From NCBI RefSeq assembly GCF_900111745.1, contig NZ_FOIJ01000004.1:372001-436000 (forward strand): a stretch of DNA of 64,000 nt, written 5' to 3'. The DNA comes from Stigmatella erecta (GTDB lineage: Bacteria; Myxococcota; Myxococcia; Myxococcales; Myxococcaceae). The notes beneath the pieces were generated by a model that was given only the letters and a program-made list of their open reading frames with translations, did not search any database and had not been told where the DNA came from. Position numbers and translations under genes: made by a program. Below, one piece after another: positions 1-64,000 of the stretch (positions within the stretch are counted from its first letter, which is position 1; each line of letters begins with the position of its first letter).

Positions 1-45
1 TCTTCTTCGCGGCGCTCTTCTTCTTCGCGGCGCTCTTCTTCACGG
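1..45. repeat. 18-bp tandem coding repeat encoding a Lys/Ala/Ser tail
   Basis: The unit TCTTCTTCGCGGCGCTCT is repeated at the left edge. On the minus strand it reads as KKSAAK-type repeats at the C-terminus of the esterase. Such basic, histone-H1-like tails are common in GC-rich bacteria. The array continues beyond the window. Confidence 0.7.
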
Positions 46-1030
46 TGGGCTTGGCGTCCGGGGGCGCGCCCGAGGGATAGAGCGCGCGCCGCAGGGCCTG
101 CTCGTAGTCGCGCAGGAAGGACTGAGCGACCTGGGTCTGCTCGACCAGGTTGAAGGCATGGACGGCCCGCGGGTACACGTGCAGCTCGGTGGGCACGCCC
201 GCCGCCAGGAGCCGGCGGGCATACTCCAGGTTCTCCTCCACGAAGAGATCGAGCGCGCCCACGCTCACCAAGGCGGGCGGAAGCCCCGCGAGCGAGGGCG
301 CGCGCGCGGGGGCCGCGTAGGGAGACACGTTCGCGCCTCCGGGCTTCTGGCCGAGCAGACACTCCCAGCCGAAGCGGTTGGAGGCGCGCGTCCAGAAGAA
401 CTCTCCCACGTGGGGGGAAGGCTCGACTCCCGCAGCCGTGCGATCATCGATCATCGGGTAGATGAGCACCTGAAAGATGACGGGCACCTCGCGTCGATCC
501 CGGACCATCAATGCCAGGGCCGCGGCGAGTCCGCCCCCCGCGCTCTCGCCCCCAATGGCGATGCGGCTCGCGTCCACGCCCAGCTGCGCGGCGTTCGCAT
601 GCAGCCAGCGCAGCGCGGCGTAGCAGTCCTCCACGGGACCTGGAAAGGGCGTCTCGGGGGCCAGGCGGTAGTCCACCGAGACGATGACGCACCCGACACG
701 GCTGGCGAGCCACCGGTTGCCCACGTCGTTCATCTCGGGCGAGCCGATGATGTATCCGCCGGGGTGCATGTGCAGCAGCGCGGGCCACGCACCCGGAGAC
801 TTCCGCTTGGGCCGGTACACGAGCACCCGGACCTCGGGCGCGCCCGGCGGACCCGGCACCCAGCGCTCGGACACCTCGACATCCTTGGGCAGCGCGGCCG
901 GCGCACCCTTCTCCAACCCGCGCGCCAGCTCGAGCCGCATGCCAGGCAGCGTCTCGCGCGTGGGGGTGATCTCGGACCACTGTTCGATGAACGGATGCAA
1001 CTCGGGGTCGACGAGGTGCCGCGACGGCAT
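1..1030 (-). CDS. alpha/beta hydrolase, HSL/GDXG esterase family (3' end outside window)
   Basis: Partial gene with no stop codon in the window; I read it directly from the reverse strand starting at the ATG at 1030. The protein shows the hormone-sensitive-lipase pattern: an oxyanion-hole motif HPGGY near residue 89, the nucleophile elbow GESAGG with Ser163, then LDLFVEEN (acid) and a late HAFN (His) region. These enzymes hydrolyse short or medium acyl esters and are usually cytoplasmic. After the catalytic domain comes a lysine/alanine/serine tail built from a repeated 18-bp unit that runs off the edge, so the true length is unknown (at least 343 residues). Upstream is a weak GGAG about 8 nt before the ATG. 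The next gene (1251) is divergent and is also a hydrolase. The family is secure; the substrate is unknown. Confidence 0.85.
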   Translation of the reverse strand, partial: MPSRHLVDPELHPFIEQWSEITPTRETLPGMRLELARGLEKGAPAALPKDVEVSERWVPGPPGAPEVRVLVYRPKRKSPGAWPALLHMHPGGYIIGSPEMNDVGNRWLASRVGCVIVSVDYRLAPETPFPGPVEDCYAALRWLHANAAQLGVDASRIAIGGESAGGGLAAALALMVRDRREVPVIFQVLIYPMIDDRTAAGVEPSPHVGEFFWTRASNRFGWECLLGQKPGGANVSPYAAPARAPSLAGLPPALVSVGALDLFVEENLEYARRLLAAGVPTELHVYPRAVHAFNLVEQTQVAQSFLRDYEQALRRALYPSGAPPDAKPTVKKSAAKKKSAAKK

Positions 1031-1250
1031 GGGGCGCTCCGGGAGCAAGGCGGTTTGTCTCCTTCCTACCCTTCGGCCCGGGCCATTTCCATGGCGAGCC
1101 GGAGGCTCCCTCTCTGCTGACACATCCCGGTGTTGTAGGCCGGTTCGAGGTTGGCCAGGTTGCTTCTTGTGACATTCTGGTGGCAGGTCCAGAACGGCTT
1201 CAATTGTAGACAGCCGCCAGCCCGTTCTGAGAACACCGAGGGTTTTTTCT

Positions 1251-2516
1251 ATGTCTCGACTTGGTCTAGCGATTGCCGTCCTCGTCGCATGCACGTCCGC
1301 ATTCGCGGCTTCCCCCACGCGTTCCGAAGCGGAACAGCTCGCCTCCGCCGGTTCGCCGTTCGCGGTGACGCGCGAGCACGTCACCGCCGACATCTATCAC
1401 TATCAGTTCGAGCTCCGCGCCGGTTCCACGCCGAACGCTCGCGTGCGCATCCATCGCGTCGTCCGTGAGCTCTCGCCCTGGCGGCCGCGTCCGACCTCGC
1501 ACGCGGTGATGCTGCTTCACGGCGACTTTGCCAACTTCGTCACGAACTTCGTGTCGGCGCTCGGCCATCCCGCGTCGCCGGCGCCGGGGCTCGCCCCGTA
1601 TCTGGCGTCTCGCGGCATCGATGCATGGGGAGTCGACAGGCGCTGGACGCTGCCCACGGCCGAAGGTGATATCTCGGATCTGGGCGGGATGGGCATGGAT
1701 CAGGCGCTCGGGGATACCGCAGCCGCGCTCGCCTTCGCACGGGCGGCACGGACCGTCACCGGCCACGCCCCTGGCCGGATCGTCCTTGGCGGATTCTCGC
1801 ATGGCGCCCAGCTCGCCTATGCATACGCCGCCGCCGACGGCCGCCATGTCTCGGCGATCGCCGCGCTCGACATCTACTATGACATCGCGCCCGAGGACGC
1901 TGACCTGCAGGCCCTGGCGTGCGCCAATGCCGCGGCGGAGCGAGAGGCTCTCGCCGAAGGAATCACGGACTCCAGCAACAGCTTCTTCATCACCGCGGGA
2001 GAGCTGGCGCGGAGCGCACCCGATGCGCCGTCGCCCCTGTTCCCGTCCTACACGAACCGTGGAGCGCTGCTCGGGACGGCGGGTTTGACCTACTTGTTCT
2101 CGCCGTACACGCCGCTGTACCACCTGATTGCCCCGATCCTCGACGCCGAGGGCAACGTGACGGCGGCGCGCGAGTCGTCCGAGGATAGCGTGAGCGCATG
2201 GTTCGCCAGCGCGCCGCCGCACCAATCCCTGCGAGAGGCCGCCGATTTCGATGAGATCTGGTGCGGCACTTCGCAGCGGCCCGGGCTCGCGAACATCCGT
2301 GTCCCGCTCTTCTATCTCGGCGCTGCTGGCGGGTTCGGCGACCACGGCCTGTATTCGGCGGCACGGGTCTCTTCGAAAGACGTCACCACGCTCGTCGTCC
2401 GCCGGTTCGGGCCGGAGCGCGTCGCCGAGGACTTCGGCCATGGCGACCTCCTGTACGCCGCCGACGCCCCGGCGCTCGCCTGGCAACCGCTCGCGGAGTG
2501 GTTGCTGCGCCACTGA
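1251..2516 (+). CDS. secreted alpha/beta hydrolase-fold protein
   Basis: A 421-residue protein with a clear signal peptide (MSRLGLAIAVLVACTSAFA), so probably periplasmic or secreted. An alpha/beta hydrolase core follows: a strand ending in VMLLHGDF (oxyanion region, about 86-93), a nucleophile elbow GFSHGAQ with Ser183, and a C-terminal FGHGDLLY that supplies the likely catalytic His near residue 400. It resembles bacterial lipase/esterase-type hydrolases but carries no signature that fixes a substrate. It converges with the AraC regulator at 2568-3365. The space upstream holds inverted AGAACGG / CCGTTCT arms around 1190-1230, a possible operator. Confidence 0.75.
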   Translation: MSRLGLAIAVLVACTSAFAASPTRSEAEQLASAGSPFAVTREHVTADIYHYQFELRAGSTPNARVRIHRVVRELSPWRPRPTSHAVMLLHGDFANFVTNFVSALGHPASPAPGLAPYLASRGIDAWGVDRRWTLPTAEGDISDLGGMGMDQALGDTAAALAFARAARTVTGHAPGRIVLGGFSHGAQLAYAYAAADGRHVSAIAALDIYYDIAPEDADLQALACANAAAEREALAEGITDSSNSFFITAGELARSAPDAPSPLFPSYTNRGALLGTAGLTYLFSPYTPLYHLIAPILDAEGNVTAARESSEDSVSAWFASAPPHQSLREAADFDEIWCGTSQRPGLANIRVPLFYLGAAGGFGDHGLYSAARVSSKDVTTLVVRRFGPERVAEDFGHGDLLYAADAPALAWQPLAEWLLRH

Positions 2517-2567
2517 GCAGACGCGTTCAGCCTGCTCCCGGGGGGCTGGCTGCAGCGCGAGGCCCCC

Positions 2568-3365
2568 TTAGAGATGAGTGGCTTGGCCCTCACGGTGCTT
2601 CCGAGGCGCCGTTCCATCAACGCCCCGAGCGCCTGCACGCTTCAGGAAGGCGCCCGGGGTGAGCCCAACGAGCTCCCGGAAATCGCCAATGAGGTGCGCC
2701 TGGTCGTAATAGCCCGCGGATGCGGCGATGCGTCCCCAGTCCTTCGAGGCCGCCGCCATCCCCACGGCCCGCTGCAGGCGAACGGCGCGCGCGAAATCCT
2801 TCGGCCCGATGCCGACGCTCTCCGTGAAGGCGCGGCGAAGATGCCGCGCCGTGACGCCAAGCCGCTCCGCCACGCTCTCCACCCGGACCTCGTCTCCTTC
2901 GAGCAAGCGAACCGCGCGGCGAGCGAGCCGTGCCGATGCCGGTTCGAAGGTCTGGTGGGGACGAAGGGCGATCGCGTGGGAGATCCGGTCGAGCATCTCC
3001 GGCAGGTTTCGCGCCGCGAGGAGCTCCTGGCAGAGGTCGCCGCCCGAACGGCCCCAGAGGTCTTCCAGTGGGATGATCCGGTCCGTCAGCTCGCTCGCTG
3101 CCACGCCCAGGAGCGGCGCCGACCAACCTGGCTTGAACTGAAGGATGACCGCCCGCGCGACGCCGGGAGAGTTCTTGAACAGCGCCCGTGTTCGCGGGCC
3201 CGCGACGCACACATCCCCTTTCCGGCCCTCCTCGAGCACTCGAAAGACGAGGGTCGTTCTTCCGTCGGGCAGCCGCTCGTGACAGGTGCGTCCAGCGACT
3301 GGCACGACACCGCGAACGTCCTCGACGAAGCGGGGGAGCGAGAACGTCAAGGCGGCGGAGTCCAT
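2568..3365 (-). CDS. AraC family transcriptional regulator
   Basis: A 265-residue protein. Residues 1-150 form a ligand-sensing region with the LPDGRTTLVFR pattern seen in AraC proteins of the DUF6597 type. The C-terminal third holds the two helix-turn-helices, including VESVAERLGVTARHLRRAF and the signature IAASAGYYDQAHLIGDFRE followed by GLTPGAF. It would act as a DNA-binding activator or repressor. I chose the ATG at 3365 because the protein then begins just before the conserved domain; a longer frame reaches 3485. It is divergent from the hydrolase at 3539 with about 170 bp between, so that gene is its most likely target. The effector is unknown. Confidence 0.85.
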   Translation of the reverse strand: MDSAALTFSLPRFVEDVRGVVPVAGRTCHERLPDGRTTLVFRVLEEGRKGDVCVAGPRTRALFKNSPGVARAVILQFKPGWSAPLLGVAASELTDRIIPLEDLWGRSGGDLCQELLAARNLPEMLDRISHAIALRPHQTFEPASARLARRAVRLLEGDEVRVESVAERLGVTARHLRRAFTESVGIGPKDFARAVRLQRAVGMAAASKDWGRIAASAGYYDQAHLIGDFRELVGLTPGAFLKRAGARGVDGTAPRKHREGQATHL

Positions 3366-3538
3366 CGTGCGCGGCACCCTCGCATCCTCGCGTGTCCACC
3401 ACGGCCGTTCAAGGCGGCGCGGAAGGCACGATGAAATGTCCGGTCCTTCCAATACGTGGAGTGCGCCGCGCCTCATATTCCGCACTCTCGTCTCCGGGCG
3501 TTCTCACGGGGCCGAACCCACGGAAGGACATCCACATC

Positions 3539-4495
3539 ATGAGCAAACCGACTCCCGCAGCCAAAACCCCCAGCGCACCCACGCCGGTCCTGTCGATCAG
3601 CCCCATCGTGCTGCCAGCTCCTGGCCGCGCTGTCGATCTCCAGGTGCGAGTCTCCGCGCCCGTGACCGGAGACGGACTGCCCATCATCTTGCTCTCGCAC
3701 GGCCACGGCCGCTCCAACCACCTCTCCTCCTTGAACGGCTACGCCCCACTCGCCAATTACCTGGCGGCACACGGCTTCGCCGTGATCCAGCCCACCCATC
3801 TCGACTCAAAGACGCTCTCCCTCGGTTCCGGTGACCCCGATGCGCCTCTGTACTGGCGAGCGCGAGCTCAGGACATGAAGCGCATCCTCGACCAGCTCGA
3901 CGCGACCGAGCGCGCCGCCCCTGGGCTCGCCGGGCGCTTGGACCGGAGCAAGGTGGCCGTCATCGGGCACTCGATGGGCGGGCACACCGCGAGCGTGCTG
4001 CTGGGCGCGCGGCACAAGGACCCCCGCGACGGGACGGAAGTGAACCTCGCCGAGCCCCGCATCAAGGCGGGCGTGCTGCTCGCCGCGCCCGGCAGAGGCG
4101 ACGCCCTCAGCAAGTTCGCCGCCGAGAACTACTCCTTCTTCTCGACCATCGATTTCTCCAAGATGACGGCGCCCACGCTCGTGGTCGCTGGCGACAAGGA
4201 TGACTCTCCCCACCTGACGGACGCGGGCCCCGGCTGGCACGCCGATCCCTACCTTCTTGGCCCAAGCCCCAAGTCCCTGGTCACCCTGTTCGACGCAGGG
4301 CACGGGCTCGGTGGAATCTCGGGATATGACGTCGCCGAGACCACGGACGAGAACCCCGAGCGAGTGGCTGCCGTCCAGCACCTCACCTGGGCGTACCTCC
4401 GCACCGCGCTCTACCCCGGAGACTCCGCTTGGCAGGAAGCGCAAAGCGCGCTGACGGGCGCCGCCAAACCGCTGGGACGGATCGAGTCCAAGTAA
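3539..4495 (+). CDS. alpha/beta hydrolase, dienelactone-hydrolase/PET-hydrolase-like
   Basis: A 318-residue protein. Visible features are IILLSHGHGRS (oxyanion hole region, about 49-59), the nucleophile elbow GHSMGG with Ser145, VVAGDKDDSPH (acid region) and FDAGHGLGG (His). This layout matches the dienelactone hydrolase / platelet-activating-factor-acetylhydrolase-like branch. There is no convincing signal peptide; the N-terminus is a Pro/Ala/Thr-rich segment of about 20 residues. GGAAGGA at 3522-3528 gives a good ribosome-binding site for the ATG at 3539. It is divergent from the AraC gene, which probably controls it. The substrate is not predictable. Confidence 0.8.
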   Translation: MSKPTPAAKTPSAPTPVLSISPIVLPAPGRAVDLQVRVSAPVTGDGLPIILLSHGHGRSNHLSSLNGYAPLANYLAAHGFAVIQPTHLDSKTLSLGSGDPDAPLYWRARAQDMKRILDQLDATERAAPGLAGRLDRSKVAVIGHSMGGHTASVLLGARHKDPRDGTEVNLAEPRIKAGVLLAAPGRGDALSKFAAENYSFFSTIDFSKMTAPTLVVAGDKDDSPHLTDAGPGWHADPYLLGPSPKSLVTLFDAGHGLGGISGYDVAETTDENPERVAAVQHLTWAYLRTALYPGDSAWQEAQSALTGAAKPLGRIESK

Positions 4496-4528
4496 GCGAA
4501 TCTTGCATCAGGCCAAGCAGAGACAGGC

Positions 4529-5482
4529 TCAGCGGCGGGGGACCACGGCGGGCCAGGGCGGGGCATTGACCCCGAGCACCTGCTGCTGCGTTACCCCCTC
4601 GGGAACCAGCAGGTCCACGGCGGGGGACTGGCCGGGGTCGCCCAGCCGCCCTCCGCCGAAGCGCTCCCGGGAGTCTCCGGTCCCAATGGGCAGCACCATC
4701 AGCCCCTGGGCGCGGGGCGTGCCGCCGAAGAGCGCGGGCACGTCCACCTTGGTCTCCAGGCTGGCCCCGGTCACTGCCGCGGCATAGCCCCACCCAGGCT
4801 GGGCCATGCCGCCCAGGAACTCCTCCGGGACGAAGAACTCCACGGCAGGCCCGTTGACGCGCACGCGCGTGGGGATGAACACCCGCGCCTCCAGCTCGCG
4901 CTCCACCTCCGCGTCCACCTCCCGCAGGACCGCCTCTCCCATCGGCCCCTGCTGGCGCTGCCGTTCCTGCCGCGCCTCGTGCTGCCACAGGCCACGAAGG
5001 GTGTCCCGAGCCTGGTAAGGCCGGGGCGTGAGCAGGACCATCTTTTCCCAGGCGCTCGCCGGCGCGAGGGTGAGGAACCGTCCGGGCAGGGTATCGGTGC
5101 GTCCCGAGCCCTCCACGCCATCCGTGTCCATGTAGAGGTCCACGTTGAAGGTGTAGAAGCCGAACCGTGCCCGCTGGGCCTGGGTTTCTCCCGTCAGGTC
5201 CACGGTGCGCGCCGCCTCGGGCTTGGCGATGGGACGCGCGAACGTGGCCGCGAACACCGTGCCCCCCGGCGCCGGATAGGCCGCCAGCGACAGCAGGTCC
5301 AGGCTTCCGGGCGCCATGTCCTCGCGCAGTGGGTAGCGCAGATCTCCGTCCCCGTGGTCATCCCCGCGCGGATCCTCCAGGGTGAAGAGGGGAGTGTTGC
5401 CGCGGGTGTGCCGGCCCGGGCAGGCGCTGGTGAGCAAGGCCCCCAGGACGAGCAAGGGAAGGGGGCGGCGGAAGAAAGTCAT
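4529..5482 (-). CDS. lipoprotein with glucodextranase-type DOMON-like domain
   Basis: A 317-residue protein with a lipoprotein signal (RRPLPLLVLGALLTSACPG, lipobox Cys about residue 21). The body begins FTLEDPRGDDHGDGDLRYP and later has SGRTDTLPGRFLTLAPA then AWEKMVLLTP. The same pattern (DPxGDDxGxGxYxYP ... SGxTxxLPG ... AWEKxVxLxP) occurs in the secreted protein at 11368-12183, so the two are paralogues. The pattern fits the C-terminal DOMON-like module of glucodextranases, which may bind carbohydrate at the cell surface. It has a central Glu/Gln/Arg-rich insertion (about residues 160-190) that the other lacks. Its first 45 bases are duplicated at 7586-7630. Confidence 0.7.
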   Translation of the reverse strand: MTFFRRPLPLLVLGALLTSACPGRHTRGNTPLFTLEDPRGDDHGDGDLRYPLREDMAPGSLDLLSLAAYPAPGGTVFAATFARPIAKPEAARTVDLTGETQAQRARFGFYTFNVDLYMDTDGVEGSGRTDTLPGRFLTLAPASAWEKMVLLTPRPYQARDTLRGLWQHEARQERQRQQGPMGEAVLREVDAEVERELEARVFIPTRVRVNGPAVEFFVPEEFLGGMAQPGWGYAAAVTGASLETKVDVPALFGGTPRAQGLMVLPIGTGDSRERFGGGRLGDPGQSPAVDLLVPEGVTQQQVLGVNAPPWPAVVPRR

Positions 5483-5484
5483 CG
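5440..5484. repeat. direct repeat A, left copy (5' end of DOMON lipoprotein gene)
   Basis: This 45-bp segment matches 7586-7630 in the same orientation at 42 of 45 positions. It covers the start codon and first 14 codons of the lipoprotein gene. Together with the right copy it brackets the toxin/immunity pair. Confidence 0.85.
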
Positions 5485-5642
5485 CGGGACATCTCCTGGA
5501 AGGAAAAAGGCCCGGCGAGCGTCGCCGCGCGCCGGGCCCTGCTCAAGAGGGAAGCGAGGGGAATGCTATGAGACCGGGCCAATGGAGCGTGCCAGGGAGG
5601 CAATCCTCCAACATGCCTCCTGTCTCGCAAGAAGAGGGACAC

Positions 5643-5799
5643 ATGAGCCTGTGGCGGATGCTGTGGACGGCCGAAGCGCTGTTCCTCGTGTTGCTCGTGG
5701 GGTGCGGCAGCATCCCAAGGGGGCCCCGCGTGGAGCATCTCGGCCAGGGCAAAACCGTCGTCCACATTTCCCCGCACGGCGGATCTGCAACCCGTCACG
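5643..5799 (+). pseudogene. lipoprotein leader of the toxin gene, out of frame with its body
   Basis: The ATG at 5643 opens a canonical lipoprotein signal (MSLWRMLWTAEALFLVLLVG then Cys21) and continues as PRGPRVEHLGQGKTVVHI. The frame then departs from that of the AHH toxin body, which is shifted +1. Removing one base from the TTTCCCC run at 5767-5773 would join them as VVHIPRTADLQPVTVEKEEF, which reads as one continuous protein. So this is either a frameshift mutation, a sequencing error, or a recoding site. The uncorrected leader frame stays open to 6344. Confidence 0.75.
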
Positions 5800-7011
5800 G
5801 TGGAGAAAGAGGAATTCCGGCAGGCCATGAGGCAACTGGCGCGCGGGGTGCGGCTGACAGGCACGCCACGCCAGACGGCCGAGAAGGCGTTTCAGCTGGC
5901 CTCGCAGAGCGGCAACTACCTCTACCTGCCGAGAGACAAAAAGCTGGTACCGCTGGGGCCCGGCGAGTCCTTGGAGGGGGCGTTGACGAAAGAGGACCTG
6001 GACTTGGCGGAACGCTACAGGCTTTGGTGCCAGCGCGTTCACAACGTTTACGGCGACTGTCTTGGCGGCGCACTGGTGGGTGGGCGCTACTTGGACATGC
6101 AAGGCCGCTACGTTTGGGCGCTGTCCCTGAGCAAGAGCCCGGTACTGGAGGAAATGAAGCAGGCGCTGGGAGAGACGGTGGAGTTCCGCGCGCTCATCCA
6201 CGCAGCGCTCTGGACCTTGGGCTCCATGTTGCTGATCTTGGCGCTGAATCCTGTGGCTCCAGCGCTGGTGGCGGCCGTGGGCGTCGGGATGATTCTGTAT
6301 GTGGGCTACGGCACGCTTCGCAATCTCGTGACGGGTTGGCTTGAGTTGATGGAAGGGGTGAAGGGGGCCACCACTTTCGAGCAGCTCCGCGAGGCGGGAG
6401 AGCGCTTCGGGAGGATCATCGGGCGAGAGTCCGCGCGGGCACTCGCCCTGGTGCTGGTAGCGGCCATTGGCGCGACAGCGCAGCAGTTCGCGGCGCGTGT
6501 GCCGGCGCTGCCCGGCTCGGCGCAGGTGGCCATTCAGGCCGAGGACACCGCGCGCATCTCGCTGACCGCCTTGGGCGCAGTCGAAGAAATCGCGCTCACG
6601 GCGGAGGGCGTGAGCGTGACGGTGGCAGCCACCGCGACGACGATGGCATCGCGAGGCGGTGGCGGTCAGAACCGTCCCTGCGTCGAGACGCACCACATCG
6701 CCACCATCTGCAACGACAAGTCCACGGCGCGCGGTGGCCCGTGGACGCCTCGATTCCGCCGCATCTTCGCCAGAGCGGGAATGACGCGGGATGACCCGGC
6801 CAACAGAACGCCTCTGCCGGGGCACTACGGACCGCACCCTGAACGGTATCACGAGGCCGTTCATGAGGCACTGAACTCGTCGACGGCGACTTGTCGCAGC
6901 ATTGTGGAGTGCCGGGCAATGCTGAAAGAGGCGCTGAAGGAACTGGCGAAGCAAATCGCCACCCCGGGAACAGAACTGAACCAGCTCGTCGCCCGGCAGC
7001 TGCCACGTTAA
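5800..7011 (+). CDS. SitA-like polymorphic toxin body with C-terminal AHH nuclease domain
   Basis: A 403-residue frame from a GTG at 5800. Upstream, the in-frame codons before the GTG still read as protein, and the natural N-terminus is almost certainly the lipoprotein leader at 5643. Residues 1-130 resemble the conserved N-terminal region of myxobacterial SitA-type lipoprotein toxins. About residues 130-170 hold a hydrophobic hairpin (LIHAALWTLGSMLLILALNP ... GVGMILYVGYG). The C-terminus has THHIATICNDKS and a downstream HPERYHEAVHEAL, the two His clusters of AHH-type HNH/Endo VII nucleases; the usual Ala before HH is Thr. SitA toxins pass between kin by TraA/B outer-membrane exchange and are neutralised by a linked immunity protein. 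The Imm11 gene follows directly. If the frameshift is real the toxin would lack its lipid anchor. Confidence 0.8.
   Translation: MEKEEFRQAMRQLARGVRLTGTPRQTAEKAFQLASQSGNYLYLPRDKKLVPLGPGESLEGALTKEDLDLAERYRLWCQRVHNVYGDCLGGALVGGRYLDMQGRYVWALSLSKSPVLEEMKQALGETVEFRALIHAALWTLGSMLLILALNPVAPALVAAVGVGMILYVGYGTLRNLVTGWLELMEGVKGATTFEQLREAGERFGRIIGRESARALALVLVAAIGATAQQFAARVPALPGSAQVAIQAEDTARISLTALGAVEEIALTAEGVSVTVAATATTMASRGGGGQNRPCVETHHIATICNDKSTARGGPWTPRFRRIFARAGMTRDDPANRTPLPGHYGPHPERYHEAVHEALNSSTATCRSIVECRAMLKEALKELAKQIATPGTELNQLVARQLPR
6520..6548. repeat. direct repeat B, left copy (inside toxin gene)
   Basis: This 29-bp stretch within the toxin gene (encoding AIQAED) recurs at 9005-9033 with a single mismatch, in the same orientation. 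Confidence 0.75.
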
Positions 7012-7584
7012 ATGGAGTCCATGTCCAAGCGCTTCTTCAAGCTCGCCGACAATGTGTATGTCCCCCACCGTTGGGATCTCGGCACGCCGGTAGATCATCA
7101 GGATCGGCAGGTGGATGACAGGCCGTTCACGTGCGGAACACCTGTGCCCATCACGGGCCGCTTGAGAATTCCCGTCGAGAACGCAGGAAAGCCGCTGGAT
7201 TTCACGGAGGCGAGCGTCGGTCTTCCAGTGGTCCATGTCCGGGTTGCGTCCATATTCGCGCAGCTGGCCCCGGAGGATGTGCAGCTCATCCCCGTGGACG
7301 TGGAGGGCCAACCGGATCAGTACCTCATCCTCGTGGCCACACGCCTCATCCGCTGTATCGACGAACAGGCGTCCCGGATTCAGCTCTGGACCCACGAAAA
7401 CGGGGTTCCGGACATGGTCGGGAAGTACTTCTCCGTGCGTGACTTGCGCATCGACCGGACCCAAGTGGGGAGCGCCCAGGTGTTCCGCCCCGAAGGGTGG
7501 ACGGTCGCGCTTATCGTCTCCGGAGAGATCAAGGACGCCCTGGAGCGCATGGGCGCCACGGGCGTGAGGTTTCAGGAGGTCTAA
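7012..7584 (+). CDS. Imm11 (MXAN_0049-type) immunity protein
   Basis: A 190-residue protein beginning immediately after the toxin stop (TAAATG), so it is co-transcribed and probably coupled to the toxin gene. An alternative ATG at 7021 gives MSKRFFKLADNVYVPHRWDL, which fits the usual family start better. The order FFKL..VYVP.RW.LG.P ... KPLDFT ... PVVH.RVASIF is characteristic of the Imm11 family, formerly DUF1629, with the Myxococcus protein MXAN_0049 as type member. The expected role is to bind and block the adjacent nuclease in the cytoplasm. The family call is fairly secure from context plus motif; cognate specificity is inferred from linkage. Confidence 0.8.
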   Translation: MESMSKRFFKLADNVYVPHRWDLGTPVDHQDRQVDDRPFTCGTPVPITGRLRIPVENAGKPLDFTEASVGLPVVHVRVASIFAQLAPEDVQLIPVDVEGQPDQYLILVATRLIRCIDEQASRIQLWTHENGVPDMVGKYFSVRDLRIDRTQVGSAQVFRPEGWTVALIVSGEIKDALERMGATGVRFQEV

Positions 7585-7585
7585 T

Positions 7586-7630
7586 CCCCCAGGACGAGCA
7601 AGGGAAGGGGACGGCGGAAGGAAGTCACCG
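7586..7630. repeat. direct repeat A, right copy
   Basis: It matches 5440-5484 at 42 of 45 positions. One of the three differences turns the start codon (CAT on the plus strand) into CAC, so this copy cannot start the lipoprotein. It lies 2 bp after the immunity gene stop. No other part of the lipoprotein gene follows. Confidence 0.85.
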
Positions 7631-7754
7631 GAGAAGGGGTTGGAACAGTTCCGGCAGGAAGTCGAACGGCTTCTTGCCGGCGATGCCCCGGATTTTGGCC
7701 GCAGCGCACCATGCCGGAGCGGCAGATGGCTTGACAGGCCACGATCCCAAAATT

Positions 7755-7770
7755 ATCTAGTGAACTAGAT
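7755..7770. promoter_or_regulatory. palindromic operator for the MarR/OhrR-like regulator
   Basis: Perfect 7-bp inverted arms ATCTAGT and ACTAGAT are separated by GA, about 20 bp before the ATG of the regulator. A partial second copy (TAGAACACTAG) follows at 7773-7783. The site lies in an AT-rich pocket unlike its surroundings. It is the expected size and symmetry for a MarR-dimer operator, so autoregulation is likely. Confidence 0.75.
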
Positions 7771-7789
7771 TTTAGAACACTAGAGAAAC

Positions 7790-8221
7790 ATGGCTTCGAA
7801 ACGGCAAACCGTCGGCACACAACTTTCCTTCGCGCTTTATGGCGCGGCGAACCGAATGGCGCGCATGCACAAGCCGTTCCTTGAGCCGCTGGGCCTGACC
7901 TTCCCCCAGTATCTCGTGATCCTCGCGCTGCTGGATGGTGCACCGCTGTCCGTGGGCGCACTGGGCACTCGCCTCGGCATGGACACGGGGACGATCACGC
8001 CGCTGGTCAAGCGGCTCGAGGGCGCCGGCTTCGTGGCGCGTACCCGCGACCGCACCGACGAACGCCGCGTGCTGGTCGACCTGACACCCCGGAGCCGTGC
8101 CCTCGCAGCCGAGATCCGGGGCATCACGGACAAGATCAAGTCGGCATGTCAGCTCACCGACCAGGGACTGGACGACCTTCGTCGCACGCTCGAAGCGCTC
8201 GCCCACCCTGCGGACGAATGA
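7790..8221 (+). CDS. MarR family regulator, OhrR-like with Ser at the usual sensing-Cys position
   Basis: A 143-residue winged-helix protein. The N-terminus QLSFALYGAANRMAR.HKPFLEPLGLTFPQYLV closely follows OhrR/MarR organic-peroxide sensors. These have a reactive Cys in QLCFALY; here that residue is Ser, so direct peroxide sensing by this Cys is not possible. The DNA-recognition helix (LGTRLGMDTGTITPLVKRLE) and the wing (RTRDRTDERRVLVDLT) are intact. The start is an ATG right after the operator. The oxidoreductase 30 bp downstream is probably in the same operon and under its control. The inducer is unknown. Confidence 0.88.
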   Translation: MASKRQTVGTQLSFALYGAANRMARMHKPFLEPLGLTFPQYLVILALLDGAPLSVGALGTRLGMDTGTITPLVKRLEGAGFVARTRDRTDERRVLVDLTPRSRALAAEIRGITDKIKSACQLTDQGLDDLRRTLEALAHPADE

Positions 8222-8251
8222 AGCCTTCAACAACGACAAGGAGATTCAATC

Positions 8252-8998
8252 ATGAAGATTGGCATTTTGGGGACCGGCCACATTGGGAAGACCCTGGTCC
8301 GAAAGCTGAGTGCGGCCGGACATGACGTGAAGGTGGCCAACTCCCGCGGCCCGGACACGATCGAGGCCGACGTGCTGGCCTTCGGCGGACGCGCGGTCAC
8401 GGCGGCGGAAGCCTTGGCGGACGTTGACGCCGTGATCCTTTCGATTCCCCTCAATCGGCTTCCCAAGGTCGCGCCGCTGATCGCCAGCGTACCCGCCGAG
8501 ACGGTCGTCATCGACACGTCGAACTATTATCCGGGGCGAGACGGCAAGATCGACGCGATCGAAGCCGGTCAGGTCGAGAGCCTGTGGGTGTCTGAACTGT
8601 TGGGCCATCCCATCGTCAAGGCATGGAACGCGATCGGTTCCGACTCTTTTGCGAAGAAGGGCAAGCCTGCGGGGAGCCCAGGCCGCATTGCGATTCCCGT
8701 TGCGGCCAATAGCGAAAGAGAACGCAAGGTGGGAATGGCACTCCTCGAGGACACCGGGTTCGACGCCTTCGACGCAGGGACGCTTGCGGAGTCGTGGCGC
8801 CAGCAGCCTGGCGCTCCGTGCTACTGCACGGACCTGACCCGCGAGGAGATGCCGGCCGCCCTGGCTGCGGCGGAGCGGGCGCGATTGCCGAAACGGCGCG
8901 ACCTGGGTGTTGCGGCTGTCATGGAAAGGGTTGGAGACAGCACAACGAACCCAGATGCGGAATACGGCGTCCGCCTGTGCCGTGCGTTGTTCATGTGA
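8252..8998 (+). CDS. NAD(P)-binding oxidoreductase, NADPH-dependent F420 reductase-like
   Basis: A 248-residue protein with an N-terminal Rossmann fold (MKIGILGTGHIGKTLVRKLS) and VKVANSRGPDT after the second strand, where SR suggests NADP binding. DAVILSIPLNRLPKV and TVVIDTSNYYPGRDG follow, matching the F420-dependent NADP oxidoreductase-type fold (PF03807). Proteins of this fold reduce many substrates, and F420 use cannot be read from sequence. An AAGGAG ribosome-binding site precedes the ATG. It lies downstream of the MarR gene with a 30-bp gap. Confidence 0.75.
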   Translation: MKIGILGTGHIGKTLVRKLSAAGHDVKVANSRGPDTIEADVLAFGGRAVTAAEALADVDAVILSIPLNRLPKVAPLIASVPAETVVIDTSNYYPGRDGKIDAIEAGQVESLWVSELLGHPIVKAWNAIGSDSFAKKGKPAGSPGRIAIPVAANSERERKVGMALLEDTGFDAFDAGTLAESWRQQPGAPCYCTDLTREEMPAALAAAERARLPKRRDLGVAAVMERVGDSTTNPDAEYGVRLCRALFM

Positions 8999-9004
8999 GC
9001 TCCA

Positions 9005-9033
9005 GCGCAGGAGGCCATTCAGGCCGAGGACAC
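9005..9033. repeat. direct repeat B, right copy (fragment of toxin gene)
   Basis: It matches 6520-6548 with one mismatch over 29 bp and lies just past the reductase stop codon. No further toxin sequence surrounds it, so it looks like a remnant of a lost toxin-gene copy or a recombination scar. Confidence 0.7.
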
Positions 9034-9037
9034 TGAA

Positions 9038-9070
9038 GTGGGAGGGGCCCGGTGAGGCGGCCCCTCCCAC
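9038..9070. terminator. strong hairpin terminator between convergent genes
   Basis: Perfect 12-bp arms GTGGGAGGGGCC and GGCCCCTCCCAC enclose a 9-nt loop. It sits between the ends of the reductase gene and the outer-membrane protein gene and can serve both strands. There is no obvious T-run. Confidence 0.8.
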
Positions 9071-9075
9071 TGCGG

Positions 9076-11268
9076 CTAGAACTGCGCCTTCATGAACGCC
9101 TTGAGCCGGTAGTGCTGGAAATCGCGCGTCTCCAGGCTGTTCCACCCGCCGTTGCGGTTGCGGAAGCCCAGCGAGCCCAGCGCCACGTTGTGGTCCAGCG
9201 CCGTCTGCTCATCGGCCACCGTCGGCAGGAAGCCGTCGCCGAAGTCCGGCTCGAACGTGCCGAATGCGTACTGGCCCTCCAGGCCGAACTCCACGCCGGC
9301 CAGGATGTACTTGGCCTTCACCAGGATGGAGTTCTTGTCGTGGAAGCCCGAGGCCATCTGGTGCTGGCTGTAAGCCTGGAACGCCGTGTTGCCGTCGAAC
9401 AGGTCCGCCAGGTACTTCGTGTAGCTCAGCGAGGCGTACAGGTCGTCGGTGAGCTGGTAGCCCGCGCCCAGCGTGAAGGTGCTGTAGCGCAGCAGCCGGT
9501 CGTCATCCTTCAAGCTGGTGAAGGGCTTCCACTGGTAGCCCTGCTGCCCGTTCGACTCGACGATGCCCGGGTTGCGGAACGTGTCCGCGGTGGACAGCCC
9601 CGGCGCGTACTCGTTGCGCAGGTCCTGGCAGCCCAGCCCATCCTCGGAGCACGCCCCCTGCTGGTAGGGCAGGAAGCGCGAGTCGTTGATGCGCTTGTCC
9701 GTCTCGTGGATGAACTTCACCTTGCCGAACACGTCGATGCCCCGGGCGACGTCCAGCACGTACTTGCCCTTCACCACCGCGATGTGCGTGCGCTTGTCCT
9801 GGAACGGCTGGTAGGCCGTGCGGAAGTTGTGGCCCACGCCCGGATCCAGCTCCGCCGTCGGGTACGGCGTGGACAGGTAGGACGTCTGGTCGTCCCCATA
9901 CGCCTGCCAGTTGGTGTTGTACGTGATGAACGAGTACTCGCCCGTCAGGTCCAACGCGCCGTTGCTGTACACGGGGTTGACCGTGACGCCCTTCCAGCCG
10001 ATGGCCGTCTCCGCGAAGGGCTCGTCGAAGTCGGTGAAGTCGTTGTCCACGTTGATGGTGGCCAGCTGCTGCGTGTCGCCCGTCCACCCGCCGTAGCCAA
10101 TCTTCGTGGGGTTGCCCTTGTACACGCCGAAGGAGCTGTTGGACGGATCCGGGAAGGCGAAGCTGCCGTCGTGGCCCTCGGTGAGCAGCACGTCCGACTC
10201 GCGCCGCGCCGCCATGATGGCCACGTAGTCCGCGCCGATGCTGAAGCCCTGGATGTTCAGCGACAGGCCGATGTCCAGCGGATCATTCAGCGTCACATCC
10301 ACCCGGTACGTCTGGTCCTCGCGCCGCCCGGCCGGCACCGGCGAGAAGCCGTTGAGGCCGAAGTTCGCCGGGGACAGCACCGGGTCCGCGTTGGAGTACG
10401 AGTGGTAGAGCGCGCCGCGCACATCCAGCGTGCCGCCCACGCGCAGGTTCGCCTTGAGGCCGCCCACGCCGTTGCGGAAGCGCGGCGTCAAATCCCGCCC
10501 ATCGTCGATGTTGTTGTCCACCGACGGAGGGGCAATCTCCGCATCGTTCACGTAGTTGAAGATGCCGCCCACATCGAGCGCGTCCGACAGGGACCATTTC
10601 GTCTGGAAGCCGTACGCGGCATCCGAGGCGTGGAACAGGCCGGTGCTGAACGAGGGGCCCGCCCACAGCCGGGGCAGGCTGATGCGCGTGGCATCCCAGG
10701 TGATTTTCCGGTCGAAGCCCGAGCCCTGGAGGAGGATGCCGTGCGCGTTGTCCCGGTCGATGTAGCGGATGCGGCCGATGACGAACGGATCGAACTGGCC
10801 GAAGTCATTGGCGCCGATGGTGGCCGAGTCGATGAGGTAGCCCGGCGTGAGCGTCACCGCCATGCCGCGCAGCTTGATGTACTGGTTGGAGCGCGGATCG
10901 AACTCGCCGCAGTCTCCGTTCACGCACGGCTTGTTGGGGTCTCCGCCGAAGCCGCCGAAGTTCGTCCAGAAGTTCTGGCTGAAGCGGCTGTGGATGCGGC
11001 CGCGGATCTCCACCTGGCTGGAGAGCCGGGCGTTGAGCAGCAGCTCCAGCTCCGTGCCCTGGCCGTTGTCGCCATAGCCTTCACCGGGAATCGTGGTGAA
11101 GTTGTACAGGGCGCCCTGGTCGCGCAGGTTGCCCCAGAGCCACTTCGTATAGGTGGTTCCGCCAATCTGCAGCCGGGGGCCGTCCTGGGCCGCCGCGGGC
11201 AGCGCGGGCAAAAGGGTAGCGGTCGCGGTGAGCGCTAGCGCGCCCCGCAGTAGGAACTTCTTCGGCAT
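9076..11268 (-). CDS. outer-membrane beta-barrel protein, putative maltodextrin porin
   Basis: A 730-residue protein with a signal peptide (MPKKFLLRGALALTATATLL, cleavage after AAA). The mature part is rich in alternating aromatic and polar strands with Gly/Asn/Asp turns and ends in a Phe (FMKAQF), the usual signature of Bam-assembled barrels. No plug or TonB box is visible. It is the last gene of the minus-strand glucan-uptake series, directly after a secreted DOMON protein. By position, its likely job is to let oligosaccharides cross the outer membrane; a porin/adhesin role cannot be excluded. The family was not recognised by name. Confidence 0.7.
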   Translation of the reverse strand: MPKKFLLRGALALTATATLLPALPAAAQDGPRLQIGGTTYTKWLWGNLRDQGALYNFTTIPGEGYGDNGQGTELELLLNARLSSQVEIRGRIHSRFSQNFWTNFGGFGGDPNKPCVNGDCGEFDPRSNQYIKLRGMAVTLTPGYLIDSATIGANDFGQFDPFVIGRIRYIDRDNAHGILLQGSGFDRKITWDATRISLPRLWAGPSFSTGLFHASDAAYGFQTKWSLSDALDVGGIFNYVNDAEIAPPSVDNNIDDGRDLTPRFRNGVGGLKANLRVGGTLDVRGALYHSYSNADPVLSPANFGLNGFSPVPAGRREDQTYRVDVTLNDPLDIGLSLNIQGFSIGADYVAIMAARRESDVLLTEGHDGSFAFPDPSNSSFGVYKGNPTKIGYGGWTGDTQQLATINVDNDFTDFDEPFAETAIGWKGVTVNPVYSNGALDLTGEYSFITYNTNWQAYGDDQTSYLSTPYPTAELDPGVGHNFRTAYQPFQDKRTHIAVVKGKYVLDVARGIDVFGKVKFIHETDKRINDSRFLPYQQGACSEDGLGCQDLRNEYAPGLSTADTFRNPGIVESNGQQGYQWKPFTSLKDDDRLLRYSTFTLGAGYQLTDDLYASLSYTKYLADLFDGNTAFQAYSQHQMASGFHDKNSILVKAKYILAGVEFGLEGQYAFGTFEPDFGDGFLPTVADEQTALDHNVALGSLGFRNRNGGWNSLETRDFQHYRLKAFMKAQF

Positions 11269-11300
11269 GATGTGAAACCCTCCTCCAGGGCCAGACGGGC

Positions 11301-11323
11301 GCCGCGGGATGGGGGCCCGCGGC
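11301..11323. terminator. intercistronic hairpin before the barrel gene
   Basis: Perfect 8-bp arms GCCGCGGG and CCCGCGGC flank a 7-nt loop in the 99-bp gap between the DOMON gene and the barrel gene. It could partly terminate or stabilise the transcript and so set a lower or separate level for the barrel protein. Confidence 0.5.
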
Positions 11324-11367
11324 GGTCCAGCCGTGTCCTCGTGAGACAGGTGTTACATGAGACGGTG

Positions 11368-12183
11368 TTACTTGCCCTGACGAATCATTGTCAGGGTTGC
11401 GGGCGATTTGGTGCTGCCGTCCTCGGCGCACTCGTACTTCAGCATGTCGTGCTGGGCCTTCGCCTCGGAGGCGTCGCCCTTGGCGCTGCCCGCCAGGGTG
11501 TCGATGACGTGCGGATCACACTCCCCGTCGTGGCCGCCGCCGAAGCGGTGCTGGCCCTCGTACTCGTTGACCTTGCGCGTCATCAGGTCGTTGCCGGCGG
11601 GGAAGCCCTCGTTGGACTGCACCACCACCTGGAAGCCCCACTGGCTGGGGTCGCCCTCGCCCAGCTCCGAGGCCTTCACGGAGCCGGTGAGCTTGCGGCC
11701 CGAGCCCTTGGTGCGCGAGGGCACCACGACGTCGTCCTTCAGCGCGGCGGCCTTGTTGCCAACCTCGGCCTTCAGGCGGGGGGCGGCCTGCGGCGAGAGA
11801 ATGACGGCCTTCTCCCAGGCCGCCTCGGGGGCGAACTGGATGTTAAGGCCCGGCAGGCCCTCGGTGTGGCCGCTGCCCGCCTTGCCGTCCTTGTCGATGA
11901 AGATGAAGACCATCTGGAGGGAGAACCCGCTGCCCATCTTCCAGGGGTCTTCCATGTTGGCGCCGAGGCTGGCGGTGAACTCCACGTTGTCACCCTTCTT
12001 CTCCACGGTGACTTCGGTGAGATCGAACGTGCCCTTCTTGTAGACGGTGTCCGTCGGGTAGACGTACTTGCCCGGGCCGTTGTCATCGCCCGTGGGGTCC
12101 TTGAAGGTGAGCTTGCCAGCGGCGGCGGCGGGGAGTCCCAGCAGCGAGGCGGCCAGGGTGAGGGTGGCGAGGCGGGTGTTCAT
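11368..12183 (-). CDS. secreted glucodextranase-type DOMON-like protein
   Basis: A 271-residue protein with a Sec signal (MNTRLATLTLAASLLGLPAAAA) and no lipobox. The mature protein starts KLTFKDPTGDDNGPGKYVYP, then has a region rich in beta strands with SGHTEGLPGLNIQFAPE and AWEKAVILSP. These match the C-terminal DOMON-like domain of glucodextranase and the lipoprotein at 4529-5482. It lies between MalG and the barrel gene, so it probably binds starch-like glucan or assists its capture in the periplasm or at the surface. It has no catalytic domain. Confidence 0.75.
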   Translation of the reverse strand: MNTRLATLTLAASLLGLPAAAAGKLTFKDPTGDDNGPGKYVYPTDTVYKKGTFDLTEVTVEKKGDNVEFTASLGANMEDPWKMGSGFSLQMVFIFIDKDGKAGSGHTEGLPGLNIQFAPEAAWEKAVILSPQAAPRLKAEVGNKAAALKDDVVVPSRTKGSGRKLTGSVKASELGEGDPSQWGFQVVVQSNEGFPAGNDLMTRKVNEYEGQHRFGGGHDGECDPHVIDTLAGSAKGDASEAKAQHDMLKYECAEDGSTKSPATLTMIRQGK

Positions 12184-12213
12184 GCGGCTTCTCCTATCGG
12201 GGTGGGAAAGACG

Positions 12214-13092
12214 TCAGCCCTTGACGCCGCCGGCGGTGAGGCCGGAGACGAGGTACTTCTGGAGGAACAGGAACAGGAGCACCACGGGGATGGAGACGAT
12301 GATGGAGCCCGCGGCGAAGTAGCCCCATTGCTGGGAGTAGCCGCCCACGAAGAAGCGCAGCCCCACGGGCGCCGTGTACATCGTGTCCTGCTCCATGAAG
12401 GTGGCCGCGAGGATGAACTCGTTCCACGACGTCATGAAGGAGAAGAGCGCCGTCACGGCCAGCGCGGGCTTGGCCAGCGGCAGCACGATGGTCCAGAACA
12501 CGCGCCCCACCGAGGCGCCCTCCATGATGGCCGCCTCCTCCAGCTCCTTCGGGATGGTGTCGAAGTAGCCCTTGAGCATCCACACGCTGAAGGGGATGGA
12601 GGTGGTGGCGTAGACGATGATGAGGCCCAGGCGCGAGTTGCCCAGCTTCAGCCACTGCACCAGGATGATGAACAGCGGGATGAGCATCAGCGTGCCCGGG
12701 AACATCTGGGACACGAGGAAGGACATCAGCCCCGCGCGCCTGCCCGGGAACTCGAAGCGGCTGAAGGCGTACGCCGCCGTGCACGCCAGGAACATCCCCA
12801 CCACGGTGGTGCCCAGCGCGATGATGGCGCTGTTGAAGATCCACCGCGCGAAGGGCTGATCCGTCATCACCGAGCTGAAGTTGGAGAAGGACCACACCTC
12901 GGGCCACGGGGTGACGGCGCGCAGCCGGTCGGCCCACGTGGCCTGCTCGGGCAGGGTGGTGATGGCCAGGCTCTGGCGGCCCGAGAAGGCAATCGAGATG
13001 ACCCAGAGGATGGGGTAGAGGGTGAACACCGTGAAGCCCAGCAGCACCGCGTGCAGCGGCAGGTGCGAGAGGCCCTCGCGTTGCGTTGCCAT
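12214..13092 (-). CDS. malG: MalG-type maltose/maltodextrin ABC permease
   Basis: A 292-residue inner-membrane protein with six hydrophobic segments. The first is LPLHAVLLGFTVFTLYPILWV, and the EAA loop is EEAAIMEGASVGRVFWTIVLP, which docks on the ATPase. Residues 290-292 end KG, as usual for MalG proteins. Its ATG overlaps the MalF stop by one base (TGATG), so the two are translationally coupled. It forms the translocation channel with MalF. Confidence 0.93.
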   Translation of the reverse strand: MATQREGLSHLPLHAVLLGFTVFTLYPILWVISIAFSGRQSLAITTLPEQATWADRLRAVTPWPEVWSFSNFSSVMTDQPFARWIFNSAIIALGTTVVGMFLACTAAYAFSRFEFPGRRAGLMSFLVSQMFPGTLMLIPLFIILVQWLKLGNSRLGLIIVYATTSIPFSVWMLKGYFDTIPKELEEAAIMEGASVGRVFWTIVLPLAKPALAVTALFSFMTSWNEFILAATFMEQDTMYTAPVGLRFFVGGYSQQWGYFAAGSIIVSIPVVLLFLFLQKYLVSGLTAGGVKG

Positions 13093-15134
13093 CAGGTGGC
13101 CTCCGTGGCGCGGGTGATGCGGTTCTGCACCAGGCTGTAGAGCAGCAGGATGCCGAAGATGACGGTGGAGTACGCGGCCGCGTAGCCGTAGCGGTAGCGC
13201 TGGAAGGCGTACTTGTACGCCTGGGTGACGAGGATCTCCGTGGAGTTGCCCGGCTCACCTTCCGTCACCAGGAAGATGATGTTGAACATGTTGAAGGTCC
13301 ACACCACCGACAGGATGACGGCGGGCATCAGCGCCGGCTTGAGCGAGGGCAGGGTGATGGCCCGGAACTGCTCCCAGCGCGAGGCCCCGTCCACGCGCGC
13401 CGCCTCGTAGAGCTCCGCGGGGATGGACTGCAGCGCGCCCAGCGACACCACCATCATGAACGGGAAGCTCAGCCAGCCATTGGTGGCCAGCGCCGTGAAG
13501 AAGCTGGTGAAGGGCGACTCGAACCAGCTCAGCCCCTGGCCGCCGAACATGCGGATGACATGGTTCACCACGCCGAACTGCTGGTGGAACATGCCCTTCC
13601 AGATGAGCGCGGTGATGTAGTTGGGCATGGCCCACGGCAGGATGAGCAGCACCCGGTAGATGGGGCGCAGCGCCAGCTTGGGCGTGTTGAGGATGAGCGC
13701 CAGCGACAGCCCCACCGTCACGCCGATGGTGACGTTGGTAATGGTCCACACCACCGTGAACATCAACGTCCAGTAGAAGTTCAGGTAGTTGAACACCCAC
13801 TGGCCCTCCTCGCCCCGGTGGGCGATGGAGAAGTCCCCGAGGATGTCCTGGTAGTTGCGCAGGCCGATCCAGATGTCCGTCAGCGCCTGGCTGCTGTTGT
13901 AGAGGTTGGCGTCCGTGAAGGACAGCGTGATGCCGTAGAAGAACGGGAAGAAGATGAGCACCAGCATGCCCAGCATCGCCGGCGCGATGTACGCATAAGC
14001 CTGGCGGTTCTCCTTCACGGTGTGGGCGATGCGGTGCACGCCGCCCAGCCCAATGAGCATCACCAACCCCAGCCCCACCCCGCCCAGGCCGAACAAGGCC
14101 TGCTGGGCCTCGCCGCGCTGCCGCTCCACGCGCGCATCGACCATGGGCGTGTTCACCTGGCCCTGCGCGGTGAGCAGCCCCAGGGGCCGGCGGAACAGGT
14201 CCGCGTCCCAGGTGCCCGGGGTGAGCGGCGGCTCGGCCGGCAGGCCCTGCGCCTCCATCACCGTCCGGGCGCGGCCCGTCATCGCCTCGAGCTGATCGGC
14301 CACGGCCTGTTGCGAGCCGCGCACCGCGTCCTCCAGCGAGGTGAGCGAGTGGGCGGCATAGGCCCCCATGCCGCCGAGGAACGCCACCGCCGCCACGGCG
14401 GCGAGCTGCCACTGGCGCCGCAGCGGGGCGAAGCCCACCGCCGCGACGAGCACCAGCGGCAGCAGGAAGGCGAGCAGCGCGGGCACCAGGCCCGGCGGAT
14501 CCACCTTGGGCAGGGGCGGGGTGGCCAGCTCCACCATGCCCACCACGGTGCCCTCCACCTCCACCGGCGCGGAGATCAGCCGGCCGCCGCCCGGCAGCCC
14601 CTCGGCCTCCAGCTCCTGCTTCCGGGCGCCGCTCTCCTCGCGGTTGGTCTCCACCGAGGCGCGCAGCCGCTGCCCCCGGTCATAGAGGGGCTTCTCCTCG
14701 CGCGAGAGCCGGCGCGGGGCGGCCTTGTCGCCCTGGTCCTCCGGGAAGGTGGAGGCCTCCAGGCGGATGCCGGAGAAGGCCACCACCCGCACGGCGCTGC
14801 CCGCGGGCAGCTGGTCCTGCCAGGAGGCCACGGCCGCGCGCACCGCATCGCCGCTGCCCCCCGCCCGCTGCACCAGCTCCGTGAGCGCGCGCAGGGAGAT
14901 GAGCGCCCGGCGCTGCTCGCGTTCGAGCGAGGCATCCTCCCGCGCCCGGGCCAGCAGTCCATGGGCAACGAACAGCCCCAGCCCCAGCGCCAGGGCCAGT
15001 CCCACGAGCACGCGGGGCCGGCGCAGGCCGGAGGAAGTCTTCTCGGGAGGGTTCACGTCGGGCCCTGCGGCGGGGGGGGAAGCAGGAGAGCGGGGGGCCT
15101 GGGCGGGCCCCCCCTGGGGCGCGGCGGTGCTCAC
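13092..15134 (-). CDS. malF: MalF-type ABC permease with long N-terminal extracytoplasmic extension
   Basis: A 680-residue protein. The MalF core occupies about residues 380-680 and includes YAYIAPAMLGMLVLIFFPFF and the EAA loop EAARVDGASRWEQFRAITLP. Before it lie about 370 extra residues: a Pro-rich start, a transmembrane helix (about 40-60), a segment of about 170 residues outside the membrane, two more helices (about 233-275), a second outside segment with SLTSLEDAVRGSQQAVADQL, and another helix. The first outside segment (RALISLRALTELVQ ... GSAVRVVAFSGIRLEAST ... GTVVGMVELA) looks like a small Cache-type sensor fold, but this is inference. E. coli MalF is about 514 residues and its large loop is elsewhere. 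The start overlaps the MalE stop by 4 nt (ATGA). Confidence 0.88.
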   Translation of the reverse strand: MSTAAPQGGPAQAPRSPASPPAAGPDVNPPEKTSSGLRRPRVLVGLALALGLGLFVAHGLLARAREDASLEREQRRALISLRALTELVQRAGGSGDAVRAAVASWQDQLPAGSAVRVVAFSGIRLEASTFPEDQGDKAAPRRLSREEKPLYDRGQRLRASVETNREESGARKQELEAEGLPGGGRLISAPVEVEGTVVGMVELATPPLPKVDPPGLVPALLAFLLPLVLVAAVGFAPLRRQWQLAAVAAVAFLGGMGAYAAHSLTSLEDAVRGSQQAVADQLEAMTGRARTVMEAQGLPAEPPLTPGTWDADLFRRPLGLLTAQGQVNTPMVDARVERQRGEAQQALFGLGGVGLGLVMLIGLGGVHRIAHTVKENRQAYAYIAPAMLGMLVLIFFPFFYGITLSFTDANLYNSSQALTDIWIGLRNYQDILGDFSIAHRGEEGQWVFNYLNFYWTLMFTVVWTITNVTIGVTVGLSLALILNTPKLALRPIYRVLLILPWAMPNYITALIWKGMFHQQFGVVNHVIRMFGGQGLSWFESPFTSFFTALATNGWLSFPFMMVVSLGALQSIPAELYEAARVDGASRWEQFRAITLPSLKPALMPAVILSVVWTFNMFNIIFLVTEGEPGNSTEILVTQAYKYAFQRYRYGYAAAYSTVIFGILLLYSLVQNRITRATEAT

Positions 15135-16354
15135 TTCTTCCGGAGCCCCGCGATGTCCTTGGCGACGGCCTTCTGCGCGGTGTCCAGCGCCGCCTTCGGC
15201 GTGGCCGTCTTCTTGAGGATGGAGTTCATCGCGGTGGTGGCCGGCGACCAGATCATCGTCATCTCGGGCGCGTTGGGCATGGGCACCGCGGTGTCCACCT
15301 GGTCACGGAAGGGCTTGAGCTGCGGATCCTTGGAGACCTGGGCGTCGGTGTACACCTGGGCGTTGCCCGGGCTCTGGCGGCCCTCGAGCGCCAGCACCTT
15401 GGCGGACGCGGTGTCGGTGAGGAACTTGGCGAAGTCGAAGGCGGCCTCCTTGTTCTGCGAGGGCGCCGTCACGTACACGCCCTCCACCGTCATCCACGGG
15501 CGCATGGGCTTGCCGTCCGCCTCGTCCAGCGTGGGCAGCGGCGCCAGGCCGTACTCGATGCCCTTGGCGATCTCCCCCAGGAACCAGGGGCCGGAGATGA
15601 CCATGCCCGTCTTGCCGTCGTTGAACAGCGAGGTGACGAGCGCCGTGGAGGGCTCGGCCGGGAGGATACCGTCCTTGTCGATCCACTTCATCAGCAGGTC
15701 GATGGACTTCACGTTCGCCGGCGAGTTCATCGTGGGGGTGAACTTGGCGTCGAACACGCCGCCGCCGAAGCCGTTCATCAGCGCCGCGTGGTAGTAGAAG
15801 TCGCCGTAGGCGTATGCCAGGCCGAACTTGCCGGCGCCCTTGTTGGTGATTTTCTTGGCGATCTGCACCATCTCCGCGGACGTCTTGGGCGGGGTGGGCA
15901 CCAGCTTCTTGTTGTAGATGAGCGTGGTGACCTTGTAGTTCAGCGGCAGGCCGTAGAGCGTGCCCCGGTACGTCATCGCGTCCAGCGTGGTGGGGATGAA
16001 GCGCTTCTTGAGCGCGTCATCCACGAAGAAGTCGATGGGCTCGATGGTGTTGCCCGCCTCGATCCAGCCGCCCAGCCGGTCCTGCGCGAAGATGAAGAGG
16101 TCCGGCCCCTTGCCGCGCGGCACGGTGGCGGTGATCTTGTCGGCGAAGGCGTCATACGGCACCGGCAGGGCCTTCACCGTGATGCCCTTGGCGGCGTTGG
16201 CCGCGTTGTACTGGGCCACCAGCTTGTCCATCGCCGCCTTCTCCTCGGCGCGGTAGGAGTGCCAGAGGACCAGCTCGGCGGCGGAGGCGGACAGGGGCAG
16301 CAGGCCGAGGGCACAGAAGCACACGGCCGCGGTCAGCAATCTCAGGGTCTTCAT
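15131..16354 (-). CDS. malE: MalE-type periplasmic maltodextrin-binding protein
   Basis: About 407 residues. The signal peptide MKTLRLLTAAVCFCALGLLP ends after SASA, with no lipobox Cys at the cleavage site. The mature protein begins AELVLWHSYRAEEKAAMDKL and carries the GKGPDLFIFAQDRLGGW segment typical of family-1 solute-binding proteins, plus KTGMVISGPWFLGEI. It would deliver maltodextrins to MalFGK. I used the ATG at 16354, which gives the best signal peptide; a longer frame starts at 16372. It lies 14 bp after malK. Confidence 0.92.
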   Translation of the reverse strand: MKTLRLLTAAVCFCALGLLPLSASAAELVLWHSYRAEEKAAMDKLVAQYNAANAAKGITVKALPVPYDAFADKITATVPRGKGPDLFIFAQDRLGGWIEAGNTIEPIDFFVDDALKKRFIPTTLDAMTYRGTLYGLPLNYKVTTLIYNKKLVPTPPKTSAEMVQIAKKITNKGAGKFGLAYAYGDFYYHAALMNGFGGGVFDAKFTPTMNSPANVKSIDLLMKWIDKDGILPAEPSTALVTSLFNDGKTGMVISGPWFLGEIAKGIEYGLAPLPTLDEADGKPMRPWMTVEGVYVTAPSQNKEAAFDFAKFLTDTASAKVLALEGRQSPGNAQVYTDAQVSKDPQLKPFRDQVDTAVPMPNAPEMTMIWSPATTAMNSILKKTATPKAALDTAQKAVAKDIAGLRKK

Positions 16355-16368
16355 GGAGGGCTCCGGGA

Positions 16369-17463
16369 TCAAGCGGTGAGGCGTTGCTCGGTTTGGGCGT
16401 CGAAGAGGTGCAGCGAGTCCAGCTCCACGCCCACCGCCAGCAGCTGGCCCGGCTCGGGCGTCTGCGTCGGGGGGAGCCGGTAGACGAGGTTGTTGGAGCC
16501 CTGGCTGGAGTGGACGATGATTTCGTTGCCCAGGGGCTCGACGATCTCCACCTTCGTCTGGAGCGGGGCCGTCTCACCGCGCGTGGACAGGCCGGGGGCC
16601 AGCAGGTTGTCGGGGCGGATGCCCACCTTCACCTTGAGGTTGCCCTTGCCGGCGGTGACGGGGCGCAGGCTCTGGGGCACCGGCAGGCTGAAGCCCTCGC
16701 CCACCAGCGTGGTGGCCTGGGCATCCAGGGTGGCATCCAGGAAGTTCATCGGCGGGGTGCCGATGAACTGGGCCACGAAGACGTTGGCGGGGCGCTCGTA
16801 CACCTCCAGCGGCGTGCCGAGCTGCTGCAGCCTGCCCTCCTTCATCACCGCGATGCGGTGGCCCATCGTCATGGCTTCGATCTGGTCGTGCGTCACGTAG
16901 ACGCTCGTCACCCGGAGGCGCTGCTGGAGCTTCTTGATCTCCGCGCGCATGGCCACGCGCAGCTTGGCATCCAGGTTGGACAGCGGCTCGTCGAAGAGGA
17001 ACACGGCCGGCTTGCGCACGATGGCGCGGCCCAGGGCCACGCGCTGGCGCTGGCCACCCGAGAGCTGCTTGGGCTTGCGGTCCAGCAGGTGGGTGATGGC
17101 CAGCACCTCGGCCGCCTCGTTCACCAGCTTGTCCATCTCCGGGCGCGGCGTCTTGCGAATCTTGAGGCCGAACTCGAGGTTCTCCCGCACGGACATGTGC
17201 GGATAGAGCGCGTAGTTCTGGAACACCATCGCCACGTCGCGATCCTTGGGCGGCAGGCCATTCACCACGCGGCCGCCGATGGAGACGGTGCCGCCGGTGA
17301 TCTCCTCCAGGCCGGCGATCATCCGCAGCGCGGTGGACTTGCCGCAGCCGGAGGGGCCCACCAGCACCAGGAACTCGTGGTCCTGGATGTCGAGGTTCAG
17401 CCCCTCGATGATGGACACCGCGCCGTACCGCTTCGCCACGTTCTTGAACGTTACCTCGGCCAT
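16369..17463 (-). CDS. malK: MalK/MsmK-type ABC transporter ATPase
   Basis: A 364-residue protein. The Walker A motif GPSGCGKST lies at about 36-44, the signature is LSGGQRQR, and Walker B is VFLFDEPLSNLD. A C-terminal TOBE/regulatory region (about 240-364) is of the length usual for CUT1 sugar importers. It powers the MalFG permease. In E. coli the equivalent domain binds regulators such as MalT; no MalT gene is visible here. It is transcribed between the amylase and malE genes, a gene order consistent with a single operon. Confidence 0.94.
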   Translation of the reverse strand: MAEVTFKNVAKRYGAVSIIEGLNLDIQDHEFLVLVGPSGCGKSTALRMIAGLEEITGGTVSIGGRVVNGLPPKDRDVAMVFQNYALYPHMSVRENLEFGLKIRKTPRPEMDKLVNEAAEVLAITHLLDRKPKQLSGGQRQRVALGRAIVRKPAVFLFDEPLSNLDAKLRVAMRAEIKKLQQRLRVTSVYVTHDQIEAMTMGHRIAVMKEGRLQQLGTPLEVYERPANVFVAQFIGTPPMNFLDATLDAQATTLVGEGFSLPVPQSLRPVTAGKGNLKVKVGIRPDNLLAPGLSTRGETAPLQTKVEIVEPLGNEIIVHSSQGSNNLVYRLPPTQTPEPGQLLAVGVELDSLHLFDAQTEQRLTA

Positions 17464-17520
17464 CCAGCCCTCTTCCCTGTGAGCAGGGTGTCTGTGGGTT
17501 TGCGTGTTTCCAGGGACGTC

Positions 17521-19098
17521 TTAGCCCGGTTTGCCCAGGATGCGCGCCGAGAGTGGCTCGACGGTGAGCTCCAGGGCAGGGCCTTCCAGCCTCCCCCCGT
17601 TCAGCAGGTCCTCCGCGGCCGTGGCCCCCCAGGGCTCCGGCCACGGCAGGGAGACGGTGGCCGGGGTCTGCCCGCGGTTGATGGCCACCATCACCACGTC
17701 CCCGGACTCCGCCTCGTGGCGCAAGAACACGTACAGGTCGCCGTCCGTGGACAGCCCCCGGTGCGTGCCGCGCGAGAGCGCCGGGTGCGCCCGGCGAATC
17801 GAGATGAGCTTCTGGTAAGTCTTCCGGAGCGCCTCGTCGCGCGGCTTGCCGGCCCCGGGCTTCACGTCCCGGGAACCCCAGGGCATGTCGTCCCGGTTGG
17901 CGGGCCAGTCGCCGCCCGGCCGGGCCACCTCTTCCCCGTAATAGATGGTGGGGATGCCGCCGGTGGTGAGCTGGAGCACCGCCGCGAGCTGGAAGCGGAC
18001 CTTGTCCCCGCCGAGCTGGAACAGGGCCCCGGGCACGTCGTGCGAGGACAGGAAGTGCGACAGGTGGTGGCCGGGGCGAATCTTGCCGCGCGACTGGAGG
18101 TAGCGGTCGAAGGCCACCGTGCGCCCGCGCCCCATCAGGAACGCCAGGGTGCTGCCCTGGAAGCTGAAGTCGAAGCCGGCATCCACCTCGTCGTTGACGA
18201 AGTACTTGTCGAGCGAGGCCAGCTCTCCGCCCCACAGCTCGCCCAGCAGGAAGAAGTCCGGGCCCAGCGCCGCGCGCGTCTGGCGGCGGTGCTCCTGCCA
18301 GAAGCCGTGCTCCAGGTGCTTGAGGGTGTCCAGCCGGAAGCCATCCACGCCGGAGCGCTTCGCCCAGGCGAGCTGCGCGTCCAGCAGGTACTGGGCCACC
18401 TCGGGGCGCTCGGTCTTGAAGTCCGGCAAGCCCGCCACGCACGAGGTGATGTTGTTGTCCTGGCCGCAGTTGCCCAGCTCTTCCGAGCGCAGCCAGTCCT
18501 TCGTCTCCGCCAGGCGCTGGTAGCGCGTGCCGTAGCCCGCATGGTTGTAGACGACGTCCAGCAGCACGCGGATGCCCCGCGCGTGGGCCTCTTTCACCAG
18601 CGTCCGCAGCTGCTCCTCGGTGCCGAAGCGCGGATCCATCGTGTGGAAGTCATCCGCCCAGTACCCGTGGTAGGCCCAGTCCGGGAAGCCCGAGCCGGTG
18701 ACGAAGCCATCCACGTTCTTCACCACCGGGGTGATCCACAGCGCGGTGATGCCCAGCGACGTCAGCTCATCCAGCTGCTGGATGAGCCCCTGGAGGTCTC
18801 CGCCATGGAACGTCCCCGGCGCGGAGGTGTCCCCCGGGACGTTGTTCGAGGGGTCCCCATCCGCGAAGCGGTCCACGACGACGAAGTAGAGGATCTCGTC
18901 GGCCCAGGGACGGGGCGCGGGCGCCGGAACTGCAGGGGCAGGTGCGGGCGCCGCAGCCACCTCGGGCGGGGGGGGAGCGGCCGGGGGCGCGTGGGCACAA
19001 CCGGCCAGGCAGAGCGTGGGGAGCAACGCCCACGCCATGGCCCTGCGAAGCAGCGCCTGCGGGAAGCCAGCAGTACGGGGACGAAGAGGGGACTGCAT
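17521..19098 (-). CDS. GH13 alpha-amylase lipoprotein
   Basis: A 525-residue protein with a lipoprotein signal ending LCLAGC (Cys34), then an Ala/Pro linker to about residue 63, so the enzyme is probably held on a membrane surface. The GH13 barrel shows DVVYNHAG (region I), GVDGFRLDTLKH with nucleophile Asp256 (region II), LLGELWGG with acid/base Glu286 (region III) and FLSSHD with Asp353 (region IV). It hydrolyses alpha-1,4-glucan to maltodextrins for the transporter encoded downstream. It may be the first gene of the operon. A calcium site is expected from family but was not traced. Confidence 0.9.
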   Translation of the reverse strand: MQSPLRPRTAGFPQALLRRAMAWALLPTLCLAGCAHAPPAAPPPPEVAAAPAPAPAVPAPAPRPWADEILYFVVVDRFADGDPSNNVPGDTSAPGTFHGGDLQGLIQQLDELTSLGITALWITPVVKNVDGFVTGSGFPDWAYHGYWADDFHTMDPRFGTEEQLRTLVKEAHARGIRVLLDVVYNHAGYGTRYQRLAETKDWLRSEELGNCGQDNNITSCVAGLPDFKTERPEVAQYLLDAQLAWAKRSGVDGFRLDTLKHLEHGFWQEHRRQTRAALGPDFFLLGELWGGELASLDKYFVNDEVDAGFDFSFQGSTLAFLMGRGRTVAFDRYLQSRGKIRPGHHLSHFLSSHDVPGALFQLGGDKVRFQLAAVLQLTTGGIPTIYYGEEVARPGGDWPANRDDMPWGSRDVKPGAGKPRDEALRKTYQKLISIRRAHPALSRGTHRGLSTDGDLYVFLRHEAESGDVVMVAINRGQTPATVSLPWPEPWGATAAEDLLNGGRLEGPALELTVEPLSARILGKPG

Positions 19099-19124
19099 TC
19101 GTGCGCGACTTTTTCACAGATTTA

Positions 19125-19154
19125 CGATTCGGTGAACAGTGCAATCGTTCTCAC
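19125..19154. promoter_or_regulatory. possible operator upstream of the glucan operon
   Basis: Inverted arms CGATT and AATCG with 13 bp between lie about 27-50 bp before the amylase ATG. They overlap a second imperfect pair, GTGAAC and GTTCTCAC. The area is AT-richer than its neighbours. It is a plausible binding site for an unlinked sugar regulator; no consensus was matched. Confidence 0.3.
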
Positions 19155-19268
19155 AATTGACCTGTGTGGTCGGATTCACCAGCCGCAAAACCATGATGCA
19201 CTGCGTCGTTCCCCGAGGGAAAATCCCGAAGGCTGCAAGACTTTTCCCGATTGTCCCTGAATCCTACT

Positions 19269-19706
19269 TCACGGGTCGCGGCGGTAGGGGGACGGGTCCT
19301 CGGGCCACGCCTTCGGTTCGGCGGGGGAGACGGTGTCCAGGATGATGACTTCCTGGGCGACGCGCTCCTTGTTGTTGTAGTCGAACGACGCGCGGACCAC
19401 GGCGCCCGGCGCCAGGTATTCGCGCGCGGTGAGCTCGCCGTCCTCCCCCAGCCGGTAGACCGTGTCTTCCTGGATGCGGAGGGAGCGCTGGAGCCCGTCC
19501 GGGTCCTCGATGAGGAGGCTGTCCTGGGTGTCGGCCACCACGGTGCCTTCCACCAGCAGGCCCCCTTCACCGGCCGCGAGGTTGGGATTCTGGGCAATCC
19601 GGGCAGGGGAAGCGGTTTGAGAGGAATAGCCCGCCACGGCTTTGTCTGTCTGGCACCCCATCCAGCACGCCGCACCCATCACTGCCAATCCAAGCAAGCG
19701 CTTCAT
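19269..19706 (-). CDS. small lipoprotein with DUF5666-like beta domain
   Basis: A 145-residue protein with a lipoprotein signal (MKRLLGLAVMGAACWMGC, Cys18). A variable linker is followed by LVEGTVVADTQDSLLIEDPDG and GAVVRASFDYNNKERVAQEV, a small beta-rich domain also present at the C-terminus of the coiled-coil lipoprotein at 43635-44369. The function is unknown. It lies about 170 bp upstream of the amylase gene on the same strand, with a likely separate promoter for the amylase in between. Confidence 0.65.
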   Translation of the reverse strand: MKRLLGLAVMGAACWMGCQTDKAVAGYSSQTASPARIAQNPNLAAGEGGLLVEGTVVADTQDSLLIEDPDGLQRSLRIQEDTVYRLGEDGELTAREYLAPGAVVRASFDYNNKERVAQEVIILDTVSPAEPKAWPEDPSPYRRDP

Positions 19707-20029
19707 CCATCACCCCGGGAAAGGACCGTGCCACGCCCCACCCAAGCAGGGTGGCGATGGCCTCGGTCCGCTCGCAACCCCAGGCGGGCACCGGGCCCTT
19801 TCCTCGCGGGGCAAGCAGGCGGACGGGGATGCAATGCTTTCACAGTGATAAGGAGAAACATGTTTTATGACGCACGCTGGCATGTTGGGTGAGACCCACA
19901 GCCTGGACGCTTGCTGACCGTCCCCTGCTAGGCTGCGCGGGCCCGTATGCCGCGACGGGTTCGAAGGCCCTGGCCTGCGTCCGTCGCGAGTTGCGCGCAC
20001 CACCGCGTCACAACTTCTGGAGGTGTGTT
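19707..20029. other. 323-bp divergent intergenic region before the pullulanase gene
   Basis: It separates the small lipoprotein (minus) from the pullulanase (plus). It contains a short, well-initiated reading frame at 19860-19892, and GGAGG at 20019-20023 that marks the pullulanase start. I saw no clear sigma-70 or sigma-54 box pair. Confidence 0.5.
19860..19892 (+). CDS. possible 10-residue leader peptide upstream of the pullulanase gene
   Basis: AAGGAG at 19850-19855 lies 4 nt before an ATG that opens MFYDARWHVG and then stops. The ribosome-binding site is better than that of most real genes here, although the frame is tiny. It ends about 137 bp before the pullulanase start. It could be a regulatory upstream ORF, or chance. 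Confidence 0.3.
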   Translation: MFYDARWHVG

Positions 20030-23476
<3,447 letters not shown>

Positions 23477-23503
23477 CCCTCCAGGGCTTCGGGGCGAGTT
23501 CCC

Positions 23504-23536
23504 GGCGTCCGCTTCTCCCCAGGGGGAGCGGACGCC
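23504..23536. terminator. hairpin terminator after the pullulanase gene
   Basis: Perfect 10-bp arms GGCGTCCGCT and AGCGGACGCC enclose a 13-nt loop, 27 bp after the pullulanase stop. No T-run follows, which is common in GC-rich genomes. Confidence 0.75.
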
Positions 23537-23576
23537 TCCCAGGCGCGCTATGCTTCGGGGATTGAGGCCCACCGCC

Positions 23577-24866
23577 ATGGATGTGCTTCCCCGTTTCGCC
23601 CGAAGCGTCTTGGAGTTTCAGTGCCTCGCCGACCGGTGTGAGGACACCTGCTGTGTCGGGCTGCGGGTTCCCGTCAGCGAGGAGCGCTTGGCGCGGCTGC
23701 GGGAGGGCGTGGCCGGAACGCCCGATGCGCAGCGGGTGGAGGCGCTCGTGGTGTCCCAGCCGGAGGGGCCTCCCGCCGAGCGGGCCTTCATCCAGATGGG
23801 CGCCGGTGGCGCCTGTCCCTTCCTCGACACCCAGAAGTTCTGCTCCCTGCACAGGAAGTATGGAGAGCGGGTGCTGCCCGATGGCTGCGCCACCTTTCCG
23901 CGCATCGTCTCGAAGGTGGGCGAGCAGGTGGAGGTGGCTGGCTCCCTGGCCTGCCCGGAGATGGCGCGGCGGCTCCTGTTGACGCCGGACGCCCTGGAGC
24001 AGGTGCCCGGTCCTTGGGAGGCGGTGCCCCGGCCGGAGGTGGCGCGGCCGTTTCCTGGCGCGCCCGGGGACGTGTATGCCGCGCACGCGGAACGCATCCG
24101 CGCCACCGCGCTGGGGCTGCTGCGCCAGCAGGGGTTCCCGCTCGTCTCCCGGCTCGGGTTCCTGGGGCAGCTGGCGTTCCAGCTCGACTCGGTCTTCCGG
24201 GCCGAGGCGCCGTTCGCCGGGACGCCAGAGCAGGTGGAGCAGATCCTGGAGGCGTGGCTTCCCCCGTTCGAGGCGCAGGACCGGCTGGAGGCCATGCACC
24301 GGGACTTCTCCGCGCTGGAGGTGCCCGGCGGGGCCAGCGCGGAGCTGCTGGCCTCGATGCTGAAGGCCCGGCGGGCGGTGGCGCGGGGCGAGCGCTTCAA
24401 GCCCTTCACCGATGGCGTGCTGGCCTCGCTGTGGGGCTCCGAGGAGGCGGAGGGCTCCTCCGATGCGGCCTGGCGCGAGGCCACCGCACGCTGGGCGTGG
24501 CTGGAGGCCACGCACGGTGCCCGCCTGGAGCAGTACTTCTTGAACTACACGGTGAACCAGTGGCTGCGGGCCCCGTTCACGGAAGCGCCCAACCTGCTGG
24601 CCTATGTCTTCCGGCTGGCCGTGCGGGTGGCGATGATGCGGATGACGCTGGCGGGGCACCCGGCCGTGGCGGCGCTGCGCGCGCAGGCCCCGGGTCTCTC
24701 GGCCGAGGAGTCCCAGGCCGCGCTGGACCGGGTGGCGGTGGAGTGCTTCTACCTGGTGTCCCGGCACGTGGAGCAGGCGCCCGACATTCTCTCCCTCGTG
24801 TGGAACATGGCGGGGGCGGGTGGCGGGGAGACCCTGGGCAAGCTCATCCTGTTCTCCAAGTTCTGA
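23577..24866 (+). CDS. FliB-like lysine-N-methylase family protein with cysteine cluster
   Basis: A 429-residue protein from the ATG at 23577; an earlier ATG at 23550 would add nine residues. The N-terminal third carries CLADRCEDTCC, GGACPFLDTQKFCSLH and VLPDGCATFPR. This Cys arrangement is shared by FliB flagellin lysine methylases and the YkgJ-type zinc/iron-cluster family. The rest is mostly helical, with LEQYFLNYTVNQWLRAPF. In Salmonella, FliB methylates flagellin lysines. Myxobacteria of this group move by gliding, so the substrate is probably another protein. It is monocistronic by appearance, converging on the gene at 24879. Confidence 0.7.
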   Translation: MDVLPRFARSVLEFQCLADRCEDTCCVGLRVPVSEERLARLREGVAGTPDAQRVEALVVSQPEGPPAERAFIQMGAGGACPFLDTQKFCSLHRKYGERVLPDGCATFPRIVSKVGEQVEVAGSLACPEMARRLLLTPDALEQVPGPWEAVPRPEVARPFPGAPGDVYAAHAERIRATALGLLRQQGFPLVSRLGFLGQLAFQLDSVFRAEAPFAGTPEQVEQILEAWLPPFEAQDRLEAMHRDFSALEVPGGASAELLASMLKARRAVARGERFKPFTDGVLASLWGSEEAEGSSDAAWREATARWAWLEATHGARLEQYFLNYTVNQWLRAPFTEAPNLLAYVFRLAVRVAMMRMTLAGHPAVAALRAQAPGLSAEESQAALDRVAVECFYLVSRHVEQAPDILSLVWNMAGAGGGETLGKLILFSKF

Positions 24867-24878
24867 GCCGACCGCGCC

Positions 24879-25667
24879 TCAGTGCGCCTGGAGCAACCAC
24901 TGGAGCAGCGCCGGGAGCGCCTCCACGTGGACGAAGTGGCCCGCCTCGGGCAGCGTGGCTACCGGGCAGCCCGCGCGCTCCAGGCGCGCCAAATCCTCGT
25001 CCGGCACATAGCGCGCGCGCCCGCCGCGGATGCAGCGCACCTTCGCGCCGGGGCGCTCCACCGCCGCCCAGAGGTCCCGCTGGTTGACGCGCCCGTGCAG
25101 CTCCGCGAGCGCCTGCCGGCCGAAGCGCCAGCGCACCCCGCCCTCGGGCGTGGGCTCCAGGTTCATCACCAGCCAGTCCGCCAGCCCCGCCGAGAGCCCC
25201 CGGCCCATCAGGTCCGCGCGCATCTCCTTGCGGCTGGGGGCGGTGTCCGGCGCCTGCATCAGGAGGTTCAGCACCATGCCGCTCTCCATGAGGCTCACCG
25301 GCACGGGGCTGGGCGTGATGTCCAGCAGCGTCACGCGGGCCACCTCCGCGGGGAACAGGAGGCTCGCCGCGAGCGACACGCGCCCGCCCAGCGAGTGGCC
25401 CACCCAGTCCACCGGCCCCGTGAAGCCCTGGGCGCGGGCCGTCTCGTGGACATCCCGCGCCAGCGTGTCCAGGTCCGCCCCCGGGGGCAGGGCCGGGGAG
25501 GTGCCGTGGCCCGTCAGGTCCGGAAGCAGGAAGCGGCGCTGGGGCTCCGCCTCGCTCCAGGCCATCGCCAGCGAGCGCAGGTTGCGCCCCGAGCCGAGGA
25601 AGCCGTGCAGCAACACCGTGGGCACCTCGCCCTCACCCACCTGGAAGCTCTCGAGAACCACGTGCAC
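24879..25667 (-). CDS. alpha/beta hydrolase (YbfF/MenH-like fold)
   Basis: A 262-residue cytoplasmic protein starting at a GTG at 25667. The features are VLLHGFLGSGRNL (oxyanion hole), LPDLTGHGTS, the nucleophile elbow VGHSLGG (Ser92) and a C-terminal LPEAGHFVHVEAL with the catalytic His. The overall pattern is that of small acyl or thioester hydrolases such as YbfF. It converges with the FliB-like gene and is divergent from the gene at 25747. The substrate is unknown. Confidence 0.8.
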   Translation of the reverse strand: MHVVLESFQVGEGEVPTVLLHGFLGSGRNLRSLAMAWSEAEPQRRFLLPDLTGHGTSPALPPGADLDTLARDVHETARAQGFTGPVDWVGHSLGGRVSLAASLLFPAEVARVTLLDITPSPVPVSLMESGMVLNLLMQAPDTAPSRKEMRADLMGRGLSAGLADWLVMNLEPTPEGGVRWRFGRQALAELHGRVNQRDLWAAVERPGAKVRCIRGGRARYVPDEDLARLERAGCPVATLPEAGHFVHVEALPALLQWLLQAH

Positions 25668-25746
25668 CGCCCTTGTTCCGGGACGCTTGACCCGCGCCCG
25701 CGCCGTCGCGCTTCATACCGCGAACCCTCGCGTTCTGGAGCCTCCC

Positions 25747-26235
25747 GTGTTTCTCGCCTCCCTGCTGTGCCTGTCGCTCGTGTCCGCCGCCCCGGAGGTT
25801 CCGAAGAAGGCCGCCGCGCCCGCCGCCGTGCTGGATGACTGGCACCAGGCCGCCGCCCATGCGGACGAGGCGCGCTACTTTGGCCACTTCACCGCCGATG
25901 CCGTGTTCCTGGGCACGGATGCCACTGAGCGGTGGAACCGGGACGCGTTCCGCGCCTGGGCGAAGCCCTACTTCTCGCAGGGCAAGGCGTGGAGCTTCCG
26001 CGTGGTGTCCCGCACCCTCTTCTTCTCCAAGGAGGGGACGGTGGCCTGGTTTGACGAGGTGCTCGACACGCCGAACATGGGCCCCGCCCGGGGCTCCGGG
26101 GTGCTCGTGAAGGAGGGCGGCCGCTGGAAGATTTCCCAGTACAACCTCTCGGTCCCCATCCCCAACGCGCTGCTGCCGGACTTCAAGGACCGCATCGAGG
26201 CGCACCTGAAGGCGCCCCCGCCGCCGGCGAAGTAG
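25747..26235 (+). CDS. exported SnoaL/NTF2-like protein
   Basis: A 162-residue protein from a GTG at 25747, preceded by GGAG. The signal peptide is MFLASLLCLSLVSA. The mature part has VLDDWHQAAAHADEARYFGH, DAVFLGTDATERWNRDAF and GSGVLVKEGGRWKISQYNL, the cone-shaped NTF2-like fold of the SnoaL/nuclear-transport-factor superfamily. Most such proteins of this size are small-molecule binders or helpers without known enzymatic function. It is divergent from the hydrolase at 25667. Confidence 0.75.
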   Translation: MFLASLLCLSLVSAAPEVPKKAAAPAAVLDDWHQAAAHADEARYFGHFTADAVFLGTDATERWNRDAFRAWAKPYFSQGKAWSFRVVSRTLFFSKEGTVAWFDEVLDTPNMGPARGSGVLVKEGGRWKISQYNLSVPIPNALLPDFKDRIEAHLKAPPPPAK

Positions 26236-26291
26236 GCCCGCGGCCTCCCCACCGCCACAAGGTGGGAAAGGCGCCGGGGGGATGCCACATG

Positions 26292-26384
26292 CCTCTGTCC
26301 GTGGGGTGACAGGCCGGCAGAGGAACCGCCTGTCCGAAGGGCAGGCAGTGCGTGCATCGCCCGGACTGCCCGTTATCCTTCGGA
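26292..26384. other. structured non-coding stretch with nested stem-loops
   Basis: It lies in a 322-bp gap without a convincing gene (26236-26557). CCTCTG at 26292 pairs with CAGAGG at 26318, or alternatively CTGTC at 26295 with GACAG at 26308. TCCGAAGG at 26333-26340 pairs perfectly with CCTTCGGA at 26377-26384 around an inner GGCAG/CTGCC pair. A hairpin CCCACC...GGTGGG at about 26250-26268 may terminate the upstream gene. It could be a 5' leader of the gene at 26558 or a small RNA; it was not identified. Confidence 0.35.
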
Positions 26385-26557
26385 CCATGAACCACCCTCC
26401 AGCGAGGCCCGGGATGTTGGATGCCGAGCACTGGGGTGATCCACGTGCTGGTGGCCCCGCGGGGGTGTGTCCAGGTTTCCTACCACTCGGGCAGTTCACG
26501 GCGGGCGACCCGGAACGGAGGGTGCCCGCCAGGGCTCAGGATGGTTGGGGGTGGCGG

Positions 26558-27106
26558 ATGGTGCGAGGCGAATGGAAGGTGGGGGCGCGGTGCCTGGTGC
26601 TGAGCGCGATGCTCGCGGCGGGTCTCTCGGAGGCGAAGGAGGTGGGCGGCGTGAAGATGCCGGACACCCTTCAGCTCCAGGGCCGGCAGCTGGAGCTGGC
26701 GCACATGGCCCTCAAGGAAAAGCTCTTCTTCAACGTGTACGTGTGGGGGCTCTACATGGAGCAGGTCCCCCGGGTGGAGTCCGAGGCCATCGCGGCCAAC
26801 TCCGTCAAGCAGCTGCACTTCCGCTTCCTGCGCAAGGTGCGCCGTGACCAGCTCCTGGACGCCTTCCGGCAGGGGCTCTCCAGCAACGCGGATCTGCGCG
26901 CCGGCCCGCTGCAGCAGAACCTGGAGACGCTGCTGGCCTCCCTGAAGGACGTGAGCAAGGGCGACAACCTCGTCATCACCTATGTGCCGGACACAGGGCT
27001 CCAGGTGTCCGGTGAGGCCTCCGGCGGCGTCGTCATCCCCGGCAAGCCCTTCGCGGATGCGCTCTTCTCCGCCTGGCTGCACCGGCACCCCGTCTTCTCG
27101 CGCTGA
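26558..27106 (+). CDS. chalcone isomerase-like family protein, exported
   Basis: A 182-residue protein with a signal peptide (VGARCLVLSAMLAAGLSEA). GGVKMPDTLQLQGRQLELAH, LKEKLFFNVYVWGLYME and VKQLHFRFLRKVRRDQLLDAF match the bacterial chalcone-isomerase-like family, which in bacteria is usually periplasmic and lacks proven isomerase activity. The later GEASGGVVIPGKPFADALFS is also typical. I used the ATG at 26558 for its fit to the signal; upstream in-frame sequence lacks coding character. It is followed about 100 bp later by the OmpA-family gene. Confidence 0.75.
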   Translation: MVRGEWKVGARCLVLSAMLAAGLSEAKEVGGVKMPDTLQLQGRQLELAHMALKEKLFFNVYVWGLYMEQVPRVESEAIAANSVKQLHFRFLRKVRRDQLLDAFRQGLSSNADLRAGPLQQNLETLLASLKDVSKGDNLVITYVPDTGLQVSGEASGGVVIPGKPFADALFSAWLHRHPVFSR

Positions 27107-27208
27107 GCGGGAAGTCCCTTCTTTGTCGGAAGACTCCTGACGCGGGCGGTCTTGAGCGGTAGTCTCTGCTGCTCAAACTTTGACCCGATGTCAGGAGGTT
27201 TCCTACAC

Positions 27209-28030
27209 ATGCGTTTCAAGTTGGCTCTGGCGGCGCTCACGGTCCTCACCACCACGTCTGGCTGCGTGGGCAAGGGCAAGTACAACGCGCTGGCCGCGGA
27301 GGCGGAGAACCTCGACACCCGGCTGAAGGAGGAGAAGAGCGCCCGGGAGGCCCAGGAAGCCAAGGTGAAGGAGCTGGAGGAGCAGCGGGCCACCCTGGAG
27401 CAGGAGAAGGAGGCGCTCTCCACGCGCCTGGCCACCTCCGAGTCCCGCCTCACCGCCTCCGCCGCCGAGCGCTCGGCGCTGGAGCGCAAGAACGAGGAGC
27501 TGAAGGCCCTCAATGACGAGCTGGCCAAGAACTCCCGCCGGCTCGCCGAGGCCAAGGATGCCCTGGAGAAGCGCAGCGCCGAGTACGAGAACCTCGCCCA
27601 GAGCCTCAAGCAGGAGATCTCTGACGGCAAGATTCAGCTCTCCGAGCTGCAGGGCCGCATGACGGTGCAGCTCAAGGACAAGATCCTCTTCGCCTCGGGC
27701 TCCACCCGCGTGGGCAAGGAGGGCCAGGAGGCGCTCGTGAAGATCGCCGATGCCCTCAAGTCGGTGCAGGGCCGCATCATCCGCGTGGAAGGCCACACGG
27801 ACGACGTCCCCACGGACAAGAACGGTCCGTTCCCCTCCAACTGGGAGCTGAGCCTGGCGCGCGCCATGGCCGTGGTGCGGGCCCTGCAGGACGCCGGCGT
27901 GGACCCCACGGTGCTCTCGGCCGCGGGCTATGGGCAGTACCAGCCGATCGCCGCCAATGACAGTGCGGAAAACCGCAGTCGCAACCGCCGCATCGAAATC
28001 GTGCTCGCGGCGAAGGCGGCGGCCCGCTAG
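27209..28030 (+). CDS. OmpA-family lipoprotein with long coiled coil
   Basis: A 273-residue protein with a lipoprotein signal (MRFKLALAALTVLTTTSGC, Cys19). Residues 30-150 are a nearly unbroken Glu/Lys/Ala coiled coil. Residues 155-270 are an OmpA-like peptidoglycan-binding domain: ILFASGSTRVGKEG, RVEGHTDDVPT, SNWELSLARAMAVV and NRSRNRRIEIVL. It probably ties the outer membrane to the cell wall. AGGAGG lies about 10 nt before the ATG. It is followed by a hairpin that fills the gap to the receptor gene. Confidence 0.88.
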   Translation: MRFKLALAALTVLTTTSGCVGKGKYNALAAEAENLDTRLKEEKSAREAQEAKVKELEEQRATLEQEKEALSTRLATSESRLTASAAERSALERKNEELKALNDELAKNSRRLAEAKDALEKRSAEYENLAQSLKQEISDGKIQLSELQGRMTVQLKDKILFASGSTRVGKEGQEALVKIADALKSVQGRIIRVEGHTDDVPTDKNGPFPSNWELSLARAMAVVRALQDAGVDPTVLSAAGYGQYQPIAANDSAENRSRNRRIEIVLAAKAAAR

Positions 28031-28034
28031 ACGG

Positions 28035-28060
28035 GAGGGGCGCGGGGTCCCGCGCCCCTC
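28035..28060. terminator. perfect hairpin filling the gap before the TonB-receptor start
   Basis: Arms GAGGGGCGCGGG and CCCGCGCCCCTC (12 bp, a 2-nt core opening to a 4-nt loop) end 2 nt before the ATG at 28063. It is likely the terminator of the OmpA-family gene. No ribosome-binding site is visible for the next gene outside this hairpin. Confidence 0.75.
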
Positions 28061-28062
28061 TC

Positions 28063-30678
28063 ATGCGAACCCTCGCCCCTGTTCTTGCCCTCCTGCTGGC
28101 GTCCAGCGCCGGGGCCCAGGCCCCGGATGCCGGGACGCCGCCCTCCGCCGATGCGGGCGCCCCCACGGGCGTGCTCACCCGCCCCCCCGAGCTCAAGCGC
28201 CAGGTGGAGGCCCCCTATCCGCCGGAAGCCCTCGCCCAGCAGCTCGAGGGCACGGTGGTCATGCTCATCGACATCTCCGAGACGGGGGCCGTCACGGACG
28301 TGCAGGTGACGGAGGCCGCGGGCCACGGCTTCGACGAGGCCGCCGTGGCGGCGGTGCGGCAGTTCGAGTTCGAGCCCGCCGAGGTGGATGGCGCCCCCGC
28401 CCCGGTGCGCATCCAGTACGCCTACCAGTTCGTCTGGCGCGCGCCGCCGCCGGCCGAGGGCAGCGCGGATGCGCCCGTCGAGGCCCCGGTGAACTTCAGC
28501 GGCCGGGCGCTGGAGCGGGGCACCCGGGCTCCCCTGGTGGGGGCGGAGGTGGCGCTGCCGGCGCTGGAGCGGTCCACCACCACCGACGCGCAGGGCCGCT
28601 TCTCGTTCCGGGGTGTGCCGCTGGGCTCGCACGAGGTGCTCGTCATCCAGAGCGGCTACGAGCGCTTCCGCACCCAGGAGGCCTTCACCGAGGGCCAGCA
28701 GACGCAGGCCACCTATTACGTGCGCAAGCGCATCTTCAGCGCGTACGAGACGGTGGTGCGCAGCGAGCGCGAGCGCAAGGAGGTCACCCGCACCACGCTC
28801 CAGGCGGCGGAGATCCAGAAGGTCCCCGGCACGCAAGGCGACACGCTCAAGGTGGTGCAGAACCTGCCCGGCGTGGCCCGCCCCGCCTTCAACGGCGGGC
28901 AGATCGTCATCCGCGGCACCAGCCCCAACGACTCGGGCATCTTCCTGGATGGGCAGCGGATTCCGCTGCTCTTCCACTTCGGCGGGCTCACCTCCGTGTA
29001 TAACTCGGAGCTGCTCGACTCGCTGGACTACCTGCCGGGCAACTTCTCCGCCTACTACGGCAACGTCACCGGCGGCGTCATCAACGTGCGCAGCCGCGCG
29101 CCGAGGATGGACCGCTTCCACGGCACCGTGGGCGTGAGCCTCATCGAGAGCAACGCCGTGCTGGAGGGGCCGCTCACCGAGAACCTGGGCATCGCGGTGG
29201 CGGGCCGGCGCTCCTACATCGACCTGGTGCTCAAGGCCGTCCCCGAGAACGAGGACGGCCCCAGCATCCAGGTGGCCCCGCGCTACTACGACGCCCAGCT
29301 CAAGCTGCACTGGACGCCCAGCTCGCGGCACACGCTGACGCTCCAGGGCCTGGTCTCCAATGACGTGCTGGGGCTGGTGTTCGACCGGCCCGCGGACGAC
29401 GACCCGAGCGTCAACGGCGCGTTTGAAATCACCACCGGCTTCAAGCAGGTGCGGCTGGGGCACCAGTACCGGGCGGGCCGCTTCACCCTGGACAGCCAGG
29501 CGCTCGTGGGCAACACCCTCATCGAGTTCCTCATCGGGGACCGCAACCTGCGCATCTCCTCGCTGGACCTGGGCCTGCGCTCCACCGCCGAGTACGTCCT
29601 GTCGGAGCCGCTCACCGTGGCGGGCGGCGTGGACATCGACTTCGCGCAGGCGGACGTGCGGGCGCGGATCCAGAGCCTGCCCCGCGAGGGCGAGCCTCCC
29701 GCCCCGCTGGTGCTGGAGGAGATCCTCGTCCTGGATGGGCAGTTTCTCCAGTACTTCCCGGGCGTGTGGGCGGAGCTTCGCTGGAAGCCGGTGAAGGGCC
29801 TGCTGGTGGTGCCGGGCCTGCGCAGCGAGAGCTACGTGTTCGAGAGCCAGAAGGTGCGCAAGCGCTCGCTCAACCCCCGGCTGGCGGTCCGCTACGCGCT
29901 CACGGAGACGGTGGCGCTCAAGGGCGGCGCGGGGCTCTACCACTCCCCGCCCATCCAGGATGAGCCCAGCCTCACCTTCGGCAACCCGGAGCTGAAGGCC
30001 AAGCGCTCCCAGCAGTACAGCGTGGGCACCGAGTGGCAGCCCACCCCGGAGTACTTCCTGAGCGCCGAGCTCTTCTACAACCGCCTGAGCCGCCTCATCG
30101 TCCGCTCGAACCGGCAGGTGGAGCGCGACGGGGAGCAGGTGCCCGAGCGGCTCGCCAACCTGGGCACGGGCCGCATCTACGGCTTCGAGGTGCTCGCCCG
30201 GCGGCTGCTCACCGAGCGCCTCTTCGGGTGGGTGTCCTATACCTTCAGCCGCAGCGAGCGCCGGGACCGGCCCGGCGAGCCGCTGCGCCTGTTCGACAAC
30301 GACCAGACCCACGTGCTGACGGCCATCGCCAGCTACAAGCTGCCGGACGGGTGGGAGCTGGGCGCGCGCATGCGCTTCGCCACCGGCAACCCGCTCACCC
30401 CCATCACCGGCGCGGTGAGGGACGACGGCACGGATGTCTTCATCCCCACCTTCGGCCGGGTGAACTCCGAGCGGCTGCCTGCCTTCCACCAGCTGGACAT
30501 CCGCGTGGACAAGACCTTCATCTTCGAGCGGTGGAACCTGAACGTGTACCTGGACCTGACCAACGCCTACAACAACCCGGCCAAGGAAGGCGTCCTCTAC
30601 AACTACAACTACACCGAGAGCGCGTACCTGAAGGGGCTGCCCCTGCTGCCCGTGCTCGGTGCCAAGGGGAGCTTCTGA
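28063..30678 (+). CDS. TonB-dependent outer-membrane receptor with N-terminal TonB C-terminal domain
   Basis: An 871-residue protein. The signal peptide is MRTLAPVLALLLASSAGAQA. Residues about 45-125 are a TonB C-terminal-type domain (VEAPYPPEALAQQLEGTVVM ... AAVAAVRQFEFEPA). Residues about 140-220 are a carboxypeptidase-regulatory-like beta domain (GRFSFRGVPLGSHEVLV), then comes a plug (GTQGDTLKVVQNLPGVARPA, GQIVIRGTSPNDSGIFLDG) and a 22-strand-type barrel ending in GSF. This fusion is common in Myxococcota. It is the first gene of a pair with the lipoprotein at 30680. The ligand is unknown. Start: see the adjacent hairpin, since no ribosome-binding site is seen. Confidence 0.9.
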   Translation: MRTLAPVLALLLASSAGAQAPDAGTPPSADAGAPTGVLTRPPELKRQVEAPYPPEALAQQLEGTVVMLIDISETGAVTDVQVTEAAGHGFDEAAVAAVRQFEFEPAEVDGAPAPVRIQYAYQFVWRAPPPAEGSADAPVEAPVNFSGRALERGTRAPLVGAEVALPALERSTTTDAQGRFSFRGVPLGSHEVLVIQSGYERFRTQEAFTEGQQTQATYYVRKRIFSAYETVVRSERERKEVTRTTLQAAEIQKVPGTQGDTLKVVQNLPGVARPAFNGGQIVIRGTSPNDSGIFLDGQRIPLLFHFGGLTSVYNSELLDSLDYLPGNFSAYYGNVTGGVINVRSRAPRMDRFHGTVGVSLIESNAVLEGPLTENLGIAVAGRRSYIDLVLKAVPENEDGPSIQVAPRYYDAQLKLHWTPSSRHTLTLQGLVSNDVLGLVFDRPADDDPSVNGAFEITTGFKQVRLGHQYRAGRFTLDSQALVGNTLIEFLIGDRNLRISSLDLGLRSTAEYVLSEPLTVAGGVDIDFAQADVRARIQSLPREGEPPAPLVLEEILVLDGQFLQYFPGVWAELRWKPVKGLLVVPGLRSESYVFESQKVRKRSLNPRLAVRYALTETVALKGGAGLYHSPPIQDEPSLTFGNPELKAKRSQQYSVGTEWQPTPEYFLSAELFYNRLSRLIVRSNRQVERDGEQVPERLANLGTGRIYGFEVLARRLLTERLFGWVSYTFSRSERRDRPGEPLRLFDNDQTHVLTAIASYKLPDGWELGARMRFATGNPLTPITGAVRDDGTDVFIPTFGRVNSERLPAFHQLDIRVDKTFIFERWNLNVYLDLTNAYNNPAKEGVLYNYNYTESAYLKGLPLLPVLGAKGSF

Positions 30679-30679
30679 C

Positions 30680-31546
30680 ATGCGGATGCCCATTCTGCTC
30701 GCGCTGGCCGGAGCCCTGGCGGCGTGTGGCCCGGAGTTCGAGCTGCAGAGCGAGATCCGCCGCGTGCGCGTGCTGGCCATCAAGGCCGAGCCGGCCGAGC
30801 TGGCGCTGAGCCCGGAGGCCTCCTCCGCCCCACCACCCGTGCAGCTCTCCACGCTGGCGGTGGCGCCCGGCGAGCGCCCCGTGAGCGTGGACCTGGCGCT
30901 GTGCCGCTCGGCCGATGCGTACGGCGGCGAGGTGGAGTGCCCCGGCGAGGACGGGGCACCCCTGCCGGGCGGAACGCTCTCCCTGGAGGACCCCAACGTG
31001 CAGGCGGTGCTGGCGGCCCTGGCGGGCGAGGCCACCGGGGGCGGGCCGGTGGATCCGGCGGATCCGGCCCTGCGGGCCGTGCTGGAGCGGGGCCTTCCGC
31101 TGTTCATCGGTTACCTGGCGCAGGACGGGGGCGAGGCCCCGGAGAACCAGGAGCGCGGGGTGCGCCAGCTGACGCTGCGGCTCACGGACACGCCCAACCA
31201 GAACCCGCGCCTGACGGACCTCCTGCGGGACGATGCGCCCCTCGCGGGGCCCCTGCCGCTGGACACCGAGGTGGTGCTGCGCCCCGTGCTCGCCGAGGGC
31301 AGCCTGGAGCGCTACGAGACGGGCGAGGGCCCCCGCACGGAGCAGGTCTTCTACAGCTGGTTCGCCACCGGCGAGGGCGAGGTGAAGCAGCTGCGCTCCC
31401 TGGAGCCCGTGGATGGAAAGCCGGGAGACCCGACCATCACGTACCTCACGCCGGCCACGCCCGGCGAGGTCACCTTCCACGTGGTGGCGCGGGACGGGCG
31501 AGGGGGCGTGGACTGGCTTTCACGCACCGTGGCGGTGGGGCCCTGA
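30680..31546 (+). CDS. lipoprotein partner of the TonB-dependent receptor
   Basis: A 288-residue protein with a lipoprotein signal (MRMPILLALAGALAAC, Cys16). The body is acidic and has VRVLAIKAEPAEL near the start and a late beta-rich segment GEVTFHVVARDGRGGVDWLSR resembling an immunoglobulin-like strand pair. Its ATG lies one base after the receptor stop, so the two are co-translated. By analogy with receptor/surface-lipoprotein pairs it may help capture the ligand. I did not recognise the family. Confidence 0.7.
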   Translation: MRMPILLALAGALAACGPEFELQSEIRRVRVLAIKAEPAELALSPEASSAPPPVQLSTLAVAPGERPVSVDLALCRSADAYGGEVECPGEDGAPLPGGTLSLEDPNVQAVLAALAGEATGGGPVDPADPALRAVLERGLPLFIGYLAQDGGEAPENQERGVRQLTLRLTDTPNQNPRLTDLLRDDAPLAGPLPLDTEVVLRPVLAEGSLERYETGEGPRTEQVFYSWFATGEGEVKQLRSLEPVDGKPGDPTITYLTPATPGEVTFHVVARDGRGGVDWLSRTVAVGP

Positions 31547-31605
31547 GCCCTGGCGCGGGGGCTGGCTCGACGGGCGCGGCGGAATGAAGGTAGAAGGCCG
31601 CCTCC

Positions 31606-31989
31606 ATGAGCAAGCCCGTCCTCATCACCGAGATCTCGAAGGAGTTCACCTTCGAAGCCGCCCACCGCCTCCCCAACGTCCCCCCCGGACACAAGTGCTC
31701 GCGGGTGCACGGCCACAGCTACCGCGTCGAGTTCACCCTGCGCGGCCCGGTGCACCCCACGTTCGGCTGGGTGGTGGACTTCGCGGAGCTCACCGCGGCC
31801 TGGCAGCCCCTGCACGCCCAGCTCGACCACCGGCTGCTCAACGAGGTGCCGGGCCTGGAGAACCCCACGAGCGAGCTGCTGGCCGCGTGGCTCTTCGAGC
31901 GCATGAGCGTGCCGGGCACGCAGGTGTCGAAGGTGCGCGTGGCCGAGACGTGCACGTCCTCGTGCACCGTGTTCGCCGCCGGGAGCTGA
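31606..31989 (+). CDS. queD: 6-carboxy-tetrahydropterin / 6-pyruvoyl-tetrahydropterin synthase family protein (QueD-like)
   Basis: A 127-residue protein. ISKEFTFEAAHRLP, HKCSRVHGHSYRVEF (catalytic Cys and zinc His) and LDHRLLNEVPGLENPTSELL are QueD/PTPS signatures. QueD makes 6-carboxytetrahydropterin for queuosine and 7-deazaguanine synthesis; eukaryote-type PTPS makes the tetrahydrobiopterin precursor. Length and the Cys-x3-HGH motif favour QueD. It converges on an SDR gene that is coupled to a second PTPS-family gene, so a pterin role other than queuosine is possible. Confidence 0.85.
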   Translation: MSKPVLITEISKEFTFEAAHRLPNVPPGHKCSRVHGHSYRVEFTLRGPVHPTFGWVVDFAELTAAWQPLHAQLDHRLLNEVPGLENPTSELLAAWLFERMSVPGTQVSKVRVAETCTSSCTVFAAGS

Positions 31990-31996
31990 CGGCCCG

Positions 31997-32704
31997 TCAG
32001 GTTTCGATCTGCCCCAGGTTCGCGTGGACGAGCGAGCCGTGGAGCACGGGCGTCAGGGCGCACTGGAAGAGCACGCCCGCGATTTCCCCGGGGGTGATGA
32101 GCCGGCCGAACGTCGTCCGCGCCGCCACGCCCGTGCGCACCTCCGGGGTGTCCCCGAGGTGCTCGCGCAGCATCTCCGTGTCCGTGAAGCCCGGGCAGAC
32201 GCACACGGTGTGCACCTGGGTGCCCGTCAGGTCCTGGCAGGTGGCCCGCATCAGCCCGGCGATCGCGTGCTTGGAGGTGACGTAGGAGGCCGCGCCCCGG
32301 ACGGCTTTTTCCGACAGGGTGGAGCCCACATAGAGGATGGAGGAGCCGGGGCTCAGGTAGCCGCGCACGAGCCGGTTGAGCTGCGCGGGGGCCACGATGT
32401 TGACCTCCAGGACCCGCCGCAGGTGCTCCGCGGACAGCGACAGCGCATCGTCGTGCGCGTAGAGGGCCGCGTTGTGGATGAGGCAGACCCGGCCCGGTGC
32501 GGCGCCCAGCGTCTCCCGCAGGGTGCGCTCCACGAGGGGCTCCCAGCCCGGCTCGCCCAGGTCCACGCGCACGGGGAGCACCCCGGGCACGGGACAGTCC
32601 TGGCGCGACAGGCTGAGGACGCGCCAGCCCTCCTTCAGAAAGCGCGCGGCGGCCTCCCGGCCGATGCCCCGGCTGGCACCCGTGACAATCGCCCAGTCAG
32701 ACAT
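31997..32704 (-). CDS. short-chain dehydrogenase/reductase, possible pterin (sepiapterin-type) reductase
   Basis: A 235-residue Rossmann protein: AIVTGASRGIGREAA (cofactor), NAAL, VLEVNIVAPAQL, a catalytic Ser in SSILYVGSTLSEKA and YVTSK as the Tyr-x3-Lys. The cofactor is probably NADPH, judging by the Ser-Arg after the second strand. The ATG at 32704 overlaps the end of the PTPS-like gene by 8 bp, so it is translated with it. Sepiapterin reductases belong to this superfamily and act on the PTPS product, which makes a pterin reductase the most attractive reading; the sequence alone does not prove it. Confidence 0.75.
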   Translation of the reverse strand: MSDWAIVTGASRGIGREAAARFLKEGWRVLSLSRQDCPVPGVLPVRVDLGEPGWEPLVERTLRETLGAAPGRVCLIHNAALYAHDDALSLSAEHLRRVLEVNIVAPAQLNRLVRGYLSPGSSILYVGSTLSEKAVRGAASYVTSKHAIAGLMRATCQDLTGTQVHTVCVCPGFTDTEMLREHLGDTPEVRTGVAARTTFGRLITPGEIAGVLFQCALTPVLHGSLVHANLGQIET

Positions 32705-33194
32705 GGCGGCCCCACTCCCACGAGGACCACTGGCCAGGCCCGGAGGCACACTTCACCACCAGCCGCTGGATGTGCAGCCGCGCCATGAGGGAGCCATCGC
32801 CCACCAGCTCCTCGCCGAACAGCCGCGCCAGCTCCTCCAGCGTGATGTTCTCCACGGGCAGCACCGTCACGTCCCGGGCGAGGAAGCGCAGCTCCTCCCC
32901 ATTGAAGTGCGCGAGGACGTTGCCCCGCGCGTCGCGTTCGACCCGCAGGTGCCGGGAGTTGGCGGGCAGCAGGAACGTCTCGTTCCAGGCCCGGCACCGG
33001 TCGATGATGGCGGTCTTCAGGGGCCGGTAGTCCGAGAGGATGCCATCCTCCAGCACCTCGCCCGTGAGCGCGACGTAGACGGTGAAGTTGTGGCCGTGCA
33101 GGTTCTCCCGGTGCGTCGCGGAGAAGATGGTGAAGTGCCCCGCGGAGAACTTCATCTCTTCCTTGTGCAGCTCGATTGTCGTCGTGCGCGCCAT
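32697..33194 (-). CDS. PTPS-family protein with Glu at the place of the catalytic Cys (PTPS-III-like)
   Basis: A 165-residue protein from the ATG at 33194. The region that carries the catalytic Cys in QueD/PTPS reads FSATHRENLHGHNFTVYV: the HGHN zinc motif remains, but there is no Cys and a Glu stands at about that place. PTPS-III enzymes, described in Plasmodium and some bacteria, replace Cys by Glu and make 6-hydroxymethyl-dihydropterin for folate. TLEELARLFGEEL supplies the usual second conserved region. It shares a coupled start/stop with the SDR. The function may be folate rescue or pterin synthesis; this is an inference. Confidence 0.7.
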   Translation of the reverse strand: MARTTTIELHKEEMKFSAGHFTIFSATHRENLHGHNFTVYVALTGEVLEDGILSDYRPLKTAIIDRCRAWNETFLLPANSRHLRVERDARGNVLAHFNGEELRFLARDVTVLPVENITLEELARLFGEELVGDGSLMARLHIQRLVVKCASGPGQWSSWEWGRHV

Positions 33195-33261
33195 GAGAGA
33201 GGCATGCCCTAGCACGAAGGCCCCGGCTCCTCAACGAGGCCCCCCCGGGCAGCGCTGGGCT

Positions 33262-34059
33262 TCAGGCGGCGGGCTTCCGGGCCGTGAAGAGCAGCGCGAG
33301 GTTCGGCCCGCCCAGGTCGTCCACCACGAGGCCCGCCTGGGTGAGCCACTGCCGGAGCTCCTCCTCGTCGAAGGGGCGGACGCCGCCGTTGCGGGCGAAG
33401 GTCGACTGGAAGTACCCGTAGAGCGGCTCGCGGGTCCGCCGGTAGGTGAAGCAGGTGAAGACGCCCCCGGGCCGCAGGCAGCGGGCCACTTCGCGGAGGG
33501 CCTGTGGCGGATCTGGCAGGAGCTGGAGCGAGTTCCAGCAGCTCACCGCCCCCAGCGAGGCGTCCGCCAGCGGCAGCTGCTGGGCGTTGCCCCGGACGAA
33601 GAACGCGTGGGGCAGCGCCTCCTTCGCCGCATCGAGCATCGCGCGGCTGAGGTCCAGCGCGATGAGGCGCTCCAGGCCCACGAGCTCGGCCAGGGTGCGC
33701 GTCCAGCGGCCGGCGCCGCAGGCCAGGTCGAGCACGGGGCCGTCCACCGGACGCAGGTGCTTCTGGAGGTAGGCGTCCTCGAGCTCCGGGGTGAGCGCGC
33801 CGTTGAAGTTGCGCGCCATCAGCCGCACGAAGTTGACGCGAATCAGCGGCTCGTAGAGGGCGACGAACATGGGGTTTTCCAGGATGGCCTGGCTGACGTT
33901 CGTCGAGGCGTTGAGCTCGGGCACGAAGTCGACGACGCCGTCCTGCACCGGGAACGCGGTGCCACACTGGCTGCAGGTGGGCTCGGCACCCTCGCGCAGC
34001 TTCGCGCGGCAGCGCGGGCAGACGAAGGCAAGGGCATGGGCTTGGAGGGGGGAGGTCAT
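33262..34059 (-). CDS. class I SAM methyltransferase with N-terminal zinc ribbon
   Basis: A 265-residue protein. Residues 10-45 form a Trm112-like zinc ribbon (FVCPRCRAKL ... CSQCGTAFP). Motif I VLDLACGAGRWTRTLAEL starts at about residue 115. LERLIALDLSRAMLDAAKEA and SLGAVSCWNSLQLLPDP follow, then CLRPGGVFTCFTYRR. It is the UbiE/methyltransferase-11 type. The substrate is unknown; the ribbon is common in bacterial Methyltransf_11 proteins. It is on the same strand as the HEAT-like gene, 16 bp apart. Confidence 0.85.
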   Translation of the reverse strand: MTSPLQAHALAFVCPRCRAKLREGAEPTCSQCGTAFPVQDGVVDFVPELNASTNVSQAILENPMFVALYEPLIRVNFVRLMARNFNGALTPELEDAYLQKHLRPVDGPVLDLACGAGRWTRTLAELVGLERLIALDLSRAMLDAAKEALPHAFFVRGNAQQLPLADASLGAVSCWNSLQLLPDPPQALREVARCLRPGGVFTCFTYRRTREPLYGYFQSTFARNGGVRPFDEEELRQWLTQAGLVVDDLGGPNLALLFTARKPAA

Positions 34060-34075
34060 GGGGGCGGGGTCCTTG

Positions 34076-34660
34076 CTATGACTCGAGGGTGTGGACCGCC
34101 TGGGCTCCGAGCAGGCCGTAGGCCGAGCGCGTCTCGGAGGTGGGGGCCGGGGGGCTCAGCGCGATGTCGATCATCCACTCCAGCGCGGGCGTCATGAGCG
34201 GCCGGAGCAGGGGGGTGAGCGCCTCGCGGTCCTCATGCAGGTGGAAGACGAGGTAGATGAGCGTGGCGGCTTGCGCGGGGTTCCGCTCGGACCTGCGCAG
34301 CAGCTCCAGATAGACGGGCAGGCCCGCCCGCACCGCCGCGAACGAGGCCTGCGCCTGCGCTGCGGCCCCGGGGGGGCCGTAGGTGACGGCCTCCGCGATG
34401 AGGCCGAGCAACAGGCAGAGGTCCGCCGCCACGGGAGACTCCGGGAGGAGCTCCACCAGGAAGGGGACCGCGGTCGCCGTGGCGTCGAAGACCTGGCCCT
34501 GGTTCCACAGGTGCTCGCGCAGCCGGGTCACGGCGGCCTTGCGCTCCGGGACGGGGCCCGAGGCGGCCTGGCGAATCAGTGAGGGAAGCTCCGCTCCGCT
34601 GCGGAGCCCTTGGCTGCCGGTGAGCTCACTCCAGCGGACGGCATCGAGGCGTTCAAGCAT
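34076..34660 (-). CDS. helical-repeat (HEAT-like) protein of unknown function
   Basis: A 194-residue all-helical protein with repeating Leu/Ala helices (AVPFLVELLPE, ADLCLLLGLIAEAV, RAGLPVYLELLRRS, ATLIYLVFHLHEDREALTPL), which suggests HEAT-type repeats. The start ATG at 34660 was chosen from codon bias; a start at 34693 is possible. There is no signal peptide. It is divergent from the RhlE-type helicase. It was not recognised beyond fold. Confidence 0.55.
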   Translation of the reverse strand: MLERLDAVRWSELTGSQGLRSGAELPSLIRQAASGPVPERKAAVTRLREHLWNQGQVFDATATAVPFLVELLPESPVAADLCLLLGLIAEAVTYGPPGAAAQAQASFAAVRAGLPVYLELLRRSERNPAQAATLIYLVFHLHEDREALTPLLRPLMTPALEWMIDIALSPPAPTSETRSAYGLLGAQAVHTLES

Positions 34661-34806
34661 GTCATCTCCCAGACTTCGTGGGCAGGGCCACATCCCTCCC
34701 GCCCCTGCGAAGACGATGGTAACGGCCGGGCTGACATGGCCTGGGCGTCCCTGCCGGGTGACGTTGTGGATCGCCCTGCGCGTCCGGGTGTGTTAGCCCC
34801 TGACCC

Positions 34807-36411
34807 GTGAGCACTTCCTTCAAGCACCTTGGCCTCTCTCCGGAATCCCTCGATGCGGTGCGGCGCGCCCGCTTCGCCTCGCCCACGCCCATTCAAGCCC
34901 AGGCCATTCCGCCGGCGCTGGCGGGGCGGGACGTGATTGGTTGCGCCGTCACCGGCACGGGCAAGACCGCCGCCTACCTGCTGCCGCTGGTGGAGCGCCT
35001 GGCCGGGGAGCGGGGCCCCGCGGGGCTGGTGCTCGCCCCCACGCGCGAGCTGGTGCTGCAGATTGCCCAGGAGGCCGCCTTCTTCGGAGAGCCGCGGGGG
35101 CTGACCCAGGTGGTGGTCACCGGGGGCACGGACATGGGCGCGCAGGTGGAGGCGCTCCGGCAGAAGCCCACCCTGGTGCTCGCCACCCCGGGCCGGCTGG
35201 CCGACCTGCTGAAGGAGGGCGTGGCGAACCTCTCGGCGGTGCGCATGCTCGTGCTGGACGAGGCGGACCGGACGCTGGAGATGGGCTTCATGCCCGAGCT
35301 GCAGCAGATCCTCGCCGCCCTGCCCCGGGAGCGTCAGACGCTCCTGTTCTCGGCCACCCTGGGCCACAACGTGACGCGCTTCTCCCAGGAGGTGCTGCGC
35401 AAGCCCGTCAAGGTGGAGGTGACGCCGAGCGGGACGCCCGCCGCGCGCGCCGTGCAGCGGCTGTACGAGGTGGAGGGGCACGAGAAGTACCCGCTGCTGC
35501 TCAGCCTGCTCGCCAAGGATCAGCTGAGCGTGCTGGTCTTCACCCGCACCCGGGAGCGCGCCGAGAAGGTGCAGGAGGTCCTCAAGCGCGCGGGCCACAA
35601 GACGGCGGTCATCCACTCGGACCGGACCCAGGGCCAGCGGCGGCAGGCGCTGGAGGGGTTCCGGCGGGGGCAGTACCGCTGCCTGGTGGCCACCGACATC
35701 GCGTCGCGCGGGCTGGACGTGGAGGACATTGGCCACGTCATCAACTTCGACCTGCCGCACTCGCCGGAGGATTACGTCCACCGGATTGGCCGCACGGCCC
35801 GGGCGGGGGCCAGCGGGCGGGCCTCGACGTTCGTCACCGAGCGGGACGAGGAGACGGTGCGCGCCATCGAGCGCATCACCCAGATGAGCCTGCCGCGCGC
35901 CGAGGTTCCCCGGGAGGACGCCGTCTTCCTCGAGGAGCTGGAGGAGTTCCAGGCCCGGAAGGAGGAGTCGGGCCAGGACACGTTCCGCGAGCTGCCCCGT
36001 CCCGCCGGCGTGAGCGCGAAGGGCAAGGGCAAGGGCCGTGGGGAGGGCCGTCCCCGCGCGGCGGGCGAGCGCCCAGGTCCCCGTTCCCGGCCCGCGAAGG
36101 CGGGGAAGGGCGAGCCCCGGGGCGCGGGCCGCCCGGGGGAGCGTGAGGAGCGCCGGGGCGCGGGCCGCCCGGGGGAGCGTGAGGAGCGCCGGGGCAAGGG
36201 CACCCGCCGCAGTGAGGCTGCTCCGGGCCGGGGGAGCGGTCTCCGCCGGGCAGCCAAGGACCCGCGGGGGAAGAAGTCTGGACCGGAGCGGGGCCCCCCT
36301 CGCGGGGCGAAGCGTCCGGGGAGCAAGGGCGCAGGACCGCGGGGCAAGCCCTCCCGGGGCCCGGGCCGCTCGCCGCGAGGCCCGGGCGGAGGAGGCCGGC
36401 GGGGCCGGTAG
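34807..36411 (+). CDS. rhlE: DEAD-box RNA helicase, RhlE type, with basic RG-rich tail
   Basis: A 534-residue protein from a GTG at 34807. It has the Q motif (FKHLGLSPESLDAVRRARFA then SPTPIQAQAI), motif I TGTGKTA, Ia PTRELVLQIA, II LDEADR (DEAD), III SATLGH and VI RIGRTARAG. The N-terminal 370 residues are the two RecA folds. Residues about 385-534 are an Arg/Gly/Pro/Lys tail with the 12-residue unit GAGRPGEREERR repeated twice, likely for RNA binding or condensate formation. Roles in RhlE proteins include ribosome assembly and cold adaptation. Confidence 0.93.
   Translation: MSTSFKHLGLSPESLDAVRRARFASPTPIQAQAIPPALAGRDVIGCAVTGTGKTAAYLLPLVERLAGERGPAGLVLAPTRELVLQIAQEAAFFGEPRGLTQVVVTGGTDMGAQVEALRQKPTLVLATPGRLADLLKEGVANLSAVRMLVLDEADRTLEMGFMPELQQILAALPRERQTLLFSATLGHNVTRFSQEVLRKPVKVEVTPSGTPAARAVQRLYEVEGHEKYPLLLSLLAKDQLSVLVFTRTRERAEKVQEVLKRAGHKTAVIHSDRTQGQRRQALEGFRRGQYRCLVATDIASRGLDVEDIGHVINFDLPHSPEDYVHRIGRTARAGASGRASTFVTERDEETVRAIERITQMSLPRAEVPREDAVFLEELEEFQARKEESGQDTFRELPRPAGVSAKGKGKGRGEGRPRAAGERPGPRSRPAKAGKGEPRGAGRPGEREERRGAGRPGEREERRGKGTRRSEAAPGRGSGLRRAAKDPRGKKSGPERGPPRGAKRPGSKGAGPRGKPSRGPGRSPRGPGGGGRRGR
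36121..36192. repeat. two exact 36-bp tandem units in the helicase tail
   Basis: The unit runs from 36121 to 36156 and repeats exactly at 36157-36192, encoding GAGRPGEREERR twice. Perfect identity at the DNA level suggests a recent slippage or duplication. Confidence 0.9.
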
Positions 36412-36429
36412 TCCTCTTGCGCCCGGGTG

Positions 36430-36447
36430 GCTCCAGAGTTCTGGAGC
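36430..36447. promoter_or_regulatory. 8-bp inverted repeat before the RCC1 lipoprotein gene
   Basis: GCTCCAGA and TCTGGAGC are perfect arms separated by GT, 19 bp after the helicase stop and 76 bp before the next start. It may be a terminator or an operator; the tight spacing of 2 bp fits an operator better. Confidence 0.4.
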
Positions 36448-36522
36448 TACGCGGGGAAGAAACAGGCTTCGCCACGTTGGAAGGGTGCCCGGCCGTGTGG
36501 ACGCGGCGTCAGGAGCTGGAAG

Positions 36523-37593
36523 ATGTGCCGATTATGGGCAGTGTGCCTGAGTGTGTGGCTGGGGCTGGGCTGTGGGCCCTCGGACGAGGCGCCCACGGTG
36601 AGCATCGTGGCAGGCAACTCGCACGCCTTGACCCTTCGCGCCGACGGCACGGTCTGGGCCATGGGAATCAATACCTCTGGCCAGTTGGGGGACGGAACCT
36701 ACCGCTCCCGGAACAGTCAGGCGCGGGTGTCCGGGTTGAGTGGAGCCGTGGCCATCGCCGCGGGGGGCGCGCAATCCATGGCCTTGCTGGAGGATGGCTC
36801 GCTCTGGGTCTGGGGCTACGACTTGTTCGGAGGCTCTCCGATCTATCAGCCGTCACCCATTCAGATCGCGGGACTGACCCAGATCAAAACCCTGGTCATG
36901 GGGGCGACGCACGCGCTGGCGTTGCGCGAGGACGGCACGGTCTGGGCGTGGGGCCTCAACAACGTGGGCCAGCTCGGGAATGGGACGCAGGTCTCGCTTG
37001 GCACCTGGGTTCGGGTCTCCGGTTTGACGGACGTGACCGCCGTGGCCGCGGGCAACAGCTACTCGCTGGCGGTGCGAAGCGATGGCACCGTCTGGACCTG
37101 GGGCCTGATTGTCTATGACGAGTCTGGGGAGGTCTCGCTGGAGGAAGAGCTCGTTCCGGTGCAGGTGTCCGGGCTGACGGACGTCACCGGGGTGGCCGCG
37201 GGCAGCTATCACGCGTTGGCGCTGCGTGCCGACGGGACCGTCTGGGCCTGGGGCGGCAATCGCTATGGCGAACTCGGGGATGGAACGCTCCAGCGCCGGT
37301 CCGTCCCGAGGCAGGTGCCCGGGCTGACGGACGTCACCCAGGTGACCGCGGGCTACTATCACTCGCTGGCACAGCGCGCCGATGGCTCCCTCTGGGCGTG
37401 GGGCTACAACCAGTCCGGGCAGCTCGGCGATGGCACCGCTTTTCCTCGACAGGTGCCCGTGCAGGCCCCCGCGGGGACGCATGCGTCCGCTCTGGCCGCG
37501 GGGTTCTCCCACACGGTGGTGTTGGATCGTGAGGGCCGGGTCCTGCTCTGGGGAGAGATGAGGGACTTCCAGCTCCCTGGAGGAGATCGATAG
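36523..37593 (+). CDS. RCC1-repeat lipoprotein (seven-bladed propeller)
   Basis: A 356-residue protein with a lipoprotein signal (MCRLWAVCLSVWLGLGC). The mature part has seven repeats of the type VAAGxxHALALRxDGTVWAWGxNxxGQLGDGT, starting at about 25, 75, 115, 165, 220, 270 and 315, which is one full RCC1-type beta propeller. The AGGAG before the ATG at 36523 supports this start. Such proteins are abundant in myxobacteria; a role in protein binding at the surface is likely, and no enzyme activity is seen. It converges on the histidine kinase gene. Confidence 0.88.
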   Translation: MCRLWAVCLSVWLGLGCGPSDEAPTVSIVAGNSHALTLRADGTVWAMGINTSGQLGDGTYRSRNSQARVSGLSGAVAIAAGGAQSMALLEDGSLWVWGYDLFGGSPIYQPSPIQIAGLTQIKTLVMGATHALALREDGTVWAWGLNNVGQLGNGTQVSLGTWVRVSGLTDVTAVAAGNSYSLAVRSDGTVWTWGLIVYDESGEVSLEEELVPVQVSGLTDVTGVAAGSYHALALRADGTVWAWGGNRYGELGDGTLQRRSVPRQVPGLTDVTQVTAGYYHSLAQRADGSLWAWGYNQSGQLGDGTAFPRQVPVQAPAGTHASALAAGFSHTVVLDREGRVLLWGEMRDFQLPGGDR

Positions 37594-37600
37594 CGCCCCG

Positions 37601-40012
37601 TCAGTGGCGGGGCAGCCAGACGGTGAAGGCCGTGCCCTCGTCCGCGCTGGAGCGGACCTCGACCCGCCCGCCGTGCGCCTTCACGATGTGATTCACGATG
37701 TAGAGCCCCAGGCCGATGCTGCGGCTGGCCGAAGTCACCTGGTCCGCCCCCCGCCTCAGGGGTTCGAACAGGCGCGGCATCAGCCCGGGCGGGATGGGCT
37801 CTCCCGCGTTGTGCACGCGCAGCAGGACGGCGTGCTCCTCTCCGTGGGTCTCGATGCGCACGGCGCTGTCCGGGGGGCTGTAAGCCAGGGCGTTGTTCAC
37901 CAGGTTGGTGATGACCTGGGCCAGCCGGTCCGCATCCCACGCCCCCTGGCCCGGGCCGCTCGCGGTGAGGTGCACGTCCCGGTCGGGGTGGGCAAGCCTC
38001 ACCTCCTCCACCGCTTGCTGGGTGAGCAGGTGAAAGTCGCAGGGCGCGCGCCGCACGGGGATGCCCTCGCCGAGCCGGGCCCGGGTGAAGTCGAGCAGGT
38101 CGCGGATCATCCGGGTGGCACGCTCCGCGGACGCCTGGATGCGCGAGACGCCCTTGGCCTGCCGCTCGTTCAGGTCGTCGTTCCGCATGAGCGCCGCCAC
38201 GGACAGGGTGATGGCGTTGAGGGGATTGCGCAGATCGTGGGAGACGATGCCGATGAGCTGCTCCTCGAACTCCGTCTGCATGCGCGCCAGCGCTTCCTGG
38301 CGCTTGCGCTCGGAGATGTCCTGAAAGATGCCGATGAAGCGCACGGCCCGCGTCCCCTCGAAGAAGGCGCGGCCCGCGGAGCGGATCCACCGCTCGCCCC
38401 GGGGACCCGGTGCCACCGGCCGGTACTCGGCGCGGTACTCGCCCTGGTTCTCTCCCGCGAGCGCGCGCTGCACCAGGATGTGAACGCGCTCCCGGTCCTC
38501 CGGGTGGATCCGTGCCAGGACACGCTCGTAGGTCATCTCGGTCTCCGGGGGCACGCCGAAGAGGTGCTTGGCCCGGTCATCCATGCGCAGCAGGCCCGTG
38601 ACCGGCCGCAAATCCCAGGTGCCCAGCTCCGCGGCCCCCGCCGCCACCCGGAGCCGGTCTTCGCTCTCCTGGAGCGCCGCGCCCGCCAGCTTCTTCGCGG
38701 TGATGTCCTGCATGGCCCCCACCATCCGCACCCCCTTGCCATCCGTGCCGCGCTCGACGCGCCCCTGGTCGATGACGTGGATGTAACTGCCGTTCTGGTG
38801 GCGGAAGCGGTACTCGCCCCTCCAGTGCGTTCCTTCCCCGTCGATGACCTCGTGGATGGAGTGGAGGACCTGCTCGCGCTCCTCGGGGTGGATGTTGCCG
38901 TACCAGCTGGAGGCCGTCTCGCCCAGCTGCTTCGGGCTGTACCCGAAGAGCTTCTGGAGGCCCGGGCTCCAGGAGACGGTGTTCGTCCGGAGGTCCCAGT
39001 CCCAGATGACGTCGCTGATGGCCTCGGCCGCCATCCGGTAGAGCGTCTCGGAGGCGCGCAGCCGCTCGTTGCTCTCGCGAAGCCGCTGGAGCAGGAGCGC
39101 CTTGTCGATGATGCCGGAGAGGTACTCCACCAGCGTCTCGAGGTAGCGCTTGGTCTGGGGCTGGAAGATCCGCGTCTCCTCGACGCCGATGTACAGCACC
39201 CCGAGCAGCCTGCCGTGAGGCCACAGCCGCAGGCCGAGCAGGGAGCGCAGGCCGCTGCGGCGGATGCCCTCGGCCACCTGGGCGTGCGGATCCGTCGCAT
39301 CCGGCAAGGTGAGGGGCTCATCCGACTGGCAGAGCTGGCTCACGAAGGAGTCCGGGGCGTCCACGGGCTCGGCGTTCGCTTGGCCGCTCCATCGCCCCGT
39401 GTACGTGGTGGGCACGAGCCTCGTGCCGTCCGGCGTCATGAGCAGGAGCGCGGCCCCATCCGCGTTCAGGGCCTGCTGCACGGTCTCGACCAGCGCCTCC
39501 AGCCGCTCGTGGAGGAAGACGGGTGTCTCGAGGGTGTCGAAGAGTCCGGAGGCAATCGTCTCGAGCTGGCGGAGAAACCGCTTCTCGCGCTGCCGGTCCT
39601 CCAGGGTGTAGCCGGTGAACGTGACGATGACCTGGCTCATCGCGTCCTGGAGCTCCGCGGCCAGCAGCGCCTTGTCCGGATGGGAGGGCTGCTCGTGCTG
39701 GGGCAGGTGCTCCCAGAGCGAGGTGATGAGGCGGCCCACGAGCACATACTCACTCGTCGTCTCCTCCTGGTTGTAGCCGGAGCGCAGGCGCAGGCCGATG
39801 TGCGTCTCCTCCAGGCGCTTCTTCGTCACCGCGGGGTCTCCCCGGTGGCCCTGGCGGGAGATGGCCGAGAGCGTCCCGAGGTACTCGGGCAGGGTATCGA
39901 TGACCAGATCCGGCGTGAGTCCCCGGGCGGGCTCCAGCTTGCTGGCCTCTTCCAGGTAGCGCTGGAGGATGAGGCCGCGGTTGTTCTCGATGAAGTCTGC
40001 CACCTGGGGCAT
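37601..40012 (-). CDS. sensor histidine kinase (RsbRD_N, GAF, two PAS, HisKA, HATPase)
   Basis: An 803-residue protein from the ATG at 40012; an earlier in-frame start at 40276 reads as non-coding. Residues 1-150 resemble the RsbRD N-terminal module (GLRLRSGYNQEETTSEY). A GAF domain lies at about 165-305 (LNADGAALLLMTPDG, LRLWPHGRLLGVLYIG). PAS/PAC domains lie at 320-440 (ISDVIWDWDLRTNTVSWSPG) and 450-570 (ELGTWDLRPVTG). HisKA has SHDLRNPLNA with His592 as the phosphorylation site, and the HATPase (NLVNNALAY, GLGLYIVNHIV) fills the C-terminus. There is no transmembrane segment, so it is cytoplasmic. No response regulator is adjacent. Confidence 0.9.
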   Translation of the reverse strand: MPQVADFIENNRGLILQRYLEEASKLEPARGLTPDLVIDTLPEYLGTLSAISRQGHRGDPAVTKKRLEETHIGLRLRSGYNQEETTSEYVLVGRLITSLWEHLPQHEQPSHPDKALLAAELQDAMSQVIVTFTGYTLEDRQREKRFLRQLETIASGLFDTLETPVFLHERLEALVETVQQALNADGAALLLMTPDGTRLVPTTYTGRWSGQANAEPVDAPDSFVSQLCQSDEPLTLPDATDPHAQVAEGIRRSGLRSLLGLRLWPHGRLLGVLYIGVEETRIFQPQTKRYLETLVEYLSGIIDKALLLQRLRESNERLRASETLYRMAAEAISDVIWDWDLRTNTVSWSPGLQKLFGYSPKQLGETASSWYGNIHPEEREQVLHSIHEVIDGEGTHWRGEYRFRHQNGSYIHVIDQGRVERGTDGKGVRMVGAMQDITAKKLAGAALQESEDRLRVAAGAAELGTWDLRPVTGLLRMDDRAKHLFGVPPETEMTYERVLARIHPEDRERVHILVQRALAGENQGEYRAEYRPVAPGPRGERWIRSAGRAFFEGTRAVRFIGIFQDISERKRQEALARMQTEFEEQLIGIVSHDLRNPLNAITLSVAALMRNDDLNERQAKGVSRIQASAERATRMIRDLLDFTRARLGEGIPVRRAPCDFHLLTQQAVEEVRLAHPDRDVHLTASGPGQGAWDADRLAQVITNLVNNALAYSPPDSAVRIETHGEEHAVLLRVHNAGEPIPPGLMPRLFEPLRRGADQVTSASRSIGLGLYIVNHIVKAHGGRVEVRSSADEGTAFTVWLPRH

Positions 40013-40389
40013 GAAAATCCGGTCTCCGGCTCTCGGGCGCTCCGCCGCGCGGCGGCCTACCTGAACAAGGTATGGCCCCTCATGCCCCGGAGGGAGTGTT
40101 CTCTCCGAGGGTGTTGCCCACCCGGCGTTCCGGTGACGCCGGAGAAGCCCACCGAGGAGGCAGACCCGAAGACAGGTTCGGCAACCCCCTCCGGGCCGTC
40201 CTGGAACGTGGTCCGGTTGGGATCGCGCGTATAGAACACTTCTCAGCGCGTTCGTATCCAGGCCGCTCTTGGCCACGGCGAAGGCGCACCCCCAGTGCCG
40301 GGGCAGCCGCAGCTCCCGCTGGCGTTCGCCCGGCAGGTGCTTTCAGCGCCCTTTCATTCAAACCTCACGGTGGGGGGCTCTCCCCAGGG
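40013..40389. other. 377-bp gap with hairpin 5' of the histidine kinase
   Basis: No gene is recognised here. CCGGCGT at 40122-40128 and ACGCCGG at 40136-40142 form a 7-bp hairpin in what would be the leader of the kinase mRNA. The right half (about 40340-40389) follows the end of the GT-C gene and has a short GGGGGGCTCTCCCC fold. I did not find a clear promoter. Confidence 0.4.
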
Positions 40390-42219
40390 TTACGGCGCCT
40401 GCGGCCGGGGATAGATGCGGCCACGGAGCTTCTCCGTCTTCCGGCGCCGGTGCGCGTTGCCGTCATCGAGCAGCGTGGCCAGCGAGTATTGCCGCAGGGC
40501 GGGGACTAGGTGGCCCTCGCGCACCATCGCATCGCCGCGCTGGTCCGCCAGCTCCGCCAGCCGCTCGCGTGACGCCGCGTCCGGAAGCCGCTCCGCCGCC
40601 GTGTACGCGCGCACACAGCGCCAGCGGTGCAGGGCCTGTTGCGCCTGGTCCTCCCGGATCTCCTGCTCGAAGCGCTGGAGCAGGGCCGCGGGCTCCAGGG
40701 CGAGGGTGGCCGCCTTGCCCTCGGGACAGCGCGGATCCTCCGTGGGCGTCAGCCCGTTGAGCATGAAGAAGGAGCCTCCGATGGCGTGGTAGTTCCCCAT
40801 GAGCTTCTGGAAGCCCGCCAGGTGCCCGCTGGGGCCGTGCGCGTCCAGCAGGATGCACGGGCCCTCCGAGAGGAGGTAGTCCTCCAGCGCCGGGTAGTTG
40901 TTCGCGTGGTGGGCCACGGCGTAGTCCGCCAGCCCCGCCACGTCGATGATCTCCGCGTCGCGGAGCACCATCGCCTGGCCCCCCAGGTCCGGGTAGCCCA
41001 GCAGCGGGTGCACCTGGCCCAGCGCCTGGGTCTGGTTGCGCAACCGCCGGAAGTTGCTCGCGATGAGCGTGTAGGGCAGCTCCGGGTTGGCCTGGACCTC
41101 GGGCGCCCGCGCGATGCTCGCGCGCAAGCCGGGCACGCCCACGGCCAGCGCCGCCCCGGTGACCGCCCCCAGCCCCAGCCGCGCGGGCATCCTGCCTCGC
41201 CCTTGGGCCCCCCACCGCGCGCTCAGCGCCCGCGCCCCCGAGAGGCCCACCGCCATCGCCGCGCCCAGCAGCGGCACCAGGGGCGCGAGGAAGCGCCACT
41301 CGCGCATCCAGTCCCCCTTGGCGCTCCACACGAAGTAGAGGCCGCAGCCCATGTAGAGCAGCGCCAGCACCGTCTGGCGGGCCACCGCCCCCCGCCCCGC
41401 GAGCCCCAAGAGCCACCCCGCGCCCGCCAGGACGCACAGCGGCTGGTAGGTGACCCAGAAGTTCCGGAAGTACGCCGCCGCGCTGAACTCCCAGAACCGC
41501 TTCGCGTAGTAGGTGTTGGGCAGCCAGTCCGCGAAGTAGCCCCAGCGCACCCCCAGCCAGCCGCCCACCAGCGCGAGCAGCCATAGGAAGATGCGCAGCT
41601 CCTGCCGCCCGGGCGCGCGTCGCTCCAGGGCCCGGGTCCCCACCCAGAGCGCGCCCGCCGCCGTGGTGAAGAGCACCCCCTCGGGCCGCGTGAGGCACAG
41701 GAGCCCCAGCGCCCAGCCCACGTGCGCCGTCCGCCCGGTGCGCAGCTCCCGCAGGAGGAAGAACCCCGAGAGGCCCAGCAGGAACGCCTCCAGGCCCGTC
41801 TCCATCCCGCTGGAGATCCAGTAGGCATAGGTCGGGTTGAGCGCGGCGACGCACGGCGCCACCCCGTCCTCCAGGCGCCACCGGCGCCCCTCCGCGGCGG
41901 GCCCCCACGCCGCGATCGCCGGCAGCGCCAGCACCCCGAACACGATGCCCAGCCAGTGGGTGAAGGCGACGGGCTTCAGGCGCAGCGGCTGGCTCAGCCC
42001 CAGCAGGAACGTCCACAGGGGATTGGAGAAGCCCTCCACCGGCTGGGAGGCGGGGGTGACGCGCAGCCCCTCGCCGGAGAAGAAGGTGAGGCCATAGGCC
42101 AGCGAGATGGCCGCGTCGTCCACGATGGGAACGGCGAGGTAGTGGCAGTGGTACGCCAGCCCCGCCATCGCGGCCAGGAGCAGGCCCGCCGTGAGCCATG
42201 GCTCCACCCGCGGGGTCAT
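40390..42219 (-). CDS. GT-C fold membrane glycosyltransferase (AftB-like)
   Basis: A 609-residue protein with about ten to twelve membrane helices in the first 430 residues and a soluble C-terminal part with TPR-like helices. VDDAAISLAYGLTFFSGEGL then EGFSNPLWTFLLGL matches the pattern of polyprenyl-phosphate-sugar GT-C enzymes such as mycobacterial AftB (Asp-Asp in the first outside loop and a conserved Pro-Leu-Trp). It would move a sugar from a lipid carrier to a target outside the membrane. The ATG at 42219 overlaps the Hsp70 stop by 4 nt (ATGA), so the two are coupled. Donor and acceptor are unknown. Confidence 0.72.
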   Translation of the reverse strand: MTPRVEPWLTAGLLLAAMAGLAYHCHYLAVPIVDDAAISLAYGLTFFSGEGLRVTPASQPVEGFSNPLWTFLLGLSQPLRLKPVAFTHWLGIVFGVLALPAIAAWGPAAEGRRWRLEDGVAPCVAALNPTYAYWISSGMETGLEAFLLGLSGFFLLRELRTGRTAHVGWALGLLCLTRPEGVLFTTAAGALWVGTRALERRAPGRQELRIFLWLLALVGGWLGVRWGYFADWLPNTYYAKRFWEFSAAAYFRNFWVTYQPLCVLAGAGWLLGLAGRGAVARQTVLALLYMGCGLYFVWSAKGDWMREWRFLAPLVPLLGAAMAVGLSGARALSARWGAQGRGRMPARLGLGAVTGAALAVGVPGLRASIARAPEVQANPELPYTLIASNFRRLRNQTQALGQVHPLLGYPDLGGQAMVLRDAEIIDVAGLADYAVAHHANNYPALEDYLLSEGPCILLDAHGPSGHLAGFQKLMGNYHAIGGSFFMLNGLTPTEDPRCPEGKAATLALEPAALLQRFEQEIREDQAQQALHRWRCVRAYTAAERLPDAASRERLAELADQRGDAMVREGHLVPALRQYSLATLLDDGNAHRRRKTEKLRGRIYPRPQAP

Positions 42220-43478
42220 GACCTCTGGGCGAGCGCGGCGGAGGCCCGGCCAAGCCCCTCGGCCACCGAGGTGAAGGCATCCGCGGTGCGCACCCGGCCC
42301 TCGCCGAAGCGGTTGACGTAGAGCTGGCGCACGGCGGGGATCTGCGAGGAGCCGCCCGTGAGGAACACCGCGTCGATCTCCCCTGTCCCCGCGCACCGGT
42401 CCAGCAGCCCCTGCGTGCACTGGTCCAGCTCGGTGAGCAGCGGCTGGCAGAACGTGTCGAACTCCTCGCGGGTGATGCGCTCGTGCAGGGTGATGCGCGC
42501 CTCCTCGAAGTCCAGCGTCGCCTCCGGCTCCTGGGAGAGCTTGACCTTGACCGCCTCGATGGCCCGGAACAGCCGGTAGCCCAGGTTCTCCATCACCAAA
42601 TCGTACAGCGCCTCGGCCGTCTGGGGCTGGTCGCTCGTCTCCAGCATCATCTCCATCAGCTCCTGGGTGGACTTCTCCCGGATGAAGGACATCTCGTGCC
42701 AGGACAGCAGCTTGGCCATGACGTGCTGGGGCACCTTCAGCCGCTTGTCCGTGAGCCCGCGGACGCGGTACGTGGTGCCCGCGCCGAAGCGGGGCAGCAG
42801 CTTGTGGCGCATGATCTCCGCGTCGAAGCGGTCCCCGCCGATGCGCACACCCGTGGAGCCCACCACGTCCGCGCGCCGGTCCAGCTGCTCCCGCCGCGAG
42901 GGCCCCAGCCGCATCAGCGTCAGGTCCGTGGTGCCGGCGCCGAAGTCCGCCACCAGCACCAGCTCGTCCCGCGTGAGCTGGGCCTCGTAGGCGAGCGCCG
43001 CGGCGATGGGCTCGATGAGGAACTGGATGCGGGTGAAGCCCGCGAGCTCCGCCGCCTTGCGCAGCCGCTGCTCGGCGAGCGCGTCCGCCTCCGCCTCCTC
43101 GGTGAAGACGGCGGGCCGGCCCATCATCACCGCCTCCGGGGCACTGCCCAGGTGGGCGCCCATGGCCTCGCGCACGCGGCGCAGCAGGAGCGCCACCAGG
43201 TCCTCGATGGTCCAGGTGCGCCCGTTGACCTGGGTGGCCCGGAACGAGCGGCTGTGCAGGAAGGACTTCACCGACTGGATGAAGCGCCCGGCGTTGTCTT
43301 CCAGGTACCGGGTAATGGCGGGAGTCCCGGCGTACACGGAGCGCTCCTCCTCGGGGAAGAAGAGGACGGAGCGGAAGAGGCGCTGCTCGCGGGTTTCCGG
43401 GGCAATGGGCAGCACCGTGCCATCCGGCAGGGCCGCCGCGGTGTTACTGGTTCCAAAGTCGAGACCACAAACGTGCAT
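42216..43478 (-). CDS. yegD: Hsp70-family ATPase, YegD-like (short, without substrate domain)
   Basis: A 420-residue protein with the Hsp70/actin ATPase fold: VCGLDFGTSNTAAAL (phosphate 1), LVLVADFGAGTTDLTL (phosphate 2) and AVFLTGGSSQIPAVRQLY (adenosine). It stops where DnaK would continue into the substrate-binding domain, so it is like E. coli YegD rather than a full chaperone. The connect region and lid are absent. It is translationally coupled to the GT-C gene, an uncommon partnership. Confidence 0.88.
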   Translation of the reverse strand: MHVCGLDFGTSNTAAALPDGTVLPIAPETREQRLFRSVLFFPEEERSVYAGTPAITRYLEDNAGRFIQSVKSFLHSRSFRATQVNGRTWTIEDLVALLLRRVREAMGAHLGSAPEAVMMGRPAVFTEEAEADALAEQRLRKAAELAGFTRIQFLIEPIAAALAYEAQLTRDELVLVADFGAGTTDLTLMRLGPSRREQLDRRADVVGSTGVRIGGDRFDAEIMRHKLLPRFGAGTTYRVRGLTDKRLKVPQHVMAKLLSWHEMSFIREKSTQELMEMMLETSDQPQTAEALYDLVMENLGYRLFRAIEAVKVKLSQEPEATLDFEEARITLHERITREEFDTFCQPLLTELDQCTQGLLDRCAGTGEIDAVFLTGGSSQIPAVRQLYVNRFGEGRVRTADAFTSVAEGLGRASAALAQRS

Positions 43479-43634
43479 CCCCGCCGCTTACCGCTGAACC
43501 CGTTCGGGCGGTAGAGGCATCTCGCGGGCAGACCGGGGGAGCAGGCGGACGCAGGCCCCTGGGTTGCCGGAGACGGGTTGGCGTCCGGCGCCCGAGCGTC
43601 ATCTTTCCGGTGTCCACCTCACAACGGAGAGACC

Positions 43635-44369
43635 ATGAAACGGGGAGCCATCGGGGTATCGGCTGGCATCGCCGCCCTGCTGTGGAGCACAGGGTGCGAC
43701 CAGAACAAGACCTTATCCGCCCGGCAAGAAGGCGAGCAGACCTCTGCCTCCCAGGTTGTCACTCAGGCCCACGAGCGCACGGAGCAAGCGTTCAAGCGGG
43801 CCGAGGACGCGCAGAAGGAGGCCACCCAGCAGCAGCAGCAGGCCACGCGGGCCCAGGAGTCGGTTCAGAAAGCGCGCCAGGATCTGGTGGAAGAGCAGAA
43901 CCGCGCCCAGAAGGAATTCCAGGAGGCCCAGCAGGCCCAGCAGCAGGCCCAGCAGCAGGCTCAGCAGGCGGAGCAGACCGTCGCGGCGGCCCAGTCGAGC
44001 GCGCTGGAGGCCCAGCGCCAGCAGCAGACGGAGCTGTCCCAGCAGACTCAGCAGCCCGTGGCCCCCGCCGCCACCCAGGGCGCGCAGTTCATCGACGGAG
44101 AGGTGCTGACGGTCAACGCCCAGGAGGTGCTGGTGAGCGTGCGCGGCGAGCCCCAGGTCCGGCTCCAGCTCGCCCCCACCACCCAGGTGCTCGTGGATGG
44201 ACGGCAGGCCCGCGCCACGGACATCGAGGAGGGCAGTCAGATCCGCGCCTCGTATCAGGACGTGGGCGGGGAGCCCCAGGCCGTGCGCGTCGAGGTGACG
44301 TCCCAGCCGGCCGGGTACCCGGCCTCACCCGAGAGCGGCGAGTCCACGCCGGGGGCCGTGGGGCCGTAA
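43635..44369 (+). CDS. Gln-rich coiled-coil lipoprotein with DUF5666-like C-terminal domain
   Basis: A 244-residue protein with a lipoprotein signal (MKRGAIGVSAGIAALLWSTG, then Cys). Residues 40-145 are a coiled coil extremely rich in Gln (QQQQQATRAQ, AQQAQQQAQQQAQQAEQ). Residues 150-225 are a small beta domain (FIDGEVLTVNAQEVLVSVRG, GSQIRASYQDVGGEPQAVRV) like that of the lipoprotein at 19269-19706. It probably spans or lines the periplasm. It overlaps no gene and converges on the CHAD gene. Confidence 0.7.
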   Translation: MKRGAIGVSAGIAALLWSTGCDQNKTLSARQEGEQTSASQVVTQAHERTEQAFKRAEDAQKEATQQQQQATRAQESVQKARQDLVEEQNRAQKEFQEAQQAQQQAQQQAQQAEQTVAAAQSSALEAQRQQQTELSQQTQQPVAPAATQGAQFIDGEVLTVNAQEVLVSVRGEPQVRLQLAPTTQVLVDGRQARATDIEEGSQIRASYQDVGGEPQAVRVEVTSQPAGYPASPESGESTPGAVGP

Positions 44370-44372
44370 GGC

Positions 44373-45263
44373 TCAGCGCAGCAGCCGGCGCAGGCCGCGG
44401 ATGATCTGCTCCGACTCCCAGCGCTGGAGCTCCCGGGCGATCTCCGCGGCGCGCTGGGCTCGCTCCTGCCGCACCGTCTCCAGGAGCTTCCGGGCCGCCT
44501 CCCGCTCCGGGGAGGTGGCCTCGGCGGCGGTGTGCTCCAGCAGCTCCAGCCGCACGTCCGCATCGTGCAGCTCGCCCAGGCCATCCTGGAGGGGGACGAG
44601 GACCTCCAGGAGCGCGTCCATGGTGCGGCGCAAGGCGGGCTGGAAGATCTCCAGCGCGTAGCGCAGCCGCTTCAGCTCCTTGCGCAGCTCGTGCGCGGAG
44701 GCCGCGCCGGGCGCCGTGCCGTACTGTGCCATGCGCTTCTCCACCCGCTTGAGGCGCTGGCGCAGGTGGTGGCGGACCGAGCCTCCGCCATAAGCGCGGG
44801 AGTCCTTCAGTTGCCCCATCCGCAAGAGCAGCGTGGGCACGGTGCGCTCCGTCCAGCGCTTCAGGGCCTGCTTCAGCCGCTTCGACTTGCCGCCGAGCTG
44901 CCCTTGCCGCCGCTCGTGGAGGGCCTTGAGGCCCGCGCGGTGCTTGGATGGCTGCTGGCGCATGGCCTGATCCAGCCAGTCCTGCTGGACGTGAAGGTCC
45001 CGCACCTCGCCAAGCGCATCCTGCAGCCGCTTCACCTGGCGCTCCATCTTCTTCAGCCGGCCCGCCGGGCGGAAGACCTGGAGGGCCGCGCGCAGGCGGC
45101 GGGTGGCCACGCGCATGTCGTGGACGCCCTTCATGGAGAACTCGCCCGAGAGGCTGGCCTCGGGGTGGCGCACGTCGGCCAGGCGGGCCGCGAGGATGCG
45201 CCGCGCGGCCTCGTCCAACCGGCTCGCGGGGCTCAGCCCGCGCACAGGCGTGGGATGGGACAT
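44373..45263 (-). CDS. CHAD domain protein (polyphosphate-associated helical domain)
   Basis: A 296-residue protein rich in His, Arg and helices. FSMKGVHDMRVATRRLRAAL at about 45-65, ALGEVRDLHVQQDWLD and AHELRKELKRLRYALEIFQP are the CHAD signature. CHAD domains bind polyphosphate granules. The inorganic pyrophosphatase gene ends 6 bp upstream on the same strand, so a shared phosphate-metabolism operon is likely. Confidence 0.9.
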   Translation of the reverse strand: MSHPTPVRGLSPASRLDEAARRILAARLADVRHPEASLSGEFSMKGVHDMRVATRRLRAALQVFRPAGRLKKMERQVKRLQDALGEVRDLHVQQDWLDQAMRQQPSKHRAGLKALHERRQGQLGGKSKRLKQALKRWTERTVPTLLLRMGQLKDSRAYGGGSVRHHLRQRLKRVEKRMAQYGTAPGAASAHELRKELKRLRYALEIFQPALRRTMDALLEVLVPLQDGLGELHDADVRLELLEHTAAEATSPEREAARKLLETVRQERAQRAAEIARELQRWESEQIIRGLRRLLR

Positions 45264-45269
45264 GGTGGC

Positions 45270-45797
45270 TCAGCCTCCCGTGCTTTCTTTCACCAGCCGC
45301 TCCGCCTCCTCCGGCCCTTTCCACCCGAGGATGCGCGCGTCTTTGTTCGCGAAGGCCACGACGGTGAGGAAGAAGTGCTCCAGCTCCTCCCGCTCGCGCT
45401 GGGACAGGTCTTCATGGCTGCGCAGGTGCTCGGCGCGCGCCGCGGACACGGGCACCATCAGCAGCCGGTCATTGCGCTCGCGGCCCTGGCCTCCGGATTG
45501 ATTCTGCTCCACCTGGAGGACGCCCAGCGCCCGGCAGGGCAGCACCACGCCCGGCCAGGTGGCCACGTCCCAGTACACCATGGCGTCCAGCGGGTCCCCG
45601 TCGGGCCCCCGGGTGCCGGGGATGAAGCCCCAGTCGAAGGGGTAGCGCAGCCCCCGCGTCAGCGGCCGGCTGATGGTGAAGGCCCGCAGCTTCGGCTCGT
45701 ACTTCAGCTTCACGGTGGAGCCGCGGGGCGACTCGACGACGACGTGGAGGGCGCCCTGCTCGCCCCGGGCGGGCAGTTGGGTGAAGTCGGAGACCAT
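45270..45797 (-). CDS. ppa: inorganic pyrophosphatase, family I
   Basis: A 175-residue protein. DGDPLDAMVYWDVAT holds the metal-binding Asp signature of family-I pyrophosphatases, and YPFDWGFIPGTRG precedes it. It hydrolyses pyrophosphate. The length is normal. A start at 45797 was chosen as the first Met of the conserved fold. It is in tandem with the CHAD protein, which fits a polyphosphate/pyrophosphate context. Confidence 0.92.
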   Translation of the reverse strand: MVSDFTQLPARGEQGALHVVVESPRGSTVKLKYEPKLRAFTISRPLTRGLRYPFDWGFIPGTRGPDGDPLDAMVYWDVATWPGVVLPCRALGVLQVEQNQSGGQGRERNDRLLMVPVSAARAEHLRSHEDLSQREREELEHFFLTVVAFANKDARILGWKGPEEAERLVKESTGG

Positions 45798-45876
45798 TCT
45801 CCGAAGGGTTGGCTGCCTCCCCGGGGCCGGCAAGCAGCCTCGCTCCCGGAGGCCACCGAGTGACGCAAAGTACACG

Positions 45877-45900
45877 CCCGGAGTCCCCGGCCCGTCCGGG
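45877..45900. terminator. possible terminator after the SelO gene
   Basis: Arms CCCGGA and TCCGGG (6 bp, loop of 12) lie just after the SelO stop on the minus strand and before the pyrophosphatase start. It is short and of uncertain value. Confidence 0.4.
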
Positions 45901-45905
45901 AACCG

Positions 45906-47372
45906 TCAGGAACTGCAGCTCACCTCGAGGCGGCGGCCCCAGCCCGGCGGGGGCTCGGCGTAGGCCTCCGCGCCCGGCTGGTCCTCGTAGGGGCGCGAGA
46001 GCACCGCGCGCAGGCGGTCCACCTCGCTGAAGTCCCCCTGCTGGGCGCGGGTGATGGCCGTCTGGGCCAGGTAGTTGCGCAGCACGTACTGGGGGTTGAC
46101 GCGCGCCATGCGCTCGCGGCGCTCGGCGTCCACGCTCCCCTCGGCGGCGAGCCGCGCCCGGTACTGGGCGGCCCACGCATCGAAGCCCTCCGGACGGGAG
46201 AACATCGCCCGCAGGGGCGCGAGGTCCGCCTGGGGCGAGGTGTCGAAGTTTCCCAGGGCCCGGAAGAAGCGCGTGTAGTCCGTGCGCGACTCCGCCATCC
46301 GCGCGAGCAGCGTCTCCAGCAGGCCCCGGTCCTCCTCCCGCGTCTCGCGCAGGCCCAGCTTCTGCCGCATCCGGGCCTGCCACTGGGCGGCGTAGGTGGG
46401 GGCGAACGACTCCAGCGCCGCGCGCAGCGCGTCCTCCGGCACGAGCGACAGGAGCGCCTGGGCCAGGCACGCCAGGTTCCACAGGGCGATGCGGGGCTGC
46501 TGGTCGAAGGCGTAGCGCCCCGTGGGGTCCGAGTGGTTGCAGATGAAGCCCGGCTCGAAGTCGTCCAGGAAGCCGTAGGGGCCGTAGTCCAGCGTGAGGC
46601 CCAACAGGGACATGTTGTCCGTGTTCATCACCCCGTGGGCAAAGCCCACCGCCTGCCACTGCGCGATGAGGCGCGCGGTGCGCTCCACCACCTCCGCGAA
46701 CAGCCGGGTGTGCCGGTCCGGTGCCCCCTCCAGGTGGGGGAAGTGCCGGGCGATGACGTGGTCCGCGAGCAGGGCCACGTGCTCCGTCTGCCCGGTGTGG
46801 GCGAAGTACTCGAAGGTGCCAAAGCGCACGTGCGAGGGGGCCAGCCGCACCAGCAGGGCGCCCGTCTCCACCTCCTCGCGGTAGACGGCCTCGGGGCTGC
46901 CGACGATGCACAGCGCCCGGGTGGTGGGAATGCCCAGCGCGTGCATGGCCTCGCTGCACAGGTACTCGCGGATGGTGGAGCGCAGCACCGCGCGCCCATC
47001 GCCCATGCGCGAGAAGGGCGTGGGGCCCGAGCCCTTGAGCTGCACCTCCCAGCGCTCGCCCGCCGCGTTGCGCACCTCGCCCAGGAGCAGCGCGCGCCCA
47101 TCGCCCAGCCGGGGCACGTACACGCCGAACTGGTGCCCGGCGTACACGGTGGCGAAGGGCTCCATGCCCGGCAAGAGCCGCGCGCCGTTCATCACCTCCG
47201 CGAACTCCGGGCGCCGGGCCTCGGCCTCATCCAGGTCCAGCAGCCGGAGCGCCTCGGGGCTGACGCTCACCACCCGCGCCTCGGCCAGCGGCGCGGGCCG
47301 CACCCGGGCGCCAAACTCCGGGGGCAGGGAGGCGTAGGGGTTCTGGAAGGTGAGCTGTTCGAGGGAAGCCAT
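45906..47372 (-). CDS. selO: SelO-type protein adenylyltransferase (pseudokinase fold)
   Basis: A 488-residue protein. GHQFGVYVPRLGDGRALLLG, ELQLKGSGPTPFSR-like (here WEVQLKGSGPTPFSRMGDGR), REYLCSEAMHALGIPTTRAL and GFAHGVMNTDNMSLLGLTLD are the SelO/YdiU kinase-like signatures. These enzymes move AMP from ATP to Ser, Thr or Tyr of proteins, protecting against oxidative stress. It ends VSCSS: the redox-active place that is selenocysteine in some SelO proteins is an ordinary Cys (TGC) here. It lies upstream of a GST gene's end by 6 bp, in the same direction. Confidence 0.93.
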   Translation of the reverse strand: MASLEQLTFQNPYASLPPEFGARVRPAPLAEARVVSVSPEALRLLDLDEAEARRPEFAEVMNGARLLPGMEPFATVYAGHQFGVYVPRLGDGRALLLGEVRNAAGERWEVQLKGSGPTPFSRMGDGRAVLRSTIREYLCSEAMHALGIPTTRALCIVGSPEAVYREEVETGALLVRLAPSHVRFGTFEYFAHTGQTEHVALLADHVIARHFPHLEGAPDRHTRLFAEVVERTARLIAQWQAVGFAHGVMNTDNMSLLGLTLDYGPYGFLDDFEPGFICNHSDPTGRYAFDQQPRIALWNLACLAQALLSLVPEDALRAALESFAPTYAAQWQARMRQKLGLRETREEDRGLLETLLARMAESRTDYTRFFRALGNFDTSPQADLAPLRAMFSRPEGFDAWAAQYRARLAAEGSVDAERRERMARVNPQYVLRNYLAQTAITRAQQGDFSEVDRLRAVLSRPYEDQPGAEAYAEPPPGWGRRLEVSCSS

Positions 47373-47378
47373 GGGAAT

Positions 47379-48002
47379 TCAACGCGCGAGCTGGGGGACC
47401 TTCATCCCCCGCTGCACCGCGGGCCGGGCCCCCACGCGCTCCAGCCACTGGGGAATCCCGGTCAGGGACCGGAAGAGCTCCGGGTAGAAGTTCCGGGCCA
47501 CCGCCAGCCAGGGGTACAGGGCGATGTCCGCCACGGAGTACGCGCGCGCCACGTAGTCCCGGCCGCTCAGGTGCCGGTCCAGGACGCCCAGGATCCGGCT
47601 GCTCTCGTTGCGGTAGCGGTCGATGGCCAGGGGGATTTTCGTGGGGGCGTAGCGGGTGAAGAAGCCGAGCTGCCCCAGCATGGGGCCCACGCCGCCCATC
47701 TGGAACATCAGCCACTGCGTCACCTCGGCCTTGCCCGCCGGGTCCGTGGGCAGCAGCCGCCCCGTCTTCTCCGCCAGGTACAGCAGGATGGCGCCGGACT
47801 CGAAGAGCTTCAGCCCTCCGGGCACCGAGTGGTCCACGATGGCGGGAATCTTGTTGTTGGGGTTGATGGCCAGGAACTCCGGCCGGAACTGCTCGCCTTG
47901 GGCGATGTTCACCACGTGCACGGTGTAGGGCAGCTCCAGCTCTTCCAGAGCGATGGAGGCTTTCTGTCCGTTGGGCGTGGTGAACGTATAGAGATCGATC
48001 AT
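47379..48002 (-). CDS. yfcG: glutathione S-transferase family, YfcG-like disulfide-bond oxidoreductase
   Basis: A 207-residue protein. It starts with a thioredoxin-fold DLYTFTTPNGQKASIALEEL with the TTPNG motif typical of YfcG and related glutathionyl enzymes. NPNNKIPAIVD and LFESGAILLYLAEKTG follow as the glutathione-binding cis-Pro and Glu-Ser-Gly. The C-terminal helical domain has LSGRDYVARAYSVADIALYPWL. It is in line with SelO, both linked to redox protection. Confidence 0.9.
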   Translation of the reverse strand: MIDLYTFTTPNGQKASIALEELELPYTVHVVNIAQGEQFRPEFLAINPNNKIPAIVDHSVPGGLKLFESGAILLYLAEKTGRLLPTDPAGKAEVTQWLMFQMGGVGPMLGQLGFFTRYAPTKIPLAIDRYRNESSRILGVLDRHLSGRDYVARAYSVADIALYPWLAVARNFYPELFRSLTGIPQWLERVGARPAVQRGMKVPQLAR

Positions 48003-48046
48003 GCGAGGACCCTCACAGTGGCCGGGGGTCCTCTTATACGGGGCTC

Positions 48047-48079
48047 ACGGACCCCGCGCTTGCCGAAAGCGGGGTCCGT
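48047..48079. terminator. strong terminator after the dps gene
   Basis: Perfect 11-bp arms ACGGACCCCGC and GCGGGGTCCGT enclose an 11-nt loop in the gap between the dps gene and the GST gene, both on the minus strand. It separates the two transcription units. Confidence 0.8.
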
Positions 48080-48097
48080 CAGCTGGGGCTGCTGGCC

Positions 48098-48637
48098 TCA
48101 GGCATTGCCGGGCAGCTGCACGTCGTCGCGGCGGGAGCGGTTGGCGGTGGTGCGCGCATCGCCCTGCAGGTGGCTCTCCAGGAACCACAGGTCGAGCTCC
48201 ACCACGCCCAGGATTTGGGTGAGCAGGTCCACCGTCACAGGGTCCTCCAGCGCCTCGGAGCGCTGGATGCCGTCGCGGATGCTCGCCGCGTACCGCGCGA
48301 AGCGGTCCACCAGGGCCGTCAGGTGGGCATCTCCGTCCACGGCTTGCAGGTCGTACTCGGGCAGCTGGCTGTTCTTGGCCGCCAGGCGGATGGTGCCCTC
48401 GGCATAGCCACCCAGGGTGCCCGCGCGCTCGGCCATGGAGTCCGCCTGCGTGCGCAGGTGGTCGGCCAGGCTGTCGAACAGCTGGTGGCGGCTGATGAAG
48501 TGCTTGCCGCGGATGTTCCAGTGCGCCTGCTTCACCTGCCAGTGCAGGTCCACGGCGTTGGCCAGGTTGACGTTCAAAAGCTCGATGAGATCCTCGCGCG
48601 CATCGGCGGGAAGATTGACGTGACTCGTAAATTTCAT
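48098..48637 (-). CDS. dps: Dps family DNA-binding ferritin-like protein
   Basis: A 179-residue protein from the ATG at 48637; a start seven codons upstream lacks a ribosome-binding site, while GGGGAA precedes 48637. LHWQVKQAHWNIRGKHFISRHQLFDSLADHLRTQADSMAERA carries the inter-subunit ferroxidase His, Asp and Glu residues of Dps. It oxidises and stores iron and shields DNA under starvation or peroxide. The C-terminus RRDDVQLPGNA replaces the usual Lys-rich tail. Confidence 0.93.
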   Translation of the reverse strand: MKFTSHVNLPADAREDLIELLNVNLANAVDLHWQVKQAHWNIRGKHFISRHQLFDSLADHLRTQADSMAERAGTLGGYAEGTIRLAAKNSQLPEYDLQAVDGDAHLTALVDRFARYAASIRDGIQRSEALEDPVTVDLLTQILGVVELDLWFLESHLQGDARTTANRSRRDDVQLPGNA

Positions 48638-48770
48638 GTCCGCGTTCCCCAGCGTCATGCCACGCGGCGGAATGGCCTGCGGGCCTCAGTAGATTGGAGA
48701 TGGTGAGGACATCCGCCAACCCGTTGTTCCCCGGCCGGAGAGCAAGGGGGCAGGCGAGCCATGCCGTGCG

Positions 48771-49901
48771 CTACTCGTTCAGCAGGAAGCCGGACACGTC
48801 TTTCCAGAGCTTCTCGAACTGGGGCCTGCGGAAGCCGGAGCCGGAGATGAGCCAGTCCACGTGCGGCGGCTGGTGCGTGGGCTGGTCGAAGTGGCCGATG
48901 GCATCCAGGTGGTCGGCCCGCACCGCGCCAATCACCTGGCCGTAGACCTGGGAGCGCGTGGGGACGATGCCGTCACAGGCCTCGGCGTGGGGCAGGGCCC
49001 CGTAGGCCTGCACCAGCGCGGCCGTCTGCTCCGCGGTGTGCAGCGGAATGCGGTTGAGCGGCATGTTCCGCGTCTGGCCGTAGAAGAACGCGTACACCGT
49101 GTGGGTGAGCTGCGCGTAGGGGTCCAACCCCGTGGACAGCCGGGTGCGCAGGGACGGGGGCCGGGCCTGGGTAATCACCGAGCCGTAGCGCACGGTGGGC
49201 CGGTCCGAGCAGGCCGCGTTGAACAGGTCGATTCCCTCGGGGGTGAGCTGGGGGATGAGCGAGGTGTCCTTGCCCACGTCCCCCAGGAACCGGGACACGG
49301 CCTCCCGGCGGTCCGAGGAGAAGTCGCCCAGGAGCTGATCGAACAGCTGGTCGAGCAGCGTCGCCTTCCACCCGAGCTGATCATCCGCCCGCGCCAGCAC
49401 GTGGCCCAGCCGGAACATGACCCGCAGCGGCAGCCGCCCGAAGCGCAGCACGTACACGGTGAAGAGCGACAAGAGCCGCAGGAGCTGCTGGCCGAAGAGC
49501 CCCAGGAAGAAGGAGGCCAGGGGCGTGCCCGCGTGGGGCGTGGACACCGTCACCACGGAGCGCACGCGGCTGGCGTACAGCTCCAGCGCCAGCCCCTCGC
49601 GCAGCGAGGCCCCGGGGCTGACGAACAGCCGCGAGTCCAGCCCGCCGGTGGAGTGGCCGATGAAGTGGATGGGGCCCTCGTCCTCGCTGGCCGTCTCCTG
49701 CACGGCCTTGAGCAGGTCCGCGGTGCGCTGCCGGATGGAGGCGGTGGGGTGGGACAGGATGGCCACCACCTCGGCCTCCACCCCGCGCCGGGCGAACTCC
49801 GCCTGGAGGAAGTCGCGGACGTGGCCGAAGTACAGCAGCTCCCCCAGGTTGGTGAAGCCGAAGAAGCCTGGGACGAGGTAGATGTGCTGCTTGGGGGGCA
49901 T
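48771..49901 (-). CDS. alpha/beta hydrolase, lipase-like
   Basis: A 376-residue protein. IYLVPGFFGFTNLGEL (oxyanion hole), IHFIGHSTGGLDSRLF with nucleophile Ser84, and TVSTPHAGTPLASFF are lipase features. The His is probably in LDAIGHFDQPTHQPPHVDWL. A membrane-prone stretch LLRLLSLFTVYVLRFGRLPL occurs mid-protein, as in lid-containing lipases. There is no signal peptide. The substrate is probably an acylglycerol or ester. It is separated by 290 bp from the cyclase-like gene on the other strand; that gap holds only a short hairpin at 50079-50095. Confidence 0.75.
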   Translation of the reverse strand: MPPKQHIYLVPGFFGFTNLGELLYFGHVRDFLQAEFARRGVEAEVVAILSHPTASIRQRTADLLKAVQETASEDEGPIHFIGHSTGGLDSRLFVSPGASLREGLALELYASRVRSVVTVSTPHAGTPLASFFLGLFGQQLLRLLSLFTVYVLRFGRLPLRVMFRLGHVLARADDQLGWKATLLDQLFDQLLGDFSSDRREAVSRFLGDVGKDTSLIPQLTPEGIDLFNAACSDRPTVRYGSVITQARPPSLRTRLSTGLDPYAQLTHTVYAFFYGQTRNMPLNRIPLHTAEQTAALVQAYGALPHAEACDGIVPTRSQVYGQVIGAVRADHLDAIGHFDQPTHQPPHVDWLISGSGFRRPQFEKLWKDVSGFLLNE

Positions 49902-50191
49902 TCCACCCCACCTTCCGGCCTCTTGGGCTTCGACTCAAGCCCCATGCACGGCGCTTCGCCCGGGGATTTCCCTCCGGTTCACGCTCAGTGTGAGGCACCC
50001 GACGCGGCGCTGGCGCATTGCGTCGAGAAGCACGCATTTGGGGGGAACCCGGAGGGACAGGCCGCTGGGGTGGGTACTACCCTGCGGGACAGGGTGGCCC
50101 TTTTGGGGTCTTCGGGGCGAGTACAGGCTGGAAATCTGTCTTCACGCTAACATTCTCAGCCAAGCCGGGGGGGAAGGGGAGGCGTCACGCC

Positions 50192-50794
50192 ATGGTGGAA
50201 GCACCGCAGGCCGAGATTCGCAGTGTCACGGCGGTCATGTTCACGGCGATGGTTTCACGGGAGGCCCGGGTTCCGCAGGAGGAGGCACTGGAAGGAGAGC
50301 TGAGGGCGGAACATGCCCGCCTCGTCCGGGAGTTGCTGCCCCGCCAGGGTGGGCGGGAGGTGAAGGCGACGGAGGACGGCTTCCTGCTCGCGTTCGACGG
50401 GGGGCTGCCGGCGGTGCGCTTTGGCGTGGCGCTCCAGGACGCGCTGCGCTGTTACAACCAGAACGCCTCCGCCGAGCGGCAAATGGCGCTGCGCATCGGC
50501 GTCCATGTGGGCCCGGTGGTCTCCCACGAGGGGGACTTGTTCGGGGAGGGCGTGAACCTGGCGGCGCGCATCGAGGCGCTGGCCCGGCCGGGCACGCTCT
50601 ACGTCAGCGAGGCGGTGATGCGGCAGGTGGATGGCCACGCGCTGCCGCCCGCCCTGCGCTTCCGGCGCAATGCCCTCAAGGGGCTGCGGCTGCCCGTGGA
50701 GGTGTTCCGCATCGAACCGCTCGAGGCCCCGCCCCGGCCGCGGCTGTTGGCCCGTGTCCGTTCGTTTCTCGCCCCCAAGCGCGCCAGGGGTTGA
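50192..50794 (+). CDS. class III nucleotide cyclase-like domain, degenerate first metal site
   Basis: A 200-residue protein with one CHD-type domain. The first metal-binding motif, normally MFTDMVGYT, reads VTAVMFTAMVSREARV: the Asp is Ala. The second metal region is KATEDGFLLAF, with Asp present. MALRIGVHVGPVVSHEGDLF and VNLAARIEALARPGTLYVSE (transition-state Asn/Arg) are intact. The loss of one catalytic Asp argues that it no longer makes cAMP and may bind nucleotide or partner with another cyclase. It has no sensor domain. It lies 32 bp before the GST gene, so may be co-transcribed. Confidence 0.8.
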   Translation: MVEAPQAEIRSVTAVMFTAMVSREARVPQEEALEGELRAEHARLVRELLPRQGGREVKATEDGFLLAFDGGLPAVRFGVALQDALRCYNQNASAERQMALRIGVHVGPVVSHEGDLFGEGVNLAARIEALARPGTLYVSEAVMRQVDGHALPPALRFRRNALKGLRLPVEVFRIEPLEAPPRPRLLARVRSFLAPKRARG

Positions 50795-50826
50795 ACCGCG
50801 CGGGCCGGGCGGTAGGGTTGCCGCCC

Positions 50827-51480
50827 ATGGCCGAACTCACGCTCATCGTCGCGTCGAAGAACTACTCTTCCTGGTCGCTGCGCCCGTACCTCGCTCTGGC
50901 CCACGTGGGGCAGCCGTTCCGAGAGGTGGTGGTGCCGCTCGGTGAGGCGGACACCGCGCACAGCGTCGCCCGGTACTCGCCCAGCGGGCGCCTGCCCGTG
51001 CTGCACCATGGGGAGCTCGTTGTCTGGGACTCGCTGGCCATCTGCGAGTACCTGGCGGAGACGTTCCCCGAGGCCCGCTTGTGGCCCCAGGCGGCCGCGG
51101 CCCGCGCGCATGCGCGCTCCGTGGTGGCGGAGATGCACTCGGGCTTCCAGGCGCTGCGCGAGCACCTGCCGATGAACATCCGCGCCCGGAAGCCGGGCCG
51201 GGCGCGTCCGCCCGCCGTGGACGAGAACATCGCCCGCATCCAGGCGGTGTGGGCCGAGTGCCGGGGCCGCTTCGGGCAGGGCGGGCCGTTTCTCTATGGG
51301 CACTTCACCATCGCGGATGCCTTCTTCGCGCCCGTCGTCACCCGCTTCGTCACCTATGGCGTGGCGCTGGAGCCGGTGAGCCAGGCGTACGCGGACGCGG
51401 TGCTCGCCCTGCCGGCGTTCCAGGCCTGGGCGGAGGCGGGCAAGGCCGAGCCGCTCATCGCCCGCTACGAGCAGCTGTAG
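50827..51480 (+). CDS. glutathione S-transferase family protein
   Basis: A 217-residue protein. SKNYSSWSLRPYLALAHVGQ with the S-x-S near the start, YSPSGRLPVLHHGELVVWDS and LAICEYLAETFP are GST N-terminal motifs; the C-terminal domain has FLYGHFTIADAFFAPVVTRF. It most resembles bacterial GSTs of the maleylacetoacetate-isomerase/zeta-like type. Its role is probably detoxification or isomerisation. It converges on the HAD gene. Confidence 0.88.
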   Translation: MAELTLIVASKNYSSWSLRPYLALAHVGQPFREVVVPLGEADTAHSVARYSPSGRLPVLHHGELVVWDSLAICEYLAETFPEARLWPQAAAARAHARSVVAEMHSGFQALREHLPMNIRARKPGRARPPAVDENIARIQAVWAECRGRFGQGGPFLYGHFTIADAFFAPVVTRFVTYGVALEPVSQAYADAVLALPAFQAWAEAGKAEPLIARYEQL

Positions 51481-51483
51481 GCC

Positions 51484-52089
51484 TCAGAGCCCCAGCGCCG
51501 CGAGCTGCGCGGCGAAGGCGGGCGCGGTGGTGAACAGGTGGCCGCGGATGCCCAGCGCGTTGGCGGCCTCCACGTACTCGGGCAGGTCATCGAAGAAGGC
51601 GGCCTCGTGCGGGGCGCACCCGGCGCGCGCCAGGGCGAGCTGGAAGAAGGCGGGCTCGGGCTTCACGAGGCCCACCTCGCAGCTCATCAGCACCGCGTCG
51701 AAGCGCTGGAGCAGGGGCAGCCGGGGCCGCAGGTACGCCACGTGGAGCACGTTGGTGTTGGACAGCAGCACCCGCTTCACCCGGTCTTCCAGTGCTTCCA
51801 CCAGGGGCAACACCGCCTCGTGCACCGTGAAGTGGCTGCTCCACAGCGGGGCGAACTCCTCCAGGGGCAGCTCCACCCCCAGCGCCCCGCACACGTCCCG
51901 GCGGATGCCCTCCGCGTCCAGCTGCCCCCGGTTGGCCGCCGTCCAGCCCGCGCCGGTGAGCCGCTGCGCCACCTCCTGCGGGGCCAGGCCCGCGCGGGCC
52001 CCCAGCCGGTGGAAGAGCAGGCCGTTGTCGTGGAAGACCAGGACGTTGCCCAGGTCGAAGATGAGGGCGCGCGGCGGGGGCAGGGACAT
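51484..52089 (-). CDS. HAD-family phosphatase, YihX-like
   Basis: A 201-residue protein. ALIFDLGNVLVFHDN (motif I; the second acid is replaced by Gly as in YihX), VLLSNTNVLH (motif II), GLVKPEPAFFQLAL (motif III, Lys) and AAFFDDLPEYVEAAN (motif IV) are all present. YihX of E. coli is a glucose-1-phosphatase. That would suit an organism living on glucan, but HAD substrates vary. It lies 9 bp before the chemoreceptor's end, in the same direction. Confidence 0.88.
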   Translation of the reverse strand: MSLPPPRALIFDLGNVLVFHDNGLLFHRLGARAGLAPQEVAQRLTGAGWTAANRGQLDAEGIRRDVCGALGVELPLEEFAPLWSSHFTVHEAVLPLVEALEDRVKRVLLSNTNVLHVAYLRPRLPLLQRFDAVLMSCEVGLVKPEPAFFQLALARAGCAPHEAAFFDDLPEYVEAANALGIRGHLFTTAPAFAAQLAALGL

Positions 52090-52098
52090 GGGGCCCTT

Positions 52099-54000
52099 CT
52101 ACACCCGGTAGCTGCGGGCCACGTGCTCCATCTGCTCGGCGACTTCCTGCAGGGTGCGCGCCGCGTTGCTGGTGGACTGAAGGCTCGTCACCGTCTCGTT
52201 CATCATCGTGGACAGGTCCGTCACCGCGCCGAAAATCTGGGAGATGCCCGCGTTCTGCTGGCTCACCGCGGCGGCGATCTGCCGCACGGCCGCGGCGTTG
52301 TCGTGGACGATGGTGGACAGCTCGCGGAGGTTCTCGCCGCTGGCGCGCACCTGCCCCAGCCCCTCCTCCATCCGCGTGTAGCCCTGCTCGGTCATCTTCG
52401 CCGTGGAGAGGATGGCCTGGCTGATGTCCCCCAGGATGTCCCGCACGCGCTCGGTGGCCTGGATGGACTGGTCCGCCAGCGAGCGGATTTCGCGCGCCAC
52501 CACGCCAAAGCCCTTGCCGTGCTCGCCGCTGCGCACCGCCTCGATGGCGGCGTTGAGCGCCAGCATGTTGGACTGGTCGGCCAGGTCCTTCACCGTCTGC
52601 GTAATCCCGCCGATCTGCTGGGTGCGCTCGTTGAGCCGGGCGATGCTCTGCGCCATCTGGGCCACCTGCTCCTGGAGGCCCTCGAAGCCTCCGAGGCTGC
52701 TGCTGATGGCGGCCTCGCCCGAGCGCCCCACGTCCTCGGCCCGGGCGGCCACGCTGATCACCGCGTCGGCCTTCTCGGCGGCGAGCAGGGAGGTCTGCTT
52801 GATTTCCTGCGCCGTCACCTGCGTCTCCTGGAGCGCGGCGGCCTGGCGCGCGATGTTGCGCTCCTGGTGGCGCGAGGCCTGGTTGAGCTCGCTCACCGTG
52901 TTGTTGAGCACCCGCATGCCGTTCTGGAGGCTGGCGGTGGTGTCCCGGAGGTGGCCCAGCATGAGCGCGAACGCGCCGGCCAGCTGCCCCACCTCGTCGT
53001 TGGAGGCCTGCACGGGCAGGGGCTGGCTCAGGTCCCGGTCATGGATGACGCGGCCCACCATGCCGCTGAGCGCCACCAGCGGCCGGGTGACGATGCGGGC
53101 CACGAGGAAGGTGCCCATGGCGGCCACCATCACGGCCAGCCCCGTCAGGGAGAGGTTCACCAGCAGCGTGCGGAACTCGTCCGCGTACGCCTCTTCCGGA
53201 TCCACCTGCGCCACGAAGCGCCAGCCGTCGCCCACGTCGCGAATCCGGCGATCATTCTCCATGACGACGGTCAGCGGCTGGGCGCCCGGGCGTGGCGGCG
53301 CGCCCCGCGCCTCGAAGAGGCTCGTGCCATCCGCGCGCCGCACCGACAGCGCGAAGCTCAGGTGGGAGCGCTGGCGGGCCCGCTCCAGCGTGGGGGCCAC
53401 CACCCGCGCCAAGTGCTCCCAGTCATACGCCGCCATCAGCACGCCCAGCGGCGGTGCGTCCGGGGCGCCCGCCACGGGGGCCGCCAGGGGCAGCACGCGC
53501 TTGCGGAAGATGGAGGAGGCCTGGGGGCTCAGCCCCTTGTCCGTCATCCGCCCCTCGTGGGCGGCGCGGAACCAGGGGCTCTCGGACACCTCGTCCTGCT
53601 GGTCCGAGTAGGCATGGAGCAAGCCCGGGGGGCTGGCGGCGATGGCCTGGCCCTCGGGGTTGAAGAGCACCAGGCCGCTGAAGGTGGACGCGTGGCGCAG
53701 CATGGCGGCCAGCTCCGGCGCGGCCACCGCGGGCGTGGGGCCCTGGAGCGCCGCGCGCAGGCTGGGGTCCTCCGCCCAGGTGCGCACGTTCGCCTCGCGC
53801 TCGGCGAGCATGGCCTCGACCAAGTCCCGCAGGCCCGAGGCCTCCAGGGAGAGCGTGTCCTGGACCTGGAGCCGCACCCGCTCCCGGGAGTCCATGAACT
53901 GGAGCCACCCCAGCGCCGCCAGCGGCACCACGTAGAGCAGGGTGGTGTACAGCGTCAGGCGCCCGCGGAGCTTGAGGGTGCCAAGGAGGGGCAGGGTCAT
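52099..54000 (-). CDS. methyl-accepting chemotaxis-type receptor
   Basis: A 633-residue protein. A first membrane helix LYTTLLYVVPLAALGWLQF (about 16-35) is followed by a large extracytoplasmic Cache-type sensor (about 40-265: SGLVLFNPEGQAIAASPPG, VAGAPDAPPLGVLMAAYDW). A second helix (LTGLAVMVAAMGTFLVARIV), a HAMP domain and the coiled-coil signalling region follow, with the hairpin tip VKDLADQSNMLALNAAIEAV then GFGVVAREIRSLADQSIQA. Soluble-ligand class. No che genes are adjacent; myxobacteria have many chemosensory arrays. Confidence 0.93.
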   Translation of the reverse strand: MTLPLLGTLKLRGRLTLYTTLLYVVPLAALGWLQFMDSRERVRLQVQDTLSLEASGLRDLVEAMLAEREANVRTWAEDPSLRAALQGPTPAVAAPELAAMLRHASTFSGLVLFNPEGQAIAASPPGLLHAYSDQQDEVSESPWFRAAHEGRMTDKGLSPQASSIFRKRVLPLAAPVAGAPDAPPLGVLMAAYDWEHLARVVAPTLERARQRSHLSFALSVRRADGTSLFEARGAPPRPGAQPLTVVMENDRRIRDVGDGWRFVAQVDPEEAYADEFRTLLVNLSLTGLAVMVAAMGTFLVARIVTRPLVALSGMVGRVIHDRDLSQPLPVQASNDEVGQLAGAFALMLGHLRDTTASLQNGMRVLNNTVSELNQASRHQERNIARQAAALQETQVTAQEIKQTSLLAAEKADAVISVAARAEDVGRSGEAAISSSLGGFEGLQEQVAQMAQSIARLNERTQQIGGITQTVKDLADQSNMLALNAAIEAVRSGEHGKGFGVVAREIRSLADQSIQATERVRDILGDISQAILSTAKMTEQGYTRMEEGLGQVRASGENLRELSTIVHDNAAAVRQIAAAVSQQNAGISQIFGAVTDLSTMMNETVTSLQSTSNAARTLQEVAEQMEHVARSYRV

Positions 54001-54118
54001 GTCGCTCTGGCCAGGAGGAGTACCAGCGACGGGCTGCTTCCCAGGCCGTGGGTCTGGGGGCAGCCCGTCCTGCCTGCGAGCGTATCAGAGCCGCAGGGGC
54101 TTCCAGAGCGTTCCATCC

Positions 54119-54553
54119 TTAAAGGATGGGCACACGGTTGGGCAGCTCACGGGCGGGCAGATTGGAATAGTCCGCATCCAGGTCCAGCACCAGCCGCTGG
54201 AGGACCCGCTTGCTCAGCGTCTTGCGCAGCAGGCCCAGGAAGCCCGGCGGGGCGGCGATGACCAGCCGCTCGAACATGTGGTGGTCCACGCCCCGGTCCA
54301 GGTGCGCGCACAGCTCGCGGGCGAAGCGCTCGTGCTCCAGGTTCTTGCGGCCGTTGGGCTCCGCCTCGGCCACGGGGCCGTGCAGGGTGCCCGCGTTGGG
54401 GTTGTCCTGCTGCTCCAGCAGGTCCGAGTTGCGCGCCCGGCTGTCGTCGTGGCGGAACTCCTCCAGCAGCTTCCAGTCATCCCCTTGCTCGTTCGCGGAG
54501 AACAGCCGCACCCGGCTCGCGTTGCCCACCAGAATCCAGAGCTTGTCGGACAT
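54119..54553 (-). CDS. host-attachment family protein (baeRF-like)
   Basis: A 144-residue protein from the ATG at 54553. KLWILVGNASRVRLFSANE, FARELCAHLDRG and FERLVIAAPPGFLGLLRKTL, then RELPNRVPIL at the end, match the family annotated as protein required for attachment to host cells. The fold is related to eRF1 domain 1 (baeRF). It is cytoplasmic by appearance, and the true function in a free-living bacterium is unknown. AGGAGGAT precedes the start. Confidence 0.85.
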   Translation of the reverse strand: MSDKLWILVGNASRVRLFSANEQGDDWKLLEEFRHDDSRARNSDLLEQQDNPNAGTLHGPVAEAEPNGRKNLEHERFARELCAHLDRGVDHHMFERLVIAAPPGFLGLLRKTLSKRVLQRLVLDLDADYSNLPARELPNRVPIL

Positions 54554-54716
54554 TCGTTGATCCTCCTTATGGATATAGAGAGGGATGCGGACGGGGGGCG
54601 CACCCGGCAAGCTTCCGGCCAGCCTCGGTGCCCCTGTTGGGCGCCAGGGGAGCAAGCACACAAGGGGGCTTTGCGTGTTCCCACGGCTGGCATATGCCCC
54701 CGGCCCGGGAGGCCTC

Positions 54717-55892
54717 ATGCGCGAGTTGGGAGAAGCGGCTGCCGGGTGGCTGGAGCACAGGACGGGGGAGATGGACGAGGCGCTCGGCGCGCTCGTGCGG
54801 GTGAACTCCTACACGGAGAACCCGGCCGGGGGCCGGACGCTGGCGGGCCTGCTGCGCGAGTGCTTCGCGGTGCCGGGGCTCTCCGCGGAGCTGGTGCTCA
54901 GCGCCCGCTTCGCCGACCACCTCGTGTTCCGCTCCGCGGGCCTGGCCGGCGTGCGGCCCGTGGCCCTGGTGGGACATTTGGACACCGTCTACCCCCCGGG
55001 CCGGTTCGAGGGCTACCGGAAGGAGGGGGCGCTGCGGCGGGGGCCCGGCGTGTTGGATCCGAAGGGCGGGCTCATCGTCATGGCCTGGGCGCTCCGGGCG
55101 CTGGCGGCCTCGGGGGGGCTGCAGGCGCTGCCGCCGCTGCGGCTGGTGGTGGTCTCGGACGAGGAGGTGGGCTCGCCGGAGGGCCAGGGCGTCATCCGCG
55201 AGGCGATTGGCGGGGCGCAGGCCTGCCTCGTCTTCGGGGCGGGGCGGCCGGGGGATGCCATCATCACCCAGCGCAAGGGCACGGGGACGCTCAAGGTGGT
55301 GGCCCACGGCCGGGCCGCCCACGCGGGCGACGCGTACGCCGAAGGGGCCAACGCGCTCTGGGCGCTCGCGCGCTTCGTGGACGGGGCCCAGCAGCTCACC
55401 GATGCGGCGCGCGGGCTCACCGTCAACGTGGGGCGGGTGGTGGGCGGGCAGGGGAAGAACACCGTGCCGGACCGCGCCGAGGCGGACGTGGACCTGCGCT
55501 TCTGCACCCGCGAGGACGGCGAGGCGCTGGTCGCGCGGCTCCAGCAGCTGGCCGCCCAGGCCTGCCAGGGGCTTCCGGGCACCCGGTTGGAGGTGGGGGG
55601 CGGGGTGGCGCGCGCGCCCCTGGAGCGCACCGGGGCCTCCGCGGCGCTGATGGCCGCCTACGGCCGGTGCGCCCAGGCCTCGGGGCTGGGCCAGGCGGAG
55701 TCACCCCGGGTGGGGGGCGGCTCGGATGCCAGCACCTCCTTTGGGCTGGGTATCCCGTCGATTGACGGACTGGGCCCCCGGGGCCAGGGCTCGCACACGG
55801 TGGAGGAGTCCATCAAGGTGGACTCGCTGCGCACCAAGGCCCAGGCGCTGGCGCGCTTCCTGGCCTCGGGACCGGCGCGCTCGCCCTTCTAA
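54717..55892 (+). CDS. M20 family metallopeptidase, carboxypeptidase G2-like
   Basis: A 391-residue protein. VALVGHLDTVYPPGRF gives the first zinc His-x-Asp; PGVLDPKGG the bridging Asp; VVSDEEVGSPEG the Glu-Glu pair. GRAAHAGDAYAEGANAL is the dimer domain and GGGSDASTSF the later zinc ligand region. DPKG instead of DMKG is a minor change. It hydrolyses N-acyl-amino acids, or gamma-glutamyl bonds in the CPG2 subgroup. It is cytoplasmic in form, with no signal peptide. GGGAGG precedes the start. Confidence 0.88.
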   Translation: MRELGEAAAGWLEHRTGEMDEALGALVRVNSYTENPAGGRTLAGLLRECFAVPGLSAELVLSARFADHLVFRSAGLAGVRPVALVGHLDTVYPPGRFEGYRKEGALRRGPGVLDPKGGLIVMAWALRALAASGGLQALPPLRLVVVSDEEVGSPEGQGVIREAIGGAQACLVFGAGRPGDAIITQRKGTGTLKVVAHGRAAHAGDAYAEGANALWALARFVDGAQQLTDAARGLTVNVGRVVGGQGKNTVPDRAEADVDLRFCTREDGEALVARLQQLAAQACQGLPGTRLEVGGGVARAPLERTGASAALMAAYGRCAQASGLGQAESPRVGGGSDASTSFGLGIPSIDGLGPRGQGSHTVEESIKVDSLRTKAQALARFLASGPARSPF

Positions 55893-55932
55893 TCCATTCC
55901 GTGTTGGGAGGCGGCGCGGTAAGAAGGGGGGT

Positions 55933-57153
55933 ATGCGTACTTCCGCCGTTGGCTTCGCCCTCTTGCTGATGCTGGCGCTGGCTTCCGCCGCCCAGGCCCA
56001 GGGTATGGGGCTGGATCTGTCCGGCTCCGAGCCCCCTCCCACCGATTCCGACAGCGAGGACACGGGAGATCCCGGCGCCGTCGGCATGGACCTCTCGGCC
56101 GACACGGCCGGCGCGGAGCTGCTGCCGCGCGCCGTCCTCCTGGGCCTGGACACCCCCGAGCGTGCCGGGGCCGCCGTCGCGGGCCGCTGGCTCCGCGGCC
56201 TGTATGGCGCTGTGCGCGGTGTGGGTGGGGTGGCGCTGGGCGCCTCCCTCAAGGACACCAAGGAGCGGCTGTCGGACGGCTACGAGACGGCGCTCAAGTG
56301 CACCTCGGCCTCGTGCCTGGCCGAGCCCTCGGAGACGCTGGATGCGAACCTGCTCGTCACCGCGCGGCTGGCGCTGGAGGACGACGGGTGGACGTTCCGG
56401 CTGTGGACGTATGACCACGACCGCGGCGTGGTGGAGACCGACTCGCTGACGGGCCGCAACCCGAAGGACGCGAAGTTCCAGCAGGGCGGCGCGCGGCTGC
56501 TGGCCGACCGGCTCAAGTCCCTGGCCAAGCCCCGCTCGGTGCTCAAGGTGAACGTCAACGTGTCCCAGGCGGTGGTGCGCCTGGGCGAGAAGACGCTGGG
56601 GGTGGGCAGCCTCGAGGCGCGCGTGCCGCCCGTGGAGTCCACGCTCACGGTCGAGGCGGAGGAGTACTCCACCTATACGAAGAAGCTGAACCTCAAGCCC
56701 GGGGAGACCTCCTCGGTGGACGTGTACCTGGAGTCCTCGGGCCCCGCGCCCGAGGGGCCGGGGGACGAGGTGGCCTCCTCGAAGCGCAAGAAGAGCGGCC
56801 CGTCGGGCCCCTCCCTCTTCAAGCGGCCCGCGCTCTACACCGCCGTGGCGGGACTGGTGGCGGTGGGCGTGGGCGCCTTCCTGGGCAGCGACGCCAAGAA
56901 GGTGGGCGACCGCGCCGTGGACGCCGACAACAACGGCGTCATCGATATCTCCCGCGGCGAGCGCATCGATGCGCAGAGCCAGGCGAACCTGGCCACGGCG
57001 CTGATGGTGGGTGGGGCCGCGGTCACGGCCGGCAGCGTGGTCTGGCTGGTGGTGGTCCCCACGAAGAGCGCGCCGCCCCCGGTGGCGCCCGGGACTGACA
57101 CCGCGCCGGCCTCCTCCACCGGCCTTCACGTCGTCTTCGGTGGGAGCTTCTGA
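55933..57153 (+). CDS. secreted/anchored PEGA-domain protein
   Basis: A 406-residue protein with a signal peptide (MRTSAVGFALLLMLALASAA). The mature N-terminus is acidic; a globular region (about 60-210) follows, then a PEGA-like domain (about 210-265: VVRLGEKTLGVGSLEARVPP). A membrane helix ALYTAVAGLVAVGVGAFLG and an EF-hand-like loop DADNNGVIDISRGE (about 335-348) come next, then a second helix. It probably has a structural or signalling role at the envelope. It heads a series with a MopE-like lipoprotein and kinase. The family is not recognised beyond PEGA. Confidence 0.68.
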   Translation: MRTSAVGFALLLMLALASAAQAQGMGLDLSGSEPPPTDSDSEDTGDPGAVGMDLSADTAGAELLPRAVLLGLDTPERAGAAVAGRWLRGLYGAVRGVGGVALGASLKDTKERLSDGYETALKCTSASCLAEPSETLDANLLVTARLALEDDGWTFRLWTYDHDRGVVETDSLTGRNPKDAKFQQGGARLLADRLKSLAKPRSVLKVNVNVSQAVVRLGEKTLGVGSLEARVPPVESTLTVEAEEYSTYTKKLNLKPGETSSVDVYLESSGPAPEGPGDEVASSKRKKSGPSGPSLFKRPALYTAVAGLVAVGVGAFLGSDAKKVGDRAVDADNNGVIDISRGERIDAQSQANLATALMVGGAAVTAGSVVWLVVVPTKSAPPPVAPGTDTAPASSTGLHVVFGGSF

Positions 57154-57155
57154 CC

Positions 57156-57416
57156 ATGAATTCCGTTTCCTTCCTGAAGCTGTCGCTGTGCGCCGCCCTC
57201 GTCGGCCTGTTCCCGGGATGCAGTGTCGATTTCCCGGACGACAAGCCCTATGCCTGCACCGCCGATGGGGACTGCGGCGGCGATGGCTACGTGTGCGCCA
57301 CGCTGGGCTCCCTGCAGTACTGCTGCCTTCCCGAGCCGGAGGTGTGCGGCAACGGCATCGACGACAACTGCGATGGCAAGGTGGACGAGAGCGGCCCGAA
57401 CGGTGAGGGCTGCTGA
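57156..57416 (+). CDS. MopE-like Cys-rich small lipoprotein
   Basis: An 86-residue protein with a lipoprotein signal (MNSVSFLKLSLCAALVGLFP, then GC). The body has CTADGDCGGDGYVCATLG and EVCGNGIDDNCDGKVDE, the metal-binding motif found in many copies in MopE proteins and in myxobacterial surface proteins. Here there is only one copy. It starts 2 bp after the PEGA gene stop, so is co-translated. It may be a calcium/copper-binding surface lipoprotein. Confidence 0.75.
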   Translation: MNSVSFLKLSLCAALVGLFPGCSVDFPDDKPYACTADGDCGGDGYVCATLGSLQYCCLPEPEVCGNGIDDNCDGKVDESGPNGEGC

Positions 57417-57698
57417 ACGGTTCCCGCGCGGGGCGTCACCGCGACCGTGGCCGAGGCAACACGAATCGTTGCTGCTCAATTGGACTGTACCCACGGCGCA
57501 GGAGGCCGGCGGCGGAAGCGGGGGCGGGTGATCCGCTCCCGCTGGCGGGGCCTCCAGGTAGTCCCAAGTGGGATTGCCTTGTGGAACAGGGAGAGTGTCC
57601 GGAGGTGGACGGCCTATCCACCCGGATTGCTCTTCGAGAGAACGCGAAGGGCGCCCATGGGTTGCTAGGGCTCCCTGCAATGGAAAGGTTTCTCTCCC

Positions 57699-59150
57699 AT
57701 GGCTGGTGAAGACCTCATCGCACAGACCGTGCTGTCCAGCATGTCCTCCGCCAACGGCACAGGCCGGAGCGGTAGTGAGATCCAGGAAGGAGATGTCCTG
57801 GGCAACTATCAGCTCGAACGGCTCCTGGGCGAAGGCTCCATGGGCCGGGTGTTCCAGGCGCGCCATGTGCGGCTGGGCCGGCAGGTGGCGCTCAAGGTGC
57901 TCCGCCCGGAGCACGCCCGGGACAGCGGCTTCGTCCGGCGCTTCTTCCAGGAGGCGCGCTCCGTCAACCAGATCAACCACGAGCACATCGTCGAGATCTT
58001 CGACTTCGTGGAAGAGCCGGAGAAGGGGCGCGTCTACTGCGTGATGGAGCTGCTGCGCGGGCAGAGCCTCGCCCAGGTGCTCAAGGAGGACCGGCTGACG
58101 CTCGAGCGCATCCAGCGCATCGGCGTGCAGGTGTGCGCGGCGCTCGGCGCGGCGCACGCGCTCGGCGTGGTGCACCGGGACGTCAAGCCCGACAACCTCT
58201 TCCTGGCCCACCGCAGCGGCATGGTGGACTTCGTCAAGGTGCTCGACTTCGGGGTGGCCAAGATTCTCACCTCCGAGGGCACCAACGGCACGCTGGACGG
58301 CACCATCATCGGCACGCCCACGTACATGGCGCCCGAGCAGGCCGCGGGGCTGCCGGTGGACCACCGCGCGGACATCTATGCCGTGGGCAACCTGCTCTAT
58401 GAGCTGCTCGCGGGGCGCCCGCCGTTCCAGGCGCCCGCCTTCGGGCAGCTCGTGGTGCAGATCATCACCCAGCCGCCGCCGGCCCTGCCGGACAAGCTGG
58501 CCTCCGGCGAGCCCATGCCGGCCGCGCTGGCGCAGCTGGTGCTGCGCTGCCTCGCCAAGGAACCCGAGGCCCGGCCCCAGCAGCTCTCCGAGGTGACGAC
58601 GGCGCTCTTGCTGCTGGGCGGCGTGAAGCGCTCGGACGTGGCGCTGGAGGATGACGAGGATTCCATCCCCACCCGCCGCATGAAGGCGGTGCAGACGTCC
58701 CTGTTCCAGGGCCGGACGCCGGTGCTCATCGGCGGCATGGCGCTGGCGATGCTGGCCGGCGGGCTCACCTGGCGGGGCGTGGAGCGGATGTGGCGCCCGG
58801 AGGCGGTGGTGGCGGAAGCGCCTGTTTCCGCGCCCGCGCCCGTGCTGGCCCCCGTCACCCTCGATGTGCGCACGGTGCCCGCGGGGGCCCGCGTGGTGCG
58901 CGCGGACACGGGGGAGGCGCTCGGGGTGACGCCCCTGGTGAAGCAGTTGCCGAGATCGAACGAGCCCCTCGGGCTGAGGGTGGAGCTGGCGGGTCACGTC
59001 TCCCAGGAGCGTGAAGTGCGCCTGGACGCCAACGCCTTCCTCGAGGTGCCCCTGGCGAAGGCCCCGGCGCCGGCCCCGGCCGCGCCGCCGAAGGCCGCGC
59101 CCCGCAAGGACATCAAGCGCGATGAACTCATCGATCCGTTCGCGATGTGA
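57699..59150 (+). CDS. Ser/Thr protein kinase (Hanks type) with C-terminal PEGA domain
   Basis: A 483-residue protein. The kinase domain spans residues about 38-305, with GEGSMGRV (44-51), the catalytic Lys66 in VALKVL, HRDVKPDN (Asp161) and DFG (Asp183), then GTPTYMAPEQ. A membrane helix lies at about 342-358, followed by a Pro/Ala linker and a PEGA-like domain at about 391-450. The kinase domain faces the cytoplasm and PEGA the outside, a common myxobacterial layout. The last 29 bp overlap the TPR gene. It probably signals through the adjacent TPR/FHA proteins. Confidence 0.92.
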   Translation: MAGEDLIAQTVLSSMSSANGTGRSGSEIQEGDVLGNYQLERLLGEGSMGRVFQARHVRLGRQVALKVLRPEHARDSGFVRRFFQEARSVNQINHEHIVEIFDFVEEPEKGRVYCVMELLRGQSLAQVLKEDRLTLERIQRIGVQVCAALGAAHALGVVHRDVKPDNLFLAHRSGMVDFVKVLDFGVAKILTSEGTNGTLDGTIIGTPTYMAPEQAAGLPVDHRADIYAVGNLLYELLAGRPPFQAPAFGQLVVQIITQPPPALPDKLASGEPMPAALAQLVLRCLAKEPEARPQQLSEVTTALLLLGGVKRSDVALEDDEDSIPTRRMKAVQTSLFQGRTPVLIGGMALAMLAGGLTWRGVERMWRPEAVVAEAPVSAPAPVLAPVTLDVRTVPAGARVVRADTGEALGVTPLVKQLPRSNEPLGLRVELAGHVSQEREVRLDANAFLEVPLAKAPAPAPAAPPKAAPRKDIKRDELIDPFAM

Positions 59151-59847
59151 GCGGCAGGGCCGGCTCCTCGGCCTCCTGCTGGTGCTGGGGCTGGTCCCGC
59201 TTTCCGCGAGCGCCGCGGCCCCCACGGAAGAGGCGAAGACGGCGGCCCGGGCGAAGTTCGCCGAGGGCAACGCCTTCTATGAGCAGGGGAACTTCCGCCA
59301 GGCCCTGTCCTCGTTCGACGCGGCCTACAGCCTGGTGCCCCTGCCGGCCTTCCTCTTCAACGTGGCCCAGTGCCACCGCCAGCTCGGCAGCTACGAGCGC
59401 GCGGCCACCTTCTACCGGCGCTACCTGGCGCTCTCGCCGAAGGAGCCGCCCAACGCGCCCATGGTGAAGGAGCTCATCACGGAGATGGACACCCGCGTGC
59501 AGGCGGAGGCCCAGAACCGCGCCGAGCGGGAGAAGACCGCCGCGAGGCCGAAGACGGATCGCCCCAAGGCCGTGGCGGCGCGGGAGCCGGCCGCGCGGGC
59601 CGCGCCGAAGCAGGAAGTCACGCTCAAGGAGGCCGAGCGCCAGGCCGTGGCCAACGCCACCAAGCCCGCGGTGACGCCGGCGCTGGGCAAGGGGAGGGCC
59701 GGGCAAGAAGTGCGTGAGCCGCTCACCCACAAGTGGTGGGTCTGGGCGGGGGCGGGGGCGGCCTTGCTGCTGACGGGCGGGGTCGTCTACGCGGTGACGG
59801 CGCCGGATCCCCGGCCCACGTCGCTGGGCACCGTCTCGTCCCGCTGA
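59122..59847 (+). CDS. TPR-repeat membrane protein, partner of the kinase
   Basis: A 241-residue protein from an ATG at 59122 inside the kinase gene (29-bp overlap, different frame). It has a signal/anchor (LLGLLLVLGLVPLSASA). EEAKTAARAKFAEGNAFYEQ GNFRQAL and AFLFNVAQCHRQLGSYERAA are TPRs at about 35-110. A Lys/Ala/Arg-rich middle and a C-terminal membrane helix WWVWAGAGAALLLTGGVVYA follow. It is translationally coupled to the kinase and may be its substrate or scaffold. No enzymatic domain. Confidence 0.78.
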   Translation: MNSSIRSRCERQGRLLGLLLVLGLVPLSASAAAPTEEAKTAARAKFAEGNAFYEQGNFRQALSSFDAAYSLVPLPAFLFNVAQCHRQLGSYERAATFYRRYLALSPKEPPNAPMVKELITEMDTRVQAEAQNRAEREKTAARPKTDRPKAVAAREPAARAAPKQEVTLKEAERQAVANATKPAVTPALGKGRAGQEVREPLTHKWWVWAGAGAALLLTGGVVYAVTAPDPRPTSLGTVSSR

Positions 59848-59850
59848 GCG

Positions 59851-60408
59851 CTACAGCCCCCGGGCCTGGCCCATCTGCTCGGTCAGGCGGGCGGCGATGC
59901 GGCCCAGGCGCGCGGAGAACTCCTCCGGCCCCTGGAAGGTGAGCCGCGCATCCCCCAGCTCCAGGTGCATCTCCGGCTTCAACGGGTGCGGCTGGCCAGC
60001 GGCCAGCGGCACCCCGTCGAGCTTCACCGAGCCCGCCTTGGGGTGCGCCTCCACGCGCCACTGTCCTTGCGCGTCCACGGCCAGGAGGATGTGCTCGCGC
60101 GACACGGTGGCGTCGTTGATGACGAACTCGTTGTGCGTGGCGCGGCCCACCCTCAGCACGGCCTGGGCCGAAGGGGGGGGCACCAGCTCGAAGCAGAGCG
60201 CGTCTCCCGGGGGCAGGCAGTCCCGGAGATCCGACACGGGGAGCCGGGTGGCCGCGACGTTCTGCATGTCCGTCTCCGGCACGTTCCAGGCGCCCGCCTC
60301 CCAGATCAGCCACGGGTGGGGATAGCGGGCCTGAAACCGGCCTTGAAGGGCCATGCGTTGACGGACGAGGAGCGAGAGCAGGAGAGAGCGCGCCATGGGA
60401 GAGGGCAT
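59851..60408 (-). CDS. FHA domain protein
   Basis: A 185-residue protein. LRVGRATHNEFVINDATVSREHILL is the FHA phosphothreonine-binding core (Arg, Ser-Arg-Glu-His), at about residues 88-112, with a final SVKLDGVPLAAGQPHPLKPE. The N-terminus is a hydrophobic/basic extension of about 60 residues. It probably reads Thr phosphorylation by the neighbouring kinases. It is convergent with the TPR gene (3 bp apart) and on the same strand as the ATP-grasp and membrane-kinase genes. The start could be 60408 or 60396. Confidence 0.85.
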   Translation of the reverse strand: MPSPMARSLLLSLLVRQRMALQGRFQARYPHPWLIWEAGAWNVPETDMQNVAATRLPVSDLRDCLPPGDALCFELVPPPSAQAVLRVGRATHNEFVINDATVSREHILLAVDAQGQWRVEAHPKAGSVKLDGVPLAAGQPHPLKPEMHLELGDARLTFQGPEEFSARLGRIAARLTEQMGQARGL

Positions 60409-60506
60409 TAAACACCGCGGGGGGCCCGGGCGCATGGCTCCTGTGATCCAGGTGTCCACGACTCAGCGGAATGCGGCGCCCAACGTCTACCGCCCCGCAC
60501 TTGGGG

Positions 60507-61373
60507 TTACAGCTTCCGGGCCACGGCCTGCGCCAGGCGGAGCGGAGCCTGGGCGTCGAGCCCGAGGAAGAGCCGGGGCTCCGTCGCTTCCAGCTCTTGC
60601 AGGCAAGCACGCCCCGCGTTGTCGGTGGCGATGTCCACCCGGGCGTACAGCAGCGGCGTCCCCACGGCGTCCAGGACGTCCTGGGCGAGCCGCAGCTCCT
60701 CCGGCCGCGGGTCGATCCGGTGGGGCTCCTCGAAGGCGCGCGGGGTGTTCTCCAGGCCGGGGGGCCGGCGCACCGCGTGGCTGAAGGCGCCATCGAAGAA
60801 GATGTAGGAGCGCTCCCCGTCCGTGCCAAAGGTGGAGAGGTAGGGCTGCACCATCACCTCGTCCTCGGCGGCGAGCGGGTCCAGGTGCGCCTGGGCCTGC
60901 GCCGCCTCCGCGGCCAAGAAGCGGTACGTCTTCAGCGCGCCGGCGGACACCACCGGCTTGAGCACCACCTGGCTCCACCCCCGCTCGCGCATCAGCGCGC
61001 CCACGTCCACCGAGCCCCCCCGGGGCACCCAGACGGTGGGGGTGAAGGGGATGCCCTGGGCCTCCAGCGTGCGCAGGTAGGACTTGTGCGTGTTCCAGCG
61101 CAGCACCTCGGGCGGGTTGTGGAGCTGGGTGCGCTCGCCCGTGCGGCGGGCCCAGTCCACGAAGGCCTCCCGCCGCAGGTGGGTGTCCCAGGCGGTGCGC
61201 ACCACCGCCACCCGGGGCACGCTCCAGTCGATCCGGGGATCATCCCAGACACAGGCGCGGGCCTTCAGCCCCAGCGCGGCCAGCGCGGGGATGAGCAGGG
61301 CGTCGTGGAGGTCGAGCTCCGGCAGGCCTGCATAGGTGACGATGGCGACGTCCATGTTCATGCGCGTGTCCAT
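60507..61373 (-). CDS. ATP-grasp enzyme, DcsG-like
   Basis: A 288-residue protein. DVAIVTYAGLPELDLHDALL at the start and WNTHKSYLRTLEAQGIPFTP then VVLKPVVSAGALKTYRF match the ATP-grasp family that includes the D-cycloserine ligase DcsG. Late residues DIATDNAGRACLQELEATEP hold the metal Glu. It would join a carboxylate and an amine using ATP. The product is unknown; no other antibiotic genes are near. Start Met 1, 5 or 7 all fit. Confidence 0.82.
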   Translation of the reverse strand: MDTRMNMDVAIVTYAGLPELDLHDALLIPALAALGLKARACVWDDPRIDWSVPRVAVVRTAWDTHLRREAFVDWARRTGERTQLHNPPEVLRWNTHKSYLRTLEAQGIPFTPTVWVPRGGSVDVGALMRERGWSQVVLKPVVSAGALKTYRFLAAEAAQAQAHLDPLAAEDEVMVQPYLSTFGTDGERSYIFFDGAFSHAVRRPPGLENTPRAFEEPHRIDPRPEELRLAQDVLDAVGTPLLYARVDIATDNAGRACLQELEATEPRLFLGLDAQAPLRLAQAVARKL

Positions 61374-61383
61374 GGGGGCCGGG

Positions 61384-62997
61384 CTACCCGGAGTGCGCCT
61401 GGAGCCGCCGGTCGATCTCGGTGGCCGGTTGGGCGGGGGAGAGCGCCTCGCTGCCCCGGTGCAGCTGGAGCAGGGCCTCCTGCATGGCCAGCGACAGCGC
61501 CGCCTGGCCGTGGGGATAGGGGGCCTCTTCTCCCGTGAGCTGGAGCAGCTGCTGGCGCAGCTCCCCGCTGTGGGGGGTGCGCCGGCCCAGGTTGCGCTCC
61601 AGCAGCCGCATCACCACCGCGTCCAGCGCGGGAGAAACCCCGGGCCGGAAGTGGGAGGGCGGCTTCAGCTCCTGCTCCATGACGGCGAACATCAGCGCGG
61701 CCTCGCCCTCGCCCACGAGCAGGCGCTGGCCGGTGATGGCCTCGTGGAGGGTGAGCCCCAGGGCGAACAGGTCCGAGCGCCCATCCATCGGCTCGGCCCG
61801 CACCTGCTCCGGGGCCATGTAGCCCAGCTTGCCCCGCACGGTGCCCACCACGGTGAGCTGCGCGCGCGCGGCATCCCGGGCGATGCCGAAGTCCGACAGC
61901 TTCACCTCGCCCAGGCGCGAGAGCAGCACGTTGGGCGGGTTCAGGTCCCGGTGCACGAGGTGCAGCGGCTCGCCGGTGCGGCTGGTGCGCCGGTGCAGGT
62001 AGTCCAGCGCCGAGGCCAGCTCCGCCCCGAGGAAGGTGACCGCGGACAGGGGCAGCCGGCGCCCACCCATCACCCGCAGCAGCGTGCTCAGGGGCAGGCC
62101 ATCCACGTACTCCATGGCCAGGAAGTACGTGTTGGCATGCCGCCCCAGGTCGAACACCTGGACGATGTTGGGGTGGTGCAGGGTGGAGCACAGCTCCGCC
62201 TCCCGGCGGAAGAGGGTGACGAAGCCCGCGTCATCCGCGAAATGGGGGAGGATGCGCTTGAGGGCCACCTGCTTCTCGAAGCCGCCCTCGGGGCAGTAGG
62301 TGGCGCGGTACACCTCCGCCATGCCGCCGGTGCCGATGCGCTCGTGCAGCAGGTACTTGCCCATGACTTCCTGCTCGCGCAGGGCCGCGAGCGCCTGGCC
62401 CGTCTTGCGCACGAAGTGCCGGGCGAGGATGGCGGTGGCCACCCCGGAGCTGAGCAGGAACACCGCGCGCATGATGATGAAGGGCGGGGTGAGGGTGAGC
62501 AGCGGCTCCTCGGGGAGCAGCGGGCGCACGAAGAAGAAGTAGAGCAGCAGGTACTCACCGGCCGCGAGCCCGCCGGCCATCAGCGCCAGCATGGGCTGGG
62601 TGCGCAGCGCCGCCAGCACCACCAGCGTGCCCCAGATGACGAGCGTGGGGGCGGTGAGCGCGTAGATGGGCCCCTGGAAGCGCAAGTCGAAGGCCAGCAC
62701 CACCGAGGGGATGCTGACCTCGATGGCCACGTTGAGCCAGTGGATGACGGGGTGAAACCACCCCGCGCCCAGGGCGCGCCACAGCACCGTGTAATAGAGG
62801 CACAGCAGGGCCACGAGCCCCAGCAGCGCGCGCGTCAGCCCCCAGCCGATGTAGGGCCCCAGGGCCCCCACCGCCACGAGGCAGGCCGCGGCCAGTCCCG
62901 CCATGTAGCCCGCCACGGACGTCTCCCGGGCTTGGGAATCCCGGCGAAGGTGGCTCTTGAGGAAACGGGAGACCGCGGTGGGGTGCGTCGTCGTCAT
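61384..62997 (-). CDS. membrane Ser/Thr kinase with N-terminal multi-helix domain
   Basis: A 537-residue protein with the reverse of the usual layout. Residues 30-200 are six or so membrane helices (AGYMAGLAAACLVAVGALGP, ALLGLVALLCLYYTVLW, IIMRAVFLLSSGVATAILA). The kinase begins at about residue 218: IGTGGMAEVYRA (P-loop), VALKRIL, HRDLNPPNVLL and LSDFGIARD, then YMAPEQ. In the catalytic loop the usual Lys (HRDLK) is Asn. This HRD-x-N/S variant is frequent in myxobacterial kinases and may remain active. It is 10 bp before the ATP-grasp gene's end. It may sense membrane state. Confidence 0.9.
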   Translation of the reverse strand: MTTTHPTAVSRFLKSHLRRDSQARETSVAGYMAGLAAACLVAVGALGPYIGWGLTRALLGLVALLCLYYTVLWRALGAGWFHPVIHWLNVAIEVSIPSVVLAFDLRFQGPIYALTAPTLVIWGTLVVLAALRTQPMLALMAGGLAAGEYLLLYFFFVRPLLPEEPLLTLTPPFIIMRAVFLLSSGVATAILARHFVRKTGQALAALREQEVMGKYLLHERIGTGGMAEVYRATYCPEGGFEKQVALKRILPHFADDAGFVTLFRREAELCSTLHHPNIVQVFDLGRHANTYFLAMEYVDGLPLSTLLRVMGGRRLPLSAVTFLGAELASALDYLHRRTSRTGEPLHLVHRDLNPPNVLLSRLGEVKLSDFGIARDAARAQLTVVGTVRGKLGYMAPEQVRAEPMDGRSDLFALGLTLHEAITGQRLLVGEGEAALMFAVMEQELKPPSHFRPGVSPALDAVVMRLLERNLGRRTPHSGELRQQLLQLTGEEAPYPHGQAALSLAMQEALLQLHRGSEALSPAQPATEIDRRLQAHSG

Positions 62998-63223
62998 GCC
63001 GGCAGCACCATAGTGCTTTTGCGGCGCGGAGAGGGGGAACAGGCAAGCATGCGAGCTTCCCCCCTGCTCCGGAGGCTTTGTTCGTCATTCCCGCGGGGCC
63101 GAGGCGCTCCAGGCGGGGCGTTTCCTGGCTGCTTCCTTCCGGACTGGGCAGCCGAAGGGCGGGGGCCGCCCCGGGGGGCCTTCGTGCGTAGCGTCTTCTC
63201 AACGGCTTTCGCGGGAGAAACGC

Positions 63224-64000
63224 ATGGCGCACAAGGTGAAGGGTCCCAAGGTCCGGTACGGGGTGGTGGGCGGTGGCTCCATCTCGCAGATGGCGTTCAT
63301 GCCGGGGGTGGGCCAGACGCGCAATTCGCAGCTGACGGCGCTCGTGACGGGGGACCCTGTCAAGGCGGACAAGCTGGCCAAGCTGTACGGGCTGAAGAGC
63401 TACCACTATGACGACTACGCGCGCCTCCTGTCCTCGGGCGAAGTCGATGCCGTCTACGTGGCCACCCCCAACTTCAACCACACGCCCTATGTGGTGTCAG
63501 CGCTCAAGGCGGGCGTCCATGTGCTGCTGGAGAAGCCCATGGCGGCGAGCGAGGAGGACTGCTGGGCGATGCGGTCGGCGGCCAAGGAGTCGGGCGCCAA
63601 GCTGATGATCGCCTACCGGCTGCACTTCGAGCCGGGCACGGTGGAGCTCATCGAGCGCGTGAGGGCAGGGCACTTCGGCCGTATCCACGCCTTCTCCTCG
63701 GTGTTCAGCCAGATCGTGAAGCAGTCCAACCACCGGGCGAAGAGCGGCTACTGGGCCGGGCCCGTTCCGGACATGGGCCCCTATCCCATCAACGCCGCGC
63801 GCAACCTGTTCGGCACCGAGCCCATCGAGGTCCGCGCCACGGGCTTCCGCACCCCCGGCCGCAGCCTGAACTTCGATGACGTGGTGTCCGTGGTGCTGCG
63901 GTTTCCCGAGGACCGGATGGCGCAGTTCGTCGTCGACTACAGCGGCAGCACGGTGAACCGGTACGAGCTGATCGGGGACAAGGGGACCGTGGAGGCCTCG
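63224..64000 (+). CDS. Gfo/Idh/MocA family oxidoreductase (3' end outside window)
   Basis: Partial, 259 codons, running off the right edge. KVRYGVVGGGSISQMAFMPG is the NAD(P)-binding start; VDAVYVATPNFNHTPYVVSAL and LLEKPMAASEEDCWAM (EKP motif) follow. MIAYRLHFEPGTVELIERV is typical of the glucose-fructose-oxidoreductase-like branch, and GYWAGPVPDMGPYPINAARN carries the usual Asp-Met-Gly and the likely active-site residues. It oxidises or reduces a sugar or sugar derivative. GGGAGAAA precedes the ATG. It is divergent from the membrane kinase. Confidence 0.9.
   Translation, partial: MAHKVKGPKVRYGVVGGGSISQMAFMPGVGQTRNSQLTALVTGDPVKADKLAKLYGLKSYHYDDYARLLSSGEVDAVYVATPNFNHTPYVVSALKAGVHVLLEKPMAASEEDCWAMRSAAKESGAKLMIAYRLHFEPGTVELIERVRAGHFGRIHAFSSVFSQIVKQSNHRAKSGYWAGPVPDMGPYPINAARNLFGTEPIEVRATGFRTPGRSLNFDDVVSVVLRFPEDRMAQFVVDYSGSTVNRYELIGDKGTVEAS

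Follow-up and report, generated by a model that had tools for sequence, protein, structure and literature searches.

Which of the adjoining genes at positions 55933–62997 of a 64,000-nucleotide stretch of Stigmatella erecta DNA (the window) belong together, and what could their kinases sense? To our knowledge, most Ser/Thr kinases of the Myxococcaceae have no known input. The original prediction for this locus was a compact phospho-relay of seven genes that senses the envelope and steers a ligase.

Gene organization of the locus

Through ORF calls and domain searches, we found all seven adjoining open reading frames in place and recognised the predicted parts: a PEGA protein, a MopE-like lipoprotein, a kinase with an overlapping TPR gene, an FHA protein, an ATP-grasp-like protein and a membrane kinase. 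The genes form two convergent sets, four on the plus strand and three on the minus strand, which rules out a single operon of seven genes. An Rfam scan of 53000–64000 at gathering scores matched no RNA element, and consensus promoter and terminator scans gave no excess over shuffled sequence.

The plus-strand set begins with a 406-aa PEGA-domain protein (55933–57153; PF08308, 25.8 bits, cut-off 20.8), in which, by eye, the N-terminus is signal-like and the C-terminal part has two hydrophobic segments. It is followed by a small MopE-like lipoprotein of 86 aa (57156–57416), whose match to the MopE-type metal-binding motif falls just below the PF11617 cut-off (25.7 against 27 bits). This is a short form; homologues in other genera have 218–615 aa and, by eye, many such motifs. 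The short form is intact in three other genomes (G015, G030 and G038), which rules out a fresh pseudogene. The third gene (57699–59150) encodes a Hanks kinase that has a hydrophobic segment and is PEGA-like in its C-terminal region. Its Pkinase match is well above the cut-off (E 8e-51; 173 bits, cut-off 31.7), and the catalytic residues K66, H159-R160-D161, D183-F184-G185 and P212-E213 are invariant in 19 aligned sequences. The PEGA match of the C-terminal region is below the cut-off (15.1 bits), and the region aligns with those of the orthologues. The ATG of the fourth gene, encoding the TPR protein (59122–59847), sits inside the kinase gene, giving a 29-base overlap.

Facing this pair on the minus strand is the FHA gene (59851–60459, with possible starts at ATG 60396 and GTG 60459; PF00498 E 3e-8, 34.4 bits, cut-off 20.7). 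G84, R85, S99 and R100 are invariant in 21 sequences, suggesting that the protein may read phosphothreonine; a PDB sequence search with it gave no match. Next come the ATP-grasp-like gene (60507–61373), whose product had no Pfam match at E 1, and the membrane kinase gene (61384–62997; Pkinase E 7e-37, 127.6 bits). The inverted layout proposed for this kinase was borne out, with the Pkinase domain at residues 217–474 after a hydrophobic N-terminal half. Asn353 replaces the catalytic Lys of HRDxK in 12 of 12 sequences; a single-sequence fold reached a pLDDT of 40 and the model was set aside.

At least 153 Hanks-kinase matches were found in this genome. We simulated neighbouring pairs within 4 kb for 150 listed kinase matches, with contig breaks left out, and found 10 pairs against 9.3 expected (2.5–97.5%: 4–15). 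Unusual kinase clustering is thereby ruled out, and two kinases this close are what chance gives.

Conservation of the kinase, TPR and FHA genes

The six larger genes occur together in only 8 of the 76 family genomes, namely the window and 7 others, which rules out a conserved seven-gene unit. In 51 of the 76 genomes, kinase and FHA matches lie on one contig and at most 12 kb apart; the two genes are convergent in all 51, also where other neighbours differ. The kinase–TPR–FHA layout recurs with other flanks in genera g5, g13 and g16. This lasting linkage exceeds chance, and the steady core of the locus is the PEGA-type kinase and TPR genes facing the FHA gene. Since convergent genes are not co-transcribed, linkage by itself does not make the FHA protein a direct partner. 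Upstream, the order of the M20 peptidase, MCP and HAD genes is conserved too.

Among the 51 linked genomes, 32 have the ATP-grasp gene no more than 5 kb from the FHA gene, and 26 have the membrane kinase gene within 7 kb. In G058 the membrane kinase is present with no ATP-grasp match, and in genus g23 7 of 12 genomes have an ATP-grasp match without a membrane-kinase match. Other genes separate the two in G046 and G063, and stand between the ATP-grasp and FHA genes in g23. Both genes are neighbours of the core, not members.

The C-terminal tail of the kinase tracks the TPR gene

The kinase ends in RDELIDPFAM (59118–59147, plus strand), a candidate docking peptide, and the motif at the kinase C-terminus reads D-x-[TVL]-[ILV]-[DN]-P-[FY]. 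No report of this kinase tail was found in a search of the open-licence literature. We sought TPR neighbours with a profile of the window TPR family, by which other TPR types are mostly uncounted; one example is L140 of the same genome, where the start of a 311-aa kinase without the tail is overlapped by a gene for an exported TPR protein of a different type. Genes were called by script, from codon scores or as stop-to-stop frames, and in the kinase sets beyond the S. erecta genome we passed over kinases that ran off the stretch and used the tail to remove repeats.

Among 52 orthologue loci, the tail was present in 37 of the 38 with the TPR gene and in none of the 14 without it. The one exception (L080) has the TPR gene and a kinase ending in DGVMEAY. 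On the best tree, a quick one built without bootstrap, the 14 TPR-less orthologues amount to three changes, only one of them on well-supported branches. In g26 (11 of 11 genomes) no PEGA-protein match was found, yet TPR and tail are kept, and in g23 (11 of 12 genomes) the PEGA-protein and FHA matches are kept while TPR and tail are absent. These patterns indicate that the tail tracks the TPR gene and not the other neighbours.

To survey the S. erecta genome, we used 80 stretches plus the window, taken from the higher-ranked matches (about 100 of at least 153), in which phmmer recognised 89 kinases. The tail was found in 2 of the 89, the same two that are followed by a TPR of the window family, and the motif occurred within the last 12 residues in 0 of 600 other genes. 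One non-kinase gene (L142, at 1354) carries NPF just beyond this 12-residue limit. In the second tailed case (L104) a diverged kinase has a DPY tail, and its TPR neighbour forms a fusion with a TonB-dependent receptor.

In the named genomes, represented by the best 80 of 151 relatives, a kinase ends just upstream of the TPR gene at 53 of 80 TPR loci and carries the tail at 45 of the 53; the other 27 loci have no kinase just upstream. Among the eight TPR-adjacent kinases missing the motif, one has DPF 16 residues from its C-terminal end (L219), three end in SPF (L225), IDAF (L239) or LDAY (L256), three in VKF or VEF (L252, L253 and L267), and one shows nothing resembling the motif (L248). A stricter tail pattern matched 58 of the 4,320 closed ORFs of these loci, of which 56 are kinases and 2 are kinase 3′ fragments at contig ends. 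In three further genomes, covered by their 30 best-scoring loci, 4 of the 26 best-scoring kinases have the tail; 2 of these adjoin a TPR gene and 2 lie one gene upstream of such a kinase. At another locus (L313) the TPR match is weak and the tail is absent.

In the set of 76 kinases, six tailed members had no TPR found in reach. For L045 the TPR gene lies upstream, beyond a large gene, and for L046 a TPR match is present that the gene caller had missed, leaving four kinases (L171–L173 and L181) with no known TPR neighbour. The named-genome and 76-genome sets are not independent, because several records are the same (for example L191, L193 and L245).

The TPR protein as a candidate receptor of the tail

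The TPR protein (TPR_16 E 4e-13) shows a signal-like N-terminus, two TPRs and, in the structure model, a C-terminal hydrophobic helix. We aligned it with 40 of the 76 closed TPR ORFs, and the results showed that P75, L78, F79, N80 and Q83 are invariant in the 41 sequences and that R86 is at least 90% conserved. Helix 75–87 (59344–59382, plus strand), with F79, N80, Q83 and R86, has a pLDDT above 90 in the single-chain model. Going by the Pfam register, we take the conserved positions to face the groove, and conservation and model together suggest this helix as the groove that could receive the tail. The protein thus combines a TPR fold with conserved positions, as expected of a binder of C-terminal peptides. 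Nine Foldseek matches had E up to 0.001, all of them designed or consensus TPRs, and a search of open-licence papers on the carboxylate clamp found none.

Alternative explanations

One account of the association is that gene overlap produces the tail as a by-product, the 3′ end of the kinase gene being conserved with the TPR start and lost with the TPR gene. Overlap is indeed common (29 bases in the window and about 20–35 in many orthologues), and in many orthologues the TPR start ATG lies within the tail Asp codon plus the next G. For 19 of 55 tailed kinases, however, no TPR start codon can fall inside the kinase gene, which rules out overlap as the sole cause. The tail is likewise present across an 11-base gap in L104, with the TPR gene 1,450 bases away in L090, and with it upstream in L045; and where the two genes overlap, in 37 orthologues, most variation at the D, P and F codons is synonymous, while the TPR frame reads LIRS, SIRS, STRS and others. 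We therefore consider this account quite unlikely. It is less improbable, though still unlikely, that the tail binds something else, such as another envelope protein, a protease or a sorting factor, and only marks a kinase clade that usually has an adjoining TPR gene. The four tailed kinases without a TPR found nearby fit such a marker, as does the fact that most tailed kinases could share one ancestor, the orthologue losses being one to three events. Against it, the tail is gone where the TPR gene is gone although the PEGA-type region, PEGA protein and FHA gene stay, and the diverged kinase beside the TPR-receptor fusion in L104 is also DPY-tailed.

Two further readings concern the whole locus. 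Ordinary synteny, in which unrelated genes are adjacent by descent and share no function, would explain the conserved order of the upstream M20 peptidase, MCP and HAD genes, but the kinase–TPR–FHA layout persists in g5, g13 and g16 without those flanks and the tail tracks the TPR gene, making synteny a very improbable explanation. The seven-gene relay, in which both kinases, the FHA protein and the ATP-grasp enzyme jointly control a ligase, can draw on the joint presence of the genes in 8 of 76 genomes and on the 10-base spacing of the membrane-kinase and ATP-grasp genes in the window; these two genes have nevertheless been lost and moved separately, with other genes intervening in G046, G063 and g23, and we give such a relay hardly any credence. 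What survives of the original prediction is the presence of envelope-type PEGA and TPR parts beside a kinase and of an FHA reader adjoining it, whereas the compact relay and the steering of a ligase find no support.

Proposed mechanism

We moderately favour the reading that the locus has at its functional core a kinase module for envelope sensing, made up of the PEGA-type kinase, a TPR partner that would hold its tail and the convergent FHA protein. Its support from sequence consists of the gene anatomy, the lasting linkage and the co-occurrence of the tail with the TPR gene. The kinase domain would lie in the cytoplasm, and the hydrophobic segment predicts that the PEGA-like region and tail are periplasmic. 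The TPR protein would be exported and anchored by its C-terminal helix, so placed that the tail could dock in the groove of its second repeat. A periplasmic TPR fits the TonB-dependent receptor fusion seen in L104. This contact, swayed by the state of the envelope, might set kinase dimerisation or activity; the kinase would phosphorylate cytoplasmic proteins, and the FHA protein, judging from its family, may read phosphothreonine on the kinase or a substrate. Because kinases with a TPR neighbour usually share the tail, we suggest that this tail docks in the repeat protein, thereby connecting the envelope with internal signalling.

More tentatively, this could be one instance of a docking code across the Myxococcota, in which periplasmic tails of receptor-type kinases plug into exported TPR adaptors. 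Such adaptors could have an inner-membrane anchor or form a fusion with a TonB-dependent receptor of the outer membrane. Events at the outer membrane might thereby reach a cytoplasmic kinase together with its FHA reader, and a single adaptor might serve tandem kinases. With around 100 Ser/Thr kinases per genome described for the Myxococcaceae (PMC7694542), a tail from which the partner gene can be predicted would make it possible to assign inputs by sequence. If the TPR-receptor fusion proved general, it would connect the outer membrane to eukaryote-type kinases.

Comparison with known systems

The ATP-grasp neighbour aligns over its whole length with DcsG, a D-cycloserine synthetase and small-molecule enzyme (6jil E 9e-29; NF058666 E 5e-56). 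Its 190 bits are far below the DcsG cut-off of 360, however, and no cycloserine genes were seen beside it.

Among kinases, PknF–Rv1747 and PknB–FhaB are mycobacterial kinase/FHA pairs. PknH–EmbR, a receptor-type Hanks kinase with an FHA protein, is described in PMC2877116, and clustering of FHA genes with Ser/Thr kinases in M. tuberculosis in PMC1262709. The window likewise has a kinase beside an FHA protein, but differs in its convergent FHA gene, its PEGA-like outer part and its TPR partner with a matching kinase tail. With PASTA-type kinases (PknB/Stk1) the PEGA-type kinase has in common a predicted layout of cytoplasmic kinase domain, one hydrophobic segment and envelope-facing repeats, and that family (NF033483) is its best NCBIfam match. 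The NF033483 scores of 262 (PEGA-type kinase) and 231 bits are far below the cut-off of 450, however, and Pfam gave no PASTA match, which speaks against membership of the family.

For the TPR protein, the fold is shared with TPRs that bind C-terminal peptides. The Foldseek matches include three of these, with E values of 1e-3 to 5e-3: 3kd7 (CTPR390 with an Hsp90 peptide), 4cgu (Tah1 with an Hsp90 peptide) and 5l0y (Sec72 with an Ssa1 peptide); the TPR domain of Hop also binds such peptides. Compared with Hop, Tah1, Sec72 and CTPR390, the window protein is predicted to be exported and has only two repeats plus a helix. Its proposed ligand would be D-P-F/Y, followed by as many as six further residues, and not a terminal EEVD.

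Gene organization of the kinase cluster

The host is a myxobacterium, and the nearest named relatives of the window's proteins belong to Hyalangium, Archangium and Corallococcus. At least 153 Pkinase matches were found in its 9.2 Mb genome. All seven genes claimed by the original prediction at 55933-62997 were present as described. On the plus strand, the genes of a PEGA protein (55933-57153), a small MopE-like lipoprotein (57156-57416), a kinase (57699-59150) and a TPR protein (59122-59847) follow one another, with 282 bases between the lipoprotein and kinase genes and with the TPR gene starting inside the kinase gene. On the minus strand, a membrane kinase gene (61384-62997) is followed after 10 bases by an ATP-grasp-like gene (60507-61373) and then by an FHA gene (59851-60396), so that the two sets are convergent. 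Alignment showed that the kinase at 57699 has its catalytic residues, and that in the membrane kinase Asn takes the place of the catalytic-loop Lys (HRDxN instead of HRDxK) in all 12 orthologues compared.

The MopE-like lipoprotein has 86 aa in the window and its close kin; its counterparts at the equivalent position in other genera have 218-615 aa and many DxDGDG-like repeats, and in one genome (G046) its gene is doubled along with the PEGA gene. A Gfo/Idh/MocA oxidoreductase is encoded at 63224-64000 in the window and likewise in genome G015, a position that in many relatives is occupied by a large surface-type protein (a cluster of 18). In the family of the FHA protein, a conserved W-L-x-W-E stretch precedes the FHA domain (in the window and genomes G054, G036 and G050), with up to 7 matches per genome (G054). 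In genera g8 and g12, 3-5 kinases per genome have an N-terminal region resembling that of the membrane kinase, and the ATP-grasp relative at four loci (L037, L038, L041 and L043) lies, by eye, near PLP aminotransferase-like and Lrp/AsnC regulator-like genes.

Conservation of gene neighbours

The two kinases 4 kb apart in the window are not remarkable for this genome: among 150 listed matches, 10 kinase neighbour pairs lay within 4 kb, compared to 9.3 expected. As kinase proximity is close to chance, the question becomes which neighbours stay together. Kinase and FHA matches were found on the same contig and at most 12 kb apart in 51 of 76 family genomes, and were convergent in all 51. Of these 51 genomes, 32 have the PEGA protein no more than 2.2 kb from the kinase, and 32 have the ATP-grasp gene at most 5 kb from the FHA gene; the corresponding figure for the membrane kinase is 26 (at most 7 kb). 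Gene maps of 54 loci showed other genes intervening between the membrane kinase and ATP-grasp genes (genomes G046 and G063) or between the ATP-grasp and FHA genes (genus g23), and a kinase-TPR pair facing the FHA gene despite different flanks in genera g5, g13 and g16. Synteny within the closer genera is in part general, because the upstream M20 peptidase, MCP and HAD genes are likewise conserved there. The kinase-FHA linkage thus upholds part of the original prediction, whereas its idea that two kinases relay onto a ligase should be dropped, since the six larger genes occur all together in only 8 of the 76 genomes.

Association of a kinase tail with the TPR gene

In the kinase alignment, a variable linker leads into a conserved terminus, RDxxIDPFA; it is absent from those orthologues of genera g9, g17 and g23 that likewise lack the TPR gene. 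We scored a tail as [DN]P[FYW] within the last 12 residues, in five partly overlapping samples. Among 52 orthologue loci, the tail was present in 37 of 38 with the TPR gene vs 0 of 14 without it. On the tree this pattern takes three changes, of which well-supported branches force one, so the 14 TPR-less orthologues are far from 14 independent events.

In the own genome, 89 kinases were recognised among the higher-ranked matches (about 100 of at least 153), and the tail was found on two, precisely those followed by a TPR gene of the window gene's family. The motif occurred in 0 of 600 other own-genome genes, and 8 further PEGA-matching kinases had neither a tail nor, in the fetched stretch, a TPR gene of this family. 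Against this pattern, an exported TPR gene of a different type precedes a tail-less soluble kinase at locus L140, which slightly reduces our confidence in the kinase-TPR core; there (7070-8958, contig C17) the TPR gene overlaps the start of the 311-aa kinase.

From loci in other genera, a sample overlapping the orthologue loci, 76 kinases were scored: 33 had tail and TPR, 6 a tail with TPR not found, 34 neither, and 3 a TPR in reach without a tail, two of them behind another kinase. Kinases at L171, L172, L173 and L181 end in HPDPFKL or DDGTIDPFGG, and no TPR gene was found nearby. We also analyzed 80 TPR-profile loci from named genomes (the best 80 of 151 relatives), whose organisms are partly those of the other samples. 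A kinase ends directly upstream of the TPR gene in 53 of the 80, and 45 of these 53 carry the tail; among the other eight, seven have variants or a motif placed farther from the end, and L248 lacks it altogether. A stricter pattern matched 58 of the 4,320 closed ORFs in these loci: 56 encode kinases, and the other 2 are fragments of kinases cut off by contig ends. Six loci (L211, L214, L216, L226, L229 and L251) have two tailed kinases each upstream of a single TPR gene. Among the 26 best-scoring kinases of three further genomes, four were tailed: two lie beside a TPR gene in the fetched locus, and two (L297 and L303) lie one gene upstream of a tailed kinase that adjoins it. Another 21 had neither, and one tail-less kinase had a weak TPR match.

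Gene overlap might account for the tail as a by-product, since the tail codons of many orthologues contain the start codon of the TPR gene. However, for 19 of 55 tailed kinases at the TPR-profile loci (tandem kinases included) the TPR start cannot fall inside the kinase gene, and in the second own-genome case, locus L104, the two genes are 11 bases apart. Forty distinct tail cores gave the consensus [RTPD]-[DE]-[GAD]-[TVL]-[ILV]-[DN]-P-[FY]; a limited search of open-licence papers found no description of the tail. The tail-TPR pairing merits follow-up and is cheap to test.

Features of the TPR partner

Across 41 TPR sequences, six residues (P75, L78, F79, N80, Q83 and W208) never vary, and R86 is conserved in at least 90%; all except W208 map to helix 75-87 of the predicted model, whose pLDDT is above 90 over blocks 31-140. 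In the Pfam register, F79, N80, Q83 and R86 occupy repeat positions 5, 6, 9 and 12, which we take to be ligand-facing, position 6 being that of the carboxylate-clamp Asn. The best Foldseek matches of the model (E up to 0.001) were designed TPRs; among the weaker ones are TPR structures determined together with C-terminal peptides.

At L104 (2081-7468, contig C22), a PEGA kinase ending in GYKDDPYQ precedes an 841-aa fusion of a TPR with a TonB-dependent receptor, and a periplasmic-binding-protein gene is adjacent on the other strand; this locus may encode a kinase-linked uptake receptor. Together with a signal-like N-terminus and a C-terminal hydrophobic helix, the fusion suggests that the TPR protein is exported.

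Proposed mechanism and comparison with known systems

We propose that, in the periplasm, the kinase tail would dock into the groove of the TPR protein. In this proposal, docking would adjust the activity of the kinase to the state of the envelope, and the phosphothreonine that results would be read by the FHA protein. The gene anatomy, the linkage and the tail-TPR association are direct results of the sequence analysis; topology, docking, control of kinase activity and reading by the FHA protein are inferences. We lean slightly towards the kinase-TPR-FHA core with docking; that the FHA protein reads this very kinase is a more tentative proposal, which we hold somewhat doubtful. Kinase numbers have been surveyed (PMC7694542), and PEGA, FHA and TPR are absent from that survey's main text. 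In another paper, PEGA is termed peptidoglycan-associating, in other systems (PMC7159879). In mycobacteria, FHA genes near kinases are known (PMC1262709), and PknH-EmbR is an example of kinase-FHA pairing (PMC2877116).
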